Positions 1-64,000 of a stretch of DNA of 64,000 bases are shown in pieces. How positions within the stretch are numbered: position 1 is the first letter of the stretch; the number at the start of each line of letters is the position of its first letter. Under the pieces are notes generated by a model that saw only the letters and a program-made list of their open reading frames with translations, searched no databases and was not told the origin of the DNA. The stretch spans positions 1 to 64,000 of the forward strand of contig CAMNOU010000010.1 in NCBI GenBank assembly GCA_946546945.1, given 5' to 3'. Position numbers and translations under genes: made by a program. The stretch is from an uncultured Lachnospiraceae bacterium (GTDB taxonomy: Bacteria > Bacillota > Clostridia > Lachnospirales > Lachnospiraceae).

Positions 1-2
1 TG

Positions 3-1343
3 ACGAAGCAGGATCAGAAAAAACAGGAGGAGGCAATGGACACCGGAAAAGAAGAACAGAGCATATCTGTCCCGGAAAGAGTGCGTGTCCTTCTTACACA
101 GGACAACGGGGAGAACCCGTACCGGCATCATGTATACATAAAAGGAAGTTCCGGTTTGGATCTGCAGACGGAAGATCAGGAGTGGGAAGAACCGCCGGAA
201 AGGGTGATTGACTGTGCCCGGATTCTGGAAGAAAAGAACGTCGGTTTTCTGAAAGCGGCGGCATTGGAAAAGGGAGGCATCTGTCTCTGCGAAGAGGACG
301 GGAGCGCTGCATCATCCATCTATCCGGATACACTGGTCATTTATGAAGAAAACAGCCTCCTGTGGGTGGTCAATGAACTGGATATGCAGTCGTATCTGTG
401 CGGAGTCGTTCCCGGCGAAATGCCGGAAAGTTTTGAGGAGGAAGCGCTGAAGGCACAGGCGGTATGTGCGCGGACCTATGCCTGCAATCAGGCAGCAGGC
501 CCGTCCTTTGAAGAATATCATGCAGATCTTACCGATACCACTGCAAGCCAGGTCTATCTTCCTGAAAAGAAAAATGACAAATGTACCAGGGCCGTGTCGG
601 AAACAGCCGGCCGGATTTTGCTGAACGGGCACCGGCCGGCAGATGTTTATTATTATTCCACCTCCTGCGGCCTGACTTCGGGAATGGAGGTATGGAATAC
701 ACAGGACATTCCCTGGCTGCACCCGGTCAGCCTGCTGCGGGACCGGAAATGGCCGGATCCCGATCAGATGGACGAATTCCTGCGCGACCAGACCGTGGAG
801 GCCTTCGATTCGGAAAGCCGTTTCTTCCGATGGAGCGCAGTGACAGATCTTTCCGGAAAAGAAACGGCTGTGCGGGACGCCATACAGAAGGAAGGCGGAA
901 AAGATGCTGCCAGGTTATCGGTGTGCGGGCCGGACGGCAGGGCGGGAGCTGCTGTTTCCACGCTTTCAAAAATCCGTGACATCTCTGTTGACAAACGAGC
1001 TGGATCCGGCGCGGTTACCGATCTGGCCCTGGTTTTTGAGAACGGAATGGTGCATATTTATAATGAAAATGCGATCCGGACCATTCTCGGCGCAGCGATG
1101 ACAGAACTGAAGGATAAAAACGGGAACAGTGTGCATACTTTAAATATATTGCCGTCGGCATCTTTTTCTGTCGAGAAAAGCAGGGATGGAAGGATCCTGC
1201 TGTACGGCGGAGGTCTCGGGCACGGAATCGGGATGAGCCAGTACGGAGCAGATGGCATGGCAAAGCAGGGAATGACATGGGAGCAGATCCTGAAGACCTT
1301 TTTTCCGGAGCTTGACATTTCAGAAGAAAAAAAGGTATCCTAA
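3..1343 (+). CDS. SpoIID/LytB-domain protein, probably 5'-truncated by the window edge
   Basis: SpoIID-family protein; SpoIID itself is a lytic transglycosylase that removes peptidoglycan during spore engulfment. Numbering from the ATG at base 36, the core motif VVPGEMP lies at about residues 124-130, and E128 matches the family's catalytic Glu. It is followed by the helix with AQAVCARTYA, and the typical C-terminal GHGIGMSQYGA lies at 395-405. The ATG at 36 has an AGGAGG 5 bases upstream. However, the same frame is open back to the window edge and encodes a Lys/Gln-rich stretch, and the product from base 36 has no signal peptide or membrane anchor. I therefore suspect the true start, with an N-terminal membrane segment, lies outside the window. 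The family is clear; whether it acts in sporulation or general wall turnover is not shown. Confidence 0.8.
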   Translation, partial: TKQDQKKQEEAMDTGKEEQSISVPERVRVLLTQDNGENPYRHHVYIKGSSGLDLQTEDQEWEEPPERVIDCARILEEKNVGFLKAAALEKGGICLCEEDGSAASSIYPDTLVIYEENSLLWVVNELDMQSYLCGVVPGEMPESFEEEALKAQAVCARTYACNQAAGPSFEEYHADLTDTTASQVYLPEKKNDKCTRAVSETAGRILLNGHRPADVYYYSTSCGLTSGMEVWNTQDIPWLHPVSLLRDRKWPDPDQMDEFLRDQTVEAFDSESRFFRWSAVTDLSGKETAVRDAIQKEGGKDAARLSVCGPDGRAGAAVSTLSKIRDISVDKRAGSGAVTDLALVFENGMVHIYNENAIRTILGAAMTELKDKNGNSVHTLNILPSASFSVEKSRDGRILLYGGGLGHGIGMSQYGADGMAKQGMTWEQILKTFFPELDISEEKKVS

Positions 1344-1366
1344 GAAAATCTTAAGGCAAAAAGCAG

Positions 1367-1395
1367 TTGCTGATTCTGAAAAAACATGATATGGT
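1367..1395 (+). promoter_or_regulatory. candidate sigma-A promoter of the YihY/BrkB gene
   Basis: TTGCTG and TATGGT are separated by 17 bases, about 30 bases upstream of the gene's GTG start. The match to consensus is moderate and no other promoter-like site is visible in this gap. Confidence 0.4.
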
Positions 1396-1428
1396 ATCAA
1401 GACGTAAATATGAACCGGGGAGAAGGCT

Positions 1429-2289
1429 GTGAAACAGATAGCGTACTACTTTACCAGAAAAATAAAAAAGGACAATATCGGAGCTTATGCGGCACAGGCA
1501 GCGCTGTTTTTTATCATGTCTGTGATTCCTTTTTTGCTAGTCCTTTTGTCTCTTCTGCGCTTTACCCCCGTCTCGGAGAGCATGGTGCTGTCTGCGATCG
1601 AACTGATCAGTCCCGGATATGTTTCCTCTACGGTGATATCTGTTGTGGATGAAGTTTACCACAATTCGGGCGGTATTCTTCTGGTTTCCCTTATTTTTGC
1701 GGTCTACTCGGCCGCGAAGACCATTCAGAGCCTGCGCTATGGACTGAATATCGTTTATGAGATCGATGAGACCCGCAACTGGTTTATCCTTCGTTTCCGG
1801 GCCATGCTGGAGACCTTTGCCCTGATTGTTGCGATTCTGCTTCTCATGCTTCTTCTGATGTTCGGACAGCAGATCCAGAGTGTGCTGGTGCAGTATGCAC
1901 CGATCGTATCTGTTATTACAGCAACGATCCTGAAACTGCGTTTTCTCATCCTGTTCTTTGTGCTGATCGGGATTTTCATGGCTATTTATAAAGTGCTTCC
2001 GAACCGGAAGGCCACCTTCCGCAGCCAGCTCGTGGGAGCGGTCGGCTGCTCCGCGGCCTGGTATGTCTTTACCTTTGGCGTATCGATCTATGTCAATTAT
2101 TTTCATGGCTTTTCTCTGTACGGAAGTCTGACTTCCCTGGTACTGATGATGTTCTGGCTGTATTTCGCCATGTATATCTTTCTGGTGTGCGGGGAGATCA
2201 ATAACGCCTTCGAGATGATTCTGATCGAGCTGAAGCTTGATTTCAAGATGAGAAAACAGGAAAAACAGCGGAAACGCAGGCAAAAATAG
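1429..2289 (+). CDS. YihY/BrkB-family (virulence factor BrkB) membrane protein
   Basis: Integral membrane protein of 286 residues with about six hydrophobic segments (roughly residues 20-45, 85-100, 125-150, 165-190, 200-225, 232-260). The last is the family hallmark with YGSLTSLVLMMFWLYF followed by an acidic GEIN. The C-terminus is highly basic (KQEKQRKRRQK), as expected for a cytoplasmic tail. The start is GTG with a purine-rich GGGGAGAAGG upstream. Family members were once called ribonuclease BN, but that assignment was withdrawn. The transport or other function is unknown, so only the family is claimed. It stands alone, with its own weak promoter and a new promoter following it. Confidence 0.85.
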   Translation: MKQIAYYFTRKIKKDNIGAYAAQAALFFIMSVIPFLLVLLSLLRFTPVSESMVLSAIELISPGYVSSTVISVVDEVYHNSGGILLVSLIFAVYSAAKTIQSLRYGLNIVYEIDETRNWFILRFRAMLETFALIVAILLLMLLLMFGQQIQSVLVQYAPIVSVITATILKLRFLILFFVLIGIFMAIYKVLPNRKATFRSQLVGAVGCSAAWYVFTFGVSIYVNYFHGFSLYGSLTSLVLMMFWLYFAMYIFLVCGEINNAFEMILIELKLDFKMRKQEKQRKRRQK

Positions 2290-2291
2290 GC

Positions 2292-2320
2292 TTGCAGTTT
2301 TGGAATGGCTGTGTTAAAAT
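2292..2320 (+). promoter_or_regulatory. promoter of the pheST T-box transcript
   Basis: TTGCAG and TAAAAT are separated by exactly 17 bases, directly after the YihY gene and upstream of the T-box leader. Confidence 0.6.
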
Positions 2321-2339
2321 ACTCTGGAATTTCATCTTT

Positions 2340-2606
2340 TGATAAGAAAATATTTAAAAAGGCTGAGAAGATGTCAGTAGGCAGTTTTTCGGATTACAGA
2401 GAGGGCATGTGCTGCGCTGAGAGCATGCTTAAGGAAAGAAATCTGCTGAATTTCCCATCGGAGCTGCCGGAGTGAACGTTTCAGTAAGTCCGGACGTCGC
2501 CATGCACGTTACGCATAAAGAGTGTCTGACCACAGGTCGGGAATTTGGGTGGTACCGCGGATTTTTTAACTCCGTCCCTTTGTCGAGGGATGGAGTTTTT
2601 TTAATG
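2340..2606 (+). promoter_or_regulatory. T-box riboswitch (tRNA-Phe sensing) with leader terminator
   Basis: The leader carries the hallmark T-box sequence GGGTGGTACCGCGG at 2547-2560, whose bulge reads the uncharged tRNA 3' end. A Stem I with an AGAGAGG element near 2398 has the specifier region CTGAATTTCC, with UUC (Phe) at 2452-2454. It is followed by a terminator helix, AACTCCGTCCCT pairing with AGGGATGGAGTT and then a T run (about 2568-2604). Known T-boxes of this layout lift termination when the cognate tRNA is uncharged. The Phe specifier agrees with the pheS-pheT genes downstream. Stem I boundaries are approximate. Confidence 0.93.
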
Positions 2607-2643
2607 TCACAGGACGATGATACATGAAGAAAGGGGAGATACC

Positions 2644-3663
2644 GTGAAAGAGAAATTAAGACAGATCAGAGAACTGGCGATGGAAAAGATTGCGCAGTCT
2701 GAAGAACTTCAGCAGTTAAACGATGTGAGAGTGGCTTTCCTCGGGAAGAAGGGAGAGCTGACTGCTGTATTAAAGGGGATGAAAAATGTGAGCCCCGAGG
2801 AGCGTCCGATGGTCGGACAGATGGTGAACGAGACACGTGTCATTATCGAAGAAAAGCTGGAAGAGACCAGAAAGAAGATGGAAGCGCTTGCCATGGAGCG
2901 CAGATTGCAGAAAGAGGTCATTGACGTGACGCTTCCGGCCAGAAAGAACAAGGTAGGCCACAGTCATCCGAATACCATTGCCTTAGAGGAAGTGGAGCGT
3001 ATTTTTGTCGGGATGGGCTATGAAGTGGTCGAGGGACCGGAAGTAGAATATGATTACTATAATTTTGAGGCGCTGAACATCCCGGCGAATCACCCGGCGA
3101 AGGATGAGCAGGATACCTTTTATATCAATAATAAAATCGTGCTCCGTACCCAGACTTCTCCGGTGCAGGCCCGTGTGATGGAAAAGGGCAAACTCCCGAT
3201 CCGCATGATTGCGCCCGGCAGAGTTTTCCGCTCCGACGAGGTAGATGCGACCCATTCTCCTTCCTTCCATCAGATCGAGGGCCTGGTAATCGACAAGAAT
3301 ATCACTTTTGCGGATCTGAAAGGAACGCTGGAAGAATTTGCCAGAGAAATGTTCGGACCGGAGACAAAAGTAAAATTCCGGCCGCATCACTTTCCGTTTA
3401 CAGAACCGAGCGCGGAAGTGGACGTGACCTGCTTCAAGTGCGGCGGAAAAGGCTGCCGTTTCTGTAAAGGAGAAGGCTGGATCGAGATCCTCGGCTGCGG
3501 TATGGTACACCCGCATGTGCTGGAAATGAGCGGCATCGATCCGAAAGAATACTCAGGGTTCGCTTTTGGCGTGGGCCTGGAGAGAATTGCCCTGTTGAAA
3601 TATGAGATTGACGATATGCGTCTGCTCTATGAGAACGATGAACGTTTCTTAAGCCAGTTCTAA
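2644..3663 (+). CDS. pheS: Phenylalanine--tRNA ligase alpha subunit
   Basis: Catalytic subunit of the alpha2-beta2 enzyme that charges tRNA-Phe in the cytoplasm. The first ~85 residues form the tRNA-binding coiled coil. Class II motif 2 ([20 protein letters not shown]) and motif 3 ([10 protein letters not shown]) are present. A CxxCxxxxCxxC insert ([12 protein letters not shown]) precedes motif 3, as in other clostridial PheS. I use the GTG at 2644 (339 residues, the usual length) because AAAGGGGAG sits just upstream and the product starts [10 protein letters not shown], as in homologs. An ATG 27 bases earlier is in frame but has no ribosome site. Expression is under the Phe T-box; pheT follows after 14 bases. 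Confidence 0.97.
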
Positions 3664-3677
3664 AGGAGGAAAATACG

Positions 3678-6095
3678 ATGACAACATCTTTAAATTGGAT
3701 AAAAGCCTATGTGCCGGAGCTCGATGTGACACCGCAGGAATATATGGATGCGATGACACTCTCGGGATCCAAAGTAGAAGGATATAAGGAACTGGACGCT
3801 GATCTGGAAAAAATTGTGATCGGTCATGTCCTTTCTGTAGAGAAACATCCGGACGCGGACAAACTGGTTGTCTGCCAGGTGGATGTGGGAACCGGGACGG
3901 TTCAGATCGTGACCGGAGCTCCCAATGTTTTTGAGGGAGCAAAAGTGATTGTGGTGCTGGACGGAGGACGTGTCGCGGGCACCCATGCGGATGGGAAAAC
4001 CATTCCCGGAGGCGTTAAGATAAAAGCCGGAAAACTGCGCGGTGTGGAATCCTATGGAATGATGTGTTCCATCGAGGAACTGGGATCCACGACACAGATG
4101 TATCCGGATGCCGATCCGGACGGCCTGTATATCCTGCCGGAGGACGCGCCGGTCGGAGAAAGTGCTGTTTCCTATCTGGGACTGGATGACGTTGTTGTAG
4201 AATACGAGATCACCTCCAACAGGGTAGATTGTTTTTCCGTGCTCGGGATTGCCAGAGAAGCGGCAGCCACGTTCCATAAAGAATTTGTCCCGCCGGTAGT
4301 AAAAGAGACCGGAGACAGCGGGGATGTGCATGATTATATCAAAGTGACCGTAGAAAACCCGGAGCTTTGCGCCCGTTACACGGCGAGAGTAGTAAAAAAT
4401 ATCCGCATTGCGCCTTCGCCGAAATGGATGCAGCACAGACTGGCTTCGCACGGCATCCGGCCGATCAACAATATCGTTGATATCACCAATTATGTGATGG
4501 AAGAGTTCGGACAGCCCATGCATGCCTATGACCTGGATACGATTGCGGGCAGAGAAATCCGTGTGCGCCGCGCAAAAAACGGCGAGAAATTTGTGACGCT
4601 GGACGGCCAGGAGCGTGTGCTGGATGACAGCATCCTGATGATCTGTGACGCGGAAAAACCGGTCGGACTGGCAGGAATCATGGGAGGCGAGAACTCCATG
4701 ATCACAGATGATGTAAAGACCATGCTGTTCGAGGCTGCCTGCTTTGACGGTACCAATATCCGCCTTTCCAGCAAAAAGGTCGGACTCCGCACAGATGCTT
4801 CCTCCAAGTTTGAGAAGGGGCTGGATCCGAACAATGCGATGGAGGCCATGAACCGCGCCTGCCAGCTGATCGAGGAGCTGGGAGCCGGAGAAGTGGTCGG
4901 AGGAGCTGTGGATGTCTATGACAGACCTATGAACGGACACAGAATTCCTTTTGATCCGGACTGGATCAACGGTATGCTGGGGACGCAGATCCCGGAAGAG
5001 ACCATGCTGGGATATTTCGAGAAGATCAGCCTCGGATTTGATCCCGATACCAGAGAAGTGATCGCACCCTCCTGGAGACAGGATCTGCTGCGGGACGCGG
5101 ATATTGCCGAGGAAGTGGCCAGATTCTATGGATATGACAACATTCCGACGACACTGCCTCACGCATCAACGGTCGGAAAGATTTCCAAAAAGTTAAGGAT
5201 TGAACAGATCGCCAGGGAGGTCGCTCAGTTTTGCGGTTTCTCTCAGGGAATGACCTATTCCTTCGAAAGTCCGAAGGTATTTGACCGTCTTCTGATTCCG
5301 GAAGACAGTGAACTGAGAAAAACGGTGGTCATTTCCAATCCGCTTGGAGAAGACTTCAGCATTATGCGGACCGTTCCGCTCAATGGCATGCTGACATCGC
5401 TTGCCACAAACTATAACCGCAGAAACAAAAATGTCCGTCTCTATGAGCTGGGGAACATTTATCTGCCGAAACAGGTTCCGGTCACGGAGCTTCCGGAGGA
5501 GCGCATGCAGTTTACGCTGGGCTTCTACGGGGAAGGAGACTTCTTTACCATGAAAGGAGTCGTAGAAGAGTTCCTGTCCCAGGCCGGGATCGCACAGAAA
5601 CCATCCTATGATTCCGCTGCAGACCTTCCGTTCATGCATCCGGGAAGAAAAGCGCAGATCCTCAGTGACGGCACCGCGGTCGGCTATCTCGGTGAGATTC
5701 ATCCGAAGGTTTCTTCCGACTATGGCATAAAAGAGCGTGTCTATGTGGCTGTGATCGACATGCCGCAGATCGTATCCCGCGCTTCCTTTGACCATAAATA
5801 TGAGGAAATAGCCAGATATCCGGCGGTCACCAGAGATCTTTCCATGGTTGTGCCTGTATCCGTGCTGGCCGGTGAGATTGAAGCCGTATTCAGACAGCGT
5901 GGCGGGAAAATGCTTGAGTCCTGTAATCTGTTCGACATCTACGAAGGATCGCAGATCAAAAGCGGATATAAATCACTCGCTTACAAACTGACCTTCCGGC
6001 TGAAAGACCGCACGCTGGAAGAAAGCGACATCACGGCTGTGATGAAAAAAATCATGAATGGTCTGGACAGTATGGGTATCGAACTGCGTCAGTAG
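3678..6095 (+). CDS. pheT: Phenylalanine--tRNA ligase beta subunit
   Basis: Beta subunit (805 residues, normal long bacterial form) of PheRS. In order it has an EMAP/OB-type tRNA-binding domain (about 40-155), the B3/B4 editing domain that clears Tyr-tRNA-Phe, the B5 domain, a catalytically inactive synthetase-like core, and a C-terminal anticodon-binding FDX-ACB domain (about 712-805, containing YPAVTRDLSMVVP). It begins at ATG after AAAGGAGG and is co-transcribed with pheS under T-box control. No defects are seen. Confidence 0.97.
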   Translation: MTTSLNWIKAYVPELDVTPQEYMDAMTLSGSKVEGYKELDADLEKIVIGHVLSVEKHPDADKLVVCQVDVGTGTVQIVTGAPNVFEGAKVIVVLDGGRVAGTHADGKTIPGGVKIKAGKLRGVESYGMMCSIEELGSTTQMYPDADPDGLYILPEDAPVGESAVSYLGLDDVVVEYEITSNRVDCFSVLGIAREAAATFHKEFVPPVVKETGDSGDVHDYIKVTVENPELCARYTARVVKNIRIAPSPKWMQHRLASHGIRPINNIVDITNYVMEEFGQPMHAYDLDTIAGREIRVRRAKNGEKFVTLDGQERVLDDSILMICDAEKPVGLAGIMGGENSMITDDVKTMLFEAACFDGTNIRLSSKKVGLRTDASSKFEKGLDPNNAMEAMNRACQLIEELGAGEVVGGAVDVYDRPMNGHRIPFDPDWINGMLGTQIPEETMLGYFEKISLGFDPDTREVIAPSWRQDLLRDADIAEEVARFYGYDNIPTTLPHASTVGKISKKLRIEQIAREVAQFCGFSQGMTYSFESPKVFDRLLIPEDSELRKTVVISNPLGEDFSIMRTVPLNGMLTSLATNYNRRNKNVRLYELGNIYLPKQVPVTELPEERMQFTLGFYGEGDFFTMKGVVEEFLSQAGIAQKPSYDSAADLPFMHPGRKAQILSDGTAVGYLGEIHPKVSSDYGIKERVYVAVIDMPQIVSRASFDHKYEEIARYPAVTRDLSMVVPVSVLAGEIEAVFRQRGGKMLESCNLFDIYEGSQIKSGYKSLAYKLTFRLKDRTLEESDITAVMKKIMNGLDSMGIELRQ

Positions 6096-6104
6096 GAGCA
6101 TAGA

Positions 6105-7142
6105 ATGAAAACAAGTGATTTTTACTTTGAACTTCCGCCGGAGCAGATTGCACAGGATCCGCTGGAGGACCGTTCCTCCTCCAGACTTCTTGTGCTGGAT
6201 AAAACGACGGGAGAATATGAACACAGAGTCTTTCGCGACATCACCGGCTATCTGAGACCGGGCGACTGTCTGGTCCTGAACAATACAAAGGTGATTCCGG
6301 CCAGACTCTTCGGAGTTCGCGAAGGGACAGGGGCTCAGATTGAGATCCTTCTTTTAAAACGGCAGGAGAACGATATCTGGGAGACACTGGTAAAGCCCGG
6401 GAAAAAAGCAAGGCCTGGAACGAAGATCTCCTTCGGAGATGGTCTGCTGACCGGCGAAGTACTGGATATTGTGGAAGATGGCAACCGCCTGATCCGTTTT
6501 TCCTATGAGGGAATCTTTGAAGAGATTCTGGATCAGCTCGGACAGATGCCCCTTCCGCCTTATATCACGCACAAACTGAAGGACAAAAACCGCTATCAGA
6601 CCGTCTATGCAAAATATGACGGTTCCGCGGCGGCGCCGACGGCAGGTCTGCATTTTACACCGGAACTTCTTCGCGAAGTTCAGGAACAGGGCGTAGAAAT
6701 CGCCGAGGTGACGCTTCATGTCGGGCTCGGAACCTTCCGCCCGGTCAAGGTAGAAAATGTCCTCGAGCATCACATGCATTCCGAGTATTATGAAATTACC
6801 GCAGAGGCGGCGCAGAAGATCAACCGGACAAAGGAAAACGGCGGCAGGGTCATCTGCGTGGGAACCACAAGCTGCCGGACGATTGAGTCGGCGGCAGATG
6901 AACAGGGACACATCAGGCCGTGCAGCGGCTGGACCGATATCTTTATCTATCCGGGATATCGCTTTAAAGTGCTGGATTGTCTGATCACCAACTTCCATTT
7001 GCCGGAATCCACCCTGCTGATGCTGGTTTCCGCTCTGGCAGGAAAAGAACATATCCTGGCTGCCTATGAGGAAGCGGTGCGCCAGGGATACCGGTTCTTC
7101 TCTTTTGGCGATGCGATGTTCATTACAGATGGAAAGATATGA
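6105..7142 (+). CDS. queA: S-adenosylmethionine:tRNA ribosyltransferase-isomerase
   Basis: Transfers and isomerises the ribosyl group of SAM onto preQ1 at position 34 of tRNAs (Asp, Asn, His, Tyr), the penultimate queuosine step. The 345 residues match the family length. Signature stretches include [12 protein letters not shown] at the N-terminus, [13 protein letters not shown], and [14 protein letters not shown] with VGLGTFRPV in the middle. It sits 9 bases after pheT and overlaps the next gene by ATGA, so it is part of the pheST-queA-rsmF operon. No tgt gene lies in the window. Confidence 0.97.
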
Positions 7143-8635
7143 TATTACCACAGGATTTTATTTTAAAAATGAAAGACCTTCTGGGTGACGAGTTTGACAG
7201 CTTCATCCGGGAGTATGAAAACAGCAATGATCAGGCCCTCCGGTTCAACCCTCTGAAGAAAGGATTCCAGACGGAAAGGGAAACGGATTACCTGTCGGCT
7301 CTTGGTATTGCAAAGCAGGCAGAACGTGACCCTGACCGGGAGGAATCGCCGCCGGAAGGGAAAGCCTCGCCCCGGAGGGTTCCCTGGGAAGAGCATGCCT
7401 GGTATTATGAAGAATCAGAATCGGTGCGGCCGGGGAGACATATGTTCCATGAGCTGGGACTCTATTATATTCAGGAGCCGAGCGCGATGTCCGCGGCCGC
7501 GCTTCTGGATCCGCGGCCGAAAGAGCGTGTGCTGGATCTGTGCGCGGCACCGGGAGGCAAGTCCGGACAGCTGGCATCCCGCATGCGGCAGGAGGGCGTG
7601 CTGGTCTGCAATGAGATCCATCCGCAGCGCTGCCGGATCCTTTCTTCAAATATTGAGAGAATGGGAATTGCCAATGCCATGGTCCTGAATGAAGATGCTC
7701 TGGCATTGCCCGAACGTTTTCCGGAGTATTTCGACAGGATCCTGACCGATGCGCCCTGTTCCGGCGAAGGAATGTTCCGGAAGAATCCGGAGGCTGTTAA
7801 AGAGTGGAGCAAAGATCATGTGATCATGTGCGCCGCGCGGCAGCAAAAGATTCTGGACGCGGCTGCCGGAATGCTGAAACAGGGGGGCACCCTCGTCTAC
7901 TCGACCTGTACTTTTTCTCCGGAAGAGAACGAACAGGTGATCAGCCGGTTCCTGCTGGAGCATAAGGATTTCTATATACCGGATGTGCGAAGTGAGTGGT
8001 TTGCGGCAGGACGGACCGACTGGGCAGACTCCGGAAAGGATCTGGACCGGACTTTCCGTCTGTGGCCTCACCGCCTGCATGGAGAGGGCCATTATGCAGC
8101 CGTTCTGAAAAAGAAAGCGGCGGAAGGAATGGTGACAGAGCCGGGCGCAAAAAAGAAGAAAAAATCCGGGAATACACAGGATCAGCCGGACCGTTCACAG
8201 AGAAAACTTCTGGATGAATTCCTGTCTGAGACAGTCTGTGAACAGACGGGGAAGTTCCTGACAGAGGGGCGTCTGCTCCTCTTCGGAGATCAGCTCTACC
8301 GACTGCCCGGGGAACTTGCCGGCCTGAACTTAAAAGGGATGAAGATCGAGCGCCCCGGCCTGGCGCTGGGGACCTTCCGGAAAAACAGATTCGAGCCTTC
8401 CCATGCCCTCGCACTGTGGCTGGGACGAGAGGAAGTCCGCATTTGTCTGGATCTGAAGCCGGAGGAGGAGGCAGCAAGAGCCTGGTTCAGGGGAGAAGCT
8501 CTAAATGCTCAGCTTCCGAGAGGATGGTGCCTGGTCTGCATAGACGGCTTCAGCGCCGGCTGGGGCAAATCAGATGGCAGAACAGTGAAAAACCATTATC
8601 CGAAAGGTCTTCGCAAACTGTTTGATAACTATTGA
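7139..8635 (+). CDS. RsmF/RsmB-type (NOL1/NOP2/Sun) rRNA cytosine-C5 methyltransferase
   Basis: SAM-dependent RNA m5C methyltransferase of 498 residues. The N-terminal part binds RNA. The Rossmann core has the SAM motif [14 protein letters not shown], followed by motif [12 protein letters not shown] and motif [12 protein letters not shown], which supply the two cysteines used in release and catalysis. A Lys-rich linker (AKKKKKS) leads to a C-terminal RsmF/PUA-like domain. The substrate is probably 16S rRNA as for RsmF, but the exact base is not deducible. The ATG overlaps the queA stop by 4 bases (ATGA), implying translational coupling. Confidence 0.9.
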
Positions 8636-8660
8636 CAAAAAAAATAGATGTTGCTAGAAT
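8632..8660 (+). promoter_or_regulatory. promoter of ilvN-ilvC
   Basis: Consensus TTGACA, 17 bases, TAGAAT. The -35 overlaps the stop codon of the preceding methyltransferase gene. The ~90-base leader that follows contains a hairpin, CTTTTCC (8678-8684) with GGAAAAG (8695-8701), but no T run, so I do not call it an attenuator. Confidence 0.75.
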
Positions 8661-8751
8661 AAAGAAAGTTTTTAATCCTTTTCCGTGTTAAACTGGAAAA
8701 GTATTTGGGAGTCAAAGATCGGATCCTTAAGATAGCAGGGAGATATGTATC

Positions 8752-9252
8752 ATGAGAAGACAGGTTCTATCGCTGCTGGTCGAAAATACGGCCGGCGTAT
8801 TAAGTCACATTTCCGGGCTCTTCAGCCGCAGAGCATACAATATTGACAGCTTTTCGGCAGGTGTGACCACAGATCCGCGGATCACCCGGATCACGGTGGT
8901 GGCTACAGGCGATGAGCAGGTGCTCGAGCAGATCCAGAAGCAGCTGGCAAAGCTGGAGGATGTGATCGAGATCAAGGAACTGAAACCGGAATCTTCGGTC
9001 TGCCGCGAACTGATGCTGGTCAAGATCCGCGCGACCGATAAAGAGCGGCCTGCCATCTTATCCATCGCGAATATTTTCCGCGCCAAGATCATTGATGTCA
9101 GCTATGATTCGATGATCGTTGAGCTGACCGGACAGCAGAGCAAGCTGAAGGCATTCCTGGATCTGGTAAAGGATTATGACATTCTGGAACTGGCGAGGAC
9201 CGGTGAATCCGGCCTGAGCAGAGGATCCAAGGATGTTTATATATTAAAGTAA
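8752..9252 (+). CDS. ilvN: Acetolactate synthase regulatory (small) subunit
   Basis: Regulatory subunit that binds valine and stimulates the catalytic ALS subunit at the first common step of valine, leucine and isoleucine synthesis. The 166 residues hold an N-terminal ACT domain (LLVENTAGVLSHISGLFSRR, the typical effector-binding stretch) and the ALS_ss C-terminal domain (RELMLVKIRA, LTGQQSKLKAFLDLV). ATG follows a CAGGGAG site. The catalytic partner ilvB is not adjacent and not in the window, unlike the usual ilvBN order. ilvC follows after 30 bases. Confidence 0.95.
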   Translation: MRRQVLSLLVENTAGVLSHISGLFSRRAYNIDSFSAGVTTDPRITRITVVATGDEQVLEQIQKQLAKLEDVIEIKELKPESSVCRELMLVKIRATDKERPAILSIANIFRAKIIDVSYDSMIVELTGQQSKLKAFLDLVKDYDILELARTGESGLSRGSKDVYILK

Positions 9253-9267
9253 CATAATGATTTATAA

Positions 9268-10305
<1,038 letters not shown>

Positions 10306-10321
10306 GAATTGCAGAATGAAG

Positions 10322-10352
10322 AAAAAGCTGTCTGAAAATGACAGCTTTTTTT
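10322..10352 (+). terminator. rho-independent terminator after ilvC
   Basis: AAAAAGCTGTC pairs with GACAGCTTTTT around a 7-base loop and is followed by T residues. It separates the ilvNC unit from the leuDC genes. Confidence 0.9.
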
Positions 10353-10373
10353 ATAGAAATTTCATCCCCCTTA

Positions 10374-10382
10374 TGTTATACT
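10374..10382 (+). promoter_or_regulatory. extended -10 promoter for the leuDC-thrC genes
   Basis: TGTTATACT is an extended -10 (TG-N-TATACT) 45 bases before the first LeuD-type gene. No good -35 is visible, which is normal for extended -10 sites. Confidence 0.5.
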
Positions 10383-10426
10383 AAAACGAACTATCTAAGT
10401 AATTGTGCTTCAAGGAGGTTTTGAGA

Positions 10427-10897
10427 GTGGGTAAAGTATTCAGGTTTCATACCGATGTCGATACAGATCAGATTATTGCATCCCAGTATCTGCTGTTTCC
10501 GACTATTGATGAGATGAAGACACATACATTTGAGTCGCTGGACAGGGATTTTGCTTCCAAAGTCCGACCGGGCGATTTTGTTGTGGCGAATGAGAATTTC
10601 GGCTGCGGTTCATCGAGAGAGCAGGCTCCTTCTGTATTAAAGGCACTGGGCGTAAAAGCGGTAATCGCAAAATCCTTTGCCCGTATTTTTTACAGGAACG
10701 CGATCAATATAGGCCTTCCTGTTATTGTCAGCAAGGAACTCTATGATCATGTGCAGGACGGAGATGAGATGGAACTGTCTCTGACCGACGGAATCGCTGT
10801 ATGCAATGGGCAGGAGTTTGTTTGTACCAAGCTTCCTCCCTATATGCAGGGAATTTTGGATCAGGGAGGCCTGATCGCATCACTCAACAGAGAATAA
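10427..10897 (+). CDS. leuD: 3-isopropylmalate dehydratase-type small subunit (first copy)
   Basis: Swivelling small subunit of an aconitase-superfamily hydro-lyase; in leucine synthesis it interconverts 2- and 3-isopropylmalate. It is 156 residues from the GTG chosen here (AAGGAGG lies 8 bases upstream; an in-frame TTG 6 bases earlier is too close). The family signature [14 protein letters not shown] is intact. The substrate loop after DVDTDQII reads SQYLLFP, starting at Tyr21. It differs from the loop of the second copy downstream, so the two pairs may have different substrates. It is coupled to its large subunit 17 bases later. Confidence 0.9.
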   Translation: MGKVFRFHTDVDTDQIIASQYLLFPTIDEMKTHTFESLDRDFASKVRPGDFVVANENFGCGSSREQAPSVLKALGVKAVIAKSFARIFYRNAINIGLPVIVSKELYDHVQDGDEMELSLTDGIAVCNGQEFVCTKLPPYMQGILDQGGLIASLNRE

Positions 10898-10914
10898 TAA
10901 AAGGAGGCCCCCTT

Positions 10915-12165
10915 ATGGGAATGACAATTGCCGAAAAAATCATAGCGGCCGCGGCCGGCGTCGATGCGGTGCGTCCGGGTGACATACATACCGTTGAAAT
11001 CGACCGTCTCATGAGCAATGACGGAACGACTCATCTTACCATCGACATGTACAATCAGAAATTAAAAAATCCGCATATTGCGGATGTCAGTAAGCTGGTG
11101 TGGATCGTTGACCACAATGTTCCGGCAGACAGCCCGAAGACAGCTGCTTCGCACAAGAAGATGCGTGACTTCGCAAAAGAGCACGGCATCACCTTTTACG
11201 AAGGAAAGGGCGTCTGTCACCAAATCATGATGGAGAATCATGTCAGGCCCGGAGAGCTGATCTTCGGTGCGGACAGTCATACATGCGCATACGGCGCTCT
11301 CGGAGCGTTCGGTACCGGTGTTGGCTGTACAGACTACCTGTATGCCATGGTGACCGGCCAGTCCTGGGTTCTGGTTCCGGAGACGATCCGGTTCAATCTG
11401 ACCGGGAAGCTTCCCAAAGGAGTGTATGCCCGGGATCTGATCCTGACCATTATCGGCCGCATCGGAGCCAACGGAGCGAACTACAAGGCGATGGAGTTTG
11501 GCGGAGAGGGACTGAAGACCCTGACGATGAGCGACCGTATCGCCATCTGCAATCTCTGTGTGGAGGCCGGCGCAAAAACGGCACTGATGGAAGTCGACGA
11601 TGTCGCGCTTGCCTATTTAAAGGAGCGGGGCAGAGAGCCGAAGCATATTTTTGCGAGTGATCCAGACGCCGTATACGCAGAGGAATATGAAGTAGATTTA
11701 AGTACGCTGACTCCGATCGTTGCAAAACCGCATTTTGTGGACAATATTGTGAACGCGAGAGAATGCGCAGGGACAAAAATCGACGAAGCGTTTCTGGGAT
11801 CCTGCAATAACGGACGGCTGGAAGACCTCCGTGTGGGAGCAGAGATCCTGAAGGGGAAAAAAGTCCACCCGCTGGTACGCTTCCTTGTCGTCCCGGCCAG
11901 TCAGGAAATCTATCAGAAGGCCATGGAAGAGGGGCTGCTGAAAATCTTCATGGATGCCGGCGCGATCGTCATGAACCCGAACTGCAGTGTCTGCTGGGGA
12001 AGCTGTCAGGGTGTAATCGGAGAGGGCGAGACCCTGATCAGCACAGGAACCAGAAACTTTAAAGGACGTGCCGGACATGCGGATTCCTTTGTGTATCTGG
12101 CATCGGCGGCAACCGTCACGGCCTCTGCCGTCAAAGGAGAGATCGTGACAGCGGATCAGCTGTAA
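10915..12165 (+). CDS. leuC: 3-isopropylmalate dehydratase-type large subunit (first copy)
   Basis: [4Fe-4S] catalytic subunit of the aconitase superfamily (416 residues, short two-subunit form). The three cluster-ligand cysteines are visible as C297 in [11 protein letters not shown] and C357/C360 in NCSVCWGSC. Most IPMI enzymes have SCTNGR, so SCNN is a variant. Substrate and base motifs such as VDHNVP, GVCHQIM and GADSHTC are present. The ATG follows AAAGGAGG; a longer in-frame reading overlapping leuD lacks a ribosome site. It could be isopropylmalate isomerase or a related hydro-lyase (citramalate, homoaconitate or dimethylmalate type). Confidence 0.88.
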
Positions 12166-12176
12166 GGAGGAGAAGA

Positions 12177-12668
12177 ATGGAACGATTTACCGGAAGAGTC
12201 TGGGTACTGGGCGATGATATCGACACCGATATCATCATGCCGACCGAGTATCTGGCCTTAAAAACAGTAGAAGACATGAAACCTTATGCATTTTCTCCCC
12301 TGCGTCCAGAACTGGCCGCGCAGATGCGGCCGGGAGATATCATTGTGGCAGGGAAAAATTTTGGCTGCGGATCATCCAGGGAGCAGGCCCCCGAAGTCAT
12401 CAAGGCACTCGGGATCCGCTGTGTGATCGCGAAATCCTTTGCCCGGATTTTCTTCCGCAACTCCATTAACAACGGGCTGCTGCTGATCGAGAACGACGGC
12501 CTGCAGGCGGATGTGAAGGAAGGCGATGAGATCACAGTGACGGTAAACGAGCATATCTCGCTCGGGGATAAGATGTACCCGGTCACATCTCTGCCGGACA
12601 ATCTGGTCGAGATCATCTCCGCCGGCGGTCTGGTGAAGGCAATGCGGCACCGGAACGGCCTGGAGTAG
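12177..12668 (+). CDS. leuD: 3-isopropylmalate dehydratase-type small subunit (second copy)
   Basis: Second small subunit, 163 residues, clearly homologous to the copy about 1.7 kb upstream. It has [14 protein letters not shown] and DIDTDIIMP, but its substrate loop is TEYLALK, starting at Tyr25. ATG follows AAGGAGGAG, 11 bases after the first large subunit. The duplicated order small-large-small-large suggests a tandem duplication of a pair, although the two pairs have diverged well beyond a recent copy. Substrate is uncertain. Confidence 0.9.
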
Positions 12669-12700
12669 GGAAGAGTTTGTGCAGGAAGGAGGACGCGTAA

Positions 12701-13942
12701 ATGGGCGCTTCTATGATTGAAAAAATCATACGCAATCATGTCGGGCGGGATGTGAGGCCCGGCGATATTGTGACGGTCGGCGTGGACCGTGTGATGATAC
12801 ATGATATTTTTATCCCCTTCGTGGCGGATAAGTTTGAAGAAATGGGATTCAGCAGGATCTGGGACCCGGATAAAGCGGTCCTGATCTATGACCATCTTGT
12901 GCCGGCCAGCCAGGTGGATGACACCAGGCATTTTCGGATCGGCAATGCCTTTGCGGAAAAATACGGCATGAAGAATGTTCACCGTTCCGACGGAATCTGT
13001 CATCAGCTGATGACAGAAGCCGGGTATGTGAAGCCCGGCGATGTCGTATTCGGGACAGACAGCCACACGACGACGTACGGATGTGTGGGCGCATTTTCCT
13101 CAGGAATCGGATATACAGAGATGGCAAGCATCCTGGGTACCGGGGAACTCTGGATCCGTGTGCCGGAAACGATCAAAGTGACGGTCACCGGAGATCTGCC
13201 GGCGAATGTCACCTCCAAGGATGTCATTTTAAGATTGATCGGAGACCTCGGCGCGGACGGAGCTACGTACATGGCGCTGGAATTTCACGGAGATACAATT
13301 GAAAAAATGTCCGTGGCAAGCCGCATGACCATGTCGAATATGGCCGTTGAGGCAGGCGCGAAATGTGCGCTCTTTGCACCGGATGAAAAAACAGCGGAGT
13401 ATTGCGGGATCACTCTTTCTGAGGAACAGAAAAGTCTGAAGGCAGATCCGGATGCTTCCTATGTGCGGGAAATCGTATACCGTGCGGAGGAGTTTGTCCC
13501 TGTTATGGCCTGCCCGTCACAGGTGGATCTGATCCGGCCGGTATCCGAACTGGAGGGAACAGAGATCGATCAGGTATTCATCGGGTCCTGTACCAACGGA
13601 CGTCTGGAGGACCTCATGGCTGCGGCTGACATTCTGAAAGGGAAAAAGGTCGCGCCGTTCGTAAAGCTGATCGTGACACCGGCCAGCCGCAGGATTTATG
13701 AGGAGGCCATGGAAAACGGTACTCTCTCCATACTGGCAGAGGCGGGAGCCATCATTACTCATCCGGGATGCGGACTGTGCTGCGGCCGCACCGGAGGAAT
13801 TCTGACAGACAAAGAGCGCGTCGTCGCGACCAACAACCGGAATTTCCTGGGGCGCATGGGGACATCGAAGGTGGAAATCTATCTTGCTTCCCCGAAGACA
13901 GCAGCCGCGTGTGCCGCAGCAGGGAAGATCGTATCCCTGTAA
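12701..13942 (+). CDS. leuC: 3-isopropylmalate dehydratase-type large subunit (second copy)
   Basis: Second aconitase-superfamily large subunit, 413 residues. The cluster cysteines fall at the same positions as in the first copy: C297 in GSCTNGRLEDL, and C357 and C360 in GCGLCCGRTGG, with an extra C361. This copy keeps the standard SCTNGR and PGCGLC motifs, so it is the better candidate for true LeuC. GICHQLM and GTDSHTTTYG are present. AAGGAGG lies upstream of the ATG. thrC follows after 39 bases. No leuA or leuB lies in the window to settle the pathway. Confidence 0.88.
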   Translation: MGASMIEKIIRNHVGRDVRPGDIVTVGVDRVMIHDIFIPFVADKFEEMGFSRIWDPDKAVLIYDHLVPASQVDDTRHFRIGNAFAEKYGMKNVHRSDGICHQLMTEAGYVKPGDVVFGTDSHTTTYGCVGAFSSGIGYTEMASILGTGELWIRVPETIKVTVTGDLPANVTSKDVILRLIGDLGADGATYMALEFHGDTIEKMSVASRMTMSNMAVEAGAKCALFAPDEKTAEYCGITLSEEQKSLKADPDASYVREIVYRAEEFVPVMACPSQVDLIRPVSELEGTEIDQVFIGSCTNGRLEDLMAAADILKGKKVAPFVKLIVTPASRRIYEEAMENGTLSILAEAGAIITHPGCGLCCGRTGGILTDKERVVATNNRNFLGRMGTSKVEIYLASPKTAAACAAAGKIVSL

Positions 13943-13981
13943 GAAGAAACACAGAAACGTATTATACGAGGAGGTCCTGAT

Positions 13982-15475
13982 ATGGATATTTTCTATACAA
14001 ACACCCGTGATGCGTCCGAGCAGGTGACGGCATCACAGGCCATTTTAAACGGCCTTGCAAAAAACGGAGGCCTGTATGTGCCGACGGTCATCCCGAAGCT
14101 GGATATTCCGATGGAAGAGCTGTCGCAGATGACTTATCAGGAGACAGCTTATGCCGTCATGAGCCGCTTTCTGACTGATTTTACGGAAGAAGAGTTAAAG
14201 AACTGCATCCGGAACGCCTATGATTCCAAGTTTGATACAAAGGAAATCGCTCCGCTGGTCTATGCGGATGGCGCATATTATCTGGAGCTGTTCCACGGAG
14301 CGACGATTGCCTTTAAGGATATGGCACTGTCGATCCTGCCGCATCTTCTGATTACCTCAGCCAGAAAGAATCATGTCAAAAATGATATTGTCATCCTGAC
14401 TGCCACTTCCGGAGATACCGGAAAAGCGGCCATGGCAGGATTTGCGGATGTGGAAGGAACAAAAATCATTGTGTTCTATCCGAAGGACGGGGTGAGCCCG
14501 GTTCAGGAAAAGCAGATGCTGACACAGAAGGGGAAAAACACGTATGTGGTCGGAATCAGGGGGAATTTTGATGAAGCCCAGACCGGCGTCAAAAAGATGT
14601 TTTCCGATCCGCAGATGAATGCGCAGATCAATGGCGCGGGCTATCAGTTCTCTTCCGCGAATTCCATCAATATCGGTCGTCTGGTACCGCAGATCGTTTA
14701 TTATGTCTATGCCTATGCAAAGCTGTTTGCGAATCAGAAAATCGAAAAGGATGAGAAAATCAATGTCGTCGTACCGACCGGCAACTTCGGCAACATTCTG
14801 GCTGCATATTACGCAAAGAATATGGGGCTTCCCATTGACCGCCTGATCTGCGCGTCCAATGAGAATAAGGTTCTGTTTGATTTCTTCCGGACCGGTGAAT
14901 ACAACCGCAACAGAGAATTCATTCTGACCTCTTCGCCCTCGATGGATATTCTGATCTCAAGCAACCTGGAGCGTCTGATCTACCGCATTGCGGGAAACAA
15001 TGCAAAAGACAATCTGGCCCTGATGCAGGAGCTTTCCGGGGAGGGGAAATATACGATCACCCCGGACATGAAGAAACAGCTGGATACTTTCTACGGCAAT
15101 TATTCCAGTGAGCAGGAGACAGCTGAAACGATCCGTACCCTCTATGAGAATACAGGATATGTGATTGATACCCATACGGCAGTGGCTGCAGGCGTATACA
15201 GAAAATATGCGGCGGAGACGAACGATACGAAGAAGACAGTGATTGCTTCTACAGCCAGTCCGTTCAAGTTTGCCAGAAGCGTCATGGAAGCAATCGATCC
15301 GAAATATCAGGATTCTTCGGATTTCGACCTGATCGACAAGCTGTCTGAAATCGCAAATGTGAAGATCCCGCAGGCAATTGAGGATATCCGGAGCGCGCCG
15401 GTCCTGCATCATACCGTGTGTGAGGTGGATGAAATGCCGGCCGTTGTGAAAAACATTCTGAAGATAGGAGAGTAA
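13982..15475 (+). CDS. thrC: Threonine synthase
   Basis: PLP enzyme converting O-phosphohomoserine to threonine. The 497 residues correspond to the longer (E. coli/yeast-like) class. The PLP lysine lies in HGATIAFKDMALS (about residue 112), the phosphate/substrate stretch is TATSGDTGKAAM, and the PLP phosphate-binding part is VVPTGNFGNILAAYYAKN. It starts at ATG after GAGGAGG. Location after the leu-type pairs joins threonine and branched-chain synthesis in one transcript, since threonine is the isoleucine precursor. Confidence 0.96.
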   Translation: MDIFYTNTRDASEQVTASQAILNGLAKNGGLYVPTVIPKLDIPMEELSQMTYQETAYAVMSRFLTDFTEEELKNCIRNAYDSKFDTKEIAPLVYADGAYYLELFHGATIAFKDMALSILPHLLITSARKNHVKNDIVILTATSGDTGKAAMAGFADVEGTKIIVFYPKDGVSPVQEKQMLTQKGKNTYVVGIRGNFDEAQTGVKKMFSDPQMNAQINGAGYQFSSANSINIGRLVPQIVYYVYAYAKLFANQKIEKDEKINVVVPTGNFGNILAAYYAKNMGLPIDRLICASNENKVLFDFFRTGEYNRNREFILTSSPSMDILISSNLERLIYRIAGNNAKDNLALMQELSGEGKYTITPDMKKQLDTFYGNYSSEQETAETIRTLYENTGYVIDTHTAVAAGVYRKYAAETNDTKKTVIASTASPFKFARSVMEAIDPKYQDSSDFDLIDKLSEIANVKIPQAIEDIRSAPVLHHTVCEVDEMPAVVKNILKIGE

Positions 15476-15478
15476 GAG

Positions 15479-15853
15479 ATGAGCTTTCTGCTGACATCAC
15501 TGAACCTGAATGATCTGGGCATCATGACTATTTTTGATTTTATCATACTGGTGTACGGAGCATATTCGATTTATACCGCACAGCAGATGAAAAAGACCGG
15601 CAATCCTCCCATCTGGCTCATTCCCCAGCAGGATGTACACCGCATTCAGAAACCGGCACAGTTCTGTGAGGAGATGAGGCCGAAGACCTTTCTTTTCGGG
15701 CTGGTCTGCGTGTTATACGGGATGTATGGGCTGATCGAATCATTTTATATAAAAAATGACTTCGCGGAAGCCGCGGGCGTTACGGTTTTTGTAGTCTTTA
15801 TGGTATGGTTTATCATCACTTTGCAAAATGCCAAAAGGAAATATATGAAATAA
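15479..15853 (+). CDS. small membrane protein of unknown function
   Basis: A 124-residue protein with three hydrophobic segments (about residues 13-33, 64-84 and 94-114) and a basic C-terminus. I do not recognise a family. It begins 3 bases after thrC and ends 1 base before the response regulator gene, so it is translated between an amino-acid enzyme and a signalling gene. It may belong to the following two-component module, but there is no direct evidence. Confidence 0.7.
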   Translation: MSFLLTSLNLNDLGIMTIFDFIILVYGAYSIYTAQQMKKTGNPPIWLIPQQDVHRIQKPAQFCEEMRPKTFLFGLVCVLYGMYGLIESFYIKNDFAEAAGVTVFVVFMVWFIITLQNAKRKYMK

Positions 15854-15854
15854 G

Positions 15855-17438
15855 ATGATGTATCGAATACTTTTATTAGACGATGAAGAAATTGTGATCA
15901 GGGGCATACAGAAAGTTTTCCGGCTTCAGGAATACGGATTTGAAGTTGCCGGAACATTTCAGAATCCGCTGAAAGCGCTGGAATCCTTACAGGAACTGAA
16001 TCCGGATCTGATCATCACCGATGTAAAAATGCCGCAGATGGATGGGCTGGAGTTTGCCAGAGAAGCAAAAAAAGTCCTTCCGGACGCGGAAATCGTCATT
16101 CTGTCCGGCCATGATGATTTTTCTTATGCACAGGCAGCTGTCAAGATCGGAGTCAGCGATTATCTGCTGAAGCCGATCAAGAAGGATGATTTTATATCAA
16201 TGCTGTGCCGCATGCGGGAAAAGATCGAGCAGAAACAGACGCATATTACGCATTATAATCAGCTGCAGGAACTGGTCAAAAACAGTTATATGGAGCTGAA
16301 GAACCGTTTCTTCCTGGCCCTGACGGAAGATGATGAATACGACGAAGCCCTGCACGGCATGTTAAAAAAGCATGAGCAGTACGAATTCTCAGACGAACCG
16401 TTTATGCTGATCATCATCGGAACAGACCGGATCCCGACTTCCGGTGATTACATGTCGGAGCTGGGCAAGCTGACACAGGAGCTTGAGACGACCCTTATTG
16501 ATTTCGGAAAGGTCGAAGACTTCTGGTCAGATGAGAATCTGTATTTTATCCTGTATGACTTGAATCCACAGCTTCAGGAAGAGGTCATGGATACGGTGTA
16601 CGCGCTGATCGAGGCAAAAAAGAGTGAGGGATTTCTTCTGACAGCTGCATTCAGTCAGATCCGGAACGGCATCCGGGAACTTTTCCACGCGAGGAATGAC
16701 TGCATCCGTCAGATTTTCCTGAAAGGGGCTAATATTGACGCAGATTCAGAGGCGAATCCAGGAAACAGCAGGGAGCTGAACCTCACCATTCCTTATACGG
16801 GAATCGAGAATCTGTTTCATGCGATTTCTCTGAATGACCGCAGCGGGATTGATGAGATTATTCAGCAGATCTATGAGAACCCGGGAAGCAACACCCATAT
16901 TTTATACAGGGATTATTTTTCGAGCATCACATTCCTGATCCTGCTTCGCATTTACCAGATGCAGAATAAATACGAGGCAGCAGATGAGATTGCAAAGCAG
17001 GAGCTTCTGGATCTTAAGAATTTAAGAAAAGAGTATCCGACCGTCGACGATCAGAAAAAACTCGTGTCGGAGACTTCTGTCAAGCTTGCCGATGTGATCG
17101 CGGGGCAGAAGGTAGCGGCGCCCTCCAAAATTATACAGACGGCGCTGGGATATATCAATGAGCACTTCGGAGACAATATCTCGCTTCAGGATGTTGCGGA
17201 CAACATCAGCATCAGCAAGAATTATCTCTGCGATCTGTTCAAAAAGGAGATCGGTGTCACATTTATTAACTATGTGACCAATCTGCGGATAGAAAAAGCG
17301 AAGGAGTACCTCGCAAATACAGATATGAAGATGTACGAGGTATCCTACGCCGTAGGGTATAATGATTATGCCTATTTTTCCCAGATTTTTAAAAAACATA
17401 CCGGAATCACGCTGAGCGCGTACAGAAAGACACTATAG
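15855..17438 (+). CDS. YesN-type response regulator (receiver + AraC HTH)
   Basis: DNA-binding response regulator of 527 residues. The N-terminal receiver has D9/D10, the phosphoacceptor D56 in ITDVKMP, S84 in ILSGHDDF and K106 in LLKPIKK. A long middle region (about 130-400) is a ligand-independent linker typical of the YesN class. The C-terminal ~100 residues form a double helix-turn-helix of AraC type, ending YNDYAYFSQIFKKHTG followed by LSAYRK. It is the likely partner of the sensor kinase encoded convergently downstream; the two genes share a 6-base overlap at their stops. Such pairs usually control nearby sugar or solute uptake genes. Confidence 0.93.
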   Translation: MMYRILLLDDEEIVIRGIQKVFRLQEYGFEVAGTFQNPLKALESLQELNPDLIITDVKMPQMDGLEFAREAKKVLPDAEIVILSGHDDFSYAQAAVKIGVSDYLLKPIKKDDFISMLCRMREKIEQKQTHITHYNQLQELVKNSYMELKNRFFLALTEDDEYDEALHGMLKKHEQYEFSDEPFMLIIIGTDRIPTSGDYMSELGKLTQELETTLIDFGKVEDFWSDENLYFILYDLNPQLQEEVMDTVYALIEAKKSEGFLLTAAFSQIRNGIRELFHARNDCIRQIFLKGANIDADSEANPGNSRELNLTIPYTGIENLFHAISLNDRSGIDEIIQQIYENPGSNTHILYRDYFSSITFLILLRIYQMQNKYEAADEIAKQELLDLKNLRKEYPTVDDQKKLVSETSVKLADVIAGQKVAAPSKIIQTALGYINEHFGDNISLQDVADNISISKNYLCDLFKKEIGVTFINYVTNLRIEKAKEYLANTDMKMYEVSYAVGYNDYAYFSQIFKKHTGITLSAYRKTL

Positions 17439-19259
17439 CGTTTCTTTTACGGGCAGTGTGATCTGGCAGATGGTCTGAGTGCCGGTTTTGGAGTAGCTCA
17501 GACCATATTTGTCTCCGCAGTAGATTTTGATGCGGCGGTGAATGTTCTGTACGCCGTATCCGTCCGGTTTGAAATTGAGGATATCGCTGTCAGCCGGATC
17601 GAATACCAGCAGGCTGTCCATTTTTTCAAGATCGATGTCACTGCCGTCATTGATGACATAGAGAAACAGATCTTCTTTGACGGTGACGCGGATCATCAGC
17701 AGTCCGCCGTTTTCCAGCTTGCTGATGCCGTGCTTGAGCGCATTTTCAACCACCGGCTGCAGGATGAAGCGGGGGATATAAAGCTTCGGAATGGGATCCG
17801 GGATGTCGAAGTCATAGGACAGCCGGTCAGCGTATCGGAACTTCTGCAGTACCAGATAGCTTTGAATATACTGGATCTCCTGATCCATCTCCACGAAGGA
17901 ACTGTTGTTTTTCATCAGGCTCAGACGGAAGGTGTCGGACAGGGCGGTGATCATCTCACTGATTTCATCCTGGCCGTTCGCCAGAGCGATCCAGTTGATG
18001 GAGTCCAGCGTATTGTACAGGAAATGCGGATTGATCTGACTTTGCAGCAGCGCAAGCTCAGCATCCTTCTTTTCCAGATTTTTGACATAGATCTCCTGAA
18101 TCAGGCGGTTCATACGGTCCTCCAGCTGATCGTAGGACCGGTACATCCGGCCGATCTCATCGGTCCGGTTCTGGTAGCGGACGATCTTTCTGGGATCCGT
18201 CTGGCTGTCGGAACCGTGATAAGAATCCATCCGCTTTGAAAGAGCGATAATGGGACGCGCCATGATATTCGCGCTGGTCCTGGAGATAATGAACAGCGCA
18301 AACAGGATCGCAGTCACCAGGACGAAGAGGGTAGAGGTCATAATCGCCGCGTTGCTGTTCACTTCTTTGTACGGTGTCACCATGAAGATCTGCCAGTCGC
18401 CGTCATGGATGCCGGCCGAGGAGATGACGTATTGTTCTCCCTTATATTCAAGGACCTGGTCCGTCTGCGGAAAACCGGTAGCTTCCAGCACGCTGCTGTA
18501 GTCGACCAGTCTGGAATTCGACATGATCAGTTCACTGTCTTCATTAAAAACAAATACATTGGTCGTCCGTCCCCAGGAGATGTTGTGCCAGAGCTGTTCC
18601 AGATACTCATCATCCAGATAGATCATCAGATATCCGAGCACGGAGCGGTAGTCGGTCATATCCGTGATCGGGCGGGCCAGCATCAGAGTGTTGATCTGCC
18701 GCGGGATCTCATTGTTCTTCTGGGATTCGTAAATCGTTTTTTCCAGACGGGCGTAAGGGAACCAGGCATAGGACATATTCGGATCCGAAAGCCGCTCAAA
18801 CCACCATTTCTGAATGATATTCTGATAAGCCGACCGGTCACTGTAGGCATTTTCCGTGGAATATACGGTGCGCTGCGGCGTCATCAGGACAAGGCTGTCA
18901 ATATAATCGCGGTTAATGATCAGACTGTTTACATAATAAGCTGCCTCTGAGTCTGCGGGGTAGGAATCCGTATCATTTGCCTGAAGCAGATAATCCTGAA
19001 CGGCAGGATTGTAAAGCAGTTCCCGGGACAGATTTTCCGTGTCTCCCAGAATGGACTCCAGCTGAGCGGCTGTCTTTGCGAGGGCGGTGGCCTGCGACTG
19101 GCTCACGGTGTCCTTTGAACTGAGTGAAATAATGCTAAATGCTGCAATGCTTACTCCCGCTATGACCGGTATGGCGATCAGCAGGAATGAAAGAAAAAGC
19201 CGCCGCGAAAAACTGGCGGATTCTGATAAGCGAAAGTATTTTTTAAATGGTCTGTTCAT
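17433..19259 (-). CDS. YesM-type sensor histidine kinase
   Basis: Membrane histidine kinase of 608 residues. TM1 is at about 21-45, an extracellular sensor region at 46-304 (dCache-like in size), TM2 at 305-326, then a HAMP-like linker. The His_kinase domain has H412 in QSQINPHFLYNTLDSI and an HATPase domain with YGVQNIHRRI near the C-terminus. This INPHFLYN kinase class pairs with AraC-type regulators. The start ATG has only a weak GGAA ribosome site. It is transcribed away from a solute-binding lipoprotein gene and towards the response regulator. The sensed compound is unknown. Confidence 0.93.
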   Translation of the reverse strand: MNRPFKKYFRLSESASFSRRLFLSFLLIAIPVIAGVSIAAFSIISLSSKDTVSQSQATALAKTAAQLESILGDTENLSRELLYNPAVQDYLLQANDTDSYPADSEAAYYVNSLIINRDYIDSLVLMTPQRTVYSTENAYSDRSAYQNIIQKWWFERLSDPNMSYAWFPYARLEKTIYESQKNNEIPRQINTLMLARPITDMTDYRSVLGYLMIYLDDEYLEQLWHNISWGRTTNVFVFNEDSELIMSNSRLVDYSSVLEATGFPQTDQVLEYKGEQYVISSAGIHDGDWQIFMVTPYKEVNSNAAIMTSTLFVLVTAILFALFIISRTSANIMARPIIALSKRMDSYHGSDSQTDPRKIVRYQNRTDEIGRMYRSYDQLEDRMNRLIQEIYVKNLEKKDAELALLQSQINPHFLYNTLDSINWIALANGQDEISEMITALSDTFRLSLMKNNSSFVEMDQEIQYIQSYLVLQKFRYADRLSYDFDIPDPIPKLYIPRFILQPVVENALKHGISKLENGGLLMIRVTVKEDLFLYVINDGSDIDLEKMDSLLVFDPADSDILNFKPDGYGVQNIHRRIKIYCGDKYGLSYSKTGTQTICQITLPVKETL

Positions 19260-19265
19260 ATTTCC

Positions 19266-19296
19266 ATTTTACAATAGTTCATTATTTTTGTAAAAT
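19266..19296. promoter_or_regulatory. symmetric divergent promoter/operator between the kinase and solute-binding genes
   Basis: An 8-bp inverted repeat, ATTTTACA ... TGTAAAAT, surrounds a 15-base centre. On the + strand it reads as TTTACA-17-TAAAAT, a good promoter for the solute-binding protein. On the - strand the same dyad gives an identical TTTACA-17-TAAAAT towards the kinase, though that start would fall almost at the kinase ATG. It could therefore be a promoter plus operator rather than two promoters. Confidence 0.55.
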
Positions 19297-19360
19297 ATAA
19301 CCTGAAGAAAACTCAGTAAGGAAATAAGCTGTCAAATGTGTATCCGAAGGAATCAATATA

Positions 19361-20662
19361 ATGAAAAAAACAGTTAAAAAAAGAATCTGTATACTGGCTG
19401 CAGTACTGCTTGTCATTGCTCTTTTCTCAGGGGGGTGTGCCGGCGAAGACCGCCGGCAGATGGTATCTGCGCCGGAGGAAGAGACACAGCTTGAGGTCTG
19501 GATCTGCTATGACCGCAATGTCGCAGGCTCTTACTATGTATTTCTGTGGGATGCGCTTGCGGAGGAATACGGATACCGGATCGATATCCGCAACTATTCC
19601 CAGAGGGAGATCAGAGATAAACTTCGCATGGCGATGGCGTGCAATGAATTGCCGGACATCTTTTATGTGCCGGGAGATTCCTTTTCGGAGCTGCTGTTTG
19701 AAGCGGGCGCATGCCTTCCGCTGCAGCGGTATCTGCTGAACACGGATTTCAGAGAATCTTATATCCAGCCCTCTGCTGACGGCAATAACTATGTTATCCC
19801 CTGTGTCCCCCGAAGCTATGGTGTGGTCTATTATGACAGGACACTGATGGAGAAAATGAATCTTGAAATTCCAGGGACACTGGATGAACTGACTGAACTT
19901 GTGACGAAGGTCAATGCCTATAACAGTGAAAATAATACGGACTACAGCGCGATCGAACTCGGGGAGAAGGACGACTCCATGGGGGGCCTTCTGTACTGCA
20001 TGCTGGCACAGAGCCTGGATCCCGCGGGATACCGGGCCTTCACAGAGAACCCTGCTGATTTTTCCGGCCCGGCCTTTTCAGAGGCGGCAGAGTATCTGAA
20101 CAGGCTGATCCGGATGCATGCTTTCCCGGACAATTTCCTGGAGATAGGAGAACCGGAGGCTGTGCAGAATTTTGTCAGTCATAAAGCAGTGATGATGGTA
20201 CATCAGTCTTCTCTGGCAGATCATCTGATCCAGAACATGGGGCGCGACCGTTTCCTGACCGGCTGGTTTCCTTCCGGCAGTGACAGCAGGTGTCTGCTCG
20301 ACATGAATGATAGCTTTGTGCCCGGACTTGCTGTCAGCACGAGGAGCGAACATAAAAAGGAGGCGGCATCCCTCTGCGTGGAATTCGCGGAACGGGTAAA
20401 CCGGATCAATGTCGAACAGAACGGGGAGCCGAATATTACAAATGAAAATATAAGCTGCGAACATGAAGCGGTAGAAAATATTCAGGCGATACTCCGGATG
20501 ACGGAGAGCGCGGATCAGACCGATCCGTATCTCTATACGCGTATCCTTCCCGACAGACAGGATACCTGGAGGAACATCACCAAACAATTCATGGCGGGCA
20601 CTCTGACGGCAGAGGAGTACATGGAGCAGAGCAGCGGGCTGTTCTCTTCGACAGGGAAATAA
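19361..20662 (+). CDS. extracellular solute-binding lipoprotein (family 1), no permease genes adjacent
   Basis: Periplasmic-binding-like lipoprotein of 433 residues. A basic N-terminus and hydrophobic stretch lead to the lipobox FSGGC, with C26 as the lipidated cysteine. The mature part resembles ABC sugar-binding proteins: TQLEVWICYDRN at the start of the first lobe, LPDIFYVPGD in the hinge area and PRSYGVVYYDRTLMEKM, a typical family 1 stretch. No ABC permease or ATPase of the carbohydrate class is adjacent. Because it is divergent from the YesM-type kinase, I infer that it may deliver a ligand to the kinase or be a target of the regulator. Its ligand is unknown. Confidence 0.85.
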   Translation: MKKTVKKRICILAAVLLVIALFSGGCAGEDRRQMVSAPEEETQLEVWICYDRNVAGSYYVFLWDALAEEYGYRIDIRNYSQREIRDKLRMAMACNELPDIFYVPGDSFSELLFEAGACLPLQRYLLNTDFRESYIQPSADGNNYVIPCVPRSYGVVYYDRTLMEKMNLEIPGTLDELTELVTKVNAYNSENNTDYSAIELGEKDDSMGGLLYCMLAQSLDPAGYRAFTENPADFSGPAFSEAAEYLNRLIRMHAFPDNFLEIGEPEAVQNFVSHKAVMMVHQSSLADHLIQNMGRDRFLTGWFPSGSDSRCLLDMNDSFVPGLAVSTRSEHKKEAASLCVEFAERVNRINVEQNGEPNITNENISCEHEAVENIQAILRMTESADQTDPYLYTRILPDRQDTWRNITKQFMAGTLTAEEYMEQSSGLFSSTGK

Positions 20663-20697
20663 ATGGCTGTTTTCTATGTAAATTGCATAATAATCTG

Positions 20698-20732
20698 AAA
20701 GATTCCGCATATCTTTTGTGGAATCTTTTTGA
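20698..20732 (+). terminator. rho-independent terminator after the solute-binding protein gene
   Basis: AAAGATTCC pairs with GGAATCTTT and is followed by a T run. It isolates this gene from the amino-acid transporter operon. Confidence 0.85.
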
Positions 20733-20859
20733 TTTTCTGAAGAAATTCAATAAAATAGTAATTTTTTCGGCTTTTTTATTTGCTTTGTTTTGTATAAAAT
20801 GATTATGGCGCAAAAATCAATCAGTTTTGCAAAAAAATATTTTAGGAGGAGTATGAAAC

Positions 20860-22158
20860 ATGAAAAAAAGATTAGCACAGTTGGCAGCAGTAGCCCTTGG
20901 CGTAGCCATGGTAGGCTCACTGGCAGCCTGCGGCGGCAGCACAGGCGGAAATAATGCAGGAAGTGCTCCGGCAGAGAAATCCGGAAAGACCGCTTCAGGC
21001 GACACAATCACAGTTGGCGTTGTTTATCCCGCAACAGGTGCTCTTGCAGCATTCGGTGACGGTACAGAAGAGATGTATCAGTATGCTGTAGATCAGATCA
21101 ATGAGGCCGGCGGTGTTGAGATCGACGGTTCCGCTAAGCAGATCGAGCTGGTATTTGCTGATTCCGAGTCCAATGCGACAAAGGCTTCCGAGGCAGCAAA
21201 CAACCTGATCTCTCAGAAGAACGTTGATATCATGATGACAGCAAAGACAGCAGATACGACCGTTCCGGTTGCAGCAGCATGCGAGCGTGCCGGAGTTCTC
21301 TGCCTTTCTGTAGATACACCGGATGAGGCGTGGGCTACATCTGATTACAAGGTTTCCTATCATGCAGGATTTAACACAGAGAACGAGCTGTCCGCATTTG
21401 CAGACGCATGGGATCTGGCAGGTGTTCCGCAGGGCGGTAAAGTCGGCGTTATGCATGCGACCGATACAGAAGGCCAGACCATGATCAATGCAATCTCTGA
21501 TTTCGCAGAGGGCAGAGGCTACCAGGCAGTTGACCCGGGCGCTTACACATCCGGAGCTACTGATTATACATCCATCATCAACAACCTGAAGAAAGATAAC
21601 TGTGACGCTGTAGTCGGCGTTATGCTTACATCTGACTTCGGTACATTCTTCTCACAGCTGAAATCCTCCGGTTATCTTCCGAAGGTCGTAACAGTTGCAA
21701 AAGCTACCCTGTTCGTAGCCGATGTTGATTCCGCAGGCCCGAACGGCCTTGCTTCCGGACTTTGCTCTGAAGTATGGTGGACTCCGAACCATCCGTACAA
21801 GTCTTCCATTTCCGGCCAGACCTGCAAGGAGATCGGTGATGTCTGGATGGAGATCGTTGACGGTTATGACTATGCACCGGCTACCGCTGGATATGACTAC
21901 GCAAACGTAGAGATCCTCTACAACGTTCTGAAGAACGCAGGATCCCTTGACATCAACGACCTGACCGCAGCATGCGACTCTCTTGATATCGACACGATCA
22001 TCGGTGAAGTTACCTACAATGATGCTCATTATTCCGTACAGAGCCTGTGTACAGGACAGTGGATCTACAACGAGGACGGCACATGGTCACAGAACATCAT
22101 CTCTGCAAGCCAGGTTGATGGTCTTGAGCCGAACGCTGAGATCCAGCCACTTCAGTAA
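20860..22158 (+). CDS. livJ: branched-chain/polar amino-acid ABC transporter substrate-binding lipoprotein
   Basis: Solute receptor of a hydrophobic amino-acid (HAAT) importer, 432 residues. The lipobox VGSLAAC places the lipidated cysteine at C24, followed by a Gly/Ser/Asn-rich tether. The mature protein begins ITVGVVYPATGALAAFGDG, the typical first beta strand and ligand loop of LivJ/AmiC-like receptors. The AAG-rich ribosome site AGGAGG lies upstream of the ATG. It is followed by a strong hairpin and then the ATPase and permease genes. The ligand may be a branched-chain amino acid, but related receptors also bind urea or amides. Confidence 0.92.
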   Translation: MKKRLAQLAAVALGVAMVGSLAACGGSTGGNNAGSAPAEKSGKTASGDTITVGVVYPATGALAAFGDGTEEMYQYAVDQINEAGGVEIDGSAKQIELVFADSESNATKASEAANNLISQKNVDIMMTAKTADTTVPVAAACERAGVLCLSVDTPDEAWATSDYKVSYHAGFNTENELSAFADAWDLAGVPQGGKVGVMHATDTEGQTMINAISDFAEGRGYQAVDPGAYTSGATDYTSIINNLKKDNCDAVVGVMLTSDFGTFFSQLKSSGYLPKVVTVAKATLFVADVDSAGPNGLASGLCSEVWWTPNHPYKSSISGQTCKEIGDVWMEIVDGYDYAPATAGYDYANVEILYNVLKNAGSLDINDLTAACDSLDIDTIIGEVTYNDAHYSVQSLCTGQWIYNEDGTWSQNIISASQVDGLEPNAEIQPLQ

Positions 22159-22217
22159 TACCTGACAGTGAATGATCTGAAAACTGATTTGCGTTAGGAT
22201 TTTTTAGAGATTCCAGG

Positions 22218-22255
22218 AATGACCGTTATAGAGAGTTTCTACTATAACGGTCATT
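22218..22255 (+). terminator. strong hairpin between livJ and livG (processing or partial termination)
   Basis: A perfect 14-bp stem (AATGACCGTTATAG with CTATAACGGTCATT) around a 10-base loop. Only a short, broken T run follows, so full termination is unlikely. In many importers such a hairpin raises receptor over transporter expression by stabilising the upstream mRNA or attenuating read-through. Confidence 0.7.
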
Positions 22256-22290
22256 TCAAAATAAAACAGGGATAACAGGGAGGTATAGTT

Positions 22291-23022
22291 TTGAGCGCAA
22301 TTTTAACTGCGAAAGAGCTGGGTATTTCTTTTGGAAGCAACCATGTTCTGAAGAATATCAACTTTGAACTGGAAGAGGGAGAAGTACTTGGCGTTATCGG
22401 ACCGAACGGTGCCGGTAAAACGGTTATGCTGAATATCCTGACCGGTATCTTGAAACCGACAAAGGGAACGATCGTGTTCCAGGGGAAGGAGATTTCCCAC
22501 GAAGGGATCACAGAGAGATGCCGCGGCGGAATCGGACGTACATTCCAGGTGCCGAGACCATTTGAGCAGATGACAGTATTTGAGAATATTATGGTCGGCG
22601 GCGTATTCGGCGCGGGGATGAGTGAGGCCGAAGCAAAAAAGAAAGCAATTGAAGTATCGAAGATTATCAAGCTCGATGACAAACTGGAACTGTTTGCCGG
22701 AAAGCTCGGTCTGCTGGACCGTAAGCGTCTGGAGATCGGCCGTGCTCTTGCGACAGAGCCGAAGGTCCTGCTTCTGGATGAGGTAGGCGGCGGTCTGACA
22801 GAGTCAGAAGTAGGCCTGATCATCGATCTTGTAAAGACTATTAAAAAACAGGGCGTATCCGTTATCTGGATCGAGCATATCATCCGTACCATGTTAGAGG
22901 GTACAGACCGTGTTATGCTGGTTGCAGACGGAGTAGACGTCATCACAGGAAAGCCTTTGGATGTCATGAACTCCAAAGAGGTTAAGAGAGTATACATGGG
23001 AGGAGGAGAAGACGAAGAATGA
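22291..23022 (+). CDS. livG: branched-chain amino-acid ABC transporter ATPase LivG
   Basis: ATP-binding subunit, 243 residues. Walker A is GPNGAGKTV and Walker B LLLDEVGGGLTESE, with a LivG-type extension in the first half (GGIGRTFQVPRPFEQMTVFEN). The start is a TTG 7 bases after AGGGAGG; no ATG or GTG in this frame is close to a ribosome site. It overlaps livF by ATGA. The signature motif is degenerate: LFAGKLGLLDRKRLEIGRAL replaces the usual LSYGQQR-type sequence, where Gly and Gln are expected. The family is nevertheless clear. Confidence 0.93.
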   Translation: MSAILTAKELGISFGSNHVLKNINFELEEGEVLGVIGPNGAGKTVMLNILTGILKPTKGTIVFQGKEISHEGITERCRGGIGRTFQVPRPFEQMTVFENIMVGGVFGAGMSEAEAKKKAIEVSKIIKLDDKLELFAGKLGLLDRKRLEIGRALATEPKVLLLDEVGGGLTESEVGLIIDLVKTIKKQGVSVIWIEHIIRTMLEGTDRVMLVADGVDVITGKPLDVMNSKEVKRVYMGGGEDEE

Positions 23023-23738
23023 GTTTACTGGAAGTAAAAAATATCGACGTTCACTATGGAGACTTTCTTGCGCTTCAGAACATCTCCCTGAATGTAGAGC
23101 CGGGTACCATCGTATCTCTGATCGGTGCGAACGGAGCCGGAAAATCTACGATCATGAATACGATCTGCGGTTTCAATAAACCGACCAAAGGCGAGATTAT
23201 TTTTGACGGAAACAATATTTCCGGGAAAAAACCCAGCCAGATCGCGAAGCTCGGTCTGTCCATGGCTCCCGAGGGAAGCCATTGCTTTGAGAGAATGACC
23301 GTACAGGACAATCTTCTGATGGGCGCATACCTGGCAAAGGGCAGCGAGAGAAAAGACAGACTCGAGGGAGTATATAAACTCTTCCCGATTCTGAAGGAGA
23401 AGGCAAATCAGATGTCCACCTTCCTTTCCGGAGGTCAGAGACAGATGCTGGCGATCGGCCGCGGTATCATGACCCAGCCGAAGATCCTTCTTCTCGATGA
23501 GGTTTCACTGGGACTGGCTCCCGTTGTCATCAACGACATCTATGATAAACTGAAAGAAATCGCTGATACCGGACTGACCATGCTGATCGTAGAGCAGAAC
23601 GTAAACCGTTCACTTTCCGCATCAGACTATGCGTATGTTGTCCTTGAGGGCAAGATCGTTATGGAAGGAAAGTCCAAAGATCTGAATGTAGATGAAGTAA
23701 ACGATGCTTACTTCGGTATCGGTAATTTTGCTCACTAA
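23019..23738 (+). CDS. livF: branched-chain amino-acid ABC transporter ATPase LivF
   Basis: Second ATPase, 239 residues, with Walker A GANGAGKSTIMNTI, signature LSGGQRQMLAIGRGIM (canonical, unlike LivG), Walker B LLLDEVSLGLAP and a switch His-like VEQNVNRSL. LivF pairs with LivG to drive the LivHM channel. Its ATG overlaps the livG stop (ATGA), indicating coupling. The order livJ-G-F-H-M differs from the more usual J-H-M-G-F. Confidence 0.95.
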   Translation: MSLLEVKNIDVHYGDFLALQNISLNVEPGTIVSLIGANGAGKSTIMNTICGFNKPTKGEIIFDGNNISGKKPSQIAKLGLSMAPEGSHCFERMTVQDNLLMGAYLAKGSERKDRLEGVYKLFPILKEKANQMSTFLSGGQRQMLAIGRGIMTQPKILLLDEVSLGLAPVVINDIYDKLKEIADTGLTMLIVEQNVNRSLSASDYAYVVLEGKIVMEGKSKDLNVDEVNDAYFGIGNFAH

Positions 23739-23760
23739 GAGAAAGGGAGGAGTTTAAGTT

Positions 23761-24627
23761 ATGATTCAATGTATAATTACAGGTATCCTCCTTGGAGGAT
23801 TGTATTCCATGATCGGTATCGGTATGTCCCTCGTTTTCGGTATTATGGGACTGACCAACCTGGCTCATGGTGATCTGATGATTCTCGGTACCTATATCAC
23901 GATGGTAGTTTCCAGAGCACTCGGCTGCAACCTGATCATTTCTACCATTATTTCCGTGATCGTCATGTGCGCACTCGGATTCCTGATTCAGCAGTTCCTG
24001 GTAAACAAGGTTATGGACAAAGGTGATGCTCCGGCCCTGCTGGTAACATTCGGACTTTCTATTTTCCTTGCAAACCTGATGCTCAAGATCTTCAGCGCGG
24101 ACAACCAGATCATCAATAACCCGCTGGCATCAAAGAACGTAATCACAACACCGGTTCTTTCTGTTTCCGCAAGTTATCTGACCAGTTTCATCCTGGCATG
24201 CGTCATCATCATCGGCCTGTCTCTGGTAATGCAGAAGACAAACTTCGGTCGTTCCATCCGTGCGACATCCGATGACGTTATGGCAGCAGAGCTGATGGGT
24301 GTAAATACAAAGCTTGCCTATGCGGCAGCAATGGTTATCTGTATGGGAATCACAGCAGTTGCAGGATCTCTGGTAGGTTCCACATTTACCTTCTATCCGT
24401 CATCCGGTACACAGTACCTGATCATCGCCTTCGGTGTGGTTGTTATCGGCGGTATGGGATCTCTGTTCGGTACACTGATCGGCGGTATCCTTCTGGGTGT
24501 TGCACAGCTGGTCGGCGGTCTGGTATTCGGTTCCGGCGTACAGATGCTTGTAGCATATGTTGTTCTGCTTGTCATCCTGGCACTCAGACCAAACGGACTG
24601 TTCGCGGCTTCCGCGGTGAGAAAGTAA
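23761..24627 (+). CDS. livH: branched-chain amino-acid ABC transporter permease LivH
   Basis: Membrane permease of 288 residues, about eight hydrophobic segments. It starts MIQCIITGILLGGLYSMIGI and carries the characteristic GLTNLAHGDLMILG and, near the C-terminus, GVVVIGGMGSLFGTLIGGI, the EAA-like ATPase-contact loop. It pairs with LivM. The ribosome site GGGAGG lies 9 bases before ATG. Confidence 0.95.
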   Translation: MIQCIITGILLGGLYSMIGIGMSLVFGIMGLTNLAHGDLMILGTYITMVVSRALGCNLIISTIISVIVMCALGFLIQQFLVNKVMDKGDAPALLVTFGLSIFLANLMLKIFSADNQIINNPLASKNVITTPVLSVSASYLTSFILACVIIIGLSLVMQKTNFGRSIRATSDDVMAAELMGVNTKLAYAAAMVICMGITAVAGSLVGSTFTFYPSSGTQYLIIAFGVVVIGGMGSLFGTLIGGILLGVAQLVGGLVFGSGVQMLVAYVVLLVILALRPNGLFAASAVRK

Positions 24628-24642
24628 GGGGGGCTGACGGAT

Positions 24643-25599
24643 ATGAAAAATATGAAAAAATCAAGTATTATTATTCTGCTTGTAGTCATCGTTGCTCTGT
24701 TTGTGGTTCTTCCGCTGGCGGGCAGTGCTTACATTCTGAATATTGTAACTCTGATGTGCCTGTATCTGGCTATGAGCCAGATGTGGAACCTGCTGGGCGG
24801 TTACGCCGGCATGTTATCCCTGGGTATGCAGGCCTTCATCGGAATCGGCGGTTATACACTGACCATCCTTTCCTGCAGATACGGCCTGAACATTTACCTT
24901 TCCATTATCATCGGCGCATTTATCTGTGCACTGTTCGGACTGGCAGTATCACCGGCGATCTTCAAGATGAGCGGTGTATACTTCGCAATCGGAACATGGA
25001 TCATCGCAGAGGCACTGAACATCTTCTTCTCCAACTGGAAGTTTGTTGATTATGCGAAGGACTGGTCCATCAACTCCGTATTCTCCATGAGCGGAAAGCA
25101 GCTGTACTATACAGCTCTCGTGGTGGCAGTGCTGGCAACACTGATCGTTTACACACTGCTTCGCACCAAGACCGGTCTGGCTCTGATGGCAATCCGCGAC
25201 AGCGCGTCTGCAGCAGAGACCATGGGCGTAGAGCTTTACAAAACGAAATTAAGATGCTATGTCATCGCCTGCTTCATGATGGGACTGATCGGAGGAGCAC
25301 AGTATATGCAGACCGCATATATCAATCCTTCCACAGGATTCTCCATCAACTGGACGATCGCCATGACTTTCGCTGTTATCATCGGCGGACTCGGCACCAT
25401 GGAAGGACCGATCGTAGGATCCATTCTTTATGTTGTCATCGTTCAGATCATGTACAACTATACCGGTATGTCCAACATCGTACTTGGTATCATCGCTATC
25501 GTAGTTATCCTTGTAGCTCCTGACGGAATCATGGGTACTCTTTATAAGAAGACCGGATTCCAGATATTGTCGCCGAGACGGAGCATACCAAAAGAATAA
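24643..25599 (+). CDS. livM: branched-chain amino-acid ABC transporter permease LivM
   Basis: Second permease, 318 residues, about nine hydrophobic segments. LGGYAGMLSLGMQAFIGIG is the LivM counterpart of the LivH AHG motif, and FAVIIGGLGTMEGPIVGSI is the ATPase-contact loop. It is the last gene of the importer operon; a bidirectional terminator follows. The ATG start follows AAGGGGGG. Confidence 0.95.
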   Translation: MKNMKKSSIIILLVVIVALFVVLPLAGSAYILNIVTLMCLYLAMSQMWNLLGGYAGMLSLGMQAFIGIGGYTLTILSCRYGLNIYLSIIIGAFICALFGLAVSPAIFKMSGVYFAIGTWIIAEALNIFFSNWKFVDYAKDWSINSVFSMSGKQLYYTALVVAVLATLIVYTLLRTKTGLALMAIRDSASAAETMGVELYKTKLRCYVIACFMMGLIGGAQYMQTAYINPSTGFSINWTIAMTFAVIIGGLGTMEGPIVGSILYVVIVQIMYNYTGMSNIVLGIIAIVVILVAPDGIMGTLYKKTGFQILSPRRSIPKE

Positions 25600-25642
25600 C
25601 ACAGAAGGGAAGTTATCTTTCCTCTGCAGCGAAAACGGAATA

Positions 25643-25696
25643 AAAAAAGCCGCCGCCCGGATGATCATGAGATCTTCGGAGCGGCGGCTTTTTTGT
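25643..25696. terminator. bidirectional terminator between livM and tyrA
   Basis: AAAAAAGCCGCCGC and GCGGCGGCTTTTTT pair around a 24-base loop. A and T runs on both sides allow termination from both strands, as expected between two convergent genes. Confidence 0.93.
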
Positions 25697-25700
25697 TTCA

Positions 25701-26810
25701 TTATTTTCCGTCAGGTGTATAGACTGTGTAATGATGGCGGTTCAGAAGAACGATTGCCTTGTTGTAGGCGTCGCGGTCATAAAATTCAACCTGCAGGACG
25801 CCCTGCTGGAATTCCCGGTTGTGGACGATGCCGATGTTTTTGATGCTGATCATATTCGTGGCCAGGATCGTGGCAACGGTGGCAATTCCGCCGGCTTCGT
25901 CGATCAGGTCCAGGAAAAGCTGATAGACCGGATGGAGTACGCCGCGGCGGCTGATGTTGAAGGAATCCCGGTATTCTTTCGCGCTGGAAAAGAAATCCAG
26001 AATCGCATCGCCATCTCCTTTCGCAATCAGGCTGCGTGTATTTGCAATGGCCTTCATATAAGCATCGATCAGATCCAGGATCTGATCTTTATTCGCGATA
26101 CAGATATTTTCCCACATGGAAGGATCCGAGGAGGCGACCCGGGTAATATCCTTAAAGCCTCCGGCAGCGATGGTCCGCAGCGTTTCGTCAGAGTCATCAA
26201 GGTCTTTTACCAGATTTACCAGTGTGGATGCGATGACCGTCGGAAGATGACTGATGGATCCGACAGAAAAATCATGTTTTCGGTAATCCAGTACAAGCGG
26301 AAGAGCGCCAATGGAATGCACAAAATTCCGGAATTCATCCACCTTGGAGGGAGAAACCGAAGCGGAGGGAGTGAGTACATAATAGGCATTTTCCAGCATA
26401 TAGGCAGTCGAGTATTCATACCCGACATGCTCCGTGCCGCACATAGGGTGCCCGCCGATGAAATGTTTCTCAAGCTCCGGATATTTGGAAATATCCTCAT
26501 GGATGCTGGCCTTGACGCTTCCGACATCGGTCAGCAGCATGTCATCGTGAAGGATTCCGGACAGCTTTTCCACATATTCATTGTTGTTGAGTACCGGTGC
26601 GCAAAGATAGATATAATCACAGTCCGCAAAATCGTCAGTAAGGCACGGGCAGCTTTTCCGGATAACGCCATCTTCCTTTGCCTGTCTCAGCGTTTCCTCG
26701 CAGATATCATAGGCAATCAATGTAATCTCCGGATAGATCCTGTGAATGGTTTTTGCTACAGAGCCTCCGATGTGGCCGAGGCCGATAAAACCGATTTTGT
26801 CCGGTATCAT
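25701..26810 (-). CDS. tyrA: Prephenate dehydrogenase with C-terminal ACT domain
   Basis: Oxidatively decarboxylates prephenate to 4-hydroxyphenylpyruvate for tyrosine synthesis. Rossmann motif GLGHIGGSVAKTIHR is at about residues 8-22, the catalytic-region stretch GGHPMCGTEHVGYEY is in the middle, and the last ~75 residues form an ACT domain (GGIATVATILATNMISI), the likely tyrosine-sensing module. The ATG used gives 369 residues and is preceded by AAGGGAG; an in-frame ATG 15 codons upstream lacks a ribosome site. It is monocistronic, ended by the shared terminator. Confidence 0.94.
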   Translation of the reverse strand: MIPDKIGFIGLGHIGGSVAKTIHRIYPEITLIAYDICEETLRQAKEDGVIRKSCPCLTDDFADCDYIYLCAPVLNNNEYVEKLSGILHDDMLLTDVGSVKASIHEDISKYPELEKHFIGGHPMCGTEHVGYEYSTAYMLENAYYVLTPSASVSPSKVDEFRNFVHSIGALPLVLDYRKHDFSVGSISHLPTVIASTLVNLVKDLDDSDETLRTIAAGGFKDITRVASSDPSMWENICIANKDQILDLIDAYMKAIANTRSLIAKGDGDAILDFFSSAKEYRDSFNISRRGVLHPVYQLFLDLIDEAGGIATVATILATNMISIKNIGIVHNREFQQGVLQVEFYDRDAYNKAIVLLNRHHYTVYTPDGK

Positions 26811-26972
26811 AATAACTCCCTTCCGGCTGAAAAACAGCCTGAACAATTGTTTCAATCTTACTCCTTTTTTCAGCCTGCGTCAATGTCAGACAAACAGGAT
26901 TGGCATTCTCTCAATCTTTTATCAAACATGTCAAAAAGATAACAAATAGCTTGTATAATTTGCATGATTCTG

Positions 26973-27001
26973 TTGCAAAAACGAAGAAAGTTTAGTACAA
27001 T
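26973..27001 (+). promoter_or_regulatory. promoter of the EF-G-like gene
   Basis: TTGCAA, 17 bases, TACAAT, 75 bases before the start codon. A TATAAT at 26954-26959 lacks a -35. The 266-base gap between tyrA and this gene holds nothing else I can identify. Confidence 0.7.
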
Positions 27002-27076
27002 GTAACCATAGTGCGGTTGACGAAAGACAGTTAAGGATGCCTCCGCACACAAATTTGGATTTGGAGGAATACGATT

Positions 27077-29149
27077 ATGAACATTTATACCACGGACAAG
27101 ATCCGTAACGTTGTTGTACTCGGACACGGCGGTGCAGGTAAGACGACCCTCGTTGAAGCGATGGCTTATCTGGCAGGTGTGACCAGCCGAATGGGCAAGG
27201 TGGATGACGGAAACACGATCAGTGATTACGATAAAGAAGAGATTAAGCGTGGATTCTCCATCAGCACATCCGTTGTGCCCATTGTATGGGGAGATACCAA
27301 GATCAATATTCTGGATACGCCGGGCTTCTTTGATTTTGTAGGAGAAGTAGAAGAGGCGTGTGCTGCTGCGGATGCGGCGATCATCGTGATCAACGGAAAA
27401 GCAGGTGTTGAAGTAGGAACCCAGAAGGCATGGGAGATCTGTGAGAGATACAAACTGCCCAGACTGATCTGTGTGACAGGTATGGATGATGACAATGCCA
27501 GCTTCCGGCAGGTCGTACAGGACATGCAGGAGCTGTACGGGAAAAAGATCGCTCCTTTCCATATTCCGCTGCGCGCAAATGAGAAGTTCATCGGACTGAT
27601 CAACATTCTCACAAAAGAAGCGTTTAAGTGGGACAGAAACGGCAATACGATCCCGACAGATGTACCGGACTATTCCATGGACAATCTGGAGCTCTTAAGA
27701 GAGGCTCTGATGGAATCTGTTGCAGAGACCAGTGAAGAGTTCATGGAGCGTTATTTCGAGGGCGAAGAGTTCTCGGAGAACGAGATCCGTCAGGCCCTTC
27801 GTGTGAATGTGGCAGATGGCTCGATCGTTCCGATTTCGGTTGCTTCCGGCATCGTTGCCCATGGTGTATATACTCTTCTGGATGATATTGTAAAATATGT
27901 GCCCAGCCCGGATAAGAGACAGTGCAAGGCAATCAATATCAAAACAAATGAAGTTTTCGACGCGGATTTCAACTTCGCAAAAGCAAAGAGCGCATATATT
28001 TTTAAGACCATTGTGGATCCTTTCATCGGAAAATACTCTCTGATCAAGGTTACATCCGGTGTAATCAAGACGGATGACGTTCTTTTCAATGAAGAGCACG
28101 GTATGGATGACAAGATCGGAAAACTTTATGTTCTGCGCGGCAACAAACCGGAAGAGGTCGCTGAACTTCATGCAGGTGATATTGGTGCGCTTGCGAAGCT
28201 GAACAAGGTTGTGACAACAGATACCCTGTCCACAAAGGCAACGCCGCTTACCTTTATTAAAACCGCGATTTCCCATCCGTATACATACAAGAGCTACAAG
28301 CCGGTCAACAAAGGGGATGTAGATAAGGTTTCCCAGGCTCTGCAGAGAATGATGCAGGAGGATCTGACACTCAAGGTTGTCAACGATGCGGAAAACCGTC
28401 AGACACTCCTTTACGGTATCGGCGATCAGCAGCTTGATGTTGTTGTCAGCAAGCTGCTCGACAAATACAAAGTGGAGATCACACTGGATAAGCCCAAAGT
28501 TGCTTTCCGTGAAACGATCCGCAAGAAATCAGATGTGGAATATAAGTACAAAAAACAGTCCGGCGGACACGGACAGTATGGCCATGTTAAGATGACCTTC
28601 GAGCCCTCCGGAGATCTGGAGACACCGTATGTATTTGAGCAGATGGTTGTCGGCGGTGCTGTTCCGAAAAACTATTTCCCTGCAGTAGAGAAGGGTATTC
28701 AGGAATCTGTGGAGAAGGGACCTCTGGCCGGATATCCGGTTGTCGGCGTCAAGGCCGTGCTGTATGATGGTTCCTACCATCCGGTAGACTCCTCAGAGAT
28801 GGCATTCAAGACCGCAGCGATCCAGGCTTTCAAGAAGGGCTTCATGGAAGCATCACCGGTTCTGCTTGAGCCGATCTCTTCACTGAAGGTCCTCGTTCCG
28901 GATACCTATACCGGAGACATCATGGGTGATCTCAACAAGCGCCGCGGCCGTGTGCTGGGCATGAACCCTGTTGAGGGCGGCAAGCAGGAGATCATAGCGG
29001 ACATCCCGACATCCGAGCTTTACGGATACAATACCGATCTTCGCTCCATGACAGGAGGAAGCGGTACCTATTCCTATGAATTTGTCAGATATGAGCAGGC
29101 TCCTTCCGATATCCAGGAGAAGGAAGTCGCTGAAAGAGCAGCAGAATAA
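27077..29149 (+). CDS. EF-G-like translation factor paralog with degenerate GTPase motifs
   Basis: Full-length EF-G relative (690 residues) with domains I-V. Domain IV retains the decoding-site loop YHPVDSSEMAF and the QSGGHGQYGHV stretch, so ribosome binding is plausible. The G domain deviates. G1 is GHGGAGKTT (residues 16-24). Switch I has RGFSIS where EF-G has RGITI. G3 is DTPGFFDF with Phe84 in place of the catalytic His. G4 is TGMD (134-137) instead of NKMD. Ordinary EF-G needs that His for GTP hydrolysis. It is probably not the housekeeping fusA, which normally lies in the str operon. It could have slow or no GTPase activity. Confidence 0.9.
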   Translation: MNIYTTDKIRNVVVLGHGGAGKTTLVEAMAYLAGVTSRMGKVDDGNTISDYDKEEIKRGFSISTSVVPIVWGDTKINILDTPGFFDFVGEVEEACAAADAAIIVINGKAGVEVGTQKAWEICERYKLPRLICVTGMDDDNASFRQVVQDMQELYGKKIAPFHIPLRANEKFIGLINILTKEAFKWDRNGNTIPTDVPDYSMDNLELLREALMESVAETSEEFMERYFEGEEFSENEIRQALRVNVADGSIVPISVASGIVAHGVYTLLDDIVKYVPSPDKRQCKAINIKTNEVFDADFNFAKAKSAYIFKTIVDPFIGKYSLIKVTSGVIKTDDVLFNEEHGMDDKIGKLYVLRGNKPEEVAELHAGDIGALAKLNKVVTTDTLSTKATPLTFIKTAISHPYTYKSYKPVNKGDVDKVSQALQRMMQEDLTLKVVNDAENRQTLLYGIGDQQLDVVVSKLLDKYKVEITLDKPKVAFRETIRKKSDVEYKYKKQSGGHGQYGHVKMTFEPSGDLETPYVFEQMVVGGAVPKNYFPAVEKGIQESVEKGPLAGYPVVGVKAVLYDGSYHPVDSSEMAFKTAAIQAFKKGFMEASPVLLEPISSLKVLVPDTYTGDIMGDLNKRRGRVLGMNPVEGGKQEIIADIPTSELYGYNTDLRSMTGGSGTYSYEFVRYEQAPSDIQEKEVAERAAE

Positions 29150-29164
29150 AGCTTAAAGAGGAAC

Positions 29165-29200
29165 AAGGCAGCTGACCGCCAGTGTCGGCTGCCTTTTCTT
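29165..29200 (+). terminator. terminator after the EF-G-like gene
   Basis: AAGGCAGC pairs with GCTGCCTT around a 15-base loop and is followed by TTCTTTT. Confidence 0.8.
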
Positions 29201-29213
29201 TTCACGCGAAAGG

Positions 29214-29242
29214 TTGATTTCAAAGCGGTGATGTGCTAAAAT
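29214..29242 (+). promoter_or_regulatory. promoter of leuS
   Basis: TTGATT, 17 bases, TAAAAT, 26 bases before the leuS start. There is no room for a T-box leader, unlike many clostridial leuS genes. Confidence 0.65.
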
Positions 29243-29268
29243 TCATGAGATAGCAAGGAGGAGAAAGA

Positions 29269-31689
29269 ATGGCAGTACCATATAATCACAAAGTAACAGA
29301 ACCGAAGTGGCAGAAGATCTGGGATGATGAGAAGGCCTTCGCAGCTTCGGACGACTATACCAAACCGAAATATTACGCGTTAGTTGAGTTCCCGTATCCT
29401 TCAGGACAGGGACTTCATGTCGGACACCCGAGACCCTATACTGCACTGGATATCGTAGCCAGAAAGAGAAGAATGCAGGGCTACAACGTGCTGTATCCCA
29501 TGGGATGGGACGCATTTGGCCTTCCGACGGAAAACTATGCGATCAAGAATAAAATCCATCCGAAGATCGTGACCGAAAAAAATGTGGCGCGTTTCAAGAA
29601 TCAGCTGCATTCTCTCGGATACTCCTTTGACTGGGACCGTGAGATCAACACGACGGATCCGGAATATTATAAATGGACACAGTGGATTTTCCTGAAACTG
29701 TTCAAGGCAGGACTTGCCTATAAAAAAGAGATGCCCATCAACTGGTGTACTTCCTGCAAGGTCGGACTGGCGAACGAAGAAGTAGTGAACGGCGTCTGTG
29801 AACGCTGCGGTTCAGAGGTTGTCCGGAAAGTGAAGAGCGAGTGGATGCTCAAGATCACCGATTATGCCGATAAGCTGATCGAGGGACTGGAAGACGTGGA
29901 TTACATTGAGCGCGTCAAGGTGCAGCAGAAAAACTGGATCGGCCGCTCGACCGGAGCCGAGGTCGATTTTTCCATAAAAGGAAAAGAGGATAAGCTGCGT
30001 ATCTATACGACGAGATGCGACACTCTGTTTGGCGTGACCTATATGGTTGTTTCTCCGGAGCATCCTTATCTGGATAAGTACCGGGATGACATCAGAAACT
30101 GGGATGAGATTGCTGCCTACCGTGAGCAGGCTTCCAGAAAATCTGATTTCGAGCGCGCGGAGCTGGCAAAGGACAAGACCGGTGTGCAGATCGACGGACT
30201 GACGGCCATTAATCCTGTCAACAAGAAAGAAGTCCCGATCTGGGTATCCGATTATGTTCTGATGAGCTATGGTACCGGCGCGATCATGGCCGTTCCGGGA
30301 CATGATGAGAGAGACTGGGAATTTGCGAAAAAATTCAATCTCCCGATCGTTCAGGTCGTTACCAGAAACGGGGAGGAAGCAGACATCAATGAAGCAGCTT
30401 TTACGGATGTTGCGACCGGTGTTCTGATCAATTCCGACTTCCTCAATGGTCTGGAAGTGCGGGACGCTAAGAATAAAATGATCGCTTTTCTGGAAGAAAA
30501 CGGAATCGGAACCGCAAAAGTGAACTACAAGCTGCGTGACTGGGTATTCTCACGTCAGCGTTACTGGGGAGAGCCGATCCCGATCGTAGAGTGTGAGAAA
30601 TGCGGCTATGTTCCGGTAGATGAGAGCGAGCTTCCGCTGCTTCTTCCGGAGGTAGACAGCTATATGCCGACGGATAACGGAGAATCTCCGCTGGCTGCGA
30701 TGACAGACTGGGTGAACACCACCTGTCCGTGCTGCGGCGGCCCGGCGAAAAGAGAGACCGATACCATGCCTCAGTGGGCAGGGTCTTCCTGGTATTTCCT
30801 GCGCTATACCGATCCGAAGAACAAAGAGGCAATCGCAAGTAAAGAGGCATTGAAATACTGGATGCCGGTAGACTGGTACAACGGCGGCATGGAGCACACG
30901 ACACTTCATCTGCTTTATTCCAGATTCTGGCACAAGTTCCTGTATGACCAGGGCGCTGTTCCCTGCCCGGAACCTTACCAGAAGAGAACCTCTCACGGAA
31001 TGATTCTGGGAGAGAATGGTGAGAAAATGTCAAAATCCCGCGGGAATGTGGTCAACCCGGATGATATTGTGCGTGACTACGGAGCAGATACGCTCCGGAC
31101 TTACGAAATGTTTATCGGAGCCTTTGAACTGGCTGCATCCTGGTCGGATGAAGGCGTGAAGGGCTGCCGCAGATTTCTGGAGAGAGTCTGGAAACTGCAG
31201 GATCTGATGACAGAGGAAGACAGCTACTCACAGGATCTGATGACAAAGATGCATCAGACAATCAAAAAAGTGACCACCGATTTTGAAAACCTGAAATACA
31301 ACACAGCAATCGCTGCGATGATGGCGCTTTTGAATGATTTTTATAAAAAAGGATCCGTTACAAGGGGTGAATTAAAGACCCTGATCATCCTTTTGAATCC
31401 TGTTGCTCCGCATATCACAGAAGAAATGTGGGAGATGATCGGAGAGCAGGGCAGAGTCTATCAGCAGACATGGCCCAAGTACGATGAGGCAAAGACCGTT
31501 GAGTCTGTGGTAGAAATCGCTGTCCAGATCAATGGAAAGATGCGGGGGACGATCGCGATTGGAAAAGACGATCCGAAAGAAGCTGTTCTGAAAGCGGCAA
31601 AAGAGGCGATTGCGTCAAAGATTGACGGAAAAAACATTATCAAGGAGATTTACGTTCCCGGGCGGATCGTAAACATTGTGGCGAAGTAA
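29269..31689 (+). CDS. leuS: Leucyl-tRNA synthetase
   Basis: Class I synthetase charging tRNA-Leu, 806 residues (normal bacterial length). The HIGH-type motif is HVGH in [10 protein letters not shown], the KMSKS motif is intact in [10 protein letters not shown], and the CP1 editing domain contains [10 protein letters not shown] zinc-type CxxC pair (CTSC...CERCG) is present. The ATG follows GGAGGAG. It begins a run of co-oriented genes (lgt, the HepI-like protein, mnmA, hydE, cysE) with short gaps. Confidence 0.97.
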
Positions 31690-31725
31690 AGCCGCAGCTT
31701 GAGAGGTGTCATAGAAAGGCGGGAA

Positions 31726-32496
31726 ATGAGAGTCGTTTTATTTTCCATTGGAAAATTTCATGTATACACTTACGGACTGATGATTGCGGTCGGCGTGATT
31801 CTGGCCATCTTTATGGCGGTCAGCCGTGCGCCCAGAAAGGGCCTGGAGAAGGACAGTATGCTCAATATCAGCATCGTGGCTCTGGTCTTCGGGCTTCTGG
31901 GGGCAAAAATCTTTTATGTGCTTGAGAATTTCAGGCAGTTTTTAAAGACCCCTCTGAAGGTATTCGGATCCTCCGGATTCGTTGTCTACGGCGGGATCAT
32001 CATCGCAATCGCGGTACTGATCTTTTATACCAGGAAAAAGAAGTACCACTTTTTCCGGTATTTTGATCTGACCATGCCCTCGATTTCTCTGGCGCAGGCC
32101 TTTGGAAGGCTCGGCTGTTTCGGAGCCGGGTGCTGCTACGGGAAAGAAACCGCTTCGCATTTTCATGTGATCTTTACCGAGAGCCCTTATGCGCCGAACG
32201 GAATCCCTCTGGTCCCGACGCAGCTGATCTCATCGGCAGGCAACTTTGCCATTATGGCTGTGCTGCTGCTTTACAGCCGCAAAGCCGCGAAAGTGGGAGA
32301 CGTCGGAGCTATGTATGTACTGCTGTACGGCATCGGCAGGTTCCTGATCGAGTTTCTCCGTGAGAATGAGCAGGGGGCAGTGGGACCGTTTACGACAGCA
32401 CAGGCGATCTCTCTGGTGTTTGTGGCGATTTCCATCCTGCTGTTTATACGGAACCGCAAGAGCAAAAATGCAGAAGATTATATAAAAGGAGCATAG
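31726..32496 (+). CDS. lgt: Prolipoprotein diacylglyceryl transferase
   Basis: Membrane enzyme that attaches diacylglycerol to the lipobox cysteine of lipoproteins. The 256 residues and seven hydrophobic segments are typical. The N-terminus reads MRVVLFSIGKFHVYTYGLM as in homologs, and the signature GRLGCFGAGCCYG and GRFLIEFLRE are present. I start at the ATG after AGGCGGG; an in-frame TTG 27 bases upstream is unsupported. It serves the lipoproteins encoded in this window. Confidence 0.93.
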   Translation: MRVVLFSIGKFHVYTYGLMIAVGVILAIFMAVSRAPRKGLEKDSMLNISIVALVFGLLGAKIFYVLENFRQFLKTPLKVFGSSGFVVYGGIIIAIAVLIFYTRKKKYHFFRYFDLTMPSISLAQAFGRLGCFGAGCCYGKETASHFHVIFTESPYAPNGIPLVPTQLISSAGNFAIMAVLLLYSRKAAKVGDVGAMYVLLYGIGRFLIEFLRENEQGAVGPFTTAQAISLVFVAISILLFIRNRKSKNAEDYIKGA

Positions 32497-32498
32497 AT

Positions 32499-33050
32499 GT
32501 GGCAAAAAAAGTTTCGACCTGCGCTATTCTGACAGCACTGGCTCTTGTCCTCAGTTATGTGGAGGCAATGATACCGTTTCATTTTGGAATTCCCGGCATA
32601 AAGCTCGGGCTGGCCAATCTGGTCATTGTGATCGGATTTTACGTGTTAAAACCGCGGGAGGTGCTGATCATCTCTGTTGTGAGGATCCTGCTGGCCGGAT
32701 TCATGTTCGGCAGCGGATTTTCCATCCTGTACAGTCTGGCAGGCGGAATGCTGAGTTTTGCCGTTATGCTGCTGATGATCAGAATACGGGGCTTCTCTGT
32801 ATGGACCGTCAGCATCGCGGGCGGTGTGTGTCATAACCTCGGACAGCTGATCGTGGCAGCCCTGGTCGTTTCCAACCTGCGTCTTGGCTACTATGCTCCT
32901 GTTCTGATGATCGCAGGGGCTCTGACCGGCGCCCTGATCGGTCTGATCGCGGGAAGAATTCTCGCCGCGATTGGCAGGGGAAGCGGATATACGCAAAGTT
33001 CAAAAGCAGATATTGCTTCACAGAAAGGAAAGGATGAAGATTCGTTTTGA
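32499..33050 (+). CDS. HepI/Gx transporter-family membrane protein
   Basis: A 183-residue hydrophobic protein (five to six segments) of the family labelled heptaprenyl diphosphate synthase component I or Gx transporter. Family traits visible are FGIPGIKLGLANLV and a Gly-rich VRILLAGFMFGSGFSILYSL. The name rests on an old genetic link. The membrane topology and similarity to ECF S-components make a vitamin or small-molecule uptake role also possible. The start is a GTG 2 bases after the lgt stop, with AAAAGGA upstream. The function is uncertain. Confidence 0.75.
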   Translation: MAKKVSTCAILTALALVLSYVEAMIPFHFGIPGIKLGLANLVIVIGFYVLKPREVLIISVVRILLAGFMFGSGFSILYSLAGGMLSFAVMLLMIRIRGFSVWTVSIAGGVCHNLGQLIVAALVVSNLRLGYYAPVLMIAGALTGALIGLIAGRILAAIGRGSGYTQSSKADIASQKGKDEDSF

Positions 33051-34120
33051 ATAAAAAAGCGGTCATAGCGATGAGCGGCGGCGTAGATTCCAGCGTGGCC
33101 GCTTATCTGATGATAGAAAAAGGATATACCTGCATCGGTGTGACGATGAAGCTGTTTGCAAACGAAGACATCGGGGTATCCAAAGAGCACAGCTGCTGTT
33201 CTCTGGATGATGTGGAGGATGCGAGAAGCGTGGCAATGGCCCTGCATATGCCCTATTATGTTTTCAATTTTGCAGACCGCTTCCGGGAACGTGTGATGGA
33301 TGGGTTTGTGCGGGCGTATGAGAATGGACGTACACCGAACCCCTGCATTGACTGCAACCGTTATCTGAAGTTTGACAAGCTGTTCATGCGGGCGAAGGAA
33401 CTGGGCTGTGACTATGTGGTCACCGGACATTACGCGCGTACCTGCTATGATGAGACATCCGGCCGGTATCTTCTGAAAAAAGGTCTGGATGAGAGCAAAG
33501 ACCAGAGCTATGTCCTGTACAACCTGACACAGGAGCAGCTGGCTCATGTACAATTCCCGCTGGGCGGGATGACAAAGGATAAAGTCCGGGAAATCGCCGG
33601 AACAAATGGATTCATCAATGCCAAAAAGCATGACAGCCAGGATATCTGTTTTGTCACGAACGGAAAATACAGTGATTTTATTGAAGAATATACCGGGAAA
33701 CAATATCCGGAAGGAGATTTTGTAGATAAAGACGGAAACGTACTCGGAAGGCACAAAGGGATTATACGGTATACCACGGGGCAGAGAAAAGGACTTGGGA
33801 TTTCTTCGTCACGTCCCCTGTATGTGGTCGGCGTAAATCCTTCAGCCAATCAGGTGCTTCTGGGAGACAATCAGGATCTCTTTGAGACGACACTGATTGC
33901 GGAAGACATCAACCTGATTTCCGTAGAATCCATTACTGAGCCGATGCGTGTCCGGGCAAAGGTGCGCTACCGCCACAAAGAACAGTGGGCGACCGTCACG
34001 CAGCTGGATGAAGACCGGATCAAAGTCGTCTTTGACGAACCGCAGCGCGCGATCACTTCCGGGCAGGCGGTCGTGTTATATGACGGAGACGTCGTGGTCG
34101 GCGGCGGAACGATTTGTTAG
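33047..34120 (+). CDS. mnmA: tRNA-specific 2-thiouridylase MnmA
   Basis: Thiolates U34 of tRNAs for Lys, Glu and Gln using an ATP-activated carbon. The 357 residues have a PP-loop (AMSGGVDSSVAAY), the two reactive cysteines in NPCIDCNRYLKFD and SQDICFVTNG, and the KSYVLYNL region. The start is TTG, whose last bases form the TGA stop of the preceding gene (TTGA), and an AAGGAAAGG site precedes it. This overlapping non-AUG start is unusual but supported because the PP-loop begins within 8 residues. Confidence 0.95.
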   Translation: MNKKAVIAMSGGVDSSVAAYLMIEKGYTCIGVTMKLFANEDIGVSKEHSCCSLDDVEDARSVAMALHMPYYVFNFADRFRERVMDGFVRAYENGRTPNPCIDCNRYLKFDKLFMRAKELGCDYVVTGHYARTCYDETSGRYLLKKGLDESKDQSYVLYNLTQEQLAHVQFPLGGMTKDKVREIAGTNGFINAKKHDSQDICFVTNGKYSDFIEEYTGKQYPEGDFVDKDGNVLGRHKGIIRYTTGQRKGLGISSSRPLYVVGVNPSANQVLLGDNQDLFETTLIAEDINLISVESITEPMRVRAKVRYRHKEQWATVTQLDEDRIKVVFDEPQRAITSGQAVVLYDGDVVVGGGTIC

Positions 34121-34156
34121 AGAAGCTAAAAACTGACGAGAAGGAACAGGAAGAAT

Positions 34157-35203
34157 ATGGATATCATCGATAAATTAATTCAGACACATACATTGACCGG
34201 ACAGGAATTTACCGAGCTGATTGGAATGTATGAGGATCAGGAGGCCGCAGAAAGGCTTTCCGCGGAAGCGCTCCGCATCCGTAAGGAGATTTACGGAAAT
34301 AAAGTGTTTGTCCGCGGTCTGATTGAATTTACCAATTACTGTAAAAATGACTGTCTTTACTGCGGAATCCGCAGAAGCAATCAGAACAGCAGCCGCTACC
34401 GTCTGACAAAAGAAGAGATTCTGGAGTGCTGCGATCACGGTTTTGAACTCGGATACCGTACCTTTGTCCTTCAGGGAGGAGAGGATCCCTGGTATACGGA
34501 CGACCGGATGACAGATCTGGTCAGCACGATCAAACAGCGATATCCGGACTGCGCACTGACCCTTTCCATTGGAGAAAAATCTTTTGAAAGCTATCAGAGA
34601 TTCAAAGAAGCGGGAGCCGACCGGTATCTGCTTCGCCATGAGACGGCCAGTGAGACGCTTTACCGGAAGCTTCATCCCGAGTCAATGAGCCTGAAGAACC
34701 GCATTCGCTGTCTTTATGATCTGAAAGAGCTGGGGTATCAGACGGGAGCAGGATTTATGGTCGGCGCTCCTTTCCAGACCAGGGAAGACATCGCGCAGGA
34801 TCTGCTGTTCCTGAAAGAACTGGAGCCGCAGATGGTCGGGATCGGGCCGTTCATTCCACACCATGATACCGTTTTTGCCGACCGTCCGGCAGGAAGTGTA
34901 AAGCTGACGATCTTCCTGCTGTCAGTGATACGGATCATGCTTCCGCATGTTCTCCTCCCGGCAACAACGGCTCTGGGAACACTTGACCCCATCGGCAGGG
35001 AAAAAGGCATGAAGGCGGGGGCGAACGTTGTTATGCCCAATCTGTCGCCGGTCAAAAACCGGAAGCAGTATGAGCTCTATGACAACAAGATCTGTACCGG
35101 CGAGGAAGCGGCGGAATGCCGCGATTGCCTGAGCAGGCGCATGGAGACAGCCGGCTTTCAGGTGGTCAGTGACCGGGGAGACTTTCAGGCGGAAACACCA
35201 TAA
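34157..35203 (+). CDS. hydE: [FeFe]-hydrogenase maturase HydE (radical SAM)
   Basis: Radical SAM enzyme that helps build the dithiolate-bridged diiron subcluster of the H-cluster. The cluster motif CKNDCLYC (Cx3Cx2C) is at about residues 61-68, followed by the GIRRSN stretch typical of HydE. Glycine-rich GYRTFVLQGGED binds SAM. The 348 residues match. hydF, hydG and hydA are not in the window, so HydE is separate from its usual cluster. The ATG follows AAGGAACAGGAAG. It is a marker of an anaerobic hydrogen-producing organism. Confidence 0.95.
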   Translation: MDIIDKLIQTHTLTGQEFTELIGMYEDQEAAERLSAEALRIRKEIYGNKVFVRGLIEFTNYCKNDCLYCGIRRSNQNSSRYRLTKEEILECCDHGFELGYRTFVLQGGEDPWYTDDRMTDLVSTIKQRYPDCALTLSIGEKSFESYQRFKEAGADRYLLRHETASETLYRKLHPESMSLKNRIRCLYDLKELGYQTGAGFMVGAPFQTREDIAQDLLFLKELEPQMVGIGPFIPHHDTVFADRPAGSVKLTIFLLSVIRIMLPHVLLPATTALGTLDPIGREKGMKAGANVVMPNLSPVKNRKQYELYDNKICTGEEAAECRDCLSRRMETAGFQVVSDRGDFQAETP

Positions 35204-35228
35204 ACAAATATAAAGAGAGGCATTGCAT

Positions 35229-36191
35229 ATGGCTTACAGGGAAAATAAACCGAACACACCCACAAATGATGCTCAAAAACTGGTTGACAGCATTCTTGAC
35301 GATTACCAGAAAGGACGCAATATTGACAAGCAGGATGATTTTTTCGATCAGCCGAGCAAAGAGACAATCATTGATATCATTAATAAACTGATGAAGATCG
35401 TTTATCCGGGATATTTCCGTGACCGTACCTACAAGAGCTACAACGCAGGGAATCATCTGGCGACACTGATCGAGGATGTCATGTACCGGCTGCATAAACA
35501 GATCTTCAAAGTCGGGAAATTTATCCCGGAGCACGAAAAAAGCTGTCCGGAAAAGATGGAACAGGAAGCGTACCGGATCACGGTCGAATTTCTGAGCCGG
35601 ATCCCGATGATCCGCGACTATCTCGAATCTGATCTGGAGGCTGCTCTGGAAGGCGATCCGGCAGCAAAGAATTACGATGAGATTATACTGGCCTATCCCG
35701 GTTTATACGCCATCACCGTCAACAGACTTGCCCATGAGCTGTTTTTGCTCCATGTTCCCCTGATTCCGAGAATCATGACAGAGCATGCGCACAGCCTGAC
35801 CGGAATCGACATCCATCCCGGAGCAACCATCGGCAGGCGTTTCTTTATCGATCACGGAACAGGCATTGTGGTCGGTGAGACCACCGTCATCGGAGACAAT
35901 GTAAAAATCTACCAGGGCGTGACCCTCGGCGCGCTCTCCACCAGGGGAGGACAGAAACTGCGCGATGTGAAGCGTCATCCGACGATTGAAGATAATGTCA
36001 CCATTTACTCAGGCGCTTCTATCCTTGGCGGAGATACGGTCATCGGCAGGGATTCGGTCATCGGGGGCAATGCCTTCATAACCAAATCCATACCCGCCGG
36101 ATCCAGAGTGAGCATAAAACAGCAGGAGCTTCTGTTCTCCGGAAAACCGGTTCACTGTGAGAATGATCCCACGGAAGAACCCTGGTTCTGA
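35229..36191 (+). CDS. cysE: Serine O-acetyltransferase (EpsC/CysE type)
   Basis: Acetylates serine for cysteine synthesis. The product is 320 residues, longer than E. coli CysE, with the extra N-terminal alpha region (residues 1-130) typical of the EpsC subclass. The left-handed beta-helix hexapeptide repeats follow (GIDIHPGATIGRRFFIDHG, VVGETTVIGDNVKIYQG). The His in DHG and the TLGAL motif are the catalytic area. The ATG used has AGAGAGG 8 bases upstream; a TTG 6 bases earlier lacks it. A structured repeat follows the stop. Confidence 0.94.
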   Translation: MAYRENKPNTPTNDAQKLVDSILDDYQKGRNIDKQDDFFDQPSKETIIDIINKLMKIVYPGYFRDRTYKSYNAGNHLATLIEDVMYRLHKQIFKVGKFIPEHEKSCPEKMEQEAYRITVEFLSRIPMIRDYLESDLEAALEGDPAAKNYDEIILAYPGLYAITVNRLAHELFLLHVPLIPRIMTEHAHSLTGIDIHPGATIGRRFFIDHGTGIVVGETTVIGDNVKIYQGVTLGALSTRGGQKLRDVKRHPTIEDNVTIYSGASILGGDTVIGRDSVIGGNAFITKSIPAGSRVSIKQQELLFSGKPVHCENDPTEEPWF

Positions 36192-36200
36192 ATCATCATT

Positions 36201-36322
36201 TTATCTCAGTGTGAGAGACTCCCACTGAGATAAACGCTCCGCGAGGATGCGCAGGAATTCGGTTTGGAAGATGTCAGCTGACGCTGACCCGAATTCCGCG
36301 CCAAGTCTCACGAGCGAGACTT
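36201..36322 (+). repeat. structured intergenic repeat, copy A
   Basis: Shares a layout with the element at 48301. Hairpin P1 is TTATCTCAGTG (36201-36211) with CACTGAGATAA (36223-36233). A conserved linker follows (CGCTCCGCGAGGATGCG begins at 36235). P2 is GGAATTCGG (36254-36262) with CCGAATTCC (36289-36297). P3 inside P2 is GTCAG (36273) with CTGAC (36284-36288). Then comes GCGC and terminal hairpin P4, AAGTCTC (36303) with GAGACTT (36316-36322). The strand choice is arbitrary. P4 overlaps the last codons of the 91-residue gene on the - strand. No mobile-element gene is attached. Confidence 0.75.
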
Positions 36323-36583
36323 GAACATACTCAGCAGAAGATCTGCTTTCCGGCGGTCTGCCGGGCTCATGGACTGTTTCAGATATTCCACCAGAAGGGA
36401 AGTCTCATCCGGAGAGAACCGGATGCCTTCCCCTCTGGCCCTGTTTGAAAAAGCCATCAGAAGAGCCAGCATTTCCTTCGGAGCGGCCGGTTTCTTCTGG
36501 TTCATAAAATTCATCAGAAATTCCATCTTCTGATCAGACAGATTCTGAAAAGCCGGATTTGAAAAAAAATCATCTGTTTGCAT
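36308..36583 (-). CDS. hypothetical protein, 91 residues (first of a paralogous pair)
   Basis: A soluble, mostly helical, charged protein with no motif I recognise. Its C-terminal stretch SPADRRKADLLLSMFK resembles SPREQESIDLLLSFYDF in the next gene upstream, so the two appear related. The ribosome site GAGGAA precedes the ATG. Its last codons (KSRS and stop) lie inside terminal hairpin P4 of the structured repeat, so the repeat may have replaced an older C-terminus. Real gene: probable, since it is paired and in the same direction as its neighbour, 15 bases away. Confidence 0.65.
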   Translation of the reverse strand: MQTDDFFSNPAFQNLSDQKMEFLMNFMNQKKPAAPKEMLALLMAFSNRARGEGIRFSPDETSLLVEYLKQSMSPADRRKADLLLSMFKSRS

Positions 36584-36598
36584 ACCATTCCTCGCTTT

Positions 36599-37003
36599 CT
36601 AAAAGAGATTTGTCTCCTGCATCGTTGTAAAATCATAAAAACTCAGAAGCAGATCGATGCTTTCCTGTTCCCTGGGAGAACAGTATTCCCGGACGGCATT
36701 CAGCATCATCCGTGTTCTTTCCGCAGGAGATTCGTTTTCACTGATATGCAGCTGCGCTGCCTGCATACCGGAATCGGTATCGATCAGGCGGATCGTCTTC
36801 TGCAGTTCTGCCAGATAGATGGCCAGACAAACCATGCGCTGTTTAGACCGCTCCAGATAGGGAACGATCGATTTGAGCATCTGGATTTCCCTGCTTTGAA
36901 CAAGCGTATCCAGCGCAGAAGGGTTGGTCTGCACATCATTCCTCTGCGCATCGTTTTGATTCTCTGTATTCATATGATAGTCTTTACCATAGGGCGGATT
37001 CAT
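36599..37003 (-). CDS. hypothetical protein, 134 residues (second of a paralogous pair)
   Basis: Helical, polar protein without signal or membrane segment. The Asn/Gln-rich N-terminus is followed by a helix (QMLKSIVPYLERSKQRMVCL). The C-terminal block PREQESIDLLLSFYDF matches the 91-residue neighbour, and the two form an operon on the - strand. The start at the ATG giving MNPPYGKDYH has a GGAG site 13 bases upstream; a TTG two codons earlier and an ATG 11 codons later are less supported. Function unknown. Confidence 0.65.
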   Translation of the reverse strand: MNPPYGKDYHMNTENQNDAQRNDVQTNPSALDTLVQSREIQMLKSIVPYLERSKQRMVCLAIYLAELQKTIRLIDTDSGMQAAQLHISENESPAERTRMMLNAVREYCSPREQESIDLLLSFYDFTTMQETNLF

Positions 37004-37157
37004 GCTCAAAAACTGTCTCCGTTTTGATTTCTCACTTTCAGTCTATGAGATTCCTGTGCCTCCTATGACAGACAAAAGAACACAAAAAGCGGAAAAATCA
37101 TATTGTATGACAGGGATAAGAGGATTATGATCCCAAAATAAAGTTTATCTATTGGAA

Positions 37158-37310
37158 ATGAGGCGCAATATGAGACGTATCGTATATGACGGAGACAGTG
37201 TTTACGAGCTTGATGAGGAGTGTCTGAAAAAGAAAGAGGAGCGAAAGAAGGAAAAAGAAAAGAACGCTGCCGGAGAAGCAAAAAGCAGCATTTTTCTGAA
37301 TAGAAAATAG
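37158..37310 (+). CDS. small basic protein, 50 residues
   Basis: Short ORF. It begins MRRNMRRIVYDGDSVYELDE, then a Lys/Glu-rich coiled stretch (CLKKKEERKKEKEKNAAGEA), and ends KSSIFLNRK. A second in-frame ATG lies 12 bases later (MRRIVYDG), with GAGGCG upstream, and may be the true start. The charge pattern and compact end suggest a real small protein, but I recognise no family. Confidence 0.4.
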   Translation: MRRNMRRIVYDGDSVYELDEECLKKKEERKKEKEKNAAGEAKSSIFLNRK

Positions 37311-37318
37311 AAAAAGAT

Positions 37319-37356
37319 CCGCCGCATCTGTGGTTTTCGATCACAGGATGCGGCGG
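37319..37356 (-). terminator. terminator of the Cys-rich small gene
   Basis: CCGCCGCATC pairs with GATGCGGCGG. On the - strand the hairpin is followed by ATCTTTTTC, so it ends transcription of the cysteine-rich gene. On the + strand there is no T run. Confidence 0.75.
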
Positions 37357-37406
37357 ACCGTTAGGTTAAGGAGGAAAGTCACTTCTCATCTGTACAGGAG
37401 GGGCCG

Positions 37407-37610
37407 TTAAAAACCGCAGCCGTTTCCGTTTGTGTTATTACCGCAGCAGAACAGAAGGAGCAGAACGGGGATGAGATTGTCATTCATGCCGTTGTTGCCG
37501 CAGCTGCCTCCGTTCTGGCAGCAGCAAAGTAAAAGAATGACCCAGAGGATATTATTGCACCCTCCGTTATCGTTTGCGCATCCGCAGTTTGCAGCAGCTA
37601 AATCACTCAT
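37407..37610 (-). CDS. cysteine/asparagine-rich small protein (high-cysteine HCB-like)
   Basis: A 67-residue protein with about 11 cysteines, in CGC, CCC and CC clusters, and two short hydrophobic segments (ILWVILLLCCC and LIPVLLLLFCC) separated by Gly/Asn-rich loops. It resembles the 'chorion class high-cysteine' proteins frequent in clostridia, some of which appear in spore coats, but the role is not established. The ATG has an ideal GGAGG site 8 bases upstream, so the protein starts MSDLAAANCGC; a TTG 15 bases earlier overlaps that site and is rejected. Confidence 0.8.
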   Translation of the reverse strand: MSDLAAANCGCANDNGGCNNILWVILLLCCCQNGGSCGNNGMNDNLIPVLLLLFCCGNNTNGNGCGF

Positions 37611-37710
37611 GTTGTTAGCCTCCAATATTTTATTTACAGTTCATTCTATGCGTATGACCTGTCCGGGTTACCTGATGATTGAAAAAGTTTTCTCTTTTTC
37701 TATCCTTTGA

Positions 37711-37740
37711 TTGACAAAAAAAGCAGGTTAAGGGTATGAT
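37711..37740 (+). promoter_or_regulatory. promoter of icd
   Basis: TTGACA, 18 bases, TATGAT, with the start codon 31 bases downstream. Confidence 0.7.
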
Positions 37741-37771
37741 GTATAAAGTGTGAAAGCGAGGTAAACAAAAA

Positions 37772-38980
37772 ATGAATCGAATTGAAATGACGACACCGCT
37801 TGTTGAGATGGACGGTGATGAAATGACCAGAATCCTCTGGAAGTACATCAAAGACGAGCTCCTTCTTCCGTATATTGATCTGAAGACAGAATATTACGAT
37901 CTGGGACTGGTGCACAGAAATGAGACAGATGACCAGGTAACGATCGATTCTGCGAATGCCGCGAAGAAATACGGGGTTGCGGTCAAGTGTGCGACCATCA
38001 CTCCGAACGCGGACCGTGTGAAAGAATATCATCTGAAAAACATGTATAAAAGCCCGAATGGAACGATCCGGGCCATCCTGGACGGAACCGTCTTCCGCGC
38101 TCCGATTCAGGTAAAGGGGATCGAGCCCTGTGTCAGGAACTGGAAAAAACCGATCACGATTGCCCGTCACGCATACGGTGATGTGTATAAAGCCAGTGAG
38201 ATGGTGATTCCGAAGCCCGGAAAAGTGGAGCTTGTCTACACCGCGGAAGACGGCACGGAGACCAGGGTACCTGTTCATGAATTCAAAGGACCCGGCGTGG
38301 TACAGGGGCAGCACAACCTGAATCAGTCCATTGAGAGCTTTGCAAGAAGCTGCTTCAATTATGCCCTGGACACCAGACAGGATCTCTGGTTCTCTTCCAA
38401 GGATACGATATCCAAACAGTATGACCATACCTTCAAGGATATTTTCAGCGAAATCTATGAAAAAGAATATGAAAGTCGTTTCAAAGAAGCCGGTATTACA
38501 TACTTCTATACGCTGATCGATGATGCGGTCGCCCGTGTCATGAAATCAGAGGGCGGTTTCATCTGGGCGTGCAAGAACTACGACGGGGATGTGATGAGTG
38601 ACATGGTCTCATCCGCATGCGGTTCTCTGGCAATGATGACTTCCGTTCTGGTTTCTCCGGCGGGCATCTATGAGTATGAAGCAGCGCACGGAACAGTCAT
38701 GCGCCATTATTACAAACACCTTGCGGGAGAGGAGACATCGACGAATTCCGTGGCCACCATTTTTGCGTGGACAGGCGCGCTCAGGAAACGCGGAGAACTG
38801 GACGGTCTCGCCGATCTGGTGCGTTTTGCAGATCTTCTCGAGAAAGCCTGCATCGATACGATCGAATCCGGAAAAATGACAAAAGATCTGGCGCTGATTA
38901 CCAATCTTGAGAATCCGGTCGTATTGAACAGTTTAGATTTTATAAAAGCAGTCCGCTCCACACTGGACACTCTTTTGTAA
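37772..38980 (+). CDS. icd: NADP-dependent isocitrate dehydrogenase (homodimeric, type II)
   Basis: Oxidises isocitrate to 2-oxoglutarate, giving NADPH and the carbon skeleton for glutamate. The 402 residues resemble the eukaryotic-like type II enzymes: [17 protein letters not shown] at the start, the substrate loop [16 protein letters not shown], a metal-binding [13 protein letters not shown] and the cofactor stretch [19 protein letters not shown]. It has its own promoter, and no aconitase or citrate synthase gene lies beside it. The LeuCD-like pairs are aconitase-superfamily but are not adjacent. Confidence 0.96.
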
Positions 38981-39037
38981 GAAAAGAATCCACTGCGGAC
39001 TTTGCCGGATAAGAAAGTAAAAGATCAGGAGATAATT

Positions 39038-40957
39038 ATGGTTTTAGCATGCCGGGATATCAGTAAGTCTTTTGGAGAGGAATCCGTATTAAAGCGGGTT
39101 TCTTTCCATGTTGAGGAAAATGAAAAGATTGCAATTGTCGGAATCAACGGGGCCGGAAAATCGACCCTGTTAAAAATCATTATGAACGAGCTCCCCGCGG
39201 ATGAAGGAGATGTGATCATCGCGAAGGATAAGACCCTCGGTTATCTGGCACAGCATCAGGAAATTGACGCAAAAAACTCTATTTATGAAGAAGTCCTGGA
39301 GGGCAAGCGGGAAATCATCCGGATGGAAGAGCAGATTCAGCAGATGGAGAAGCAGATGCAGTCCGTTTCACCGGATCAGATGGAAGCGTTTATGGAAAAA
39401 TATCATAAACTCCTGCATGACTTTGAGGTCAGAGACGGATACGCATACCGCAGTGAGGTCAGCGGAGTATTAAAAGGTCTCGGATTTTCGGAAAATGAAT
39501 TTGAAAAGCCCTGCATGGAACTGTCCGGCGGGCAGAAGACCAGAGTATCCCTTGCGCGCCTGCTCGTATCCCATCCCGATATTATTCTTCTGGATGAGCC
39601 GACCAATCATCTGGATATTGAGTCGATCAGCTGGCTGGAGACCTTCCTGCTCAACTATAAAGGGGCGGTTGTCCTGGTCGCTCATGACCGGTATTTTCTG
39701 GACAGAGTGGTCACGAAGGTCGTAGAGATCAGCATGCACCGGTCCGCCGTTTACGAGGGGAACTATACAGAGTATGCCAAAAAGGCCGCCAAAGCGCGGG
39801 AGGAACGCCTGAAAGCCTGGTACAACCAGCAGCAGGAAATCAAACATCAGGAAGCAGTCATTGAAAAGCTGAAATCCTTTAACCGTGAAAAATCCATCCG
39901 CCGCGCCGAAAGCCGTGAAAAACAGCTGGCAAAGGTGGAAGTCCTGGAGCGGCCCGCAGAAGAAAACACAAAAATGCACATTACCCTTACCCCGTCCGTG
40001 ATCAGCGGGAAGGATGTGCTTATGGTAGAAGGATTGTCAAAATCCTTTGAAGACAAAGAATTATTCCGCGATATCAGCTTTGAAATCAAACGGGGCGAAC
40101 GCGTAGCGCTGATCGGGCAGAACGGGACGGGCAAGACGACGATTCTGAAGATCCTGAATCAGATGACAGATGCGGATGCCGGTACGTTCCGCCTCGGAAC
40201 CAATGTCAGGATCGGATACTATGATCAGGAACACCAGGTCCTGCATATGGACAAGACGCTGTTCGAGGAGATTTCCGATACCTATCCGGATCTGTCCAAT
40301 ACAAAGATCCGCAGTCTTCTCGCGGCCTTTCTGTTTACGGATGAGGATGTTTTCAAACGCGTCCGTGATCTGAGCGGAGGAGAACGCGGCCGCCTTTCCC
40401 TGGCAAAACTGATGCTTTCCGAGGCCAACTTCCTGATACTGGATGAGCCCACGAACCATCTGGATATTACCTCAAAGGAAATCCTGGAGTCGGCCCTCAA
40501 CAGCTACGAGGGTACCGTTCTTTTTGTATCTCATGACCGATATTTTATCAATAAGACAGCGACCCGTATCCTGAATCTGACAGAGAAGCATCTGATCAGT
40601 TATATCGGCAATTATGATTACTATCTGGAGAAAAAAGAAGTCAATGAGCGGGCGGTTCTGAGCCCAGACAGCCGGACGGACATCGAGGAATCCCCGAAGA
40701 CGGATTCGGCTGGAAAAGCCGACTGGAAGGCGCAGAAAGAAAAACAGGCGCAGCAGCGCAAACTGCAGAATAAGATCCGGCGCATCGAAGAGAAAATCGA
40801 CGAGCTGGAAACGCGGCTGGGAGAGATCGATGAAGAGTTCGGACGGCCGGAGGTCGCTGTGAATTCCGCGCGGTTAAATGAACTTCACGCAGAACAGGTC
40901 ACGATCCGGGAGGAACTCGATGAACTGTATCAGGAATGGGAAGAACTTTCGGATTGA
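39038..40957 (+). CDS. ABC-F family ATPase (ribosome-associated)
   Basis: Soluble protein with two ABC domains and no membrane region, 639 residues from the ATG that has AGGAG upstream. The first domain has Walker A GINGAGKSTLL, signature LSGGQKTRVSLARLL and Walker B IILLDEPTNHLDIE. The second has GQNGTGKTTIL, LSGGERGRLSLAKLM and LILDEPTNHLDI. A basic linker of helices lies between them, and a long C-terminal coiled coil (about 560-639, NKIRRIEEKIDELETRL) follows, as in Uup/YfmR-like members. Family members act on the ribosome (translation quality or antibiotic protection). The precise role is not determined. Confidence 0.9.
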   Translation: MVLACRDISKSFGEESVLKRVSFHVEENEKIAIVGINGAGKSTLLKIIMNELPADEGDVIIAKDKTLGYLAQHQEIDAKNSIYEEVLEGKREIIRMEEQIQQMEKQMQSVSPDQMEAFMEKYHKLLHDFEVRDGYAYRSEVSGVLKGLGFSENEFEKPCMELSGGQKTRVSLARLLVSHPDIILLDEPTNHLDIESISWLETFLLNYKGAVVLVAHDRYFLDRVVTKVVEISMHRSAVYEGNYTEYAKKAAKAREERLKAWYNQQQEIKHQEAVIEKLKSFNREKSIRRAESREKQLAKVEVLERPAEENTKMHITLTPSVISGKDVLMVEGLSKSFEDKELFRDISFEIKRGERVALIGQNGTGKTTILKILNQMTDADAGTFRLGTNVRIGYYDQEHQVLHMDKTLFEEISDTYPDLSNTKIRSLLAAFLFTDEDVFKRVRDLSGGERGRLSLAKLMLSEANFLILDEPTNHLDITSKEILESALNSYEGTVLFVSHDRYFINKTATRILNLTEKHLISYIGNYDYYLEKKEVNERAVLSPDSRTDIEESPKTDSAGKADWKAQKEKQAQQRKLQNKIRRIEEKIDELETRLGEIDEEFGRPEVAVNSARLNELHAEQVTIREELDELYQEWEELSD

Positions 40958-40964
40958 CAATTAA

Positions 40965-40994
40965 TTGACAAAAAGCGGCCATATTGAGTATAAT
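40965..40994 (+). promoter_or_regulatory. promoter of rex
   Basis: Consensus TTGACA, 18 bases, TATAAT, with the rex GTG about 53 bases downstream. Confidence 0.75.
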
Positions 40995-41047
40995 AAAGAA
41001 AAGGCTGAGGATACGGTTAGAACAGTCTTTTAAAGGGAGTGAAAAAA

Positions 41048-41692
41048 GTGCAGAAAGATATATCACAGGCGGTGATCCGTCGGATGCCGCGCTATTACCG
41101 ATATCTCGGAGAATTGCTGGATGAGAATGTGGAACGCATCTCATCGAATGAACTGAGTGTACGCATGAAAGTAACAGCCTCTCAGATCCGGCAGGACCTG
41201 AATAATTTCGGCGGATTCGGGCAGCAGGGGTACGGATACAATGTACAGTATCTCTATGATGAGATCGGAAAGATACTCGGACTTGACAGAAGACACAATA
41301 TTATCGTTCTTGGAGCCGGAAACATGGGACAGGCTCTGGCAAAATATGTCAAGTTTGAAAAACGCGGATTTGTCATTCGCGCTCTTTTTGATGTAAATCC
41401 GAAGCTGACAGACACCTCGATCCGCGGCATCCCGGTTTACAACATCCGGGAACTTGCGTCCTATGTCCGATCCAACAGGGTAGATATTGCAGTTCTGGCA
41501 CTCCCGAAGGAAAACGCTGCGGAAGCAGCGAAACAGCTGGTAGATCTGGGAATCAAAGCAATCTGGAACTTTGCGCATCTGGATCTGGACGTGCCGGATG
41601 ATGTGGTAGTGGAAAATGTACATCTGTCCGACAGCCTGATGCAATTGTCCTATAATATTGTCAGGCGCAAAAGTGAGAAGAAAAACAATTGA
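41048..41692 (+). CDS. rex: Redox-sensing transcriptional repressor Rex
   Basis: NAD(H)-responsive repressor of fermentation genes, 214 residues. The winged helix (VIRRMPRYYRYLGELL, DLNNFGGFGQQGYGY) is followed by a Rossmann domain with GAGNMGQALAKY. The start is GTG 8 bases after AGGGAG; an earlier in-frame GTG overlaps that site. A terminator follows. Rex in an anaerobe usually controls hydrogenase and alcohol dehydrogenase genes. Confidence 0.96.
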   Translation: MQKDISQAVIRRMPRYYRYLGELLDENVERISSNELSVRMKVTASQIRQDLNNFGGFGQQGYGYNVQYLYDEIGKILGLDRRHNIIVLGAGNMGQALAKYVKFEKRGFVIRALFDVNPKLTDTSIRGIPVYNIRELASYVRSNRVDIAVLALPKENAAEAAKQLVDLGIKAIWNFAHLDLDVPDDVVVENVHLSDSLMQLSYNIVRRKSEKKNN

Positions 41693-41705
41693 TGTTTCAC
41701 ATCGG

Positions 41706-41734
41706 CAGGGCTCTTTCAAAGAGTCCTGTTTTCT
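41706..41734 (+). terminator. terminator after rex
   Basis: CAGGGCTCTT pairs with AAGAGTCCTG (one G-U) and is followed by TTTTCT. Confidence 0.85.
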
Positions 41735-41735
41735 A

Positions 41736-41753
41736 ATGTCATAGGAAATCGCG
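41736..41753 (+). repeat. 18-base match to the arm of the 48.3-kb palindrome
   Basis: ATGTCATAGGAAATCGCG is identical to bases 48308-48325, in the left arm of the palindrome. Here the right arm is missing (CTAGGAAAAAC follows), so it looks like a truncated remnant of the same repeat. Confidence 0.6.
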
Positions 41754-41776
41754 CTAGGAAAAACAGGAGGTAGGAT

Positions 41777-43270
41777 ATGTACGAACTGCTTGACAGTGCT
41801 TCCATGAAGCAGTGTGACATAAAAACAATGGAACATTTCGGTATGGTTTCTGCAGTCCTGATGGAGCGGGCAGCCCTGAGCACCGCGGATGAAATCATAT
41901 GTGAAAAACCGGACACGAATACACGGGTCCTGATTGCCTGCGGAACCGGCAATAACGGAGGAGACGGGATCGCAATCGCCCGGCTTTTGCATCTGAAAGG
42001 ATACCCGGTCACCATTTTGTTTTGCGGGAAAAAGGAAAAATGCAGTGTGGAAGCTGCACGGCAGCTGAGGATCGCAGAAAATTACGGGGTTCCCATTACA
42101 TCAGAGATTCCGGATGAGAAGGAAGAGTACGGCGTGATCGTGGATGCTCTGTTCGGCATCGGCCTGGACCGTCCCGTTGGAGGCATCTATCAGACAGTAA
42201 TCGAAGCGCTCAATCAGAGGAAAGGCTGGAAAGTGGCTGTGGATATCTCATCGGGAATCAGTGCAGACACCGGCGCTGTCATGGGAACTGCTTTCCTGGC
42301 AGATCTGACCGTGACCTTTGGGTTTGCAAAAATCGGTCAGCTTTTATATCCGGGCGCCGCATACACAGGAAAGCTGGAAGTAAAAGAGATTGGCATCGAC
42401 AGGCACAGTCTTCCGGACAGAAAGAGGATCGTGCGCGTGCCGGAAAAAGAAGATCTTAAGCTCCTGGTTCCGAGAAAGGACCATTCCAATAAAGGCACCT
42501 ACGGGAAAATACTCCTGTTTTGCGGGTCGCAGAATATGGCAGGAGCGGCTGTTTTCTGCGCAAAGGCCGCCTATCGCTGCGGAGCCGGCCTGGTCAAAGC
42601 GGTGATTCCGGAAGCAAACCGGCAGATCATGCAGACGCTCGTGCCGGAAGCCATCCTGGCATCCCGGGAGCCGGATGCAGAGATAGACAGTTTCGTAAAA
42701 GACCAGATCCCCTGGGCGGATGCCATTGTGCTGGGACCGGGACTCGGCACGTCAGAACAGGCCGGGCAGCTGGTGCGTTCCGTGCTTGCATCGGCCGAAG
42801 TGCCCTGTGTCATCGATGCGGACGCACTCAATATCCTGGCCATGCATCCGGACTGGTTTTCTCTGAAAAAAGCCCCCTGGCTCCTGACTCCGCATCCCGG
42901 AGAGATGTCCCGGCTGACACAGAAGAGCATCGGCGGGATACAAAAAGATCTGATAGAGGTTGCATCTGCATTTGCAAACAGGTATGATGTAATTACTGTG
43001 CTGAAAGACGCGCATACCGTGACGGCTGCCGGTCCGGATGAGATTTATATCAATGTGACCGGGAATCATGGCATGGCTGCAGGCGGATCCGGAGATGCGC
43101 TGAGCGGCATCATCGGGGCACTTCTCGGACAGGGAAACGAACCGGTACAGGCAGCGTTTCTGGGCGTTATGATCCACGGAATGGCCGGAGATCTTGCCGC
43201 AGAGCAGACCGGGAAAAGCGCACTGATGGCTTCCGACCTGATCGAAGGTCTGTGCAGGGTACTCCCTTAA
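41777..43270 (+). CDS. nnr: Bifunctional NAD(P)H-hydrate epimerase / dehydratase
   Basis: Repairs damaged NAD(P)H hydrates. The N-terminal YjeF domain (about 1-215, with GTGNNGGDGIAIARLL and VDALFGIGLDRPVGG) epimerises NAD(P)HX. The C-terminal carbohydrate-kinase-like domain (about 230-497) is the ADP- or ATP-dependent dehydratase, with NHGMAAGGSGDALSGIIGA carrying the catalytic Asp. The 497 residues fit the fused form. The ATG has AGGAGG. It is followed by alr, a common arrangement in Firmicutes. Confidence 0.95.
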   Translation: MYELLDSASMKQCDIKTMEHFGMVSAVLMERAALSTADEIICEKPDTNTRVLIACGTGNNGGDGIAIARLLHLKGYPVTILFCGKKEKCSVEAARQLRIAENYGVPITSEIPDEKEEYGVIVDALFGIGLDRPVGGIYQTVIEALNQRKGWKVAVDISSGISADTGAVMGTAFLADLTVTFGFAKIGQLLYPGAAYTGKLEVKEIGIDRHSLPDRKRIVRVPEKEDLKLLVPRKDHSNKGTYGKILLFCGSQNMAGAAVFCAKAAYRCGAGLVKAVIPEANRQIMQTLVPEAILASREPDAEIDSFVKDQIPWADAIVLGPGLGTSEQAGQLVRSVLASAEVPCVIDADALNILAMHPDWFSLKKAPWLLTPHPGEMSRLTQKSIGGIQKDLIEVASAFANRYDVITVLKDAHTVTAAGPDEIYINVTGNHGMAAGGSGDALSGIIGALLGQGNEPVQAAFLGVMIHGMAGDLAAEQTGKSALMASDLIEGLCRVLP

Positions 43271-43326
43271 GGCGCCGGCGTCTTCTCTCAGTGGGGGAAA
43301 AACAGATACTGGAAATGGAGATTATG

Positions 43327-44511
43327 ATGAAAAAACACAGCAGAGTTTGCGCTGAAATAAGTCTTGACAATTTTGAACATAATCTGGATGAAATCAAAAA
43401 ACTGATTGCACCGGGGACAAAGGTCGCTGCCGTTATAAAAACAGATGCCTATGGACATGGCGCTGTCTCCCTGGCGCATATTCTGGAAACGCGCAGCGAG
43501 ATCTGGGGATATGCGGTCGCCACGATCGAGGAAGCAGTGGAGCTGCGTGATGCCGGAATCAAAAAACCTGTTCTGATCCTGGGGTATACCTTCCCCGAAG
43601 ATCATTCTGAAATCGTGCGGCTGGGGATCCGGCCGGCGGTCTTCTCCATGGAAGCCGCCATGGCTTTGTCAGCGGAAGCGTGCAGACAGAACAGGGATGT
43701 CCGTATCCACATCAAACTGGATACCGGCATGAGCAGAATCGGATTTCAGGCCACGGAAGAAACCGCCGAAACAATTGTTCAGATTGCGAAGCTTCCGCAT
43801 ATGATAATAGAGGGCATTTTTACACATTTTGCAAAAGCGGACGAAATAGATAAATCCTTTACAAGACAGCAGGCGGCCGCATTTTTTCAGATGGATGCAT
43901 GGCTGAAGGAGCGGGGAATCTCTATCCCTATCCGCCACATATCCAACAGTGCCGGAATCATTGATCTTCCGGAGTATAATCTGGATATGGTGCGCGCCGG
44001 AATCATCCTGTACGGCCTGTGGCCTTCGGACGAAGTCTGTAAGGAACGGATCGACCTAAAGCCGCTCATGACCATCAGGAGTCATGTCGTCCATGTGAAG
44101 GAACTCGGCGACGGAAGGTGCATCAGCTATGGCGGCACCTATCAGGTGAAGGGCACAAGAATCATTGCCACCATTCCCGTCGGATATGGAGACGGTTATC
44201 CGCGGGCACTCTCCAATAAAGGGTATGTGCTCATTCACGGTCAGAAAGCGCCGGTCTGCGGCCGTATCTGCATGGATCAGTTCATGGTCGATGTCACCGG
44301 CATCGGGAATGTGAAGGTCGGCGACGAAGTTGTTCTGATCGGGACGCAGGGAGAGCGCACCATCACGATCGAGGAGGCCGGAGAGATGGCGGGAAGATTC
44401 AATTATGAATTTGCCTGTGACCTGGGGAAACGCATCCCGCGCGTATCCGTCAAAAAGGAAGAAACAGTCGCACAGATTTCATTTCCGAAGAAACGGGAAA
44501 AAGCAGATTGA
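43327..44511 (+). CDS. alr: Alanine racemase
   Basis: PLP enzyme making D-alanine for peptidoglycan. 394 residues from the ATG (GGAG 6 bases upstream; an ATG one codon earlier is equally in frame). The PLP lysine is in AAVIKTDAYGHGAVS, the catalytic Tyr region is VGYGDGYPRALSN, and CGRICMDQFMVDVTG is the C-terminal signature. A longer in-frame reading overlapping nnr is unlikely. It is followed by a MazF-type toxin gene, as in Bacillus alr-ndoA order. Confidence 0.95.
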   Translation: MKKHSRVCAEISLDNFEHNLDEIKKLIAPGTKVAAVIKTDAYGHGAVSLAHILETRSEIWGYAVATIEEAVELRDAGIKKPVLILGYTFPEDHSEIVRLGIRPAVFSMEAAMALSAEACRQNRDVRIHIKLDTGMSRIGFQATEETAETIVQIAKLPHMIIEGIFTHFAKADEIDKSFTRQQAAAFFQMDAWLKERGISIPIRHISNSAGIIDLPEYNLDMVRAGIILYGLWPSDEVCKERIDLKPLMTIRSHVVHVKELGDGRCISYGGTYQVKGTRIIATIPVGYGDGYPRALSNKGYVLIHGQKAPVCGRICMDQFMVDVTGIGNVKVGDEVVLIGTQGERTITIEEAGEMAGRFNYEFACDLGKRIPRVSVKKEETVAQISFPKKREKAD

Positions 44512-44603
44512 TCTTTACGGATCTGATCTTCGATGAAGTGTGAATATACGTTTGAAAAACAGGGAATAATCAGGAAAATACCTGAAAACGGAGCGTGTTT
44601 TTT

Positions 44604-44951
44604 ATGCTGATTCGAAGAGGAGATATTTATTATGCGGATTTGAGACCGGTCGTAGGATCGGAGCAGGGAGGGGTGCGTCCGGTGCTGATCATTCAGAATG
44701 ATGTGGGCAACCGGCACAGCCCGACCGTCATCTGCGCGGCAGTCACTTCCCGCATGAACAAGGCAAAACTGCCGACGCATATTGAATTGAGCGCAGCGAA
44801 ATACCATATGATCAAAGACTCGGTCATATTGCTGGAACAGCTGCGCACCATCGACAAAATCCGGCTGAAAGAAAAAATCTGCCACCTGGACGGAGAAATC
44901 ATGAACAGGGTCAGCCGGGCACTTCAGATTAGTCTGGATTTACATACATAG
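44604..44951 (+). CDS. ndoA: MazF/PemK-type endoribonuclease toxin
   Basis: Type II toxin family, 115 residues. The core motif [20 protein letters not shown] is followed by [10 protein letters not shown] and [13 protein letters not shown]. These include Arg and Thr residues near the catalytic site of Bacillus MazF (NdoA). In Bacillus the antitoxin gene ndoAI sits just upstream; here only 92 bases separate alr from this gene, and no antitoxin-sized ORF is present. It may be an orphan or partnered elsewhere. GGAG lies upstream. Confidence 0.9.
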
Positions 44952-44953
44952 CC

Positions 44954-44982
44954 TTGACTAATCGATAAGGAAATGCTACGAT
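44954..44982 (+). promoter_or_regulatory. promoter of the CBS-domain gene
   Basis: TTGACT, 17 bases, TACGAT directly after the MazF gene. Confidence 0.6.
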
Positions 44983-45033
44983 TTAGTATCATATCATCCA
45001 AATGAAAAGGAGGCCGTATAAAGGATTTTCAGA

Positions 45034-45903
45034 ATGGGACTGAAGCGATTTTTTGGCTTGGGAAAGACAGCAGCTTCCGAGGACGTGACGGAAGAAGAAA
45101 TAAAATCCATGGTCAATGAGGGCCATGAACAGGGCATTTTCAAAGAGAGTGAAGCAGAGATGATCAACAACATCTTTACTCTCGATGAGAAGGAAGCCCA
45201 CGACATCATGACGCACCGGAAGAATATTGAAGCAGTGGAGAGCACCGCCACGCTCCGTGAATTTCTGGAGTTTATCGGTGACAAGAGTTATTCGCGCTAT
45301 CCGGTATATACAGAGGATATTGACAACATCATCGGCGTCATACATATCAAGGATGTCCTGAGCCTTATGCTCAGGCAGGATGTACTGGATGTCGCGATCA
45401 GCAGCATCGACAATCTCGTGCGTCCGGTACCTTTCATACCGGAGACACGCAATATTGATGTGCTGATCAAGAATATGCAGATCCAGAAGACACACATGGT
45501 CATCGTTGTGGATGAGTACGGTCAGACGGCCGGTCTGGTCACGATGGAGGATATCCTCGAAGAAATCGTCGGAAACATTATGGACGAGCATGACAAAGAG
45601 GAACCCGTGATTGTCCCGCAGGGGGACGGCTCCTGGGTCATGGACGGCATCGCAGATCTGGATGAGGTGCTGGAACTGCTTGGCATTGAACCGGATGAGG
45701 AGCTGGAGGAATTTGATACGCTCAACGGCCTGATCATTTCAAAGATCGACAAGATACCGTCTGACGGAGAGACCTTCTGCATCAGCGCCTACGGGTACCG
45801 GTTCAACGTCTTATCCGTGGAAAACAAGATGATCCGTTCGGTCCATGTGGAAAAAGAAGACGAAAGCGATACCGAAAACGTGAACTTGTCAGAAACGGTG
45901 TAA
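45034..45903 (+). CDS. CorC/HlyC (TlyC)-type CBS-domain protein
   Basis: Soluble protein of 289 residues with a CBS pair (about 65-190) and a C-terminal CorC_HlyC domain. Motifs are THRKNIEAVESTATLREFL, RYPVYTEDIDNIIGVIHIKD and VVDEYGQTAGLVTMEDILE, with FDTLNGLII and GYRFNVLSVEN in the C-terminal domain. It lacks the N-terminal DUF21 membrane domain seen in full-length relatives, so this is the soluble form. The family is linked to Mg/Co efflux or hemolysin-like proteins, but function here is not shown. Confidence 0.88.
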   Translation: MGLKRFFGLGKTAASEDVTEEEIKSMVNEGHEQGIFKESEAEMINNIFTLDEKEAHDIMTHRKNIEAVESTATLREFLEFIGDKSYSRYPVYTEDIDNIIGVIHIKDVLSLMLRQDVLDVAISSIDNLVRPVPFIPETRNIDVLIKNMQIQKTHMVIVVDEYGQTAGLVTMEDILEEIVGNIMDEHDKEEPVIVPQGDGSWVMDGIADLDEVLELLGIEPDEELEEFDTLNGLIISKIDKIPSDGETFCISAYGYRFNVLSVENKMIRSVHVEKEDESDTENVNLSETV

Positions 45904-45956
45904 CATGATAAGATTATAAATAATTGACAAAAGAAACAGTAAGAAGGGAAAGAATT

Positions 45957-46685
45957 ATGTCAGGACATTCAAAATTTGCGAATATTAAGCATAAAAAGGA
46001 GAAAAACGATGCGGCAAGGGGCAAGATCTTTACCGTCATCGGACGTGAGATCGCGGTTGCAGTAAAAGAGGGCGGCCCGGATCCCGCGAACAACAGCAAG
46101 CTGCGCGATGTGATCGCCAAGGCGAAGGCGAACAATATGCCGAATGATACGATCGAGCGCGGTATTAAAAAGGCCGCGGGAGACGTGAATTCCGTCAACT
46201 ATGTATCTGCTACCTATGAGGGATACGGTCCGAACGGAACGGCCATTATCGTAGATACGCTTACCGACAACAAGAACCGGACCGCAGCGAATGTCAGAAA
46301 CGCATTTACCAAAGGAAAGGGCAATATCGGAACACAGGGATGTGTTTCTTTTATGTTTGACCGCAAGGGCCAGATCATTATCGACAAGGAAGAGTGCGAT
46401 ATGGATCCGGATGATCTGATGATGACCGCACTCGATGTCGGAGCTGAGGATTTCAGCGAGGAAGACGACAGCTTTGAGATCATTACCGATCCGGACTCCT
46501 TCAGCGAGGTAAGACAGGCTCTTGAGGACGCCGGTATTCCGATGGCAAGTGCAGAGGTGACGATGATTCCGCAGAACTATGTAGAACTGACGGACGAGCA
46601 GGATATCACGAATATCAACAGGATCCTTGATCTGCTGGATGAAGATGATGACGTGCAGCAGGTTTATCATAACTGGTCTGAGTAG
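45957..46685 (+). CDS. YebC/PmpR-family protein
   Basis: Conserved 242-residue protein of the YebC family, annotated as a transcriptional regulator and more recently linked to relief of ribosome stalling at proline-rich stretches. It begins [19 protein letters not shown] as in homologs. The start is the ATG after AAGAAGGG; an in-frame upstream start is unsupported. The acidic C-terminus is typical. A structured hairpin follows. Confidence 0.94.
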
Positions 46686-46695
46686 GAACAGGGAT

Positions 46696-46744
46696 GTATC
46701 AGTGGGAGTACAATCTCCCATCTGATACTCGCAGGCGCGAGTAT
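46696..46744 (+). repeat. short structured repeat, copy C (overlapping hairpins)
   Basis: P1 is GTATCAGTGGGAG (46696) with CTCCCATCTGATAC, and P4 is ATACTCGC (46725-46732) with GCGAGTAT (46737-46744). The P4 left arm overlaps the P1 right arm, so the two are mutually exclusive. It has no linker or P2, unlike copies A and B, so it could be a truncated relative or independent. Confidence 0.45.
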
Positions 46745-46779
46745 TGAATGATTATAAAAAGAGGGAGAGGGTTACCGTC

Positions 46780-48231
46780 ATGAAAAAGATTCTTTTTGCA
46801 GCATCAGAGTGTGTGCCGTTTATTAAGACAGGAGGCCTTGCCGATGTATGCGGAGCATTGCCGAAAATGTTTGACAAAAAGGAGTGGGATGTCCGGGTAG
46901 TCATTCCGAACTACTCCTGCATTCCTGAGCATTTCCGCAATCAGTTTGAGTATGTGACACATTTTTATATGGGGACCGGCCCCTATATTCCGAGCAAATA
47001 TGTCGGAGTTCTCAAGTACGAGCTGGACGGGATCACCTATTATTTTATTGACAATGAAGAGTACTTCAACTGTTTTCTTCCCTATGGCAATATACGCTAT
47101 GATATCGAAAAGTTCGTCTTTTTCGACAAGGCAGTACTGTCCATGCTTCCGCTGATCGGTTTCCAGCCGGATCTGATTCACTGCCATGACTGGGAGACCG
47201 GCATGATTCCGGTCTACTTAAAGACGGAGTTCCAGGGCGACATGTTCTTCTGGGGGATGAAGTGCATGATGACCATCCACAATCTGAAATTCCAGGGGAT
47301 CTGGGATGTCAAGACAATGATCGGACTGACGGGACTTCCGAAGAGCCTCTTCACTCCGGATAAGCTGGAGTTCCAGAAAGATGCGAACATGCTCAAGGGC
47401 GGACTGGTCTATGCAGACTATATTACCACAGTCAGTGATACCTATGCGGAGGAGATTCAGACGCCGTATTACGGAGAAGGACTGGACGGACTGCTGTCTG
47501 CGCGCCACTTCGATATGAAGGGTATCGTGAACGGCATCGACTATGATCTTTATAATCCTGCTACGGATGAGCATCTGTTTACGAATTACGATGTGGATTC
47601 CTTCCGTAAAAAGAAGGTTACCAATAAAAAGAAACTGCAGGAGATGCTCGGCCTGACCGTGGATTCCCACAAGTTCATGATCGGACTGATTTCCCGTCTG
47701 ACAGATCAGAAGGGACTGGATCTGATCGACTACTGCTTCGAGCGCATCGTGGATGAATTTACACAGGTCGTTGTCATCGGTACCGGTGAAGAACACTATG
47801 AGAACATGTTCAAGCATTATGCGTGGAAATATCCGGACCGTGTATCCGCGAACATCTGCTACAACTCGGATCTCGCTCAGAAGCTGTATGCGGGAGCGGA
47901 CGCTTTCCTGATGCCGTCCAGATTCGAACCGTGCGGACTGACACAGCTGATGGCGTTCCGCTATGGTACCGTGCCGATCGTGCGTGAGACCGGCGGTCTG
48001 AAAGACACCGTGATTCCTTATAATGAGTATGAAAATACCGGAACAGGCTTCTCGTTCTCAGATTACAACGGGGAGGATATGCTCCATGTCATCAACTATG
48101 CAAAACAGGTATTCTTCGAGCAGAAGAGATACTGGAATCAGATGGCAGAGCGGGGCATGCGTTCCGACTTCTCCTGGAAAGTATCCGCAGAAAAGTACAA
48201 AGAGCTCTACAACTATCTGATCGGCGCCTGA
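46780..48231 (+). CDS. glgA: Glycogen/starch synthase (GT5)
   Basis: Transfers glucose from ADP-glucose to growing glycogen. From the supported ATG it is 483 residues, the usual length. It has the N-terminal FIKTGGLADVCGALPK (ADP-glucose lysine), and PSRFEPCGLTQLMAFRYGT with the second catalytic Glu in the C-terminal half. An in-frame start 36 bases upstream is less likely; the chosen ATG has GGGAGAGGG upstream. No other glycogen gene is adjacent. Confidence 0.95.
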   Translation: MKKILFAASECVPFIKTGGLADVCGALPKMFDKKEWDVRVVIPNYSCIPEHFRNQFEYVTHFYMGTGPYIPSKYVGVLKYELDGITYYFIDNEEYFNCFLPYGNIRYDIEKFVFFDKAVLSMLPLIGFQPDLIHCHDWETGMIPVYLKTEFQGDMFFWGMKCMMTIHNLKFQGIWDVKTMIGLTGLPKSLFTPDKLEFQKDANMLKGGLVYADYITTVSDTYAEEIQTPYYGEGLDGLLSARHFDMKGIVNGIDYDLYNPATDEHLFTNYDVDSFRKKKVTNKKKLQEMLGLTVDSHKFMIGLISRLTDQKGLDLIDYCFERIVDEFTQVVVIGTGEEHYENMFKHYAWKYPDRVSANICYNSDLAQKLYAGADAFLMPSRFEPCGLTQLMAFRYGTVPIVRETGGLKDTVIPYNEYENTGTGFSFSDYNGEDMLHVINYAKQVFFEQKRYWNQMAERGMRSDFSWKVSAEKYKELYNYLIGA

Positions 48232-48262
48232 CAAGTTCCGCCCAAGGCGTACTTGATTATAG

Positions 48263-48308
48263 CCGCCGCATTCATGACCGGAAAGATCATGGATGCGGCG
48301 GTTTGTTA
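48263..48308 (+). terminator. terminator after glgA
   Basis: CCGCCGCAT pairs with ATGCGGCGG, extended by CATGA with TCATG, and is followed by TTTGTTAT. The T run merges into the palindrome of the neighbouring repeat. Confidence 0.75.
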
Positions 48309-48443
48309 TGTCATAGGAAATCGCGATTTCCTATGACATAACAAACGCTCCGCTAAGGATGCGCAGGTGCGCGTACAAGGAATTATGTCGGTAAACTGAC
48401 CGCGCACCGCGCGAGAGTTTCGCAAGCGAAATTCTTTGTTATG
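48301..48443 (+). repeat. structured intergenic repeat, copy B, with a 46-bp perfect palindrome
   Basis: P1 is a perfect inverted repeat of 23 bp per arm with no loop (48301-48346, centre TCGCGA). The conserved linker CGCTCCGCTAAGGATGCG begins at 48346. P2 is GGTGCGCG (48366) with CGCGCACC (48401-48408). P3 is GTCGG (48387) with CTGAC (48396-48400). P4 is GAGTTTCG (48415) with CGAAATTC (48427-48434), loop CAAG. TTTGTTATG right after P4 can also pair with CATAACAAA of the P1 right arm, closing the whole element. Together with copy A this shows helix covariation. Confidence 0.8.
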
Positions 48444-48503
48444 AATAGAATTGCCTGTGCCGTCCATACTAAACACAGATTATTGAAGGACAGGGAGGCA
48501 GTG

Positions 48504-49223
48504 ATGAAACAGAAGCGAGAAGAAGAGCGGATTTTGGAAGCAGCTGCGGAACAGAAGTACAGAGAAGACAGTGCAGAGGATGTGCTGGAGACCGGACAGA
48601 TCCGGATGTCGAACAGCCGGCAGCAGCACAGTATTCATCTGTTGTCGATCATCGGTGAGGTGGAAGGACATGAATGCCTTCCGTCAAATTCGAAGACGAC
48701 CAAGTATGAACATATTCTGCCGAAACTGGCACAGATCGAGGATGATGCTTCCGTTGACGGCGTGCTCATCCTGCTGAATACGGTTGGCGGGGATGTGGAG
48801 TCCGGGCTGGCGATTGCAGAAATGATTGCTTCTTTAAGCAAACCTACGGTCTCGCTGGTCCTGGGCGGAAGCCATTCGATCGGGGTACCGCTGGCAGTGT
48901 CGGCGGATTATTCCTATATTGTACCGACCGGCACGATGGTCATCCATCCGGTCCGCCTGTCCGGCACGGTGATCGGTGCTCCGCAGACCTATGATTATTT
49001 CAGATCGATGCAGGATCGGATCGCCGGATTTATAGAGGCCCACTGCATGGTGAAAGCGGAACGGATCGAAGAGATGATGATGAACACAGGCATGATGACG
49101 AAAGACCTGGGGACGATTCTCGTGGGACATGAAGCTGTCGCAGAAGGAATTATCAACGAAGTCGGGGGGATTTCGGAGGCTGTGGCGAAGCTGCATTTTA
49201 TGATCCGGGAAAGAATGATCTAG
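48504..49223 (+). CDS. TepA-like ClpP-family serine protease
   Basis: Cytoplasmic ClpP/crotonase-fold protease, 239 residues from the ATG with GGGAGG upstream. The N-terminal charged segment (about 1-40) is followed by the ClpP fold. The nucleophile Ser lies in LGGSHSIGVPLA and the His in MVIHPVRLSG. In Bacillus TepA lies next to spoIIIE; here uppP lies between. TepA function in Bacillus is not well understood. Confidence 0.88.
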   Translation: MKQKREEERILEAAAEQKYREDSAEDVLETGQIRMSNSRQQHSIHLLSIIGEVEGHECLPSNSKTTKYEHILPKLAQIEDDASVDGVLILLNTVGGDVESGLAIAEMIASLSKPTVSLVLGGSHSIGVPLAVSADYSYIVPTGTMVIHPVRLSGTVIGAPQTYDYFRSMQDRIAGFIEAHCMVKAERIEEMMMNTGMMTKDLGTILVGHEAVAEGIINEVGGISEAVAKLHFMIRERMI

Positions 49224-49255
49224 CAGCTCCCGGTTTATGTTACGAAAAAATAAAG

Positions 49256-49284
49256 ATGACATATAAAATAGATTGTGGTAAGAT
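49256..49284 (+). promoter_or_regulatory. promoter of uppP
   Basis: ATGACA, 17 bases, TAAGAT, 80 bases before the uppP start. Confidence 0.5.
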
Positions 49285-49363
49285 ACCTTAGAGTTATTCT
49301 TTTATTATGCACGGAATAGGATATAAAAGAATGATTACTATAAACAGGATAAGGTGAATGCAT

Positions 49364-50227
49364 ATGTCATGGTTACAAGCGATTCTCATGGGACTGATCC
49401 AGGGGCTGACAGAGTTTCTCCCGGTCAGCAGCTCGGGGCATCTTGCTCTTTTTAAGATATTGTTTCATGTAGAGACTGATACAGGTCTCTTATTTGATGT
49501 TCTTTTGCATATTGGTACACTGATTGCCGTTTTTATGGTTTACTTCAAAGACATCATCAGTCTGATCAAAGAGTTTATCTGCATCGTTATCGACTTTATT
49601 TATAACATCATCTGTCTGATCAAAAGGAATGGGAATTACCGGAAGATCGTGACAAATACTTACCGGAAGTTTGTCGTGATGATCATCGTGTCGACCATCC
49701 CGACCGGAATCATCGGCTTTGTTGGCAGAGACTTCATTGAACATGCTTCGGAAATCCTTTTCATTCCTGGCATCTGCCTGATCATTACCGCAGGACTGCT
49801 GACCATCTGCGATTATGCAAAAAGCGGGATCAAGAAGGTCAAACAGGCCTCCTACGCGAATGCGTTCATCATCGGTATTGCGCAGGGGTTTGCCACACTG
49901 CCCGGCATTTCCCGCTCCGGCACCACGATCACTGCCTGCGTACTGAGCGGATTTGAACGCAAATTTGCGGTCAAATATTCCTTTATTCTTTCCGTGCCCG
50001 CTATTCTGGGAGCGCTGGTTCTGGAGTTAAAGGATATCGGCAGCATGAGCATCGCTGCTTCCGATGTCTCGAAGTACGTTGTCGGGATGATCGTAGCGGC
50101 AGTCGTCGGGTACATATGCATCAAGGCTATGCTTGTGGTCGTAAGGAACCGCAAGTTCAAATATTTTGCGCTCTATTGCCTCGCAATCGGAATCGTTTCT
50201 ATTATCGGATATGCTGTGGTCCACTAG
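49364..50227 (+). CDS. uppP: Undecaprenyl-diphosphatase
   Basis: Membrane phosphatase recycling undecaprenyl diphosphate for wall synthesis; it gives bacitracin resistance when overproduced. 287 residues with eight hydrophobic segments. The active-site motifs are GLTEFLPVSSSGHL near the N-terminus and PGISRSGTT later. I use the ATG 7 bases after AAGGTG; an in-frame ATG two codons upstream is too close. It supplies carrier for the uppS and murE products downstream. Confidence 0.96.
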   Translation: MSWLQAILMGLIQGLTEFLPVSSSGHLALFKILFHVETDTGLLFDVLLHIGTLIAVFMVYFKDIISLIKEFICIVIDFIYNIICLIKRNGNYRKIVTNTYRKFVVMIIVSTIPTGIIGFVGRDFIEHASEILFIPGICLIITAGLLTICDYAKSGIKKVKQASYANAFIIGIAQGFATLPGISRSGTTITACVLSGFERKFAVKYSFILSVPAILGALVLELKDIGSMSIAASDVSKYVVGMIVAAVVGYICIKAMLVVVRNRKFKYFALYCLAIGIVSIIGYAVVH

Positions 50228-50249
50228 AGCTTAAGAGGTGAAACTATCT

Positions 50250-52823
50250 ATGGCAGCAGCAAAAAAGAAATCTACCGTTCGTAAAAAAACGACCGCAGCC
50301 GGACGCAGAAATACAAAAAGGAGAAAAAGCAGATCTTCCATCGATTTTCCCTGGAAGACCGAACTTCTCCTGTTTTTGATTCTCGCATTCTGCGTCGTGC
50401 TGTTTGTGAGCAATATCGGAAAGGGCGGTGTAGTAGGCGACACCCTGAGCCGTTTTTTCTTCGGCATTTTCGGGTTTTTGTCCTATCCGTTTCCGGTGAT
50501 CCTTTTCTTCATCGCGGCGTTTTTGATTTCAAACCGGGTTTCAAGCAGCGGAAGGAACGTCCTGTCGGCAAGAGCCGTGATGAAACTTGCGGCAGCAATC
50601 GGTTTTTTTCTGTTCATCTGTGTATTTGCGCAGCTGGTCACGAAGGAGGGGCAGATCATTTCGCTGAGGAACGCATTTGCCGACTGTGCGGCGCATAGAA
50701 ACGGAGGCGGCATTGCCGGTGCTCTGATCGGGAATGCCCTGATCCGCGGCTTCGGACTGGTCCTGACCTATGTGATTGACTTCATCGTTCTCGTATTCTG
50801 TGTCGTACTGCTCACGGAAAAATCACTTTTCAAAGGCGTTTCCAGAGGCGGAAGAACGATTTACGAAAAGGCTGCGCAAAGAAGCAGCACAAGAAGGGAA
50901 CGCAGGACGGTGCCGGAACCGGCAGCGGATGATTTCGAAGAAACAGAGGAAAGACCTTCGGGCCGGCAGCGGAAGAAGGTGTCAGGGGTATCCTTTGACA
51001 CACTCGTCCGCTCAAAGAAAGACAAAGAAAAAACCGAGCGCGTCAGAGAAGTGAATCTGGCAGATATCATCAAAGAGGAACTGAAGCGTTCAGAAAACAA
51101 AAAAAGAAATACTGCCGCAGATGCGGATACGGAACCAATGATGAGCCGGGAGTCTTCGGACTTTCGGAACAGTCCGCCTGAGATCCATATCCCGGGAGAA
51201 GAAGCTGCGCAGCCGCAGAGCCCTGTACCGGAGGAGGAGAAAACGGAACCGGTACGGCACAGAAGAAAAACAAAACAGTCAGCAGAAGAGACAGCCTCAG
51301 AAATGTCTGAGATCGGAAGAACCATACAGAAAAACGAGGCGGAACAGCCTGCCGATTATATTTTCCCCGATGTCAGTCTCCTGAAAAAAGGAGATCCCAA
51401 CAAGATGGGAGACTCCAGACAGCATCTGCAGGAAATGTCCGCGAAGCTGCAAAAGACACTTGAGACCTTCGGCGTCGATGCGCGGGTGACGAATGTGGTC
51501 TGCGGCCCTGCAGTCACACAGTATGAGATTCACCCGGAGATGGGAGTCAAGGTCAGCAAGATTCTGAATCTGGCCGATGATATCAAGCTGAATCTGGCCG
51601 TTTCCGATATCCGTATCGAAGCGCCGATTCCGGGGAAGGCAGCCATCGGTATCGAAGTGCCGAATAAGGAAAATGTGACCGTTGCTTTCCGTGATCTGGT
51701 GGAGTCAAAGGAATTTCAGAATCACGAGTCCATGATCTCTTTCTGTACAGGAAAAGACATCGCCGGAAACGTCATCGTGGCTGATATTGCCAAGATGCCG
51801 CATCTTCTGATCGCAGGAGCGACCGGATCCGGAAAATCCGTCTGTATCAATACGATCATCATGAGTATCCTGTATAAGGCCAACCCGAAAGATGTAAAGC
51901 TGATCATGATTGACCCGAAGGTGGTAGAGCTTTCCGTATACAACAATATTCCGCATCTTCTGATCCCGGTCGTTACAGATCCTAAAAAGGCGGCCGGAGC
52001 CCTCCACTGGGCGGTTGCCGAGATGACGGACCGGTATAATAAATTTGCGGAATACGGTGTGCGGGATATCAAAGGCTACAACAAGAAGGTGGCATCCATT
52101 GCCGATATCGAGGATGAAAACAAACCGCAGAAGATGCCGCAGATCATTGTCATCGTAGATGAGCTGGCGGACCTGATGATGGTGGCGCCGGGCGATGTGG
52201 AGGATGCGATCTGCCGGCTGGCCCAGCTGGCCAGAGCGGCCGGCATTCATCTGATCATCGCTACGCAGAGACCTTCGGTCAATGTCATCACCGGCCTGAT
52301 CAAGGCGAATATGCCGTCCCGTATCGCGTTTGCCGTGACATCCGGTGTGGATTCCCGTACGATCCTGGACATGAACGGCGCAGAGAAACTACTCGGAAAA
52401 GGCGACATGCTCTTTTATCCGCAGAATTTTTCCAGACCGCTTCGCGTACAGGGGGCCTTTGTGTCAGACAAAGAAGTGGCGGATGTGGTAGCCTGGATCA
52501 TTGAAAAGAACGGTCAGGTATCCTACAATCCGGATATCGAGCAGAAGGTACAGAACCAGGAATCTTCCATGAATGGCAGCGGGTTTACTTCCTCTGCGGA
52601 TGAGCGGGATACATATTTCAAAGAAGCCGGACGTTTTCTTATTGAGAAGGAAAAGGGATCCATCGGGATGCTGCAGCGCAGCTTCAAGATCGGATTCAAC
52701 CGTGCGGCCCGCATCATGGATCAGCTTGAAGAAGCGGGCGTAGTGGGCCCTGAGGAGGGCACCAAGCCGCGCCGTGTTCTTATGACCATGGAAGAATTTG
52801 AACATTTAGACGAGAACGAATAA
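50250..52823 (+). CDS. ftsK: FtsK/SpoIIIE-family DNA translocase
   Basis: Septal DNA pump, 857 residues from the ATG (GAGGTG upstream; an in-frame GTG lies 12 bases earlier). The N-terminal basic stretch and four membrane segments (about residues 35-185) are followed by an acidic, variable linker (about 215-385), and then the motor with P-loop GATGSGKSVCINT. The C-terminal gamma winged helix (KGSIGMLQRSFKIGFNRAAR) reads DNA polarity. It could serve cell division or forespore chromosome transfer. The sequence does not separate these. Confidence 0.95.
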   Translation: MAAAKKKSTVRKKTTAAGRRNTKRRKSRSSIDFPWKTELLLFLILAFCVVLFVSNIGKGGVVGDTLSRFFFGIFGFLSYPFPVILFFIAAFLISNRVSSSGRNVLSARAVMKLAAAIGFFLFICVFAQLVTKEGQIISLRNAFADCAAHRNGGGIAGALIGNALIRGFGLVLTYVIDFIVLVFCVVLLTEKSLFKGVSRGGRTIYEKAAQRSSTRRERRTVPEPAADDFEETEERPSGRQRKKVSGVSFDTLVRSKKDKEKTERVREVNLADIIKEELKRSENKKRNTAADADTEPMMSRESSDFRNSPPEIHIPGEEAAQPQSPVPEEEKTEPVRHRRKTKQSAEETASEMSEIGRTIQKNEAEQPADYIFPDVSLLKKGDPNKMGDSRQHLQEMSAKLQKTLETFGVDARVTNVVCGPAVTQYEIHPEMGVKVSKILNLADDIKLNLAVSDIRIEAPIPGKAAIGIEVPNKENVTVAFRDLVESKEFQNHESMISFCTGKDIAGNVIVADIAKMPHLLIAGATGSGKSVCINTIIMSILYKANPKDVKLIMIDPKVVELSVYNNIPHLLIPVVTDPKKAAGALHWAVAEMTDRYNKFAEYGVRDIKGYNKKVASIADIEDENKPQKMPQIIVIVDELADLMMVAPGDVEDAICRLAQLARAAGIHLIIATQRPSVNVITGLIKANMPSRIAFAVTSGVDSRTILDMNGAEKLLGKGDMLFYPQNFSRPLRVQGAFVSDKEVADVVAWIIEKNGQVSYNPDIEQKVQNQESSMNGSGFTSSADERDTYFKEAGRFLIEKEKGSIGMLQRSFKIGFNRAARIMDQLEEAGVVGPEEGTKPRRVLMTMEEFEHLDENE

Positions 52824-52834
52824 GAGGGACGGAT

Positions 52835-54178
52835 ATGTATTGCAAAAAATGCGGAGCAAAATTTCCGGATGTATATGTGTACTGTCCGGAATGCGGGGAG
52901 GAAGCGCATGTGCTTTCGCAGGAGGACCTGCTTGAGGAAGATATCCTGGAAGGGTTTATCGATGATGAGGATACCCCCGTGCAGGAAGGCCTGGTCAGAC
53001 GCGTCACTCCTTATGAAGATAAGACCCGTGAAGTAGTCAGAAAGAAAAAAGAAGAAGCACGAAACAGAAAACTGAAAAAAACATTGCTTGTCCTGTTCAT
53101 TATCATTGCCATCATCGCGGCGGCAGGGACTTCCTATGTTTCCTACAGCCGGAACCATTCGGTCGAATATCAGATGACAAAGGCGCAGAATGCCTATGAT
53201 ACGAAGGATTACGTGACTGCAAGGGAAGCGCTTGATAAAGTGCTTTCCCTGGATGAAAACAATGTGGATGCACTCCTTCTGGCCGGCCGGATCGATGCTG
53301 TCATGAAAAATTATGAGCAGGCGGAAACTCTGCTGAAAAAGGCAATTTCTCTGGATCCCATGAATAAAGATGCCTATACGGCATTGATTTCCGTTTATGA
53401 TAAACAGGGACAGCGGGCAAAGATACTGGAGCTGATGGAGACCACACATAATCAGGAGATCCGTGCTCTTTTTGCGGATTATGCAGTGCCCGTGCCGGTC
53501 ATTGAGCCGGAAGGAGGGACTTTCGATGATGATCAGTCTGTTTCCATCACGGCAGAAAACGATAAACTGAAGATCTACTATACCCTGGACGGGACACAGC
53601 CGGATCAGAACAGTACCCTCTATACAGAACCTGTTTTGCTGGAGGGACAGAAAGATTATGTGCTGACCGCAGTCTGTCTGGATGAAGAAGGATTCTACAG
53701 CGATCCCGTGGAGGCCTCCTATCGTATTCATTATAATACTCCGGCGATGCCTTCGGTATCTCCGGACGGAGGACAGTATACATCTCCGGTACGGATCACG
53801 GTAACTGCGCCGGAGGGGACGACCGTTTATTATACATGGAACGGTTCGGAACCGGATGAGAGCTGCTCCGCATGCGATGGCACGCTGACCGTACCGGAGG
53901 GGAATAACATTCTTTCCCTGGTAGCCATCGACAAACACGGAATGAAAAGCGGAGTATTAAAATGCAATTACATTTATTATCCGCAGGTTCGTGAAACAGA
54001 CAGATCGGAACAGGAATCTTCCGATGGCAGCGCAGAACAGCAGACAGAGCATACACAGACCGAAGACATACAGGGTACAAGTGATATCAGCGGCTCAGAA
54101 GGTTCCGGTCAATCGAACGAAACCAATGAGTCCGGCGAGACAGGTGAATCCAATGGCGTCGAGGGAGACAGAGCGTAA
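52835..54178 (+). CDS. zinc-ribbon / TPR / chitobiase-like C-terminal domain membrane protein
   Basis: A 447-residue multi-domain protein. The N-terminal zinc ribbon has CKKCG and CPECG; a basic segment precedes a single membrane helix (about 88-107). A TPR-like repeat region lies at about 113-205. Two beta-sandwich domains of chitobiase/hexosaminidase C-terminal type follow (about 213-290 and 297-375, each with YYTLDG or YYTWNG and acidic EPD-like turns). A Ser/Glu/Thr-rich tail ends it. Topology predicts zinc ribbon inside and TPR plus sandwich domains outside. Function unknown. Confidence 0.8.
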   Translation: MYCKKCGAKFPDVYVYCPECGEEAHVLSQEDLLEEDILEGFIDDEDTPVQEGLVRRVTPYEDKTREVVRKKKEEARNRKLKKTLLVLFIIIAIIAAAGTSYVSYSRNHSVEYQMTKAQNAYDTKDYVTAREALDKVLSLDENNVDALLLAGRIDAVMKNYEQAETLLKKAISLDPMNKDAYTALISVYDKQGQRAKILELMETTHNQEIRALFADYAVPVPVIEPEGGTFDDDQSVSITAENDKLKIYYTLDGTQPDQNSTLYTEPVLLEGQKDYVLTAVCLDEEGFYSDPVEASYRIHYNTPAMPSVSPDGGQYTSPVRITVTAPEGTTVYYTWNGSEPDESCSACDGTLTVPEGNNILSLVAIDKHGMKSGVLKCNYIYYPQVRETDRSEQESSDGSAEQQTEHTQTEDIQGTSDISGSEGSGQSNETNESGETGESNGVEGDRA

Positions 54179-55027
54179 ATGAGATTTACGAAAATGCATG
54201 GATGCGGCAACGACTACATCTATGTGAATTGTCTGCAGAAGATAATCTCACAGCCGGAACAGGTTTCCAGACATCTCAGTGACCGTCATCGCGGAATAGG
54301 ATCCGACGGAATGATTCTGATCTGCCCGTCCGGGCGGGCGGATTTTCGCATGGTCATGTACAATGCAGACGGATCGGAAGGGAGCATGTGCGGAAACGGC
54401 ATACGCTGTGCGGCAAAATATGTATATGATAAAGGACTGACGCGCAAAAAACAGCTTTCCATTGAAACAAAAGCAGGGATCAGACAGCTGGAACTGACCG
54501 TAAACGGAGGGAAAGTTTCCCTGGTGAAAGTGGATATGGGAGCACCGGTTCTGGAGGCTTCTGCCATTCCTGTGATCACAGACCGGGATACTTTCATTGA
54601 CAGATCCGTCCGGATCTGCGGCAGAGAATACCGGATCACCTGTGTTTCCATGGGGAATCCGCATGCCGTGACCATCGTGGAGGACACAGCCTCTTTCCCG
54701 GTGGCAAAAATCGGCCCTCTCTTTGAACATCATCCGATGTTCCCGGACCGGGTCAATACGGAATTTGTACAGATCATTAATCAAAACGAGATCAAGATGC
54801 GGGTTTGGGAGCGCGGTTCCGCGGAGACTCTGGCCTGCGGTACCGGTGCCTGTGCATCTGTGGTTGCCTGTGCACTGGGCGGATACACAAAGGACCAGGT
54901 CCGGGTACACCTAGGCGGCGGTGATCTGGACATTTTTTATGACCGCCGGGCGGACACGGTCCGCATGACAGGCCCGGCAGTGACCGTCTTTGAGGGCGAG
55001 ATCGATCTGGCCGGGATGAATGAATAA
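54179..55027 (+). CDS. dapF: Diaminopimelate epimerase
   Basis: Converts LL-DAP to meso-DAP. 282 residues, with the two catalytic cysteines in GSMCGNGIRC and LACGTGACASV. Its ATG directly abuts the TAA of the preceding gene, so the two are probably co-translated. meso-DAP is the substrate for the DAP-type MurE encoded next. Confidence 0.96.
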   Translation: MRFTKMHGCGNDYIYVNCLQKIISQPEQVSRHLSDRHRGIGSDGMILICPSGRADFRMVMYNADGSEGSMCGNGIRCAAKYVYDKGLTRKKQLSIETKAGIRQLELTVNGGKVSLVKVDMGAPVLEASAIPVITDRDTFIDRSVRICGREYRITCVSMGNPHAVTIVEDTASFPVAKIGPLFEHHPMFPDRVNTEFVQIINQNEIKMRVWERGSAETLACGTGACASVVACALGGYTKDQVRVHLGGGDLDIFYDRRADTVRMTGPAVTVFEGEIDLAGMNE

Positions 55028-55047
55028 GCAATCATAAGGAGTTCTTC

Positions 55048-56502
55048 ATGAAGTTATCCGAACTCATACGGGAGATGGATTACGTATGCGTTCAGGGAAC
55101 CGCCGATACAGAAATATCTTCGCTGGTCTGCGATTCCAGAGATACAAAAGAGAATTCTGTATTCGTATGTATTACAGGATTTCATTCGGACGGTCATTCG
55201 TTTGTGCCGCAGGCGGCACAAAGACACGCCGCTGCCATTGTTGTTGAAAAGGAAGTGGATGTGCCGGCGGAACTGACGGTCATCCGCACGCCGGATACAA
55301 GAATTGCCCTGGCGAAGATGTCGGCGGCTTATTTCGGATATCCGGCAAGACGTCTCACCACCATCGGGATTACCGGCACCAAGGGAAAAACAACAACCGC
55401 CTGTATGATCCGGACCATCCTGGAGGATGCGGGGTACGGGACAGGACTGATCGGTACTTTGGGAACCTTCATCAAAGATCAGGTCATAAAGACCCCGAAT
55501 ACAACGCCGGAGTCACTGGTGATCCAGAAAAGCCTCAGAGACATGGCAGATGCCGGATGCCGGTATGCGGTGATGGAAGTGTCGTCCCAGGGGCTGATGC
55601 TGCACCATACCGACGGCATCCTGTTTGATTACGGAGTTTTTACCAATCTTGGACCGGATCATATCGGACCCGGAGAGCACAAAAATCTGGAACATTATAT
55701 CGCCTGCAAGAGCCGGCTGTTCAGACAGTGCCGGCACGGAATCGTGAACGGAGACGACAGGCATCTGGGCGAAGTCCTGAAAGACTGCCGCTGTGATCTG
55801 GAGACCTTCGGCTTTTCAGAAGAACGGGATGTATATGCAAAGGAAATACGTCTTTTTGAAAAAGCGGATGTTCTCGGCATTTCCTGCCGGATCCGTGGAG
55901 ACTGTGAGACAAAGCTGTCCCTTCCCATGCCGGGAGAGTTCAACCTGTACAATGCCATGGCGGCCCTGTGTGTCTGTACCCGTCTGGGAATCGGGGCCGG
56001 CCGGATACAGGAATCTCTGCGGAGGATCTGCATAAAGGGAAGGACAGAAATTATCCAGGTGCCGGGCAGAGGGAAAGTCCTGATCGATTATGCGCACAAT
56101 GCCATGAGCCTGCGGTGCCTGCTGCAATCCCTGCGCCGGTATCATCCGCAACGCCTGATCTGTCTGTTCGGATGCGGCGGAAACCGTTCCGGAAACCGGC
56201 GGTTTGAGATGGGAGAAGTCTCCGCGTCTCTGGCAGATCTGACCGTGATTACGTCGGATAATCCCCGCTATGAGGATCCTGTGAAAATCATGGACGATAT
56301 TATTGCCGGAGCGAAAAAGGGCGGCGGCGCCTATGTTGCGGTCGGGGACCGGGCAGAAGCGATCCGCTATTGCCTGGAGCACGCGCGGGAAGGAGATTTT
56401 CTTGTTCTTGCCGGAAAGGGACACGAGGATTATCAGGAGATCATGGGCAAAAGGATCCCCATGGATGATCGCAGACTGCTGATGGAGGAACTGCTGATTT
56501 AA
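55048..56502 (+). CDS. murE: UDP-MurNAc-L-Ala-D-Glu:meso-DAP ligase
   Basis: Adds the third amino acid to the peptidoglycan stem. The 484 residues have P-loop GITGTKGKTTTACM and the specificity motif DNPR (SDNPRYEDP), which marks meso-DAP-type MurE rather than the lysine type. The carbamylated-Lys and glycine-rich regions are normal. This matches dapF upstream. Confidence 0.95.
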   Translation: MKLSELIREMDYVCVQGTADTEISSLVCDSRDTKENSVFVCITGFHSDGHSFVPQAAQRHAAAIVVEKEVDVPAELTVIRTPDTRIALAKMSAAYFGYPARRLTTIGITGTKGKTTTACMIRTILEDAGYGTGLIGTLGTFIKDQVIKTPNTTPESLVIQKSLRDMADAGCRYAVMEVSSQGLMLHHTDGILFDYGVFTNLGPDHIGPGEHKNLEHYIACKSRLFRQCRHGIVNGDDRHLGEVLKDCRCDLETFGFSEERDVYAKEIRLFEKADVLGISCRIRGDCETKLSLPMPGEFNLYNAMAALCVCTRLGIGAGRIQESLRRICIKGRTEIIQVPGRGKVLIDYAHNAMSLRCLLQSLRRYHPQRLICLFGCGGNRSGNRRFEMGEVSASLADLTVITSDNPRYEDPVKIMDDIIAGAKKGGGAYVAVGDRAEAIRYCLEHAREGDFLVLAGKGHEDYQEIMGKRIPMDDRRLLMEELLI

Positions 56503-56592
56503 TCCGTGTTTCGTGAAGATAAAGACTACTCGAACAGGTTTTTATGTGATATAATAGGTATATCTGTCAGAGAAAGAAGGGAGTATTGTTTT

Positions 56593-57288
56593 ATGAAAAG
56601 AATTTTATTAAAATTATCCGGAGAAGCACTTGCCGGAGATAAGAAGACCGGATTTGACGAACCGACCGTGACCGTTGTGGCCCGGCAGGTCAAACAGCTG
56701 GTCGATCAGGGCATTGAAGTAGGTATTGTGATCGGCGGAGGCAACTTCTGGCGCGGACGCAGCAGTGAAAACATTGACCGGACCAAGGCCGATCAGATCG
56801 GGATGCTGGCGACCGTCATGAATTGCATTTATGTGTCTGAGATCTTCCGGTCAGTCGGACTGAAGACGAATGTGCTCACTCCCTTTGAATGTGGTTCCTT
56901 TACAAAGCTGTTCTCCAAGGACCGCGCGAACAAGTATTTTGAGCGCGGGATGGTCGTCTTCTTTGCAGGCGGCACCGGTCATCCGTATTTTTCAACCGAT
57001 ACGGCAACCGTTCTGAGAGCCATTGAGATCGAGGCAGATGTCATCCTGCTCGCAAAAGCAATCGACGGCGTATATGACAGTGACCCGAAGTCCAATCCGG
57101 ATGCAGTCCGTTATGACGAAGTATCCATACAGGAAGTCATTGACAAACAGCTGGCTGTGGTCGATCTGACTGCCTCCATCATGAGCATGGAGAACCGGAT
57201 GCCCATGTATGTTTTTGCGCTGAATGAAAAAGACAGCATTGTCAAAGCGATTTCCGGTGATTTCAACGGAACGAAAGTGACGGTATAA
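56593..57288 (+). CDS. pyrH: UMP kinase
   Basis: Phosphorylates UMP to UDP, as a hexamer of amino-acid kinase fold. 231 residues from the ATG with GGGAG upstream (an upstream in-frame ATG lacks a site). It starts MKRILLKLSGEALAG and has GGGNFWRGR, FAGGTGHPYFSTDTA and DGVYDSDPK. Here murE precedes it, where rpsB-tsf often stands. It begins the pyrH-frr-uppS-cdsA-dxr-rseP series. Confidence 0.96.
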   Translation: MKRILLKLSGEALAGDKKTGFDEPTVTVVARQVKQLVDQGIEVGIVIGGGNFWRGRSSENIDRTKADQIGMLATVMNCIYVSEIFRSVGLKTNVLTPFECGSFTKLFSKDRANKYFERGMVVFFAGGTGHPYFSTDTATVLRAIEIEADVILLAKAIDGVYDSDPKSNPDAVRYDEVSIQEVIDKQLAVVDLTASIMSMENRMPMYVFALNEKDSIVKAISGDFNGTKVTV

Positions 57289-57295
57289 GCGTGAC

Positions 57296-57323
57296 GGAGC
57301 AGAATCCGCGAGCGGACTGCTCC
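57296..57323 (+). repeat. small hairpin after pyrH, possible repeat relative (copy D)
   Basis: GGAGCAG pairs with CTGCTCC (7 bp), and inside it TCCG pairs with CGGA around CGAG. The inner loop resembles P4 of copies A to C. There is no T run; the link to the family is weak. Confidence 0.35.
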
Positions 57324-57369
57324 ATACAATACAGCAACAATCAAAGAGAAAGAAATGGAGGCTTCTATC

Positions 57370-57924
57370 ATGAATGAAAAAATCGCGCCCTTTGAAGACA
57401 AGATGCAAAAATCCTATAACAATCTGCTGGAAGAGTTCGGAACCATCCGTGCAGGCCGGGCCAATCCGCATGTGCTCGATCAGCTGCGTGTCGACTATTA
57501 CGGTTCTCCGATGCCGATTCAGCAGGTAGCGAACGTATCGGTTCCCGAACCCCGCATGATTCTGATCCAGCCGTGGGAGGCTTCCATGGTAAAGGCAATC
57601 GAGAAGGCGATCCTGGTTTCCGATCTGGGGCTCAATCCCACGAATGACGGAAAAGCCATCCGCCTTGTTTTCCCAGAGCTTACCGAGGAAAGACGTAAGG
57701 ATCTGTCAAAGGATGTCCGCAAAAAAGGCGAGAATGCCAAGGTCGCTGTCCGCAACATCCGCCGGGATGCCAATGACACCCTGAAGAAACAGGGAAAGAC
57801 AGAGGGCATTTCCGAGGATGAAGTGAAGGATCTTCAGGATCAGGTACAGAAGCTCACAGATAAGTATATTGAAAAAGTTGACGAAGCGGTCGCAGAAAAG
57901 ACAAAGGAAATCATGACCGTATAA
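57370..57924 (+). CDS. frr: Ribosome recycling factor
   Basis: Splits post-termination ribosomes with EF-G. 184 residues from the ATG 8 bases after GGAGG; an in-frame upstream ATG lies inside the ribosome site. The helical bundle has the typical RAGRANPHVLDQLRVDYYG and the C-terminal helix KLTDKYIEKVDEAVAEK. It may interact with the EF-G-like paralog in this window, but this is inference. Confidence 0.97.
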   Translation: MNEKIAPFEDKMQKSYNNLLEEFGTIRAGRANPHVLDQLRVDYYGSPMPIQQVANVSVPEPRMILIQPWEASMVKAIEKAILVSDLGLNPTNDGKAIRLVFPELTEERRKDLSKDVRKKGENAKVAVRNIRRDANDTLKKQGKTEGISEDEVKDLQDQVQKLTDKYIEKVDEAVAEKTKEIMTV

Positions 57925-57935
57925 GAACAGGAAGT

Positions 57936-57963
57936 CGGGGACATGGCGATGCCGTGTCCTCGC
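57936..57963 (+). promoter_or_regulatory. intergenic hairpin between frr and uppS
   Basis: GGGGACATGGC pairs with GCCGTGTCCTC (11 bp with G-U pairs) around GAT, with no T run. Its function is unknown; the ~120-base frr-uppS gap holds nothing else clear. Confidence 0.4.
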
Positions 57964-58044
57964 AGTAGTATGTCTGCCATTAATAACAGCCGGGAGATGA
58001 CTTGTCTTTAAAAATGTGCAGGGAATGACAGAGGAACAGGAGAT

Positions 58045-58767
58045 ATGGATATTTCAAATCTGAAAATACCGGAACATGTTTCAATCATCATGGACGGAAA
58101 CGGACGATGGGCAAAGAAAAGAGGAATGCCCCGTACCTTCGGACATAAAAAAGGAGCCGAGGTCGTGATGGATATTTGCGAAGATGCGGATGCGCTCGGG
58201 ATCAAATACCTGACGATCTATGCTTTTTCGACGGAAAACTGGAGCCGGCCCTCCGCAGAAGTCAAGGCTTTGATGATACTGTTTGACAAGTATCTGAAGA
58301 TCTGCTACGACAAGGCCATGAAAAACAATATGCGGGTGCGCATTATCGGAGATAAGACGGCTCTCGCGCCTGCTTTGCAGGAAAGCATCCGGCGCCTGGA
58401 AGAGGACACTGCAGAATTTGACGGATTCCATCTGCAGATCGCGATCAATTACGGAAGCAGAAATGAGATGATCCGCGCCATCCGGAAGCTTGTCCGGGAT
58501 GTGGAAGACAAGAAGATCATGCCGGAAGAAATCGATGAAGAACAGTATTCCTCCTATCTGGACACGGCCGGCATACCGGATCCGGATCTGATGATCCGCA
58601 CGAGCGGAGAGCAGCGGCTTTCCAACTACCTGATGTGGCAGCATGCGTACAGCGAGTTTTATTTTACGGATACGCCCTGGCCGGATTTTAACAGGCAGGA
58701 ACTGATCCGTGCCATTGAGGCTTATAATGACAGGGACAGAAGATACGGAAAGGTAAAAGAGGTATAA
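58045..58767 (+). CDS. uppS: Isoprenyl (undecaprenyl diphosphate) synthase, cis-type
   Basis: Builds the C55 carrier for wall synthesis. The 240 residues carry the substrate loop IIMDGNGRWAKKRG with the key Asp and the C-terminal TSGEQRLSNYLMWQ. It precedes cdsA as in other Firmicutes. The ATG follows CAGGAG. Confidence 0.95.
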   Translation: MDISNLKIPEHVSIIMDGNGRWAKKRGMPRTFGHKKGAEVVMDICEDADALGIKYLTIYAFSTENWSRPSAEVKALMILFDKYLKICYDKAMKNNMRVRIIGDKTALAPALQESIRRLEEDTAEFDGFHLQIAINYGSRNEMIRAIRKLVRDVEDKKIMPEEIDEEQYSSYLDTAGIPDPDLMIRTSGEQRLSNYLMWQHAYSEFYFTDTPWPDFNRQELIRAIEAYNDRDRRYGKVKEV

Positions 58768-58771
58768 TGGT

Positions 58772-59572
58772 ATGTTCAAGACAAGACTGATCAGTGGAAT
58801 CATACTGGTTTTGCTTGCACTTATATTGATCATCACAGGAGGCCCGGTGCTGCTCATCGCCCTGGGTATCATTTCCATCATCGGGATGTATGAGCTCTAC
58901 CGGGTTTTTCATGTCGAAAAAACAGCAGGGATCGCCGGCTATATCGCGGCCGCCCTCTACTATGTGAACCTGGGCCTGCATTTCATGCCGGATATGATGG
59001 CTCTTGTCATGGGGCTTTTGATTGTGTGCATGTGCATCTTTGTGTTTGGCTACCCGAAGTTTCACGCGCATCAGATCATCGCTGTGTTTTTCGGCGTATT
59101 CTATGTGGCGGTCATGCTGTCCTGTATCTATTTGACAAGGTCACTGGATGGCGGAAAATACCTGGTATGGCTGATCTTTCTGTGCTCCTGGGGATGTGAT
59201 ACCTGCGCCTACTGTGTCGGCATGCTTTTCGGAAAGCACAAGATGTCGCCGAAGCTGAGTCCGAAAAAATCGGTGGAAGGAGCCGTGGGAGGCGTGGCCG
59301 GTGCTGCCGTCCTCACCATCCTTTACGGAGTCCTGTTCAAAAGCCGCATGGGCGTTGATCTGCCTTATATCTTCATCATGGCCGCAATCTGTGCCGCGGG
59401 CGCCCTGATTTCCATGGTGGGAGACCTGGCCGCGTCTGCGATCAAGCGGAATTTTGAAATCAAGGATTACGGGAAGCTGATACCGGGACACGGCGGCATA
59501 CTGGACCGGTTCGACAGTGTTATTTTTACCGCGCCCATCATTTACTATCTGTGCCTGTATGTGATACGATAG
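58772..59572 (+). CDS. cdsA: Phosphatidate cytidylyltransferase
   Basis: Makes CDP-diacylglycerol from phosphatidate and CTP in the membrane. 266 residues with about eight hydrophobic segments. The C-terminal signature is GDLAASAIKRNFEIKDYG followed by LIPGHGGILDRFDS. The ATG begins 4 bases after the uppS stop. Confidence 0.95.
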   Translation: MFKTRLISGIILVLLALILIITGGPVLLIALGIISIIGMYELYRVFHVEKTAGIAGYIAAALYYVNLGLHFMPDMMALVMGLLIVCMCIFVFGYPKFHAHQIIAVFFGVFYVAVMLSCIYLTRSLDGGKYLVWLIFLCSWGCDTCAYCVGMLFGKHKMSPKLSPKKSVEGAVGGVAGAAVLTILYGVLFKSRMGVDLPYIFIMAAICAAGALISMVGDLAASAIKRNFEIKDYGKLIPGHGGILDRFDSVIFTAPIIYYLCLYVIR

Positions 59573-59609
59573 GTACGATCAGTTACGATAAAAAGATTTT
59601 GGAGTAGTT

Positions 59610-60761
59610 ATGAAGAATATTGCAGTACTGGGGTCGACCGGTTCCATCGGCACGCAGACCCTGGATGTTGTGCGTCAGCATGACGGAGATTTTAAAATCA
59701 CGGCCCTGACGGCCGGGAACAATATTGCGCTTCTGGAAAAACAGATCAGGGAATTTCATCCGCAGCTGGTCTGTGTCGGCAGCGAACAAAAGGCGGCTGA
59801 GCTGGCTTTGTCTATCCGTGATCTGGATGTGGAGATTGTCTGCGGCATGGATGGACTGATCGCAGCCGCGACAGGAGAGGATACGCAGGTCGTGGTCACG
59901 GCGATCGTGGGGATGATCGGCATCCGGCCGACGATTGCGGCCATCGAACAGGGCAAGGACATCGCTCTGGCAAATAAGGAGACGCTGGTCACTGCCGGAC
60001 ATATCATCATGCCGCTGGCCGAAGCGCACGGTGTATCGATCCTTCCGGTGGACAGCGAGCATTCCGCCATCTTTCAGTCGCTGAACGGAGAGCGTTCGGC
60101 AGGCAATGAGATCGATAAAATACTGCTCACCGCCTCCGGCGGCCCGTTTCGCGGGATGACCAGAACAGATCTGGAACATGTCCATCTGGCCGATGCTCTG
60201 AAGCATCCGAACTGGTCCATGGGCAAAAAAATTACAGTGGATTCGGCCACACTCGTCAACAAGGGACTCGAGGTCATGGAGGCCGGATGGCTCTTCGGCG
60301 TCACGCAGGAGCAGATCCAGGTCGTGGTCCATCCGCAGAGCGTGATCCATTCCATGGTCCAGTACCGGGACGGCGCCGTCATCGCTCAGCTTGGCACGCC
60401 GGATATGCGTCTGCCGATCCAGTATGCGCTCTATTATCCGAAACGGACATTTTTACAGGGGGAAAGACTGGATTTTTATGCGCTGAAATCGCTGACATTT
60501 GAGAAACCGGATATTGATACCTTTGAAGGGCTGAAGCTGGCCCTGCAGGCCATGAAAAAGGGCGGGAATACGCCCACCGTATTTAATGCAGCCAATGAAA
60601 AGGCAGTTGCTCTGTTCCTGAAAGAGAAGATCCGTTTCCTGGATATTCCCCGCATCATCGAAGAGACGATGGATGCCATTCCCTATATCGCGAACCCGGA
60701 TCTGGACGCGATCCTGGATACGGAAGCTGCTGTATATGAAAGGATAGAAAGCAGGTGGTAG
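59610..60761 (+). CDS. dxr: 1-deoxy-D-xylulose-5-phosphate reductoisomerase
   Basis: First committed step of the MEP isoprenoid pathway, fosmidomycin target. 383 residues with NADPH site GSTGSIGTQTLDVV, metal/substrate motif LPVDSEHSAIFQ, and the flexible loop SGGPFRGM. The ATG follows TTTGGAG. With ispG two genes on, this links isoprenoid supply to uppS. Confidence 0.96.
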   Translation: MKNIAVLGSTGSIGTQTLDVVRQHDGDFKITALTAGNNIALLEKQIREFHPQLVCVGSEQKAAELALSIRDLDVEIVCGMDGLIAAATGEDTQVVVTAIVGMIGIRPTIAAIEQGKDIALANKETLVTAGHIIMPLAEAHGVSILPVDSEHSAIFQSLNGERSAGNEIDKILLTASGGPFRGMTRTDLEHVHLADALKHPNWSMGKKITVDSATLVNKGLEVMEAGWLFGVTQEQIQVVVHPQSVIHSMVQYRDGAVIAQLGTPDMRLPIQYALYYPKRTFLQGERLDFYALKSLTFEKPDIDTFEGLKLALQAMKKGGNTPTVFNAANEKAVALFLKEKIRFLDIPRIIEETMDAIPYIANPDLDAILDTEAAVYERIESRW

Positions 60762-60762
60762 A

Positions 60763-61803
60763 TTGATCGTAAAATATATCGTTGCGATTATTTTATTCAG
60801 TGTGATCATATTGTTCCATGAGTGGGGACATTTTTTGCTTGCAAAAGCAAACAATATCCGGGTCAATGAGTTTTCTCTCGGACTCGGGCCCACCATCGTC
60901 GGTTTCCAGAGGGGAGAGACGAAGTTTTCCTTAAAACTTCTGCCCTTTGGCGGCGCCTGCATGATGGAAGGAGAGGATTCCGACAGTGAGGACAGCCGCT
61001 CCTTTCAGAAAAAACCGGTCTGGGGACGCATCAGCGTCGTGGCCGCAGGACCGGTCTTTAATTTTATCATGGCCTTTTTATTCTCCGTGATCATTATCGG
61101 AAGTCTTGGCGTGAATCTGCCCGTCGTCAGTGACGTGATGGACGGCTACGCGGCGCAGGAGGCAGGACTTCAGTCCGGGGATGAAATCATCAAAATGAAT
61201 CACAAGAGGATTCATTTTTATAAAGAGATCAGTATGTATTCTCTTTTTCATGAGGGGGAACCGGTCGAAGTCACATTCGTGCGCGACGGCGAGACACATC
61301 AGGTGGAACTGACACCGTCCTACGACGAAGAGAGCGGCCGGTATCTGTACGGCATTTACGGAAACAATGCCTATACGCGGCTGAATCCGGCAAAAACCCT
61401 TGTCTATGGAGTATATGAGGTAAAATTCTGGATTCAGTATACCGTACGAAGCCTGGAGATGCTGTTTACCAATCAGGTGAGCGTCAATGATCTGTCAGGG
61501 CCTGTGGGGATCGTCAAAGTGATCGGCGATGCCTATGAGGAGAGCATGGCAGACGGCTATTTTTATGTATTTCTGAATATGCTGAATCTGGGGATCCTGC
61601 TCTCGGCGAACCTGGGAGTCATGAATCTGCTGCCGATTCCGGCGCTTGACGGAGGGCGGCTGGTATTTCTGGTCATTGAGGCCATCCGCGGACGCAGGAT
61701 CAGTGAGAACAAAGAAGGGCTCGTGCATTTTATCGGACTCATGTGTCTGTTTGCGCTCATGCTCCTGATTATGTTCAACGATGTGAGAAAGCTTATTATG
61801 TAA
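60763..61803 (+). CDS. rseP: Site-2 membrane metalloprotease RseP/RasP
   Basis: Intramembrane zinc protease, 346 residues. Zinc motif HEWGH lies in LFHEWGHFLLAK near the N-terminus and the second zinc ligand in LPIPALDGGRL. One PDZ domain (about 115-190) lies between. The start is TTG, 1 base after the dxr stop, with AGGTGG upstream. Such enzymes cleave anti-sigma factors and signal peptide remnants. Confidence 0.94.
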   Translation: MIVKYIVAIILFSVIILFHEWGHFLLAKANNIRVNEFSLGLGPTIVGFQRGETKFSLKLLPFGGACMMEGEDSDSEDSRSFQKKPVWGRISVVAAGPVFNFIMAFLFSVIIIGSLGVNLPVVSDVMDGYAAQEAGLQSGDEIIKMNHKRIHFYKEISMYSLFHEGEPVEVTFVRDGETHQVELTPSYDEESGRYLYGIYGNNAYTRLNPAKTLVYGVYEVKFWIQYTVRSLEMLFTNQVSVNDLSGPVGIVKVIGDAYEESMADGYFYVFLNMLNLGILLSANLGVMNLLPIPALDGGRLVFLVIEAIRGRRISENKEGLVHFIGLMCLFALMLLIMFNDVRKLIM

Positions 61804-61812
61804 GGTGTAGAG

Positions 61813-62874
61813 ATGGAACGAAGGAAATCAAGAGAAATACAGATTGGAACGGTGAAGATCGGAGGAAATCATCCAATCGCGATCCAGTCGATGACCAATA
61901 CAAAAACCCAGGATGTGGACGCGACCGTCGGACAGATCCTGAAACTGGAGGAAGCGGGATGCCAGATCATCCGCTGTACCGTGCCGGATATGGAAGCGGC
62001 ACTTGCGCTGAGGGCGATCAAGAGCCGGATTCATATCCCGCTGGTAGCGGATATCCATTTTGATTACCGGCTGGCCATAGCGGCGATTGAAAACGGCGCT
62101 GACAAGATCCGGATCAATCCCGGCAACATCGGTTCCGAACAGAACCTGCGTGCCGTTGTAGAGGCTGCCAGAGCTTATCAGGTCCCGATCCGTGTGGGTG
62201 TCAACAGCGGTTCCCTGGAAAAGAAGCTCGTGGAAAAATATCACGGTGTGACTGCGGAGGGACTGGTGGAGAGCGCACTTGACAAAGTCCGCATGATTGA
62301 AGACTGCGGGTATGAGAATCTGGTGATCAGCATCAAATCCTCGGATGTCATGATGTGCGTCCGGGCGCACGAACTGATTGCGCCGCAGACGGATTATCCT
62401 CTCCATGTGGGGATCACAGAGGCAGGTACGCTGATCAGCGGCAATATCAAATCCGCCGTTGGCCTGGGACTGATCCTGAGTCAGGGCATCGGCGACACCA
62501 TCCGCGTTTCCCTGACCGGAGACCCGGTAGAAGAGATCCGTTCCGCGATCCTGATCCTGCGCACTCTGGGGCTGCGAAAGGGCGGCGTCGAGGTTGTCTC
62601 CTGTCCCACCTGCGGCAGGACGAGCATCGATCTGATTTCCCTGGCCAATCAGGTGGAGACCATGACTGCCCGGTATCCGCTGGATATTAAGGTCGCCGTG
62701 ATGGGATGTGTTGTCAACGGGCCCGGAGAAGCCAGAGAGGCGGATCTGGGAATCTGCGGCGGCAATAAAGAGGGACTGATCATAAAAAAAGGAGAAATCA
62801 TCAGAAAAGTGCCGGAAGATCAGCTTTTGAAGGCACTGCAGACAGAACTGGAAGGAATGATCAAACTTGGATAA
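61813..62874 (+). CDS. ispG: 4-hydroxy-3-methylbut-2-en-1-yl diphosphate synthase IspG
   Basis: [4Fe-4S] enzyme of the MEP pathway, 353 residues. The three cluster cysteines are in SCPTCGRTSID and MGCVVNGPGEARE, the latter with the Glu ligand that completes the cluster. The N-terminal TIM barrel is typical. In Bacillus proS occupies this position before polC. It overlaps polC by 8 bases. Confidence 0.95.
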   Translation: MERRKSREIQIGTVKIGGNHPIAIQSMTNTKTQDVDATVGQILKLEEAGCQIIRCTVPDMEAALALRAIKSRIHIPLVADIHFDYRLAIAAIENGADKIRINPGNIGSEQNLRAVVEAARAYQVPIRVGVNSGSLEKKLVEKYHGVTAEGLVESALDKVRMIEDCGYENLVISIKSSDVMMCVRAHELIAPQTDYPLHVGITEAGTLISGNIKSAVGLGLILSQGIGDTIRVSLTGDPVEEIRSAILILRTLGLRKGGVEVVSCPTCGRTSIDLISLANQVETMTARYPLDIKVAVMGCVVNGPGEAREADLGICGGNKEGLIIKKGEIIRKVPEDQLLKALQTELEGMIKLG

Positions 62875-64000
62875 AGCTTTTTTCGAGGTATTTCCGCAGT
62901 TAAAATTAAACAGCGAGCTTCAGGGGATCCTGGAGGAAGCGACCATATCGAAGGTGTCCACCACGAGCACGCGCGATTGTCTTCGCGTGTACCTGAACAG
63001 TGGGCATCTTCTGTTCAAAGACCGTATTTTCAAGATCGAGCAGGAGATCTGCCGGCAGCTGTTCCCGGGGCGTCCGCTCCGGATCCGGATCATTGAGAAT
63101 TTCCGGCTTTCCCGGCTGTATACGCTGAAAAACCTGATGGAGGTCTACTGGAACAGTATCCTGACAGAGTTTCACGCGTACAGTCTGCTGGAATACAATA
63201 TCCTCCGGAAGGCAAAGCTTGATTATCCGGAGGAGAATACGCTGGCGCTCACGCTTGAGGATACCGTGATCGCGCGCGAAAAGGAAGAGGAAATCTATCG
63301 CATTATAGAAAAAATCCTGAATGAGCGCTGCCACCTGGGAGCAAAGGTGGAGATTGACTTCTGCGAGCAGGAAGAATCCAAATACAAGAAGAACGCGGAT
63401 ATCATGATGCGAAATGAGATCCGTCAGATCGTCATGCGGACCAACATCCTGTCTTCCGGAAAAGAAGAATACATGGAAGGCGGCGGCTCGGAGACTCCGT
63501 GGGCGAAAGAAGACGCGCCCAAAAAGCCGCAAAAGAAAGCAGAAGAAATGCCGCGCAGGAAAAAAGAACCCGAGCGCAGGACCTTCCCGAAAAAGAGCGA
63601 CAATCCGGATGTGATCTACGGACGTGATTTTGAGGATGAACCGATCCGGATCGACCAGATCGCCGGGGAGATGGGGGATGTGGTCATCCGCGGGCAGGTC
63701 CTTTCGATGGACGAGCGCGGGATCCGCAATGAAAAAACAATCCTGATGTTCACCATCACGGATTTTACAGATACCATCAAGGTCAAGATGTTCTGCAGAA
63801 ATGAATTTCTGCCCGAACTGAAAAACGGCATCAAGACGGGAGCCTTCTTAAAGATCAAGGGCGTTACGACCATCGACCGTTTTGATCACGAGCTCACGAT
63901 CGGATCCATTCTCGGCATGAAGAAAATATCTTCCTTTGTATCGGCAAGGATGGACAACAGTCCGCAGAAGAGGGTGGAGCTGCACTGCCATACCAAGATG
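62867..64000 (+). CDS. polC: DNA polymerase III alpha subunit PolC (Gram-positive type), 3'-truncated
   Basis: Replicative polymerase of low-GC Gram-positives; only the first 378 residues fall in the window. It has an N-terminal domain (1-200), a Lys/Arg/Pro-rich linker (about 205-245), an OB-fold (IAGEMGDVVIRGQVLSMDE) and the start of the PHP domain (VELHCHTKM). The start is TTG inside the end of ispG, with GAAGGAA 10 bases upstream. The reading frame is open to the window edge. It is the last gene of the pyrH-polC series. Confidence 0.93.
   Translation, partial: MDKAFFEVFPQLKLNSELQGILEEATISKVSTTSTRDCLRVYLNSGHLLFKDRIFKIEQEICRQLFPGRPLRIRIIENFRLSRLYTLKNLMEVYWNSILTEFHAYSLLEYNILRKAKLDYPEENTLALTLEDTVIAREKEEEIYRIIEKILNERCHLGAKVEIDFCEQEESKYKKNADIMMRNEIRQIVMRTNILSSGKEEYMEGGGSETPWAKEDAPKKPQKKAEEMPRRKKEPERRTFPKKSDNPDVIYGRDFEDEPIRIDQIAGEMGDVVIRGQVLSMDERGIRNEKTILMFTITDFTDTIKVKMFCRNEFLPELKNGIKTGAFLKIKGVTTIDRFDHELTIGSILGMKKISSFVSARMDNSPQKRVELHCHTKM

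Follow-up and report, generated by a model that had tools for sequence, protein, structure and literature searches.

An ORF-less family of structured mobile repeats in Lachnospiraceae and the complementarity of its foot to flanking DNA

Introduction

The stretch of Lachnospiraceae DNA analysed here, 64,000 nucleotides in length and referred to as the window, contains a perfect palindrome of 46 bp without a loop (48301-48346) downstream of a glycogen synthase gene. The next-best loopless palindrome in the window has arms of 11 bp, and chance alone would give about 1e-9 loopless palindromes with 23-bp arms in a sequence of 64 kb. The first-pass annotation treated the locus, together with a counterpart at 36.2 kb, as a candidate family of structured intergenic repeats under selection on RNA or single-stranded DNA structure. 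The locus raises the question of what kind of element carries such a palindrome and how it came to lie behind this gene. We conclude that the element is a real mobile family, to be filed with the ends-only single-strand elements, and that our searches found no enzyme that moves it; the mobility of the family, which is the main result here, had no place in the earlier annotation.

Results

Layout of the window copy

The palindrome consists of perfect arms at 48301-48323 and 48324-48346, as annotated, and is followed by a linker and by helices P2, P3, and P4, with the helices of the element running to approximately 48440. P2, of which the annotation had given only the core arms (48366-48373 and 48401-48408), is lengthened past a bulged A by GCGC/GCGC, and a conserved one-sided GGAA-type bulge lies within it at 48374-48386. 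P3, described as GTCRG with CTGAC, is present as GTCGG/CTGAC with one G-T pair (48387-48391 and 48396-48400). Fold z-scores for 48301-48443 were -8.00 with DNA parameters and -7.98 with RNA parameters, none of 200 shuffled sequences being equally stable. The counterpart at 36.2 kb is real, and a search of the 64-kb window with our covariance model, R1, returned these two copies only (48301 and 36205), both of them training rows. The features are as follows.

36205-36325, + strand: second copy, type A short form, after ATCATTTTAT (36195-36204); R1 core match at 36236-36326, 103.9 bits, for a training row
48263-48301, + strand: terminator-like (intrinsic) hairpin 3' of the glgA-like gene, arms 48263-48277 and 48287-48301
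48302-48309, + strand: TTTGTTAT, terminator tail read as target flank from its sequence and from type B flank-foot matching; complementary to foot positions 48338-48345
48310-48337, + strand: P1, the left-end (LE) hairpin, GTCATAGGAAATCG / CGATTTCCTATGAC, conserved among type B copies of the same genome
48338-48346, + strand: foot, a putative guide, ATAACAAAC; exact match to its own flank and unlike type B feet of the same genome (ATAAAAAGC, ACAAAAATGC)
48347-48362, + strand: linker hairpin GCTCC-GCTAA-GGATGC, based on alignment pair and loop counts; this copy is without a GNRA loop
48361-48412, + strand: P2, composed of GCGC, bulged A, GGTGCGCG / CGCGCACC, GCGC; encloses the GGAA-type bulge and P3
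48414-48435, + strand: P4, the right-end (RE) hairpin, AGAGTTTCGC-AA-GCGAAATTCT, arms 48414-48423 and 48426-48435
48436-48440, + strand: probable right end of the element from type B flank comparison, type B copies mostly ending in CTCTTTGTT; last base uncertain by 1-3
48347-48438, + strand: core as scored by R1, 67.4 bits, the copy itself being one of the 49 training rows

The gene upstream is glgA-like (ORF 46744-48231, with a Glyco_transf_5 match). A terminator scan of 48150-48600 called no terminator-like site, probably because the T-run behind the hairpin at 48263-48301 is interrupted and the loop of this hairpin measures 9 nt. The palindrome had been annotated as part of the element; perfect as it is over 46 bp, the outer 9 bp of its left arm (48301-48309) most likely represent terminator and target DNA, judging from the empty sites of type A and C copies described below. 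The annotation had also proposed that the sequence after P4 pairs with the right arm of P1 and so encloses the element. The pairing TTTGTTATG/CATAACAAA is indeed present in the window copy (48435-48443 with 48337-48345) but is not a feature of the family, given that other type B feet and the bases that follow their right ends differ. Downstream lies a Clp-protease-like gene with a mechanical ORF start at 48441, although its start is probably at 48504, behind GGGAGG.

Structure and covariation of the family

Family members are ORF-less and roughly 120-180 bp long, with two main terminal types, A and B, in the source genome. From left to right they comprise a left hairpin that begins right at the flank, a foot at the 3' base of this hairpin, a TCC-loop-GGA hairpin, the P2/P3 hairpin with its one-sided GGAA-type bulge, and P4, which is followed by TTGAA in type A and by T-rich sequence in type B. 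The left hairpin occurs in a short or a long form, the latter with a second, inner left arm. Truncated copies are found as well, some lacking the 5' and some the 3' portion.

For the core alignment (A1), 109 of 135 candidates were kept, 26 being removed by length or by a hand list of false matches; 52 representatives less five (L003:1115, L003:1502, L063, L070, and L158) plus the two window copies gave 49 rows, with L274 trimmed. A left-end alignment (A2), in which the foot was misaligned, was left out of the counts. The linker TCC/GGA was invariant in all 49 aligned members, and 33 had a GNRA loop. The covariation suggested by the annotation was strong: changes on both sides affected 22 of 32 pairs, a number reached in 0 of 500 shuffles, and 94% of cells in the paired columns were paired, a value that neither shuffled nor slid structures came near. 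The MAFFT alignment misplaces some subfamilies, leaving gaps in P2, and the effect is to reduce these pair counts, not to inflate them. Without a given structure, RNAalifold recovered 18 pairs, 13 of them with double changes, and missed P3 and lower P2.

Differences between the two window copies, which the annotation had read as covariation, are so only in part. Module exchange between types contributes to them, as seen in the chimeras L007 and L011; L007 combines a type B left end with a type A right end. Furthermore, G-U pairs made up just ~37 of the 1433 paired cells (~2.6%), a rarity that seems no less compatible with DNA hairpins, or with template switching between the arms, than with RNA. 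Selection on RNA or single-stranded DNA structure is only one possible reading of the covariation. On its left side, the annotated P1 most likely pairs target DNA with the foot.

The structure may instead work as a cellular RNA, such as a terminator, a processing or regulatory element, or a guide-RNA-like molecule, with mobility being secondary. The strong covariation would be expected of such an RNA, type B copies lie in sense orientation behind genes, and the linker hairpin with its GNRA loop together with the conserved GGAA-type bulge exceeds what two end hairpins would need. We nevertheless consider a cellular RNA function unlikely, given that type A copies occur in either orientation without a consistent gene context, that G-U pairs are rare, and that two valid TnpB queries (G155 and G103) revealed no tnpB beside the examined copies.

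Distribution

The source genome (2.77 Mb, 92% complete) contains 40 occurrences of the exact linker, more when mismatches are allowed, and at least 55 R1 matches, so that the annotated family is indeed structured and multi-copy. Further copies in related genomes, which the annotation had recommended seeking, were found in 17 of the 20 genomes of the genus at 0-59 R1 matches per genome (E <= 0.001, with up to 150 candidates scored per genome), each count being a minimum. A strict linker pattern matched 11 of 397 genomes sampled across Lachnospiraceae, the source genome included. This pattern is narrow: the genus member G159 had no pattern match versus 59 model matches.

A scan of named-species genomes yielded at least 48 members that passed a structural filter, among at least 110 genomic and 16 viral stretches; the viral stretches all failed. 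The 34 members examined for taxonomy belonged to Lachnospiraceae or to other Clostridia, Eubacteriales, or Eubacterium. At least 78 matches failed the filter and were set aside as presumed chance matches to the linker, most of them in loci of at least 55% GC but 17 not, and real members are present among these failures (for example, L155, L212, L215, and L220). One member compared with plasmid and phage collections had no match.

No Rfam family matched the element in a scan of the whole window, which did detect a T-box leader elsewhere (2356-2582, 113 bits). Three copies, representing both window types and a long-form relative, likewise gave nothing near a gathering score at E values up to 10. 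A keyword search of open-licence papers, together with passages of the candidate-RNA catalogue PMC8040213, returned no published description, ISfinder being outside the scope of this search.

Insertion sites

At locus L179, a 173-bp member lies within one of three near-identical tandem genes, and the other two provide the empty site. All three genes have CAGCGGCTATAT, which is followed by TGATGCC in two of them and by the 173-bp element and then TGATTCC in the third. In a blastn comparison, blocks 1-509 and 510-1000 of an empty copy (95.5% and 98.8% identity) directly adjoin each other there, and in the filled gene the element separates them at precisely this point, with no target duplication, no bases lost, and TATAT already in the empty site. 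The target gene had no match in Pfam (E 0.001) or NCBIfam (E 0.01); it may be Rpn/PDDEXK-like. In the second case, a type A copy interrupts a Y1 tnpA gene on contig C35 of the source genome at ATTCAT^CTTATCC (the caret marks the junction). Inspection by eye placed the flanks ATTCAT and CTTATCC in frame with DYIH-LLVDC of homologous TnpA, at the HUH motif, the contig holding 31 bases of 3' flank. Both pre-insertion sites that could be read thus show members entering on the 3' side of a short T/A-rich sequence, with no target DNA duplicated or lost.

Two other classes of element were considered at L179. A DDE-type MITE was ruled against by the lack of a target-site duplication, and an IS110, serine, or tyrosine recombinase element by the lack of a core common to the junctions GGCTATAT^CAG and CTTGAA^TGATT compared with the empty GGCTATAT^TGATG.

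None of 14 orthologous glgA-downstream regions, from the 19 other genomes of the genus, contained a copy, with intergenic divergence blurring the exact empty sequence. No empty site was readable for type B, and the T-rich flank of this type could be part of the element rather than target.

Flank and foot

Flanks in the source genome were compared for at least 54 copies, those with identical 30-base flanks having been removed. In a set of 86 copies, from which 17 without a detectable left end and five with too short a flank were left out, flank and foot were complementary at 292 of 344 positions, compared with a mean of 230 and a maximum of 248 in 5000 shuffles, although these shuffles overstate independence because subfamily copies are related. 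The most frequent combinations of flank tetramer and foot complement were TTTA/TTTA (19 copies), TATA/TATA (16), and TTTT/TTTT (13). Among 41 type B-like rows, at least one of which (L222) is a chance match, the contiguous match between flank and foot averaged 5.8 bases, compared with 1.3 bases when flanks and feet of different copies were crossed, a result reached in 0 of 5000 shuffles. There are exceptions: type A flanks in G000 are often TTCAT even though the foot would pair fully with TTTAT (11 copies combine TTCA with TTTA), and in several type B copies only 0-2 bases of the flank match the foot.

The gene upstream of type B copies, as determined with a simple ORF caller, was co-oriented in 10 of 11 cases and within 100 bp in eight of 11. 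Most sense-strand T-runs form the tail of a terminator, so that an A-rich foot may suffice to place type B copies behind terminators.

The foot of the window copy, dissimilar to those of its relatives, matches the flank GTTTGTTAT with zero mismatches, and the foot of L393, AAAATAAC, different in sequence, likewise matches its own flank and not its relatives. The window palindrome may have originated when a rare foot met a rare target; alternatively, the foot may have been rewritten after insertion by arm-to-arm template switching, which seems the simpler account. Such hairpin-templated correction might even account for the covariation as well as for the perfect palindrome, with no selection on structure. 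PMC8604942 describes template switching as homogenising the arms of inverted repeats. Double changes in the core are mostly Watson-Crick, and both unusual feet depart from their relatives exactly toward their own flanks. Template switching nevertheless leaves the conserved core sequence and conserved unpaired bulge unexplained, as it does the cross-genus architecture and insertion behaviour, and we view correction without selection as a possible but doubtful account.

Candidate movers

Within the genus, copy number was higher in the eight genomes with a Y1 transposase (median, 26) than in the 12 without (median, 9; p = 0.02, uncorrected for kinship), and it showed no association with reverse transcriptase in the same 20 genomes (p = 0.41). 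No Y1 gene was detected in the copy-rich drafts G404 (at least 37 copies), G414 (at least 38), and G408 (at least 24), and no reverse transcriptase in G404 or G414. A search of 54 tnpA loci for type A and C end motifs, many of these loci stopping at contig ends, found none with element ends; motifs were present only in L088, the interrupted gene itself, and in L322, where a copy lies ~1 kb from the tnpA match. An autonomous parent was found neither among 48 foreign copies nor at the tnpA loci, nor in tblastn searches of the collected loci with TnpA, RAYT-like, and TnpB proteins. Given that the tnpA loci are partial, an unsampled parent IS is possible. The 3' end of an IS605-like locus on contig C17 showed by eye no likeness to the element. 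A lone left-type hairpin without a linker lies downstream of this degenerate locus (G000:C17; L111:2607-2650).

The G-rich strand carried 26 of 48 type A and C copies (p = 0.67), indicating no preference; the bias of type B (10 of 11) is confounded by terminators.

REP/REPIN-type elements moved by a RAYT (TnpA-REP) are similarly palindromic, intergenic, abundant, and free of duplication, and longer RAYT-like Y1 genes exist in some carriers. Members of our family are, however, larger than REPs, given as 21-65 nt in the relevant section of PMC6006769. A GT[AG]G foot was not seen by eye, the copy-rich genomes G404 and G414 had zero PF01797 matches, and no RAYT-like gene was flanked by elements, with L097 as the sole partial exception; movement by a RAYT is therefore very unlikely. 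At L097 (900-2400), a RAYT-like gene has different repeats of its own (GGGGACGGAGACAGGTTCC), and a 3'-truncated left end and a linker with a GGAA tetraloop lie ~400 bp upstream of it. In two genera (L095 and L098), Y1 genes with PF01797 matches adjoin another ORF; we presume the former to be RAYT-like and the latter prolyl-tRNA-synthetase-like.

RNA-mediated movement as a miniature group IIC-type retroelement, reverse-splicing behind terminators with a foot that pairs with the flank as EBS1 does with IBS1, formally fits the exact junctions, the lack of duplication, the pairing with the 5' flank, the terminator preference of type B, and the 5'-truncated copies. The hallmarks of group II introns are a GUGYG start and domain V. 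Neither was seen when sought by eye, the Rfam scans gave no group II intron match, 3'-truncated copies occur too, and G-U pairs are few. PF00078 (RVT_1) was found in only six of the 20 genomes in the genus; G000, G159, G404, G412, and G414, with at least 36-59 copies each, gave no match. We regard a retroelement as the least probable of the explanations considered.

Discussion

The explanation that we favour, and consider probable, is that of a non-autonomous, ORF-less family moved in trans by an IS200/IS605-like single-strand enzyme, with the target chosen through pairing with the foot. Such an enzyme, acting on single-stranded DNA in the "peel and paste" manner of IS200/IS605 TnpA, would read the left and right hairpins, excise copies, and insert them in trans at a target picked by the foot. 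Feet of types A and C (ATAAA, ATATA) would direct copies to TTTAT, TTCAT, or TATAT, and those of type B (such as ATAAAAA) to T-runs, mainly behind intrinsic terminators, which would explain why the window copy lies behind the glgA terminator. Its 46-bp palindrome would arise either because the foot matches the interrupted T-run or because template switching later corrected the foot to match. More speculatively, and with a probability that we put clearly lower, the family may be a gene-free transposable element naturally programmed for its targets by DNA-DNA pairing with the foot 3' of the left hairpin. The feet of subfamilies would then define separate niches (T-runs behind terminators, TTTAT/TTCAT, and TATAT), a foot could be rewritten to a new flank after landing, and a single-strand transposase that has so far escaped recognition would move the family.

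According to passages in PMC7290912, PMC5934647, and PMC6006769, elements of the IS200/IS605 group enter on the 3' side of a short sequence, duplicate nothing, and read the target by means of a guide next to the hairpin. Palindrome-associated transposable elements (PATEs), described in part of PMC7290912 as ends-only derivatives of this group, resemble our family in being ORF-less, in having a hairpin at both ends (here P1 and P4), in inserting without duplication 3' of a tetra- or pentanucleotide, and in their expected movement in trans. As in IS200/IS605 PATEs, the putative guide is complementary to the left flank, the TTCAT flanks in G000 being exceptions. Our family differs from PATEs in that no parent IS sharing its ends was found and in its conserved multi-helix interior, its guide-like foot on the 3' side, and the lack of strand bias in type A; the last of these also sets it apart from IS608 and ISDra2, for which a section of PMC6006769 gives a lagging-strand preference. 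As in IS608, the target flank appears to be recognised through base pairing to element DNA next to the left hairpin. In natural IS608 the guide is found on the 5' side of the hairpin (parts of PMC5934647 and PMC7290912), and pairing of the target with the 3' side is presented in a portion of PMC5934647 as an engineered extension, whereas the foot of our family lies 3' of the hairpin and its complementarity occurs in nature. The family would thus be a natural case of the scheme engineered for IS608, and the idea of target pairing can be tested directly because feet differ between its subfamilies.

REP/REPIN elements are also high-copy, gene-free intergenic palindromes, from which the family differs in size, foot sequence, and the lack of an associated RAYT. 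Group IIC introns insert behind terminators without duplication, their 5' flank pairing with internal sequence. The family shares these properties, the position behind terminators being that of type B, but no ribozyme matched in Rfam and several copy-rich genomes had no detected reverse transcriptase. HEARO/IscB and TnpB omega RNAs are structured sequences within IS200/IS605-like elements, and many HEARO copies lack an ORF. Our family likewise places a structured sequence within an element of IS200/IS605-like behaviour, yet the Rfam scans contained no HEARO match and no TnpB was found beside the examined copies with the two queries. The element explains a terminator-associated repeat, adds to Lachnospiraceae a high-copy mobile family without an Rfam match, and cautions that covariation in palindromic repeats does not necessarily indicate RNA function.

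Several copies depart from the common architecture. L278, L281, and L282 have in common ~50 nt of extra sequence between the linker and P2, and L009 and L030 contain a different insert after P3. In L274 and L276, the right end is followed at once by the beginning of a further left hairpin, an arrangement that suggests tandem or nested insertion.
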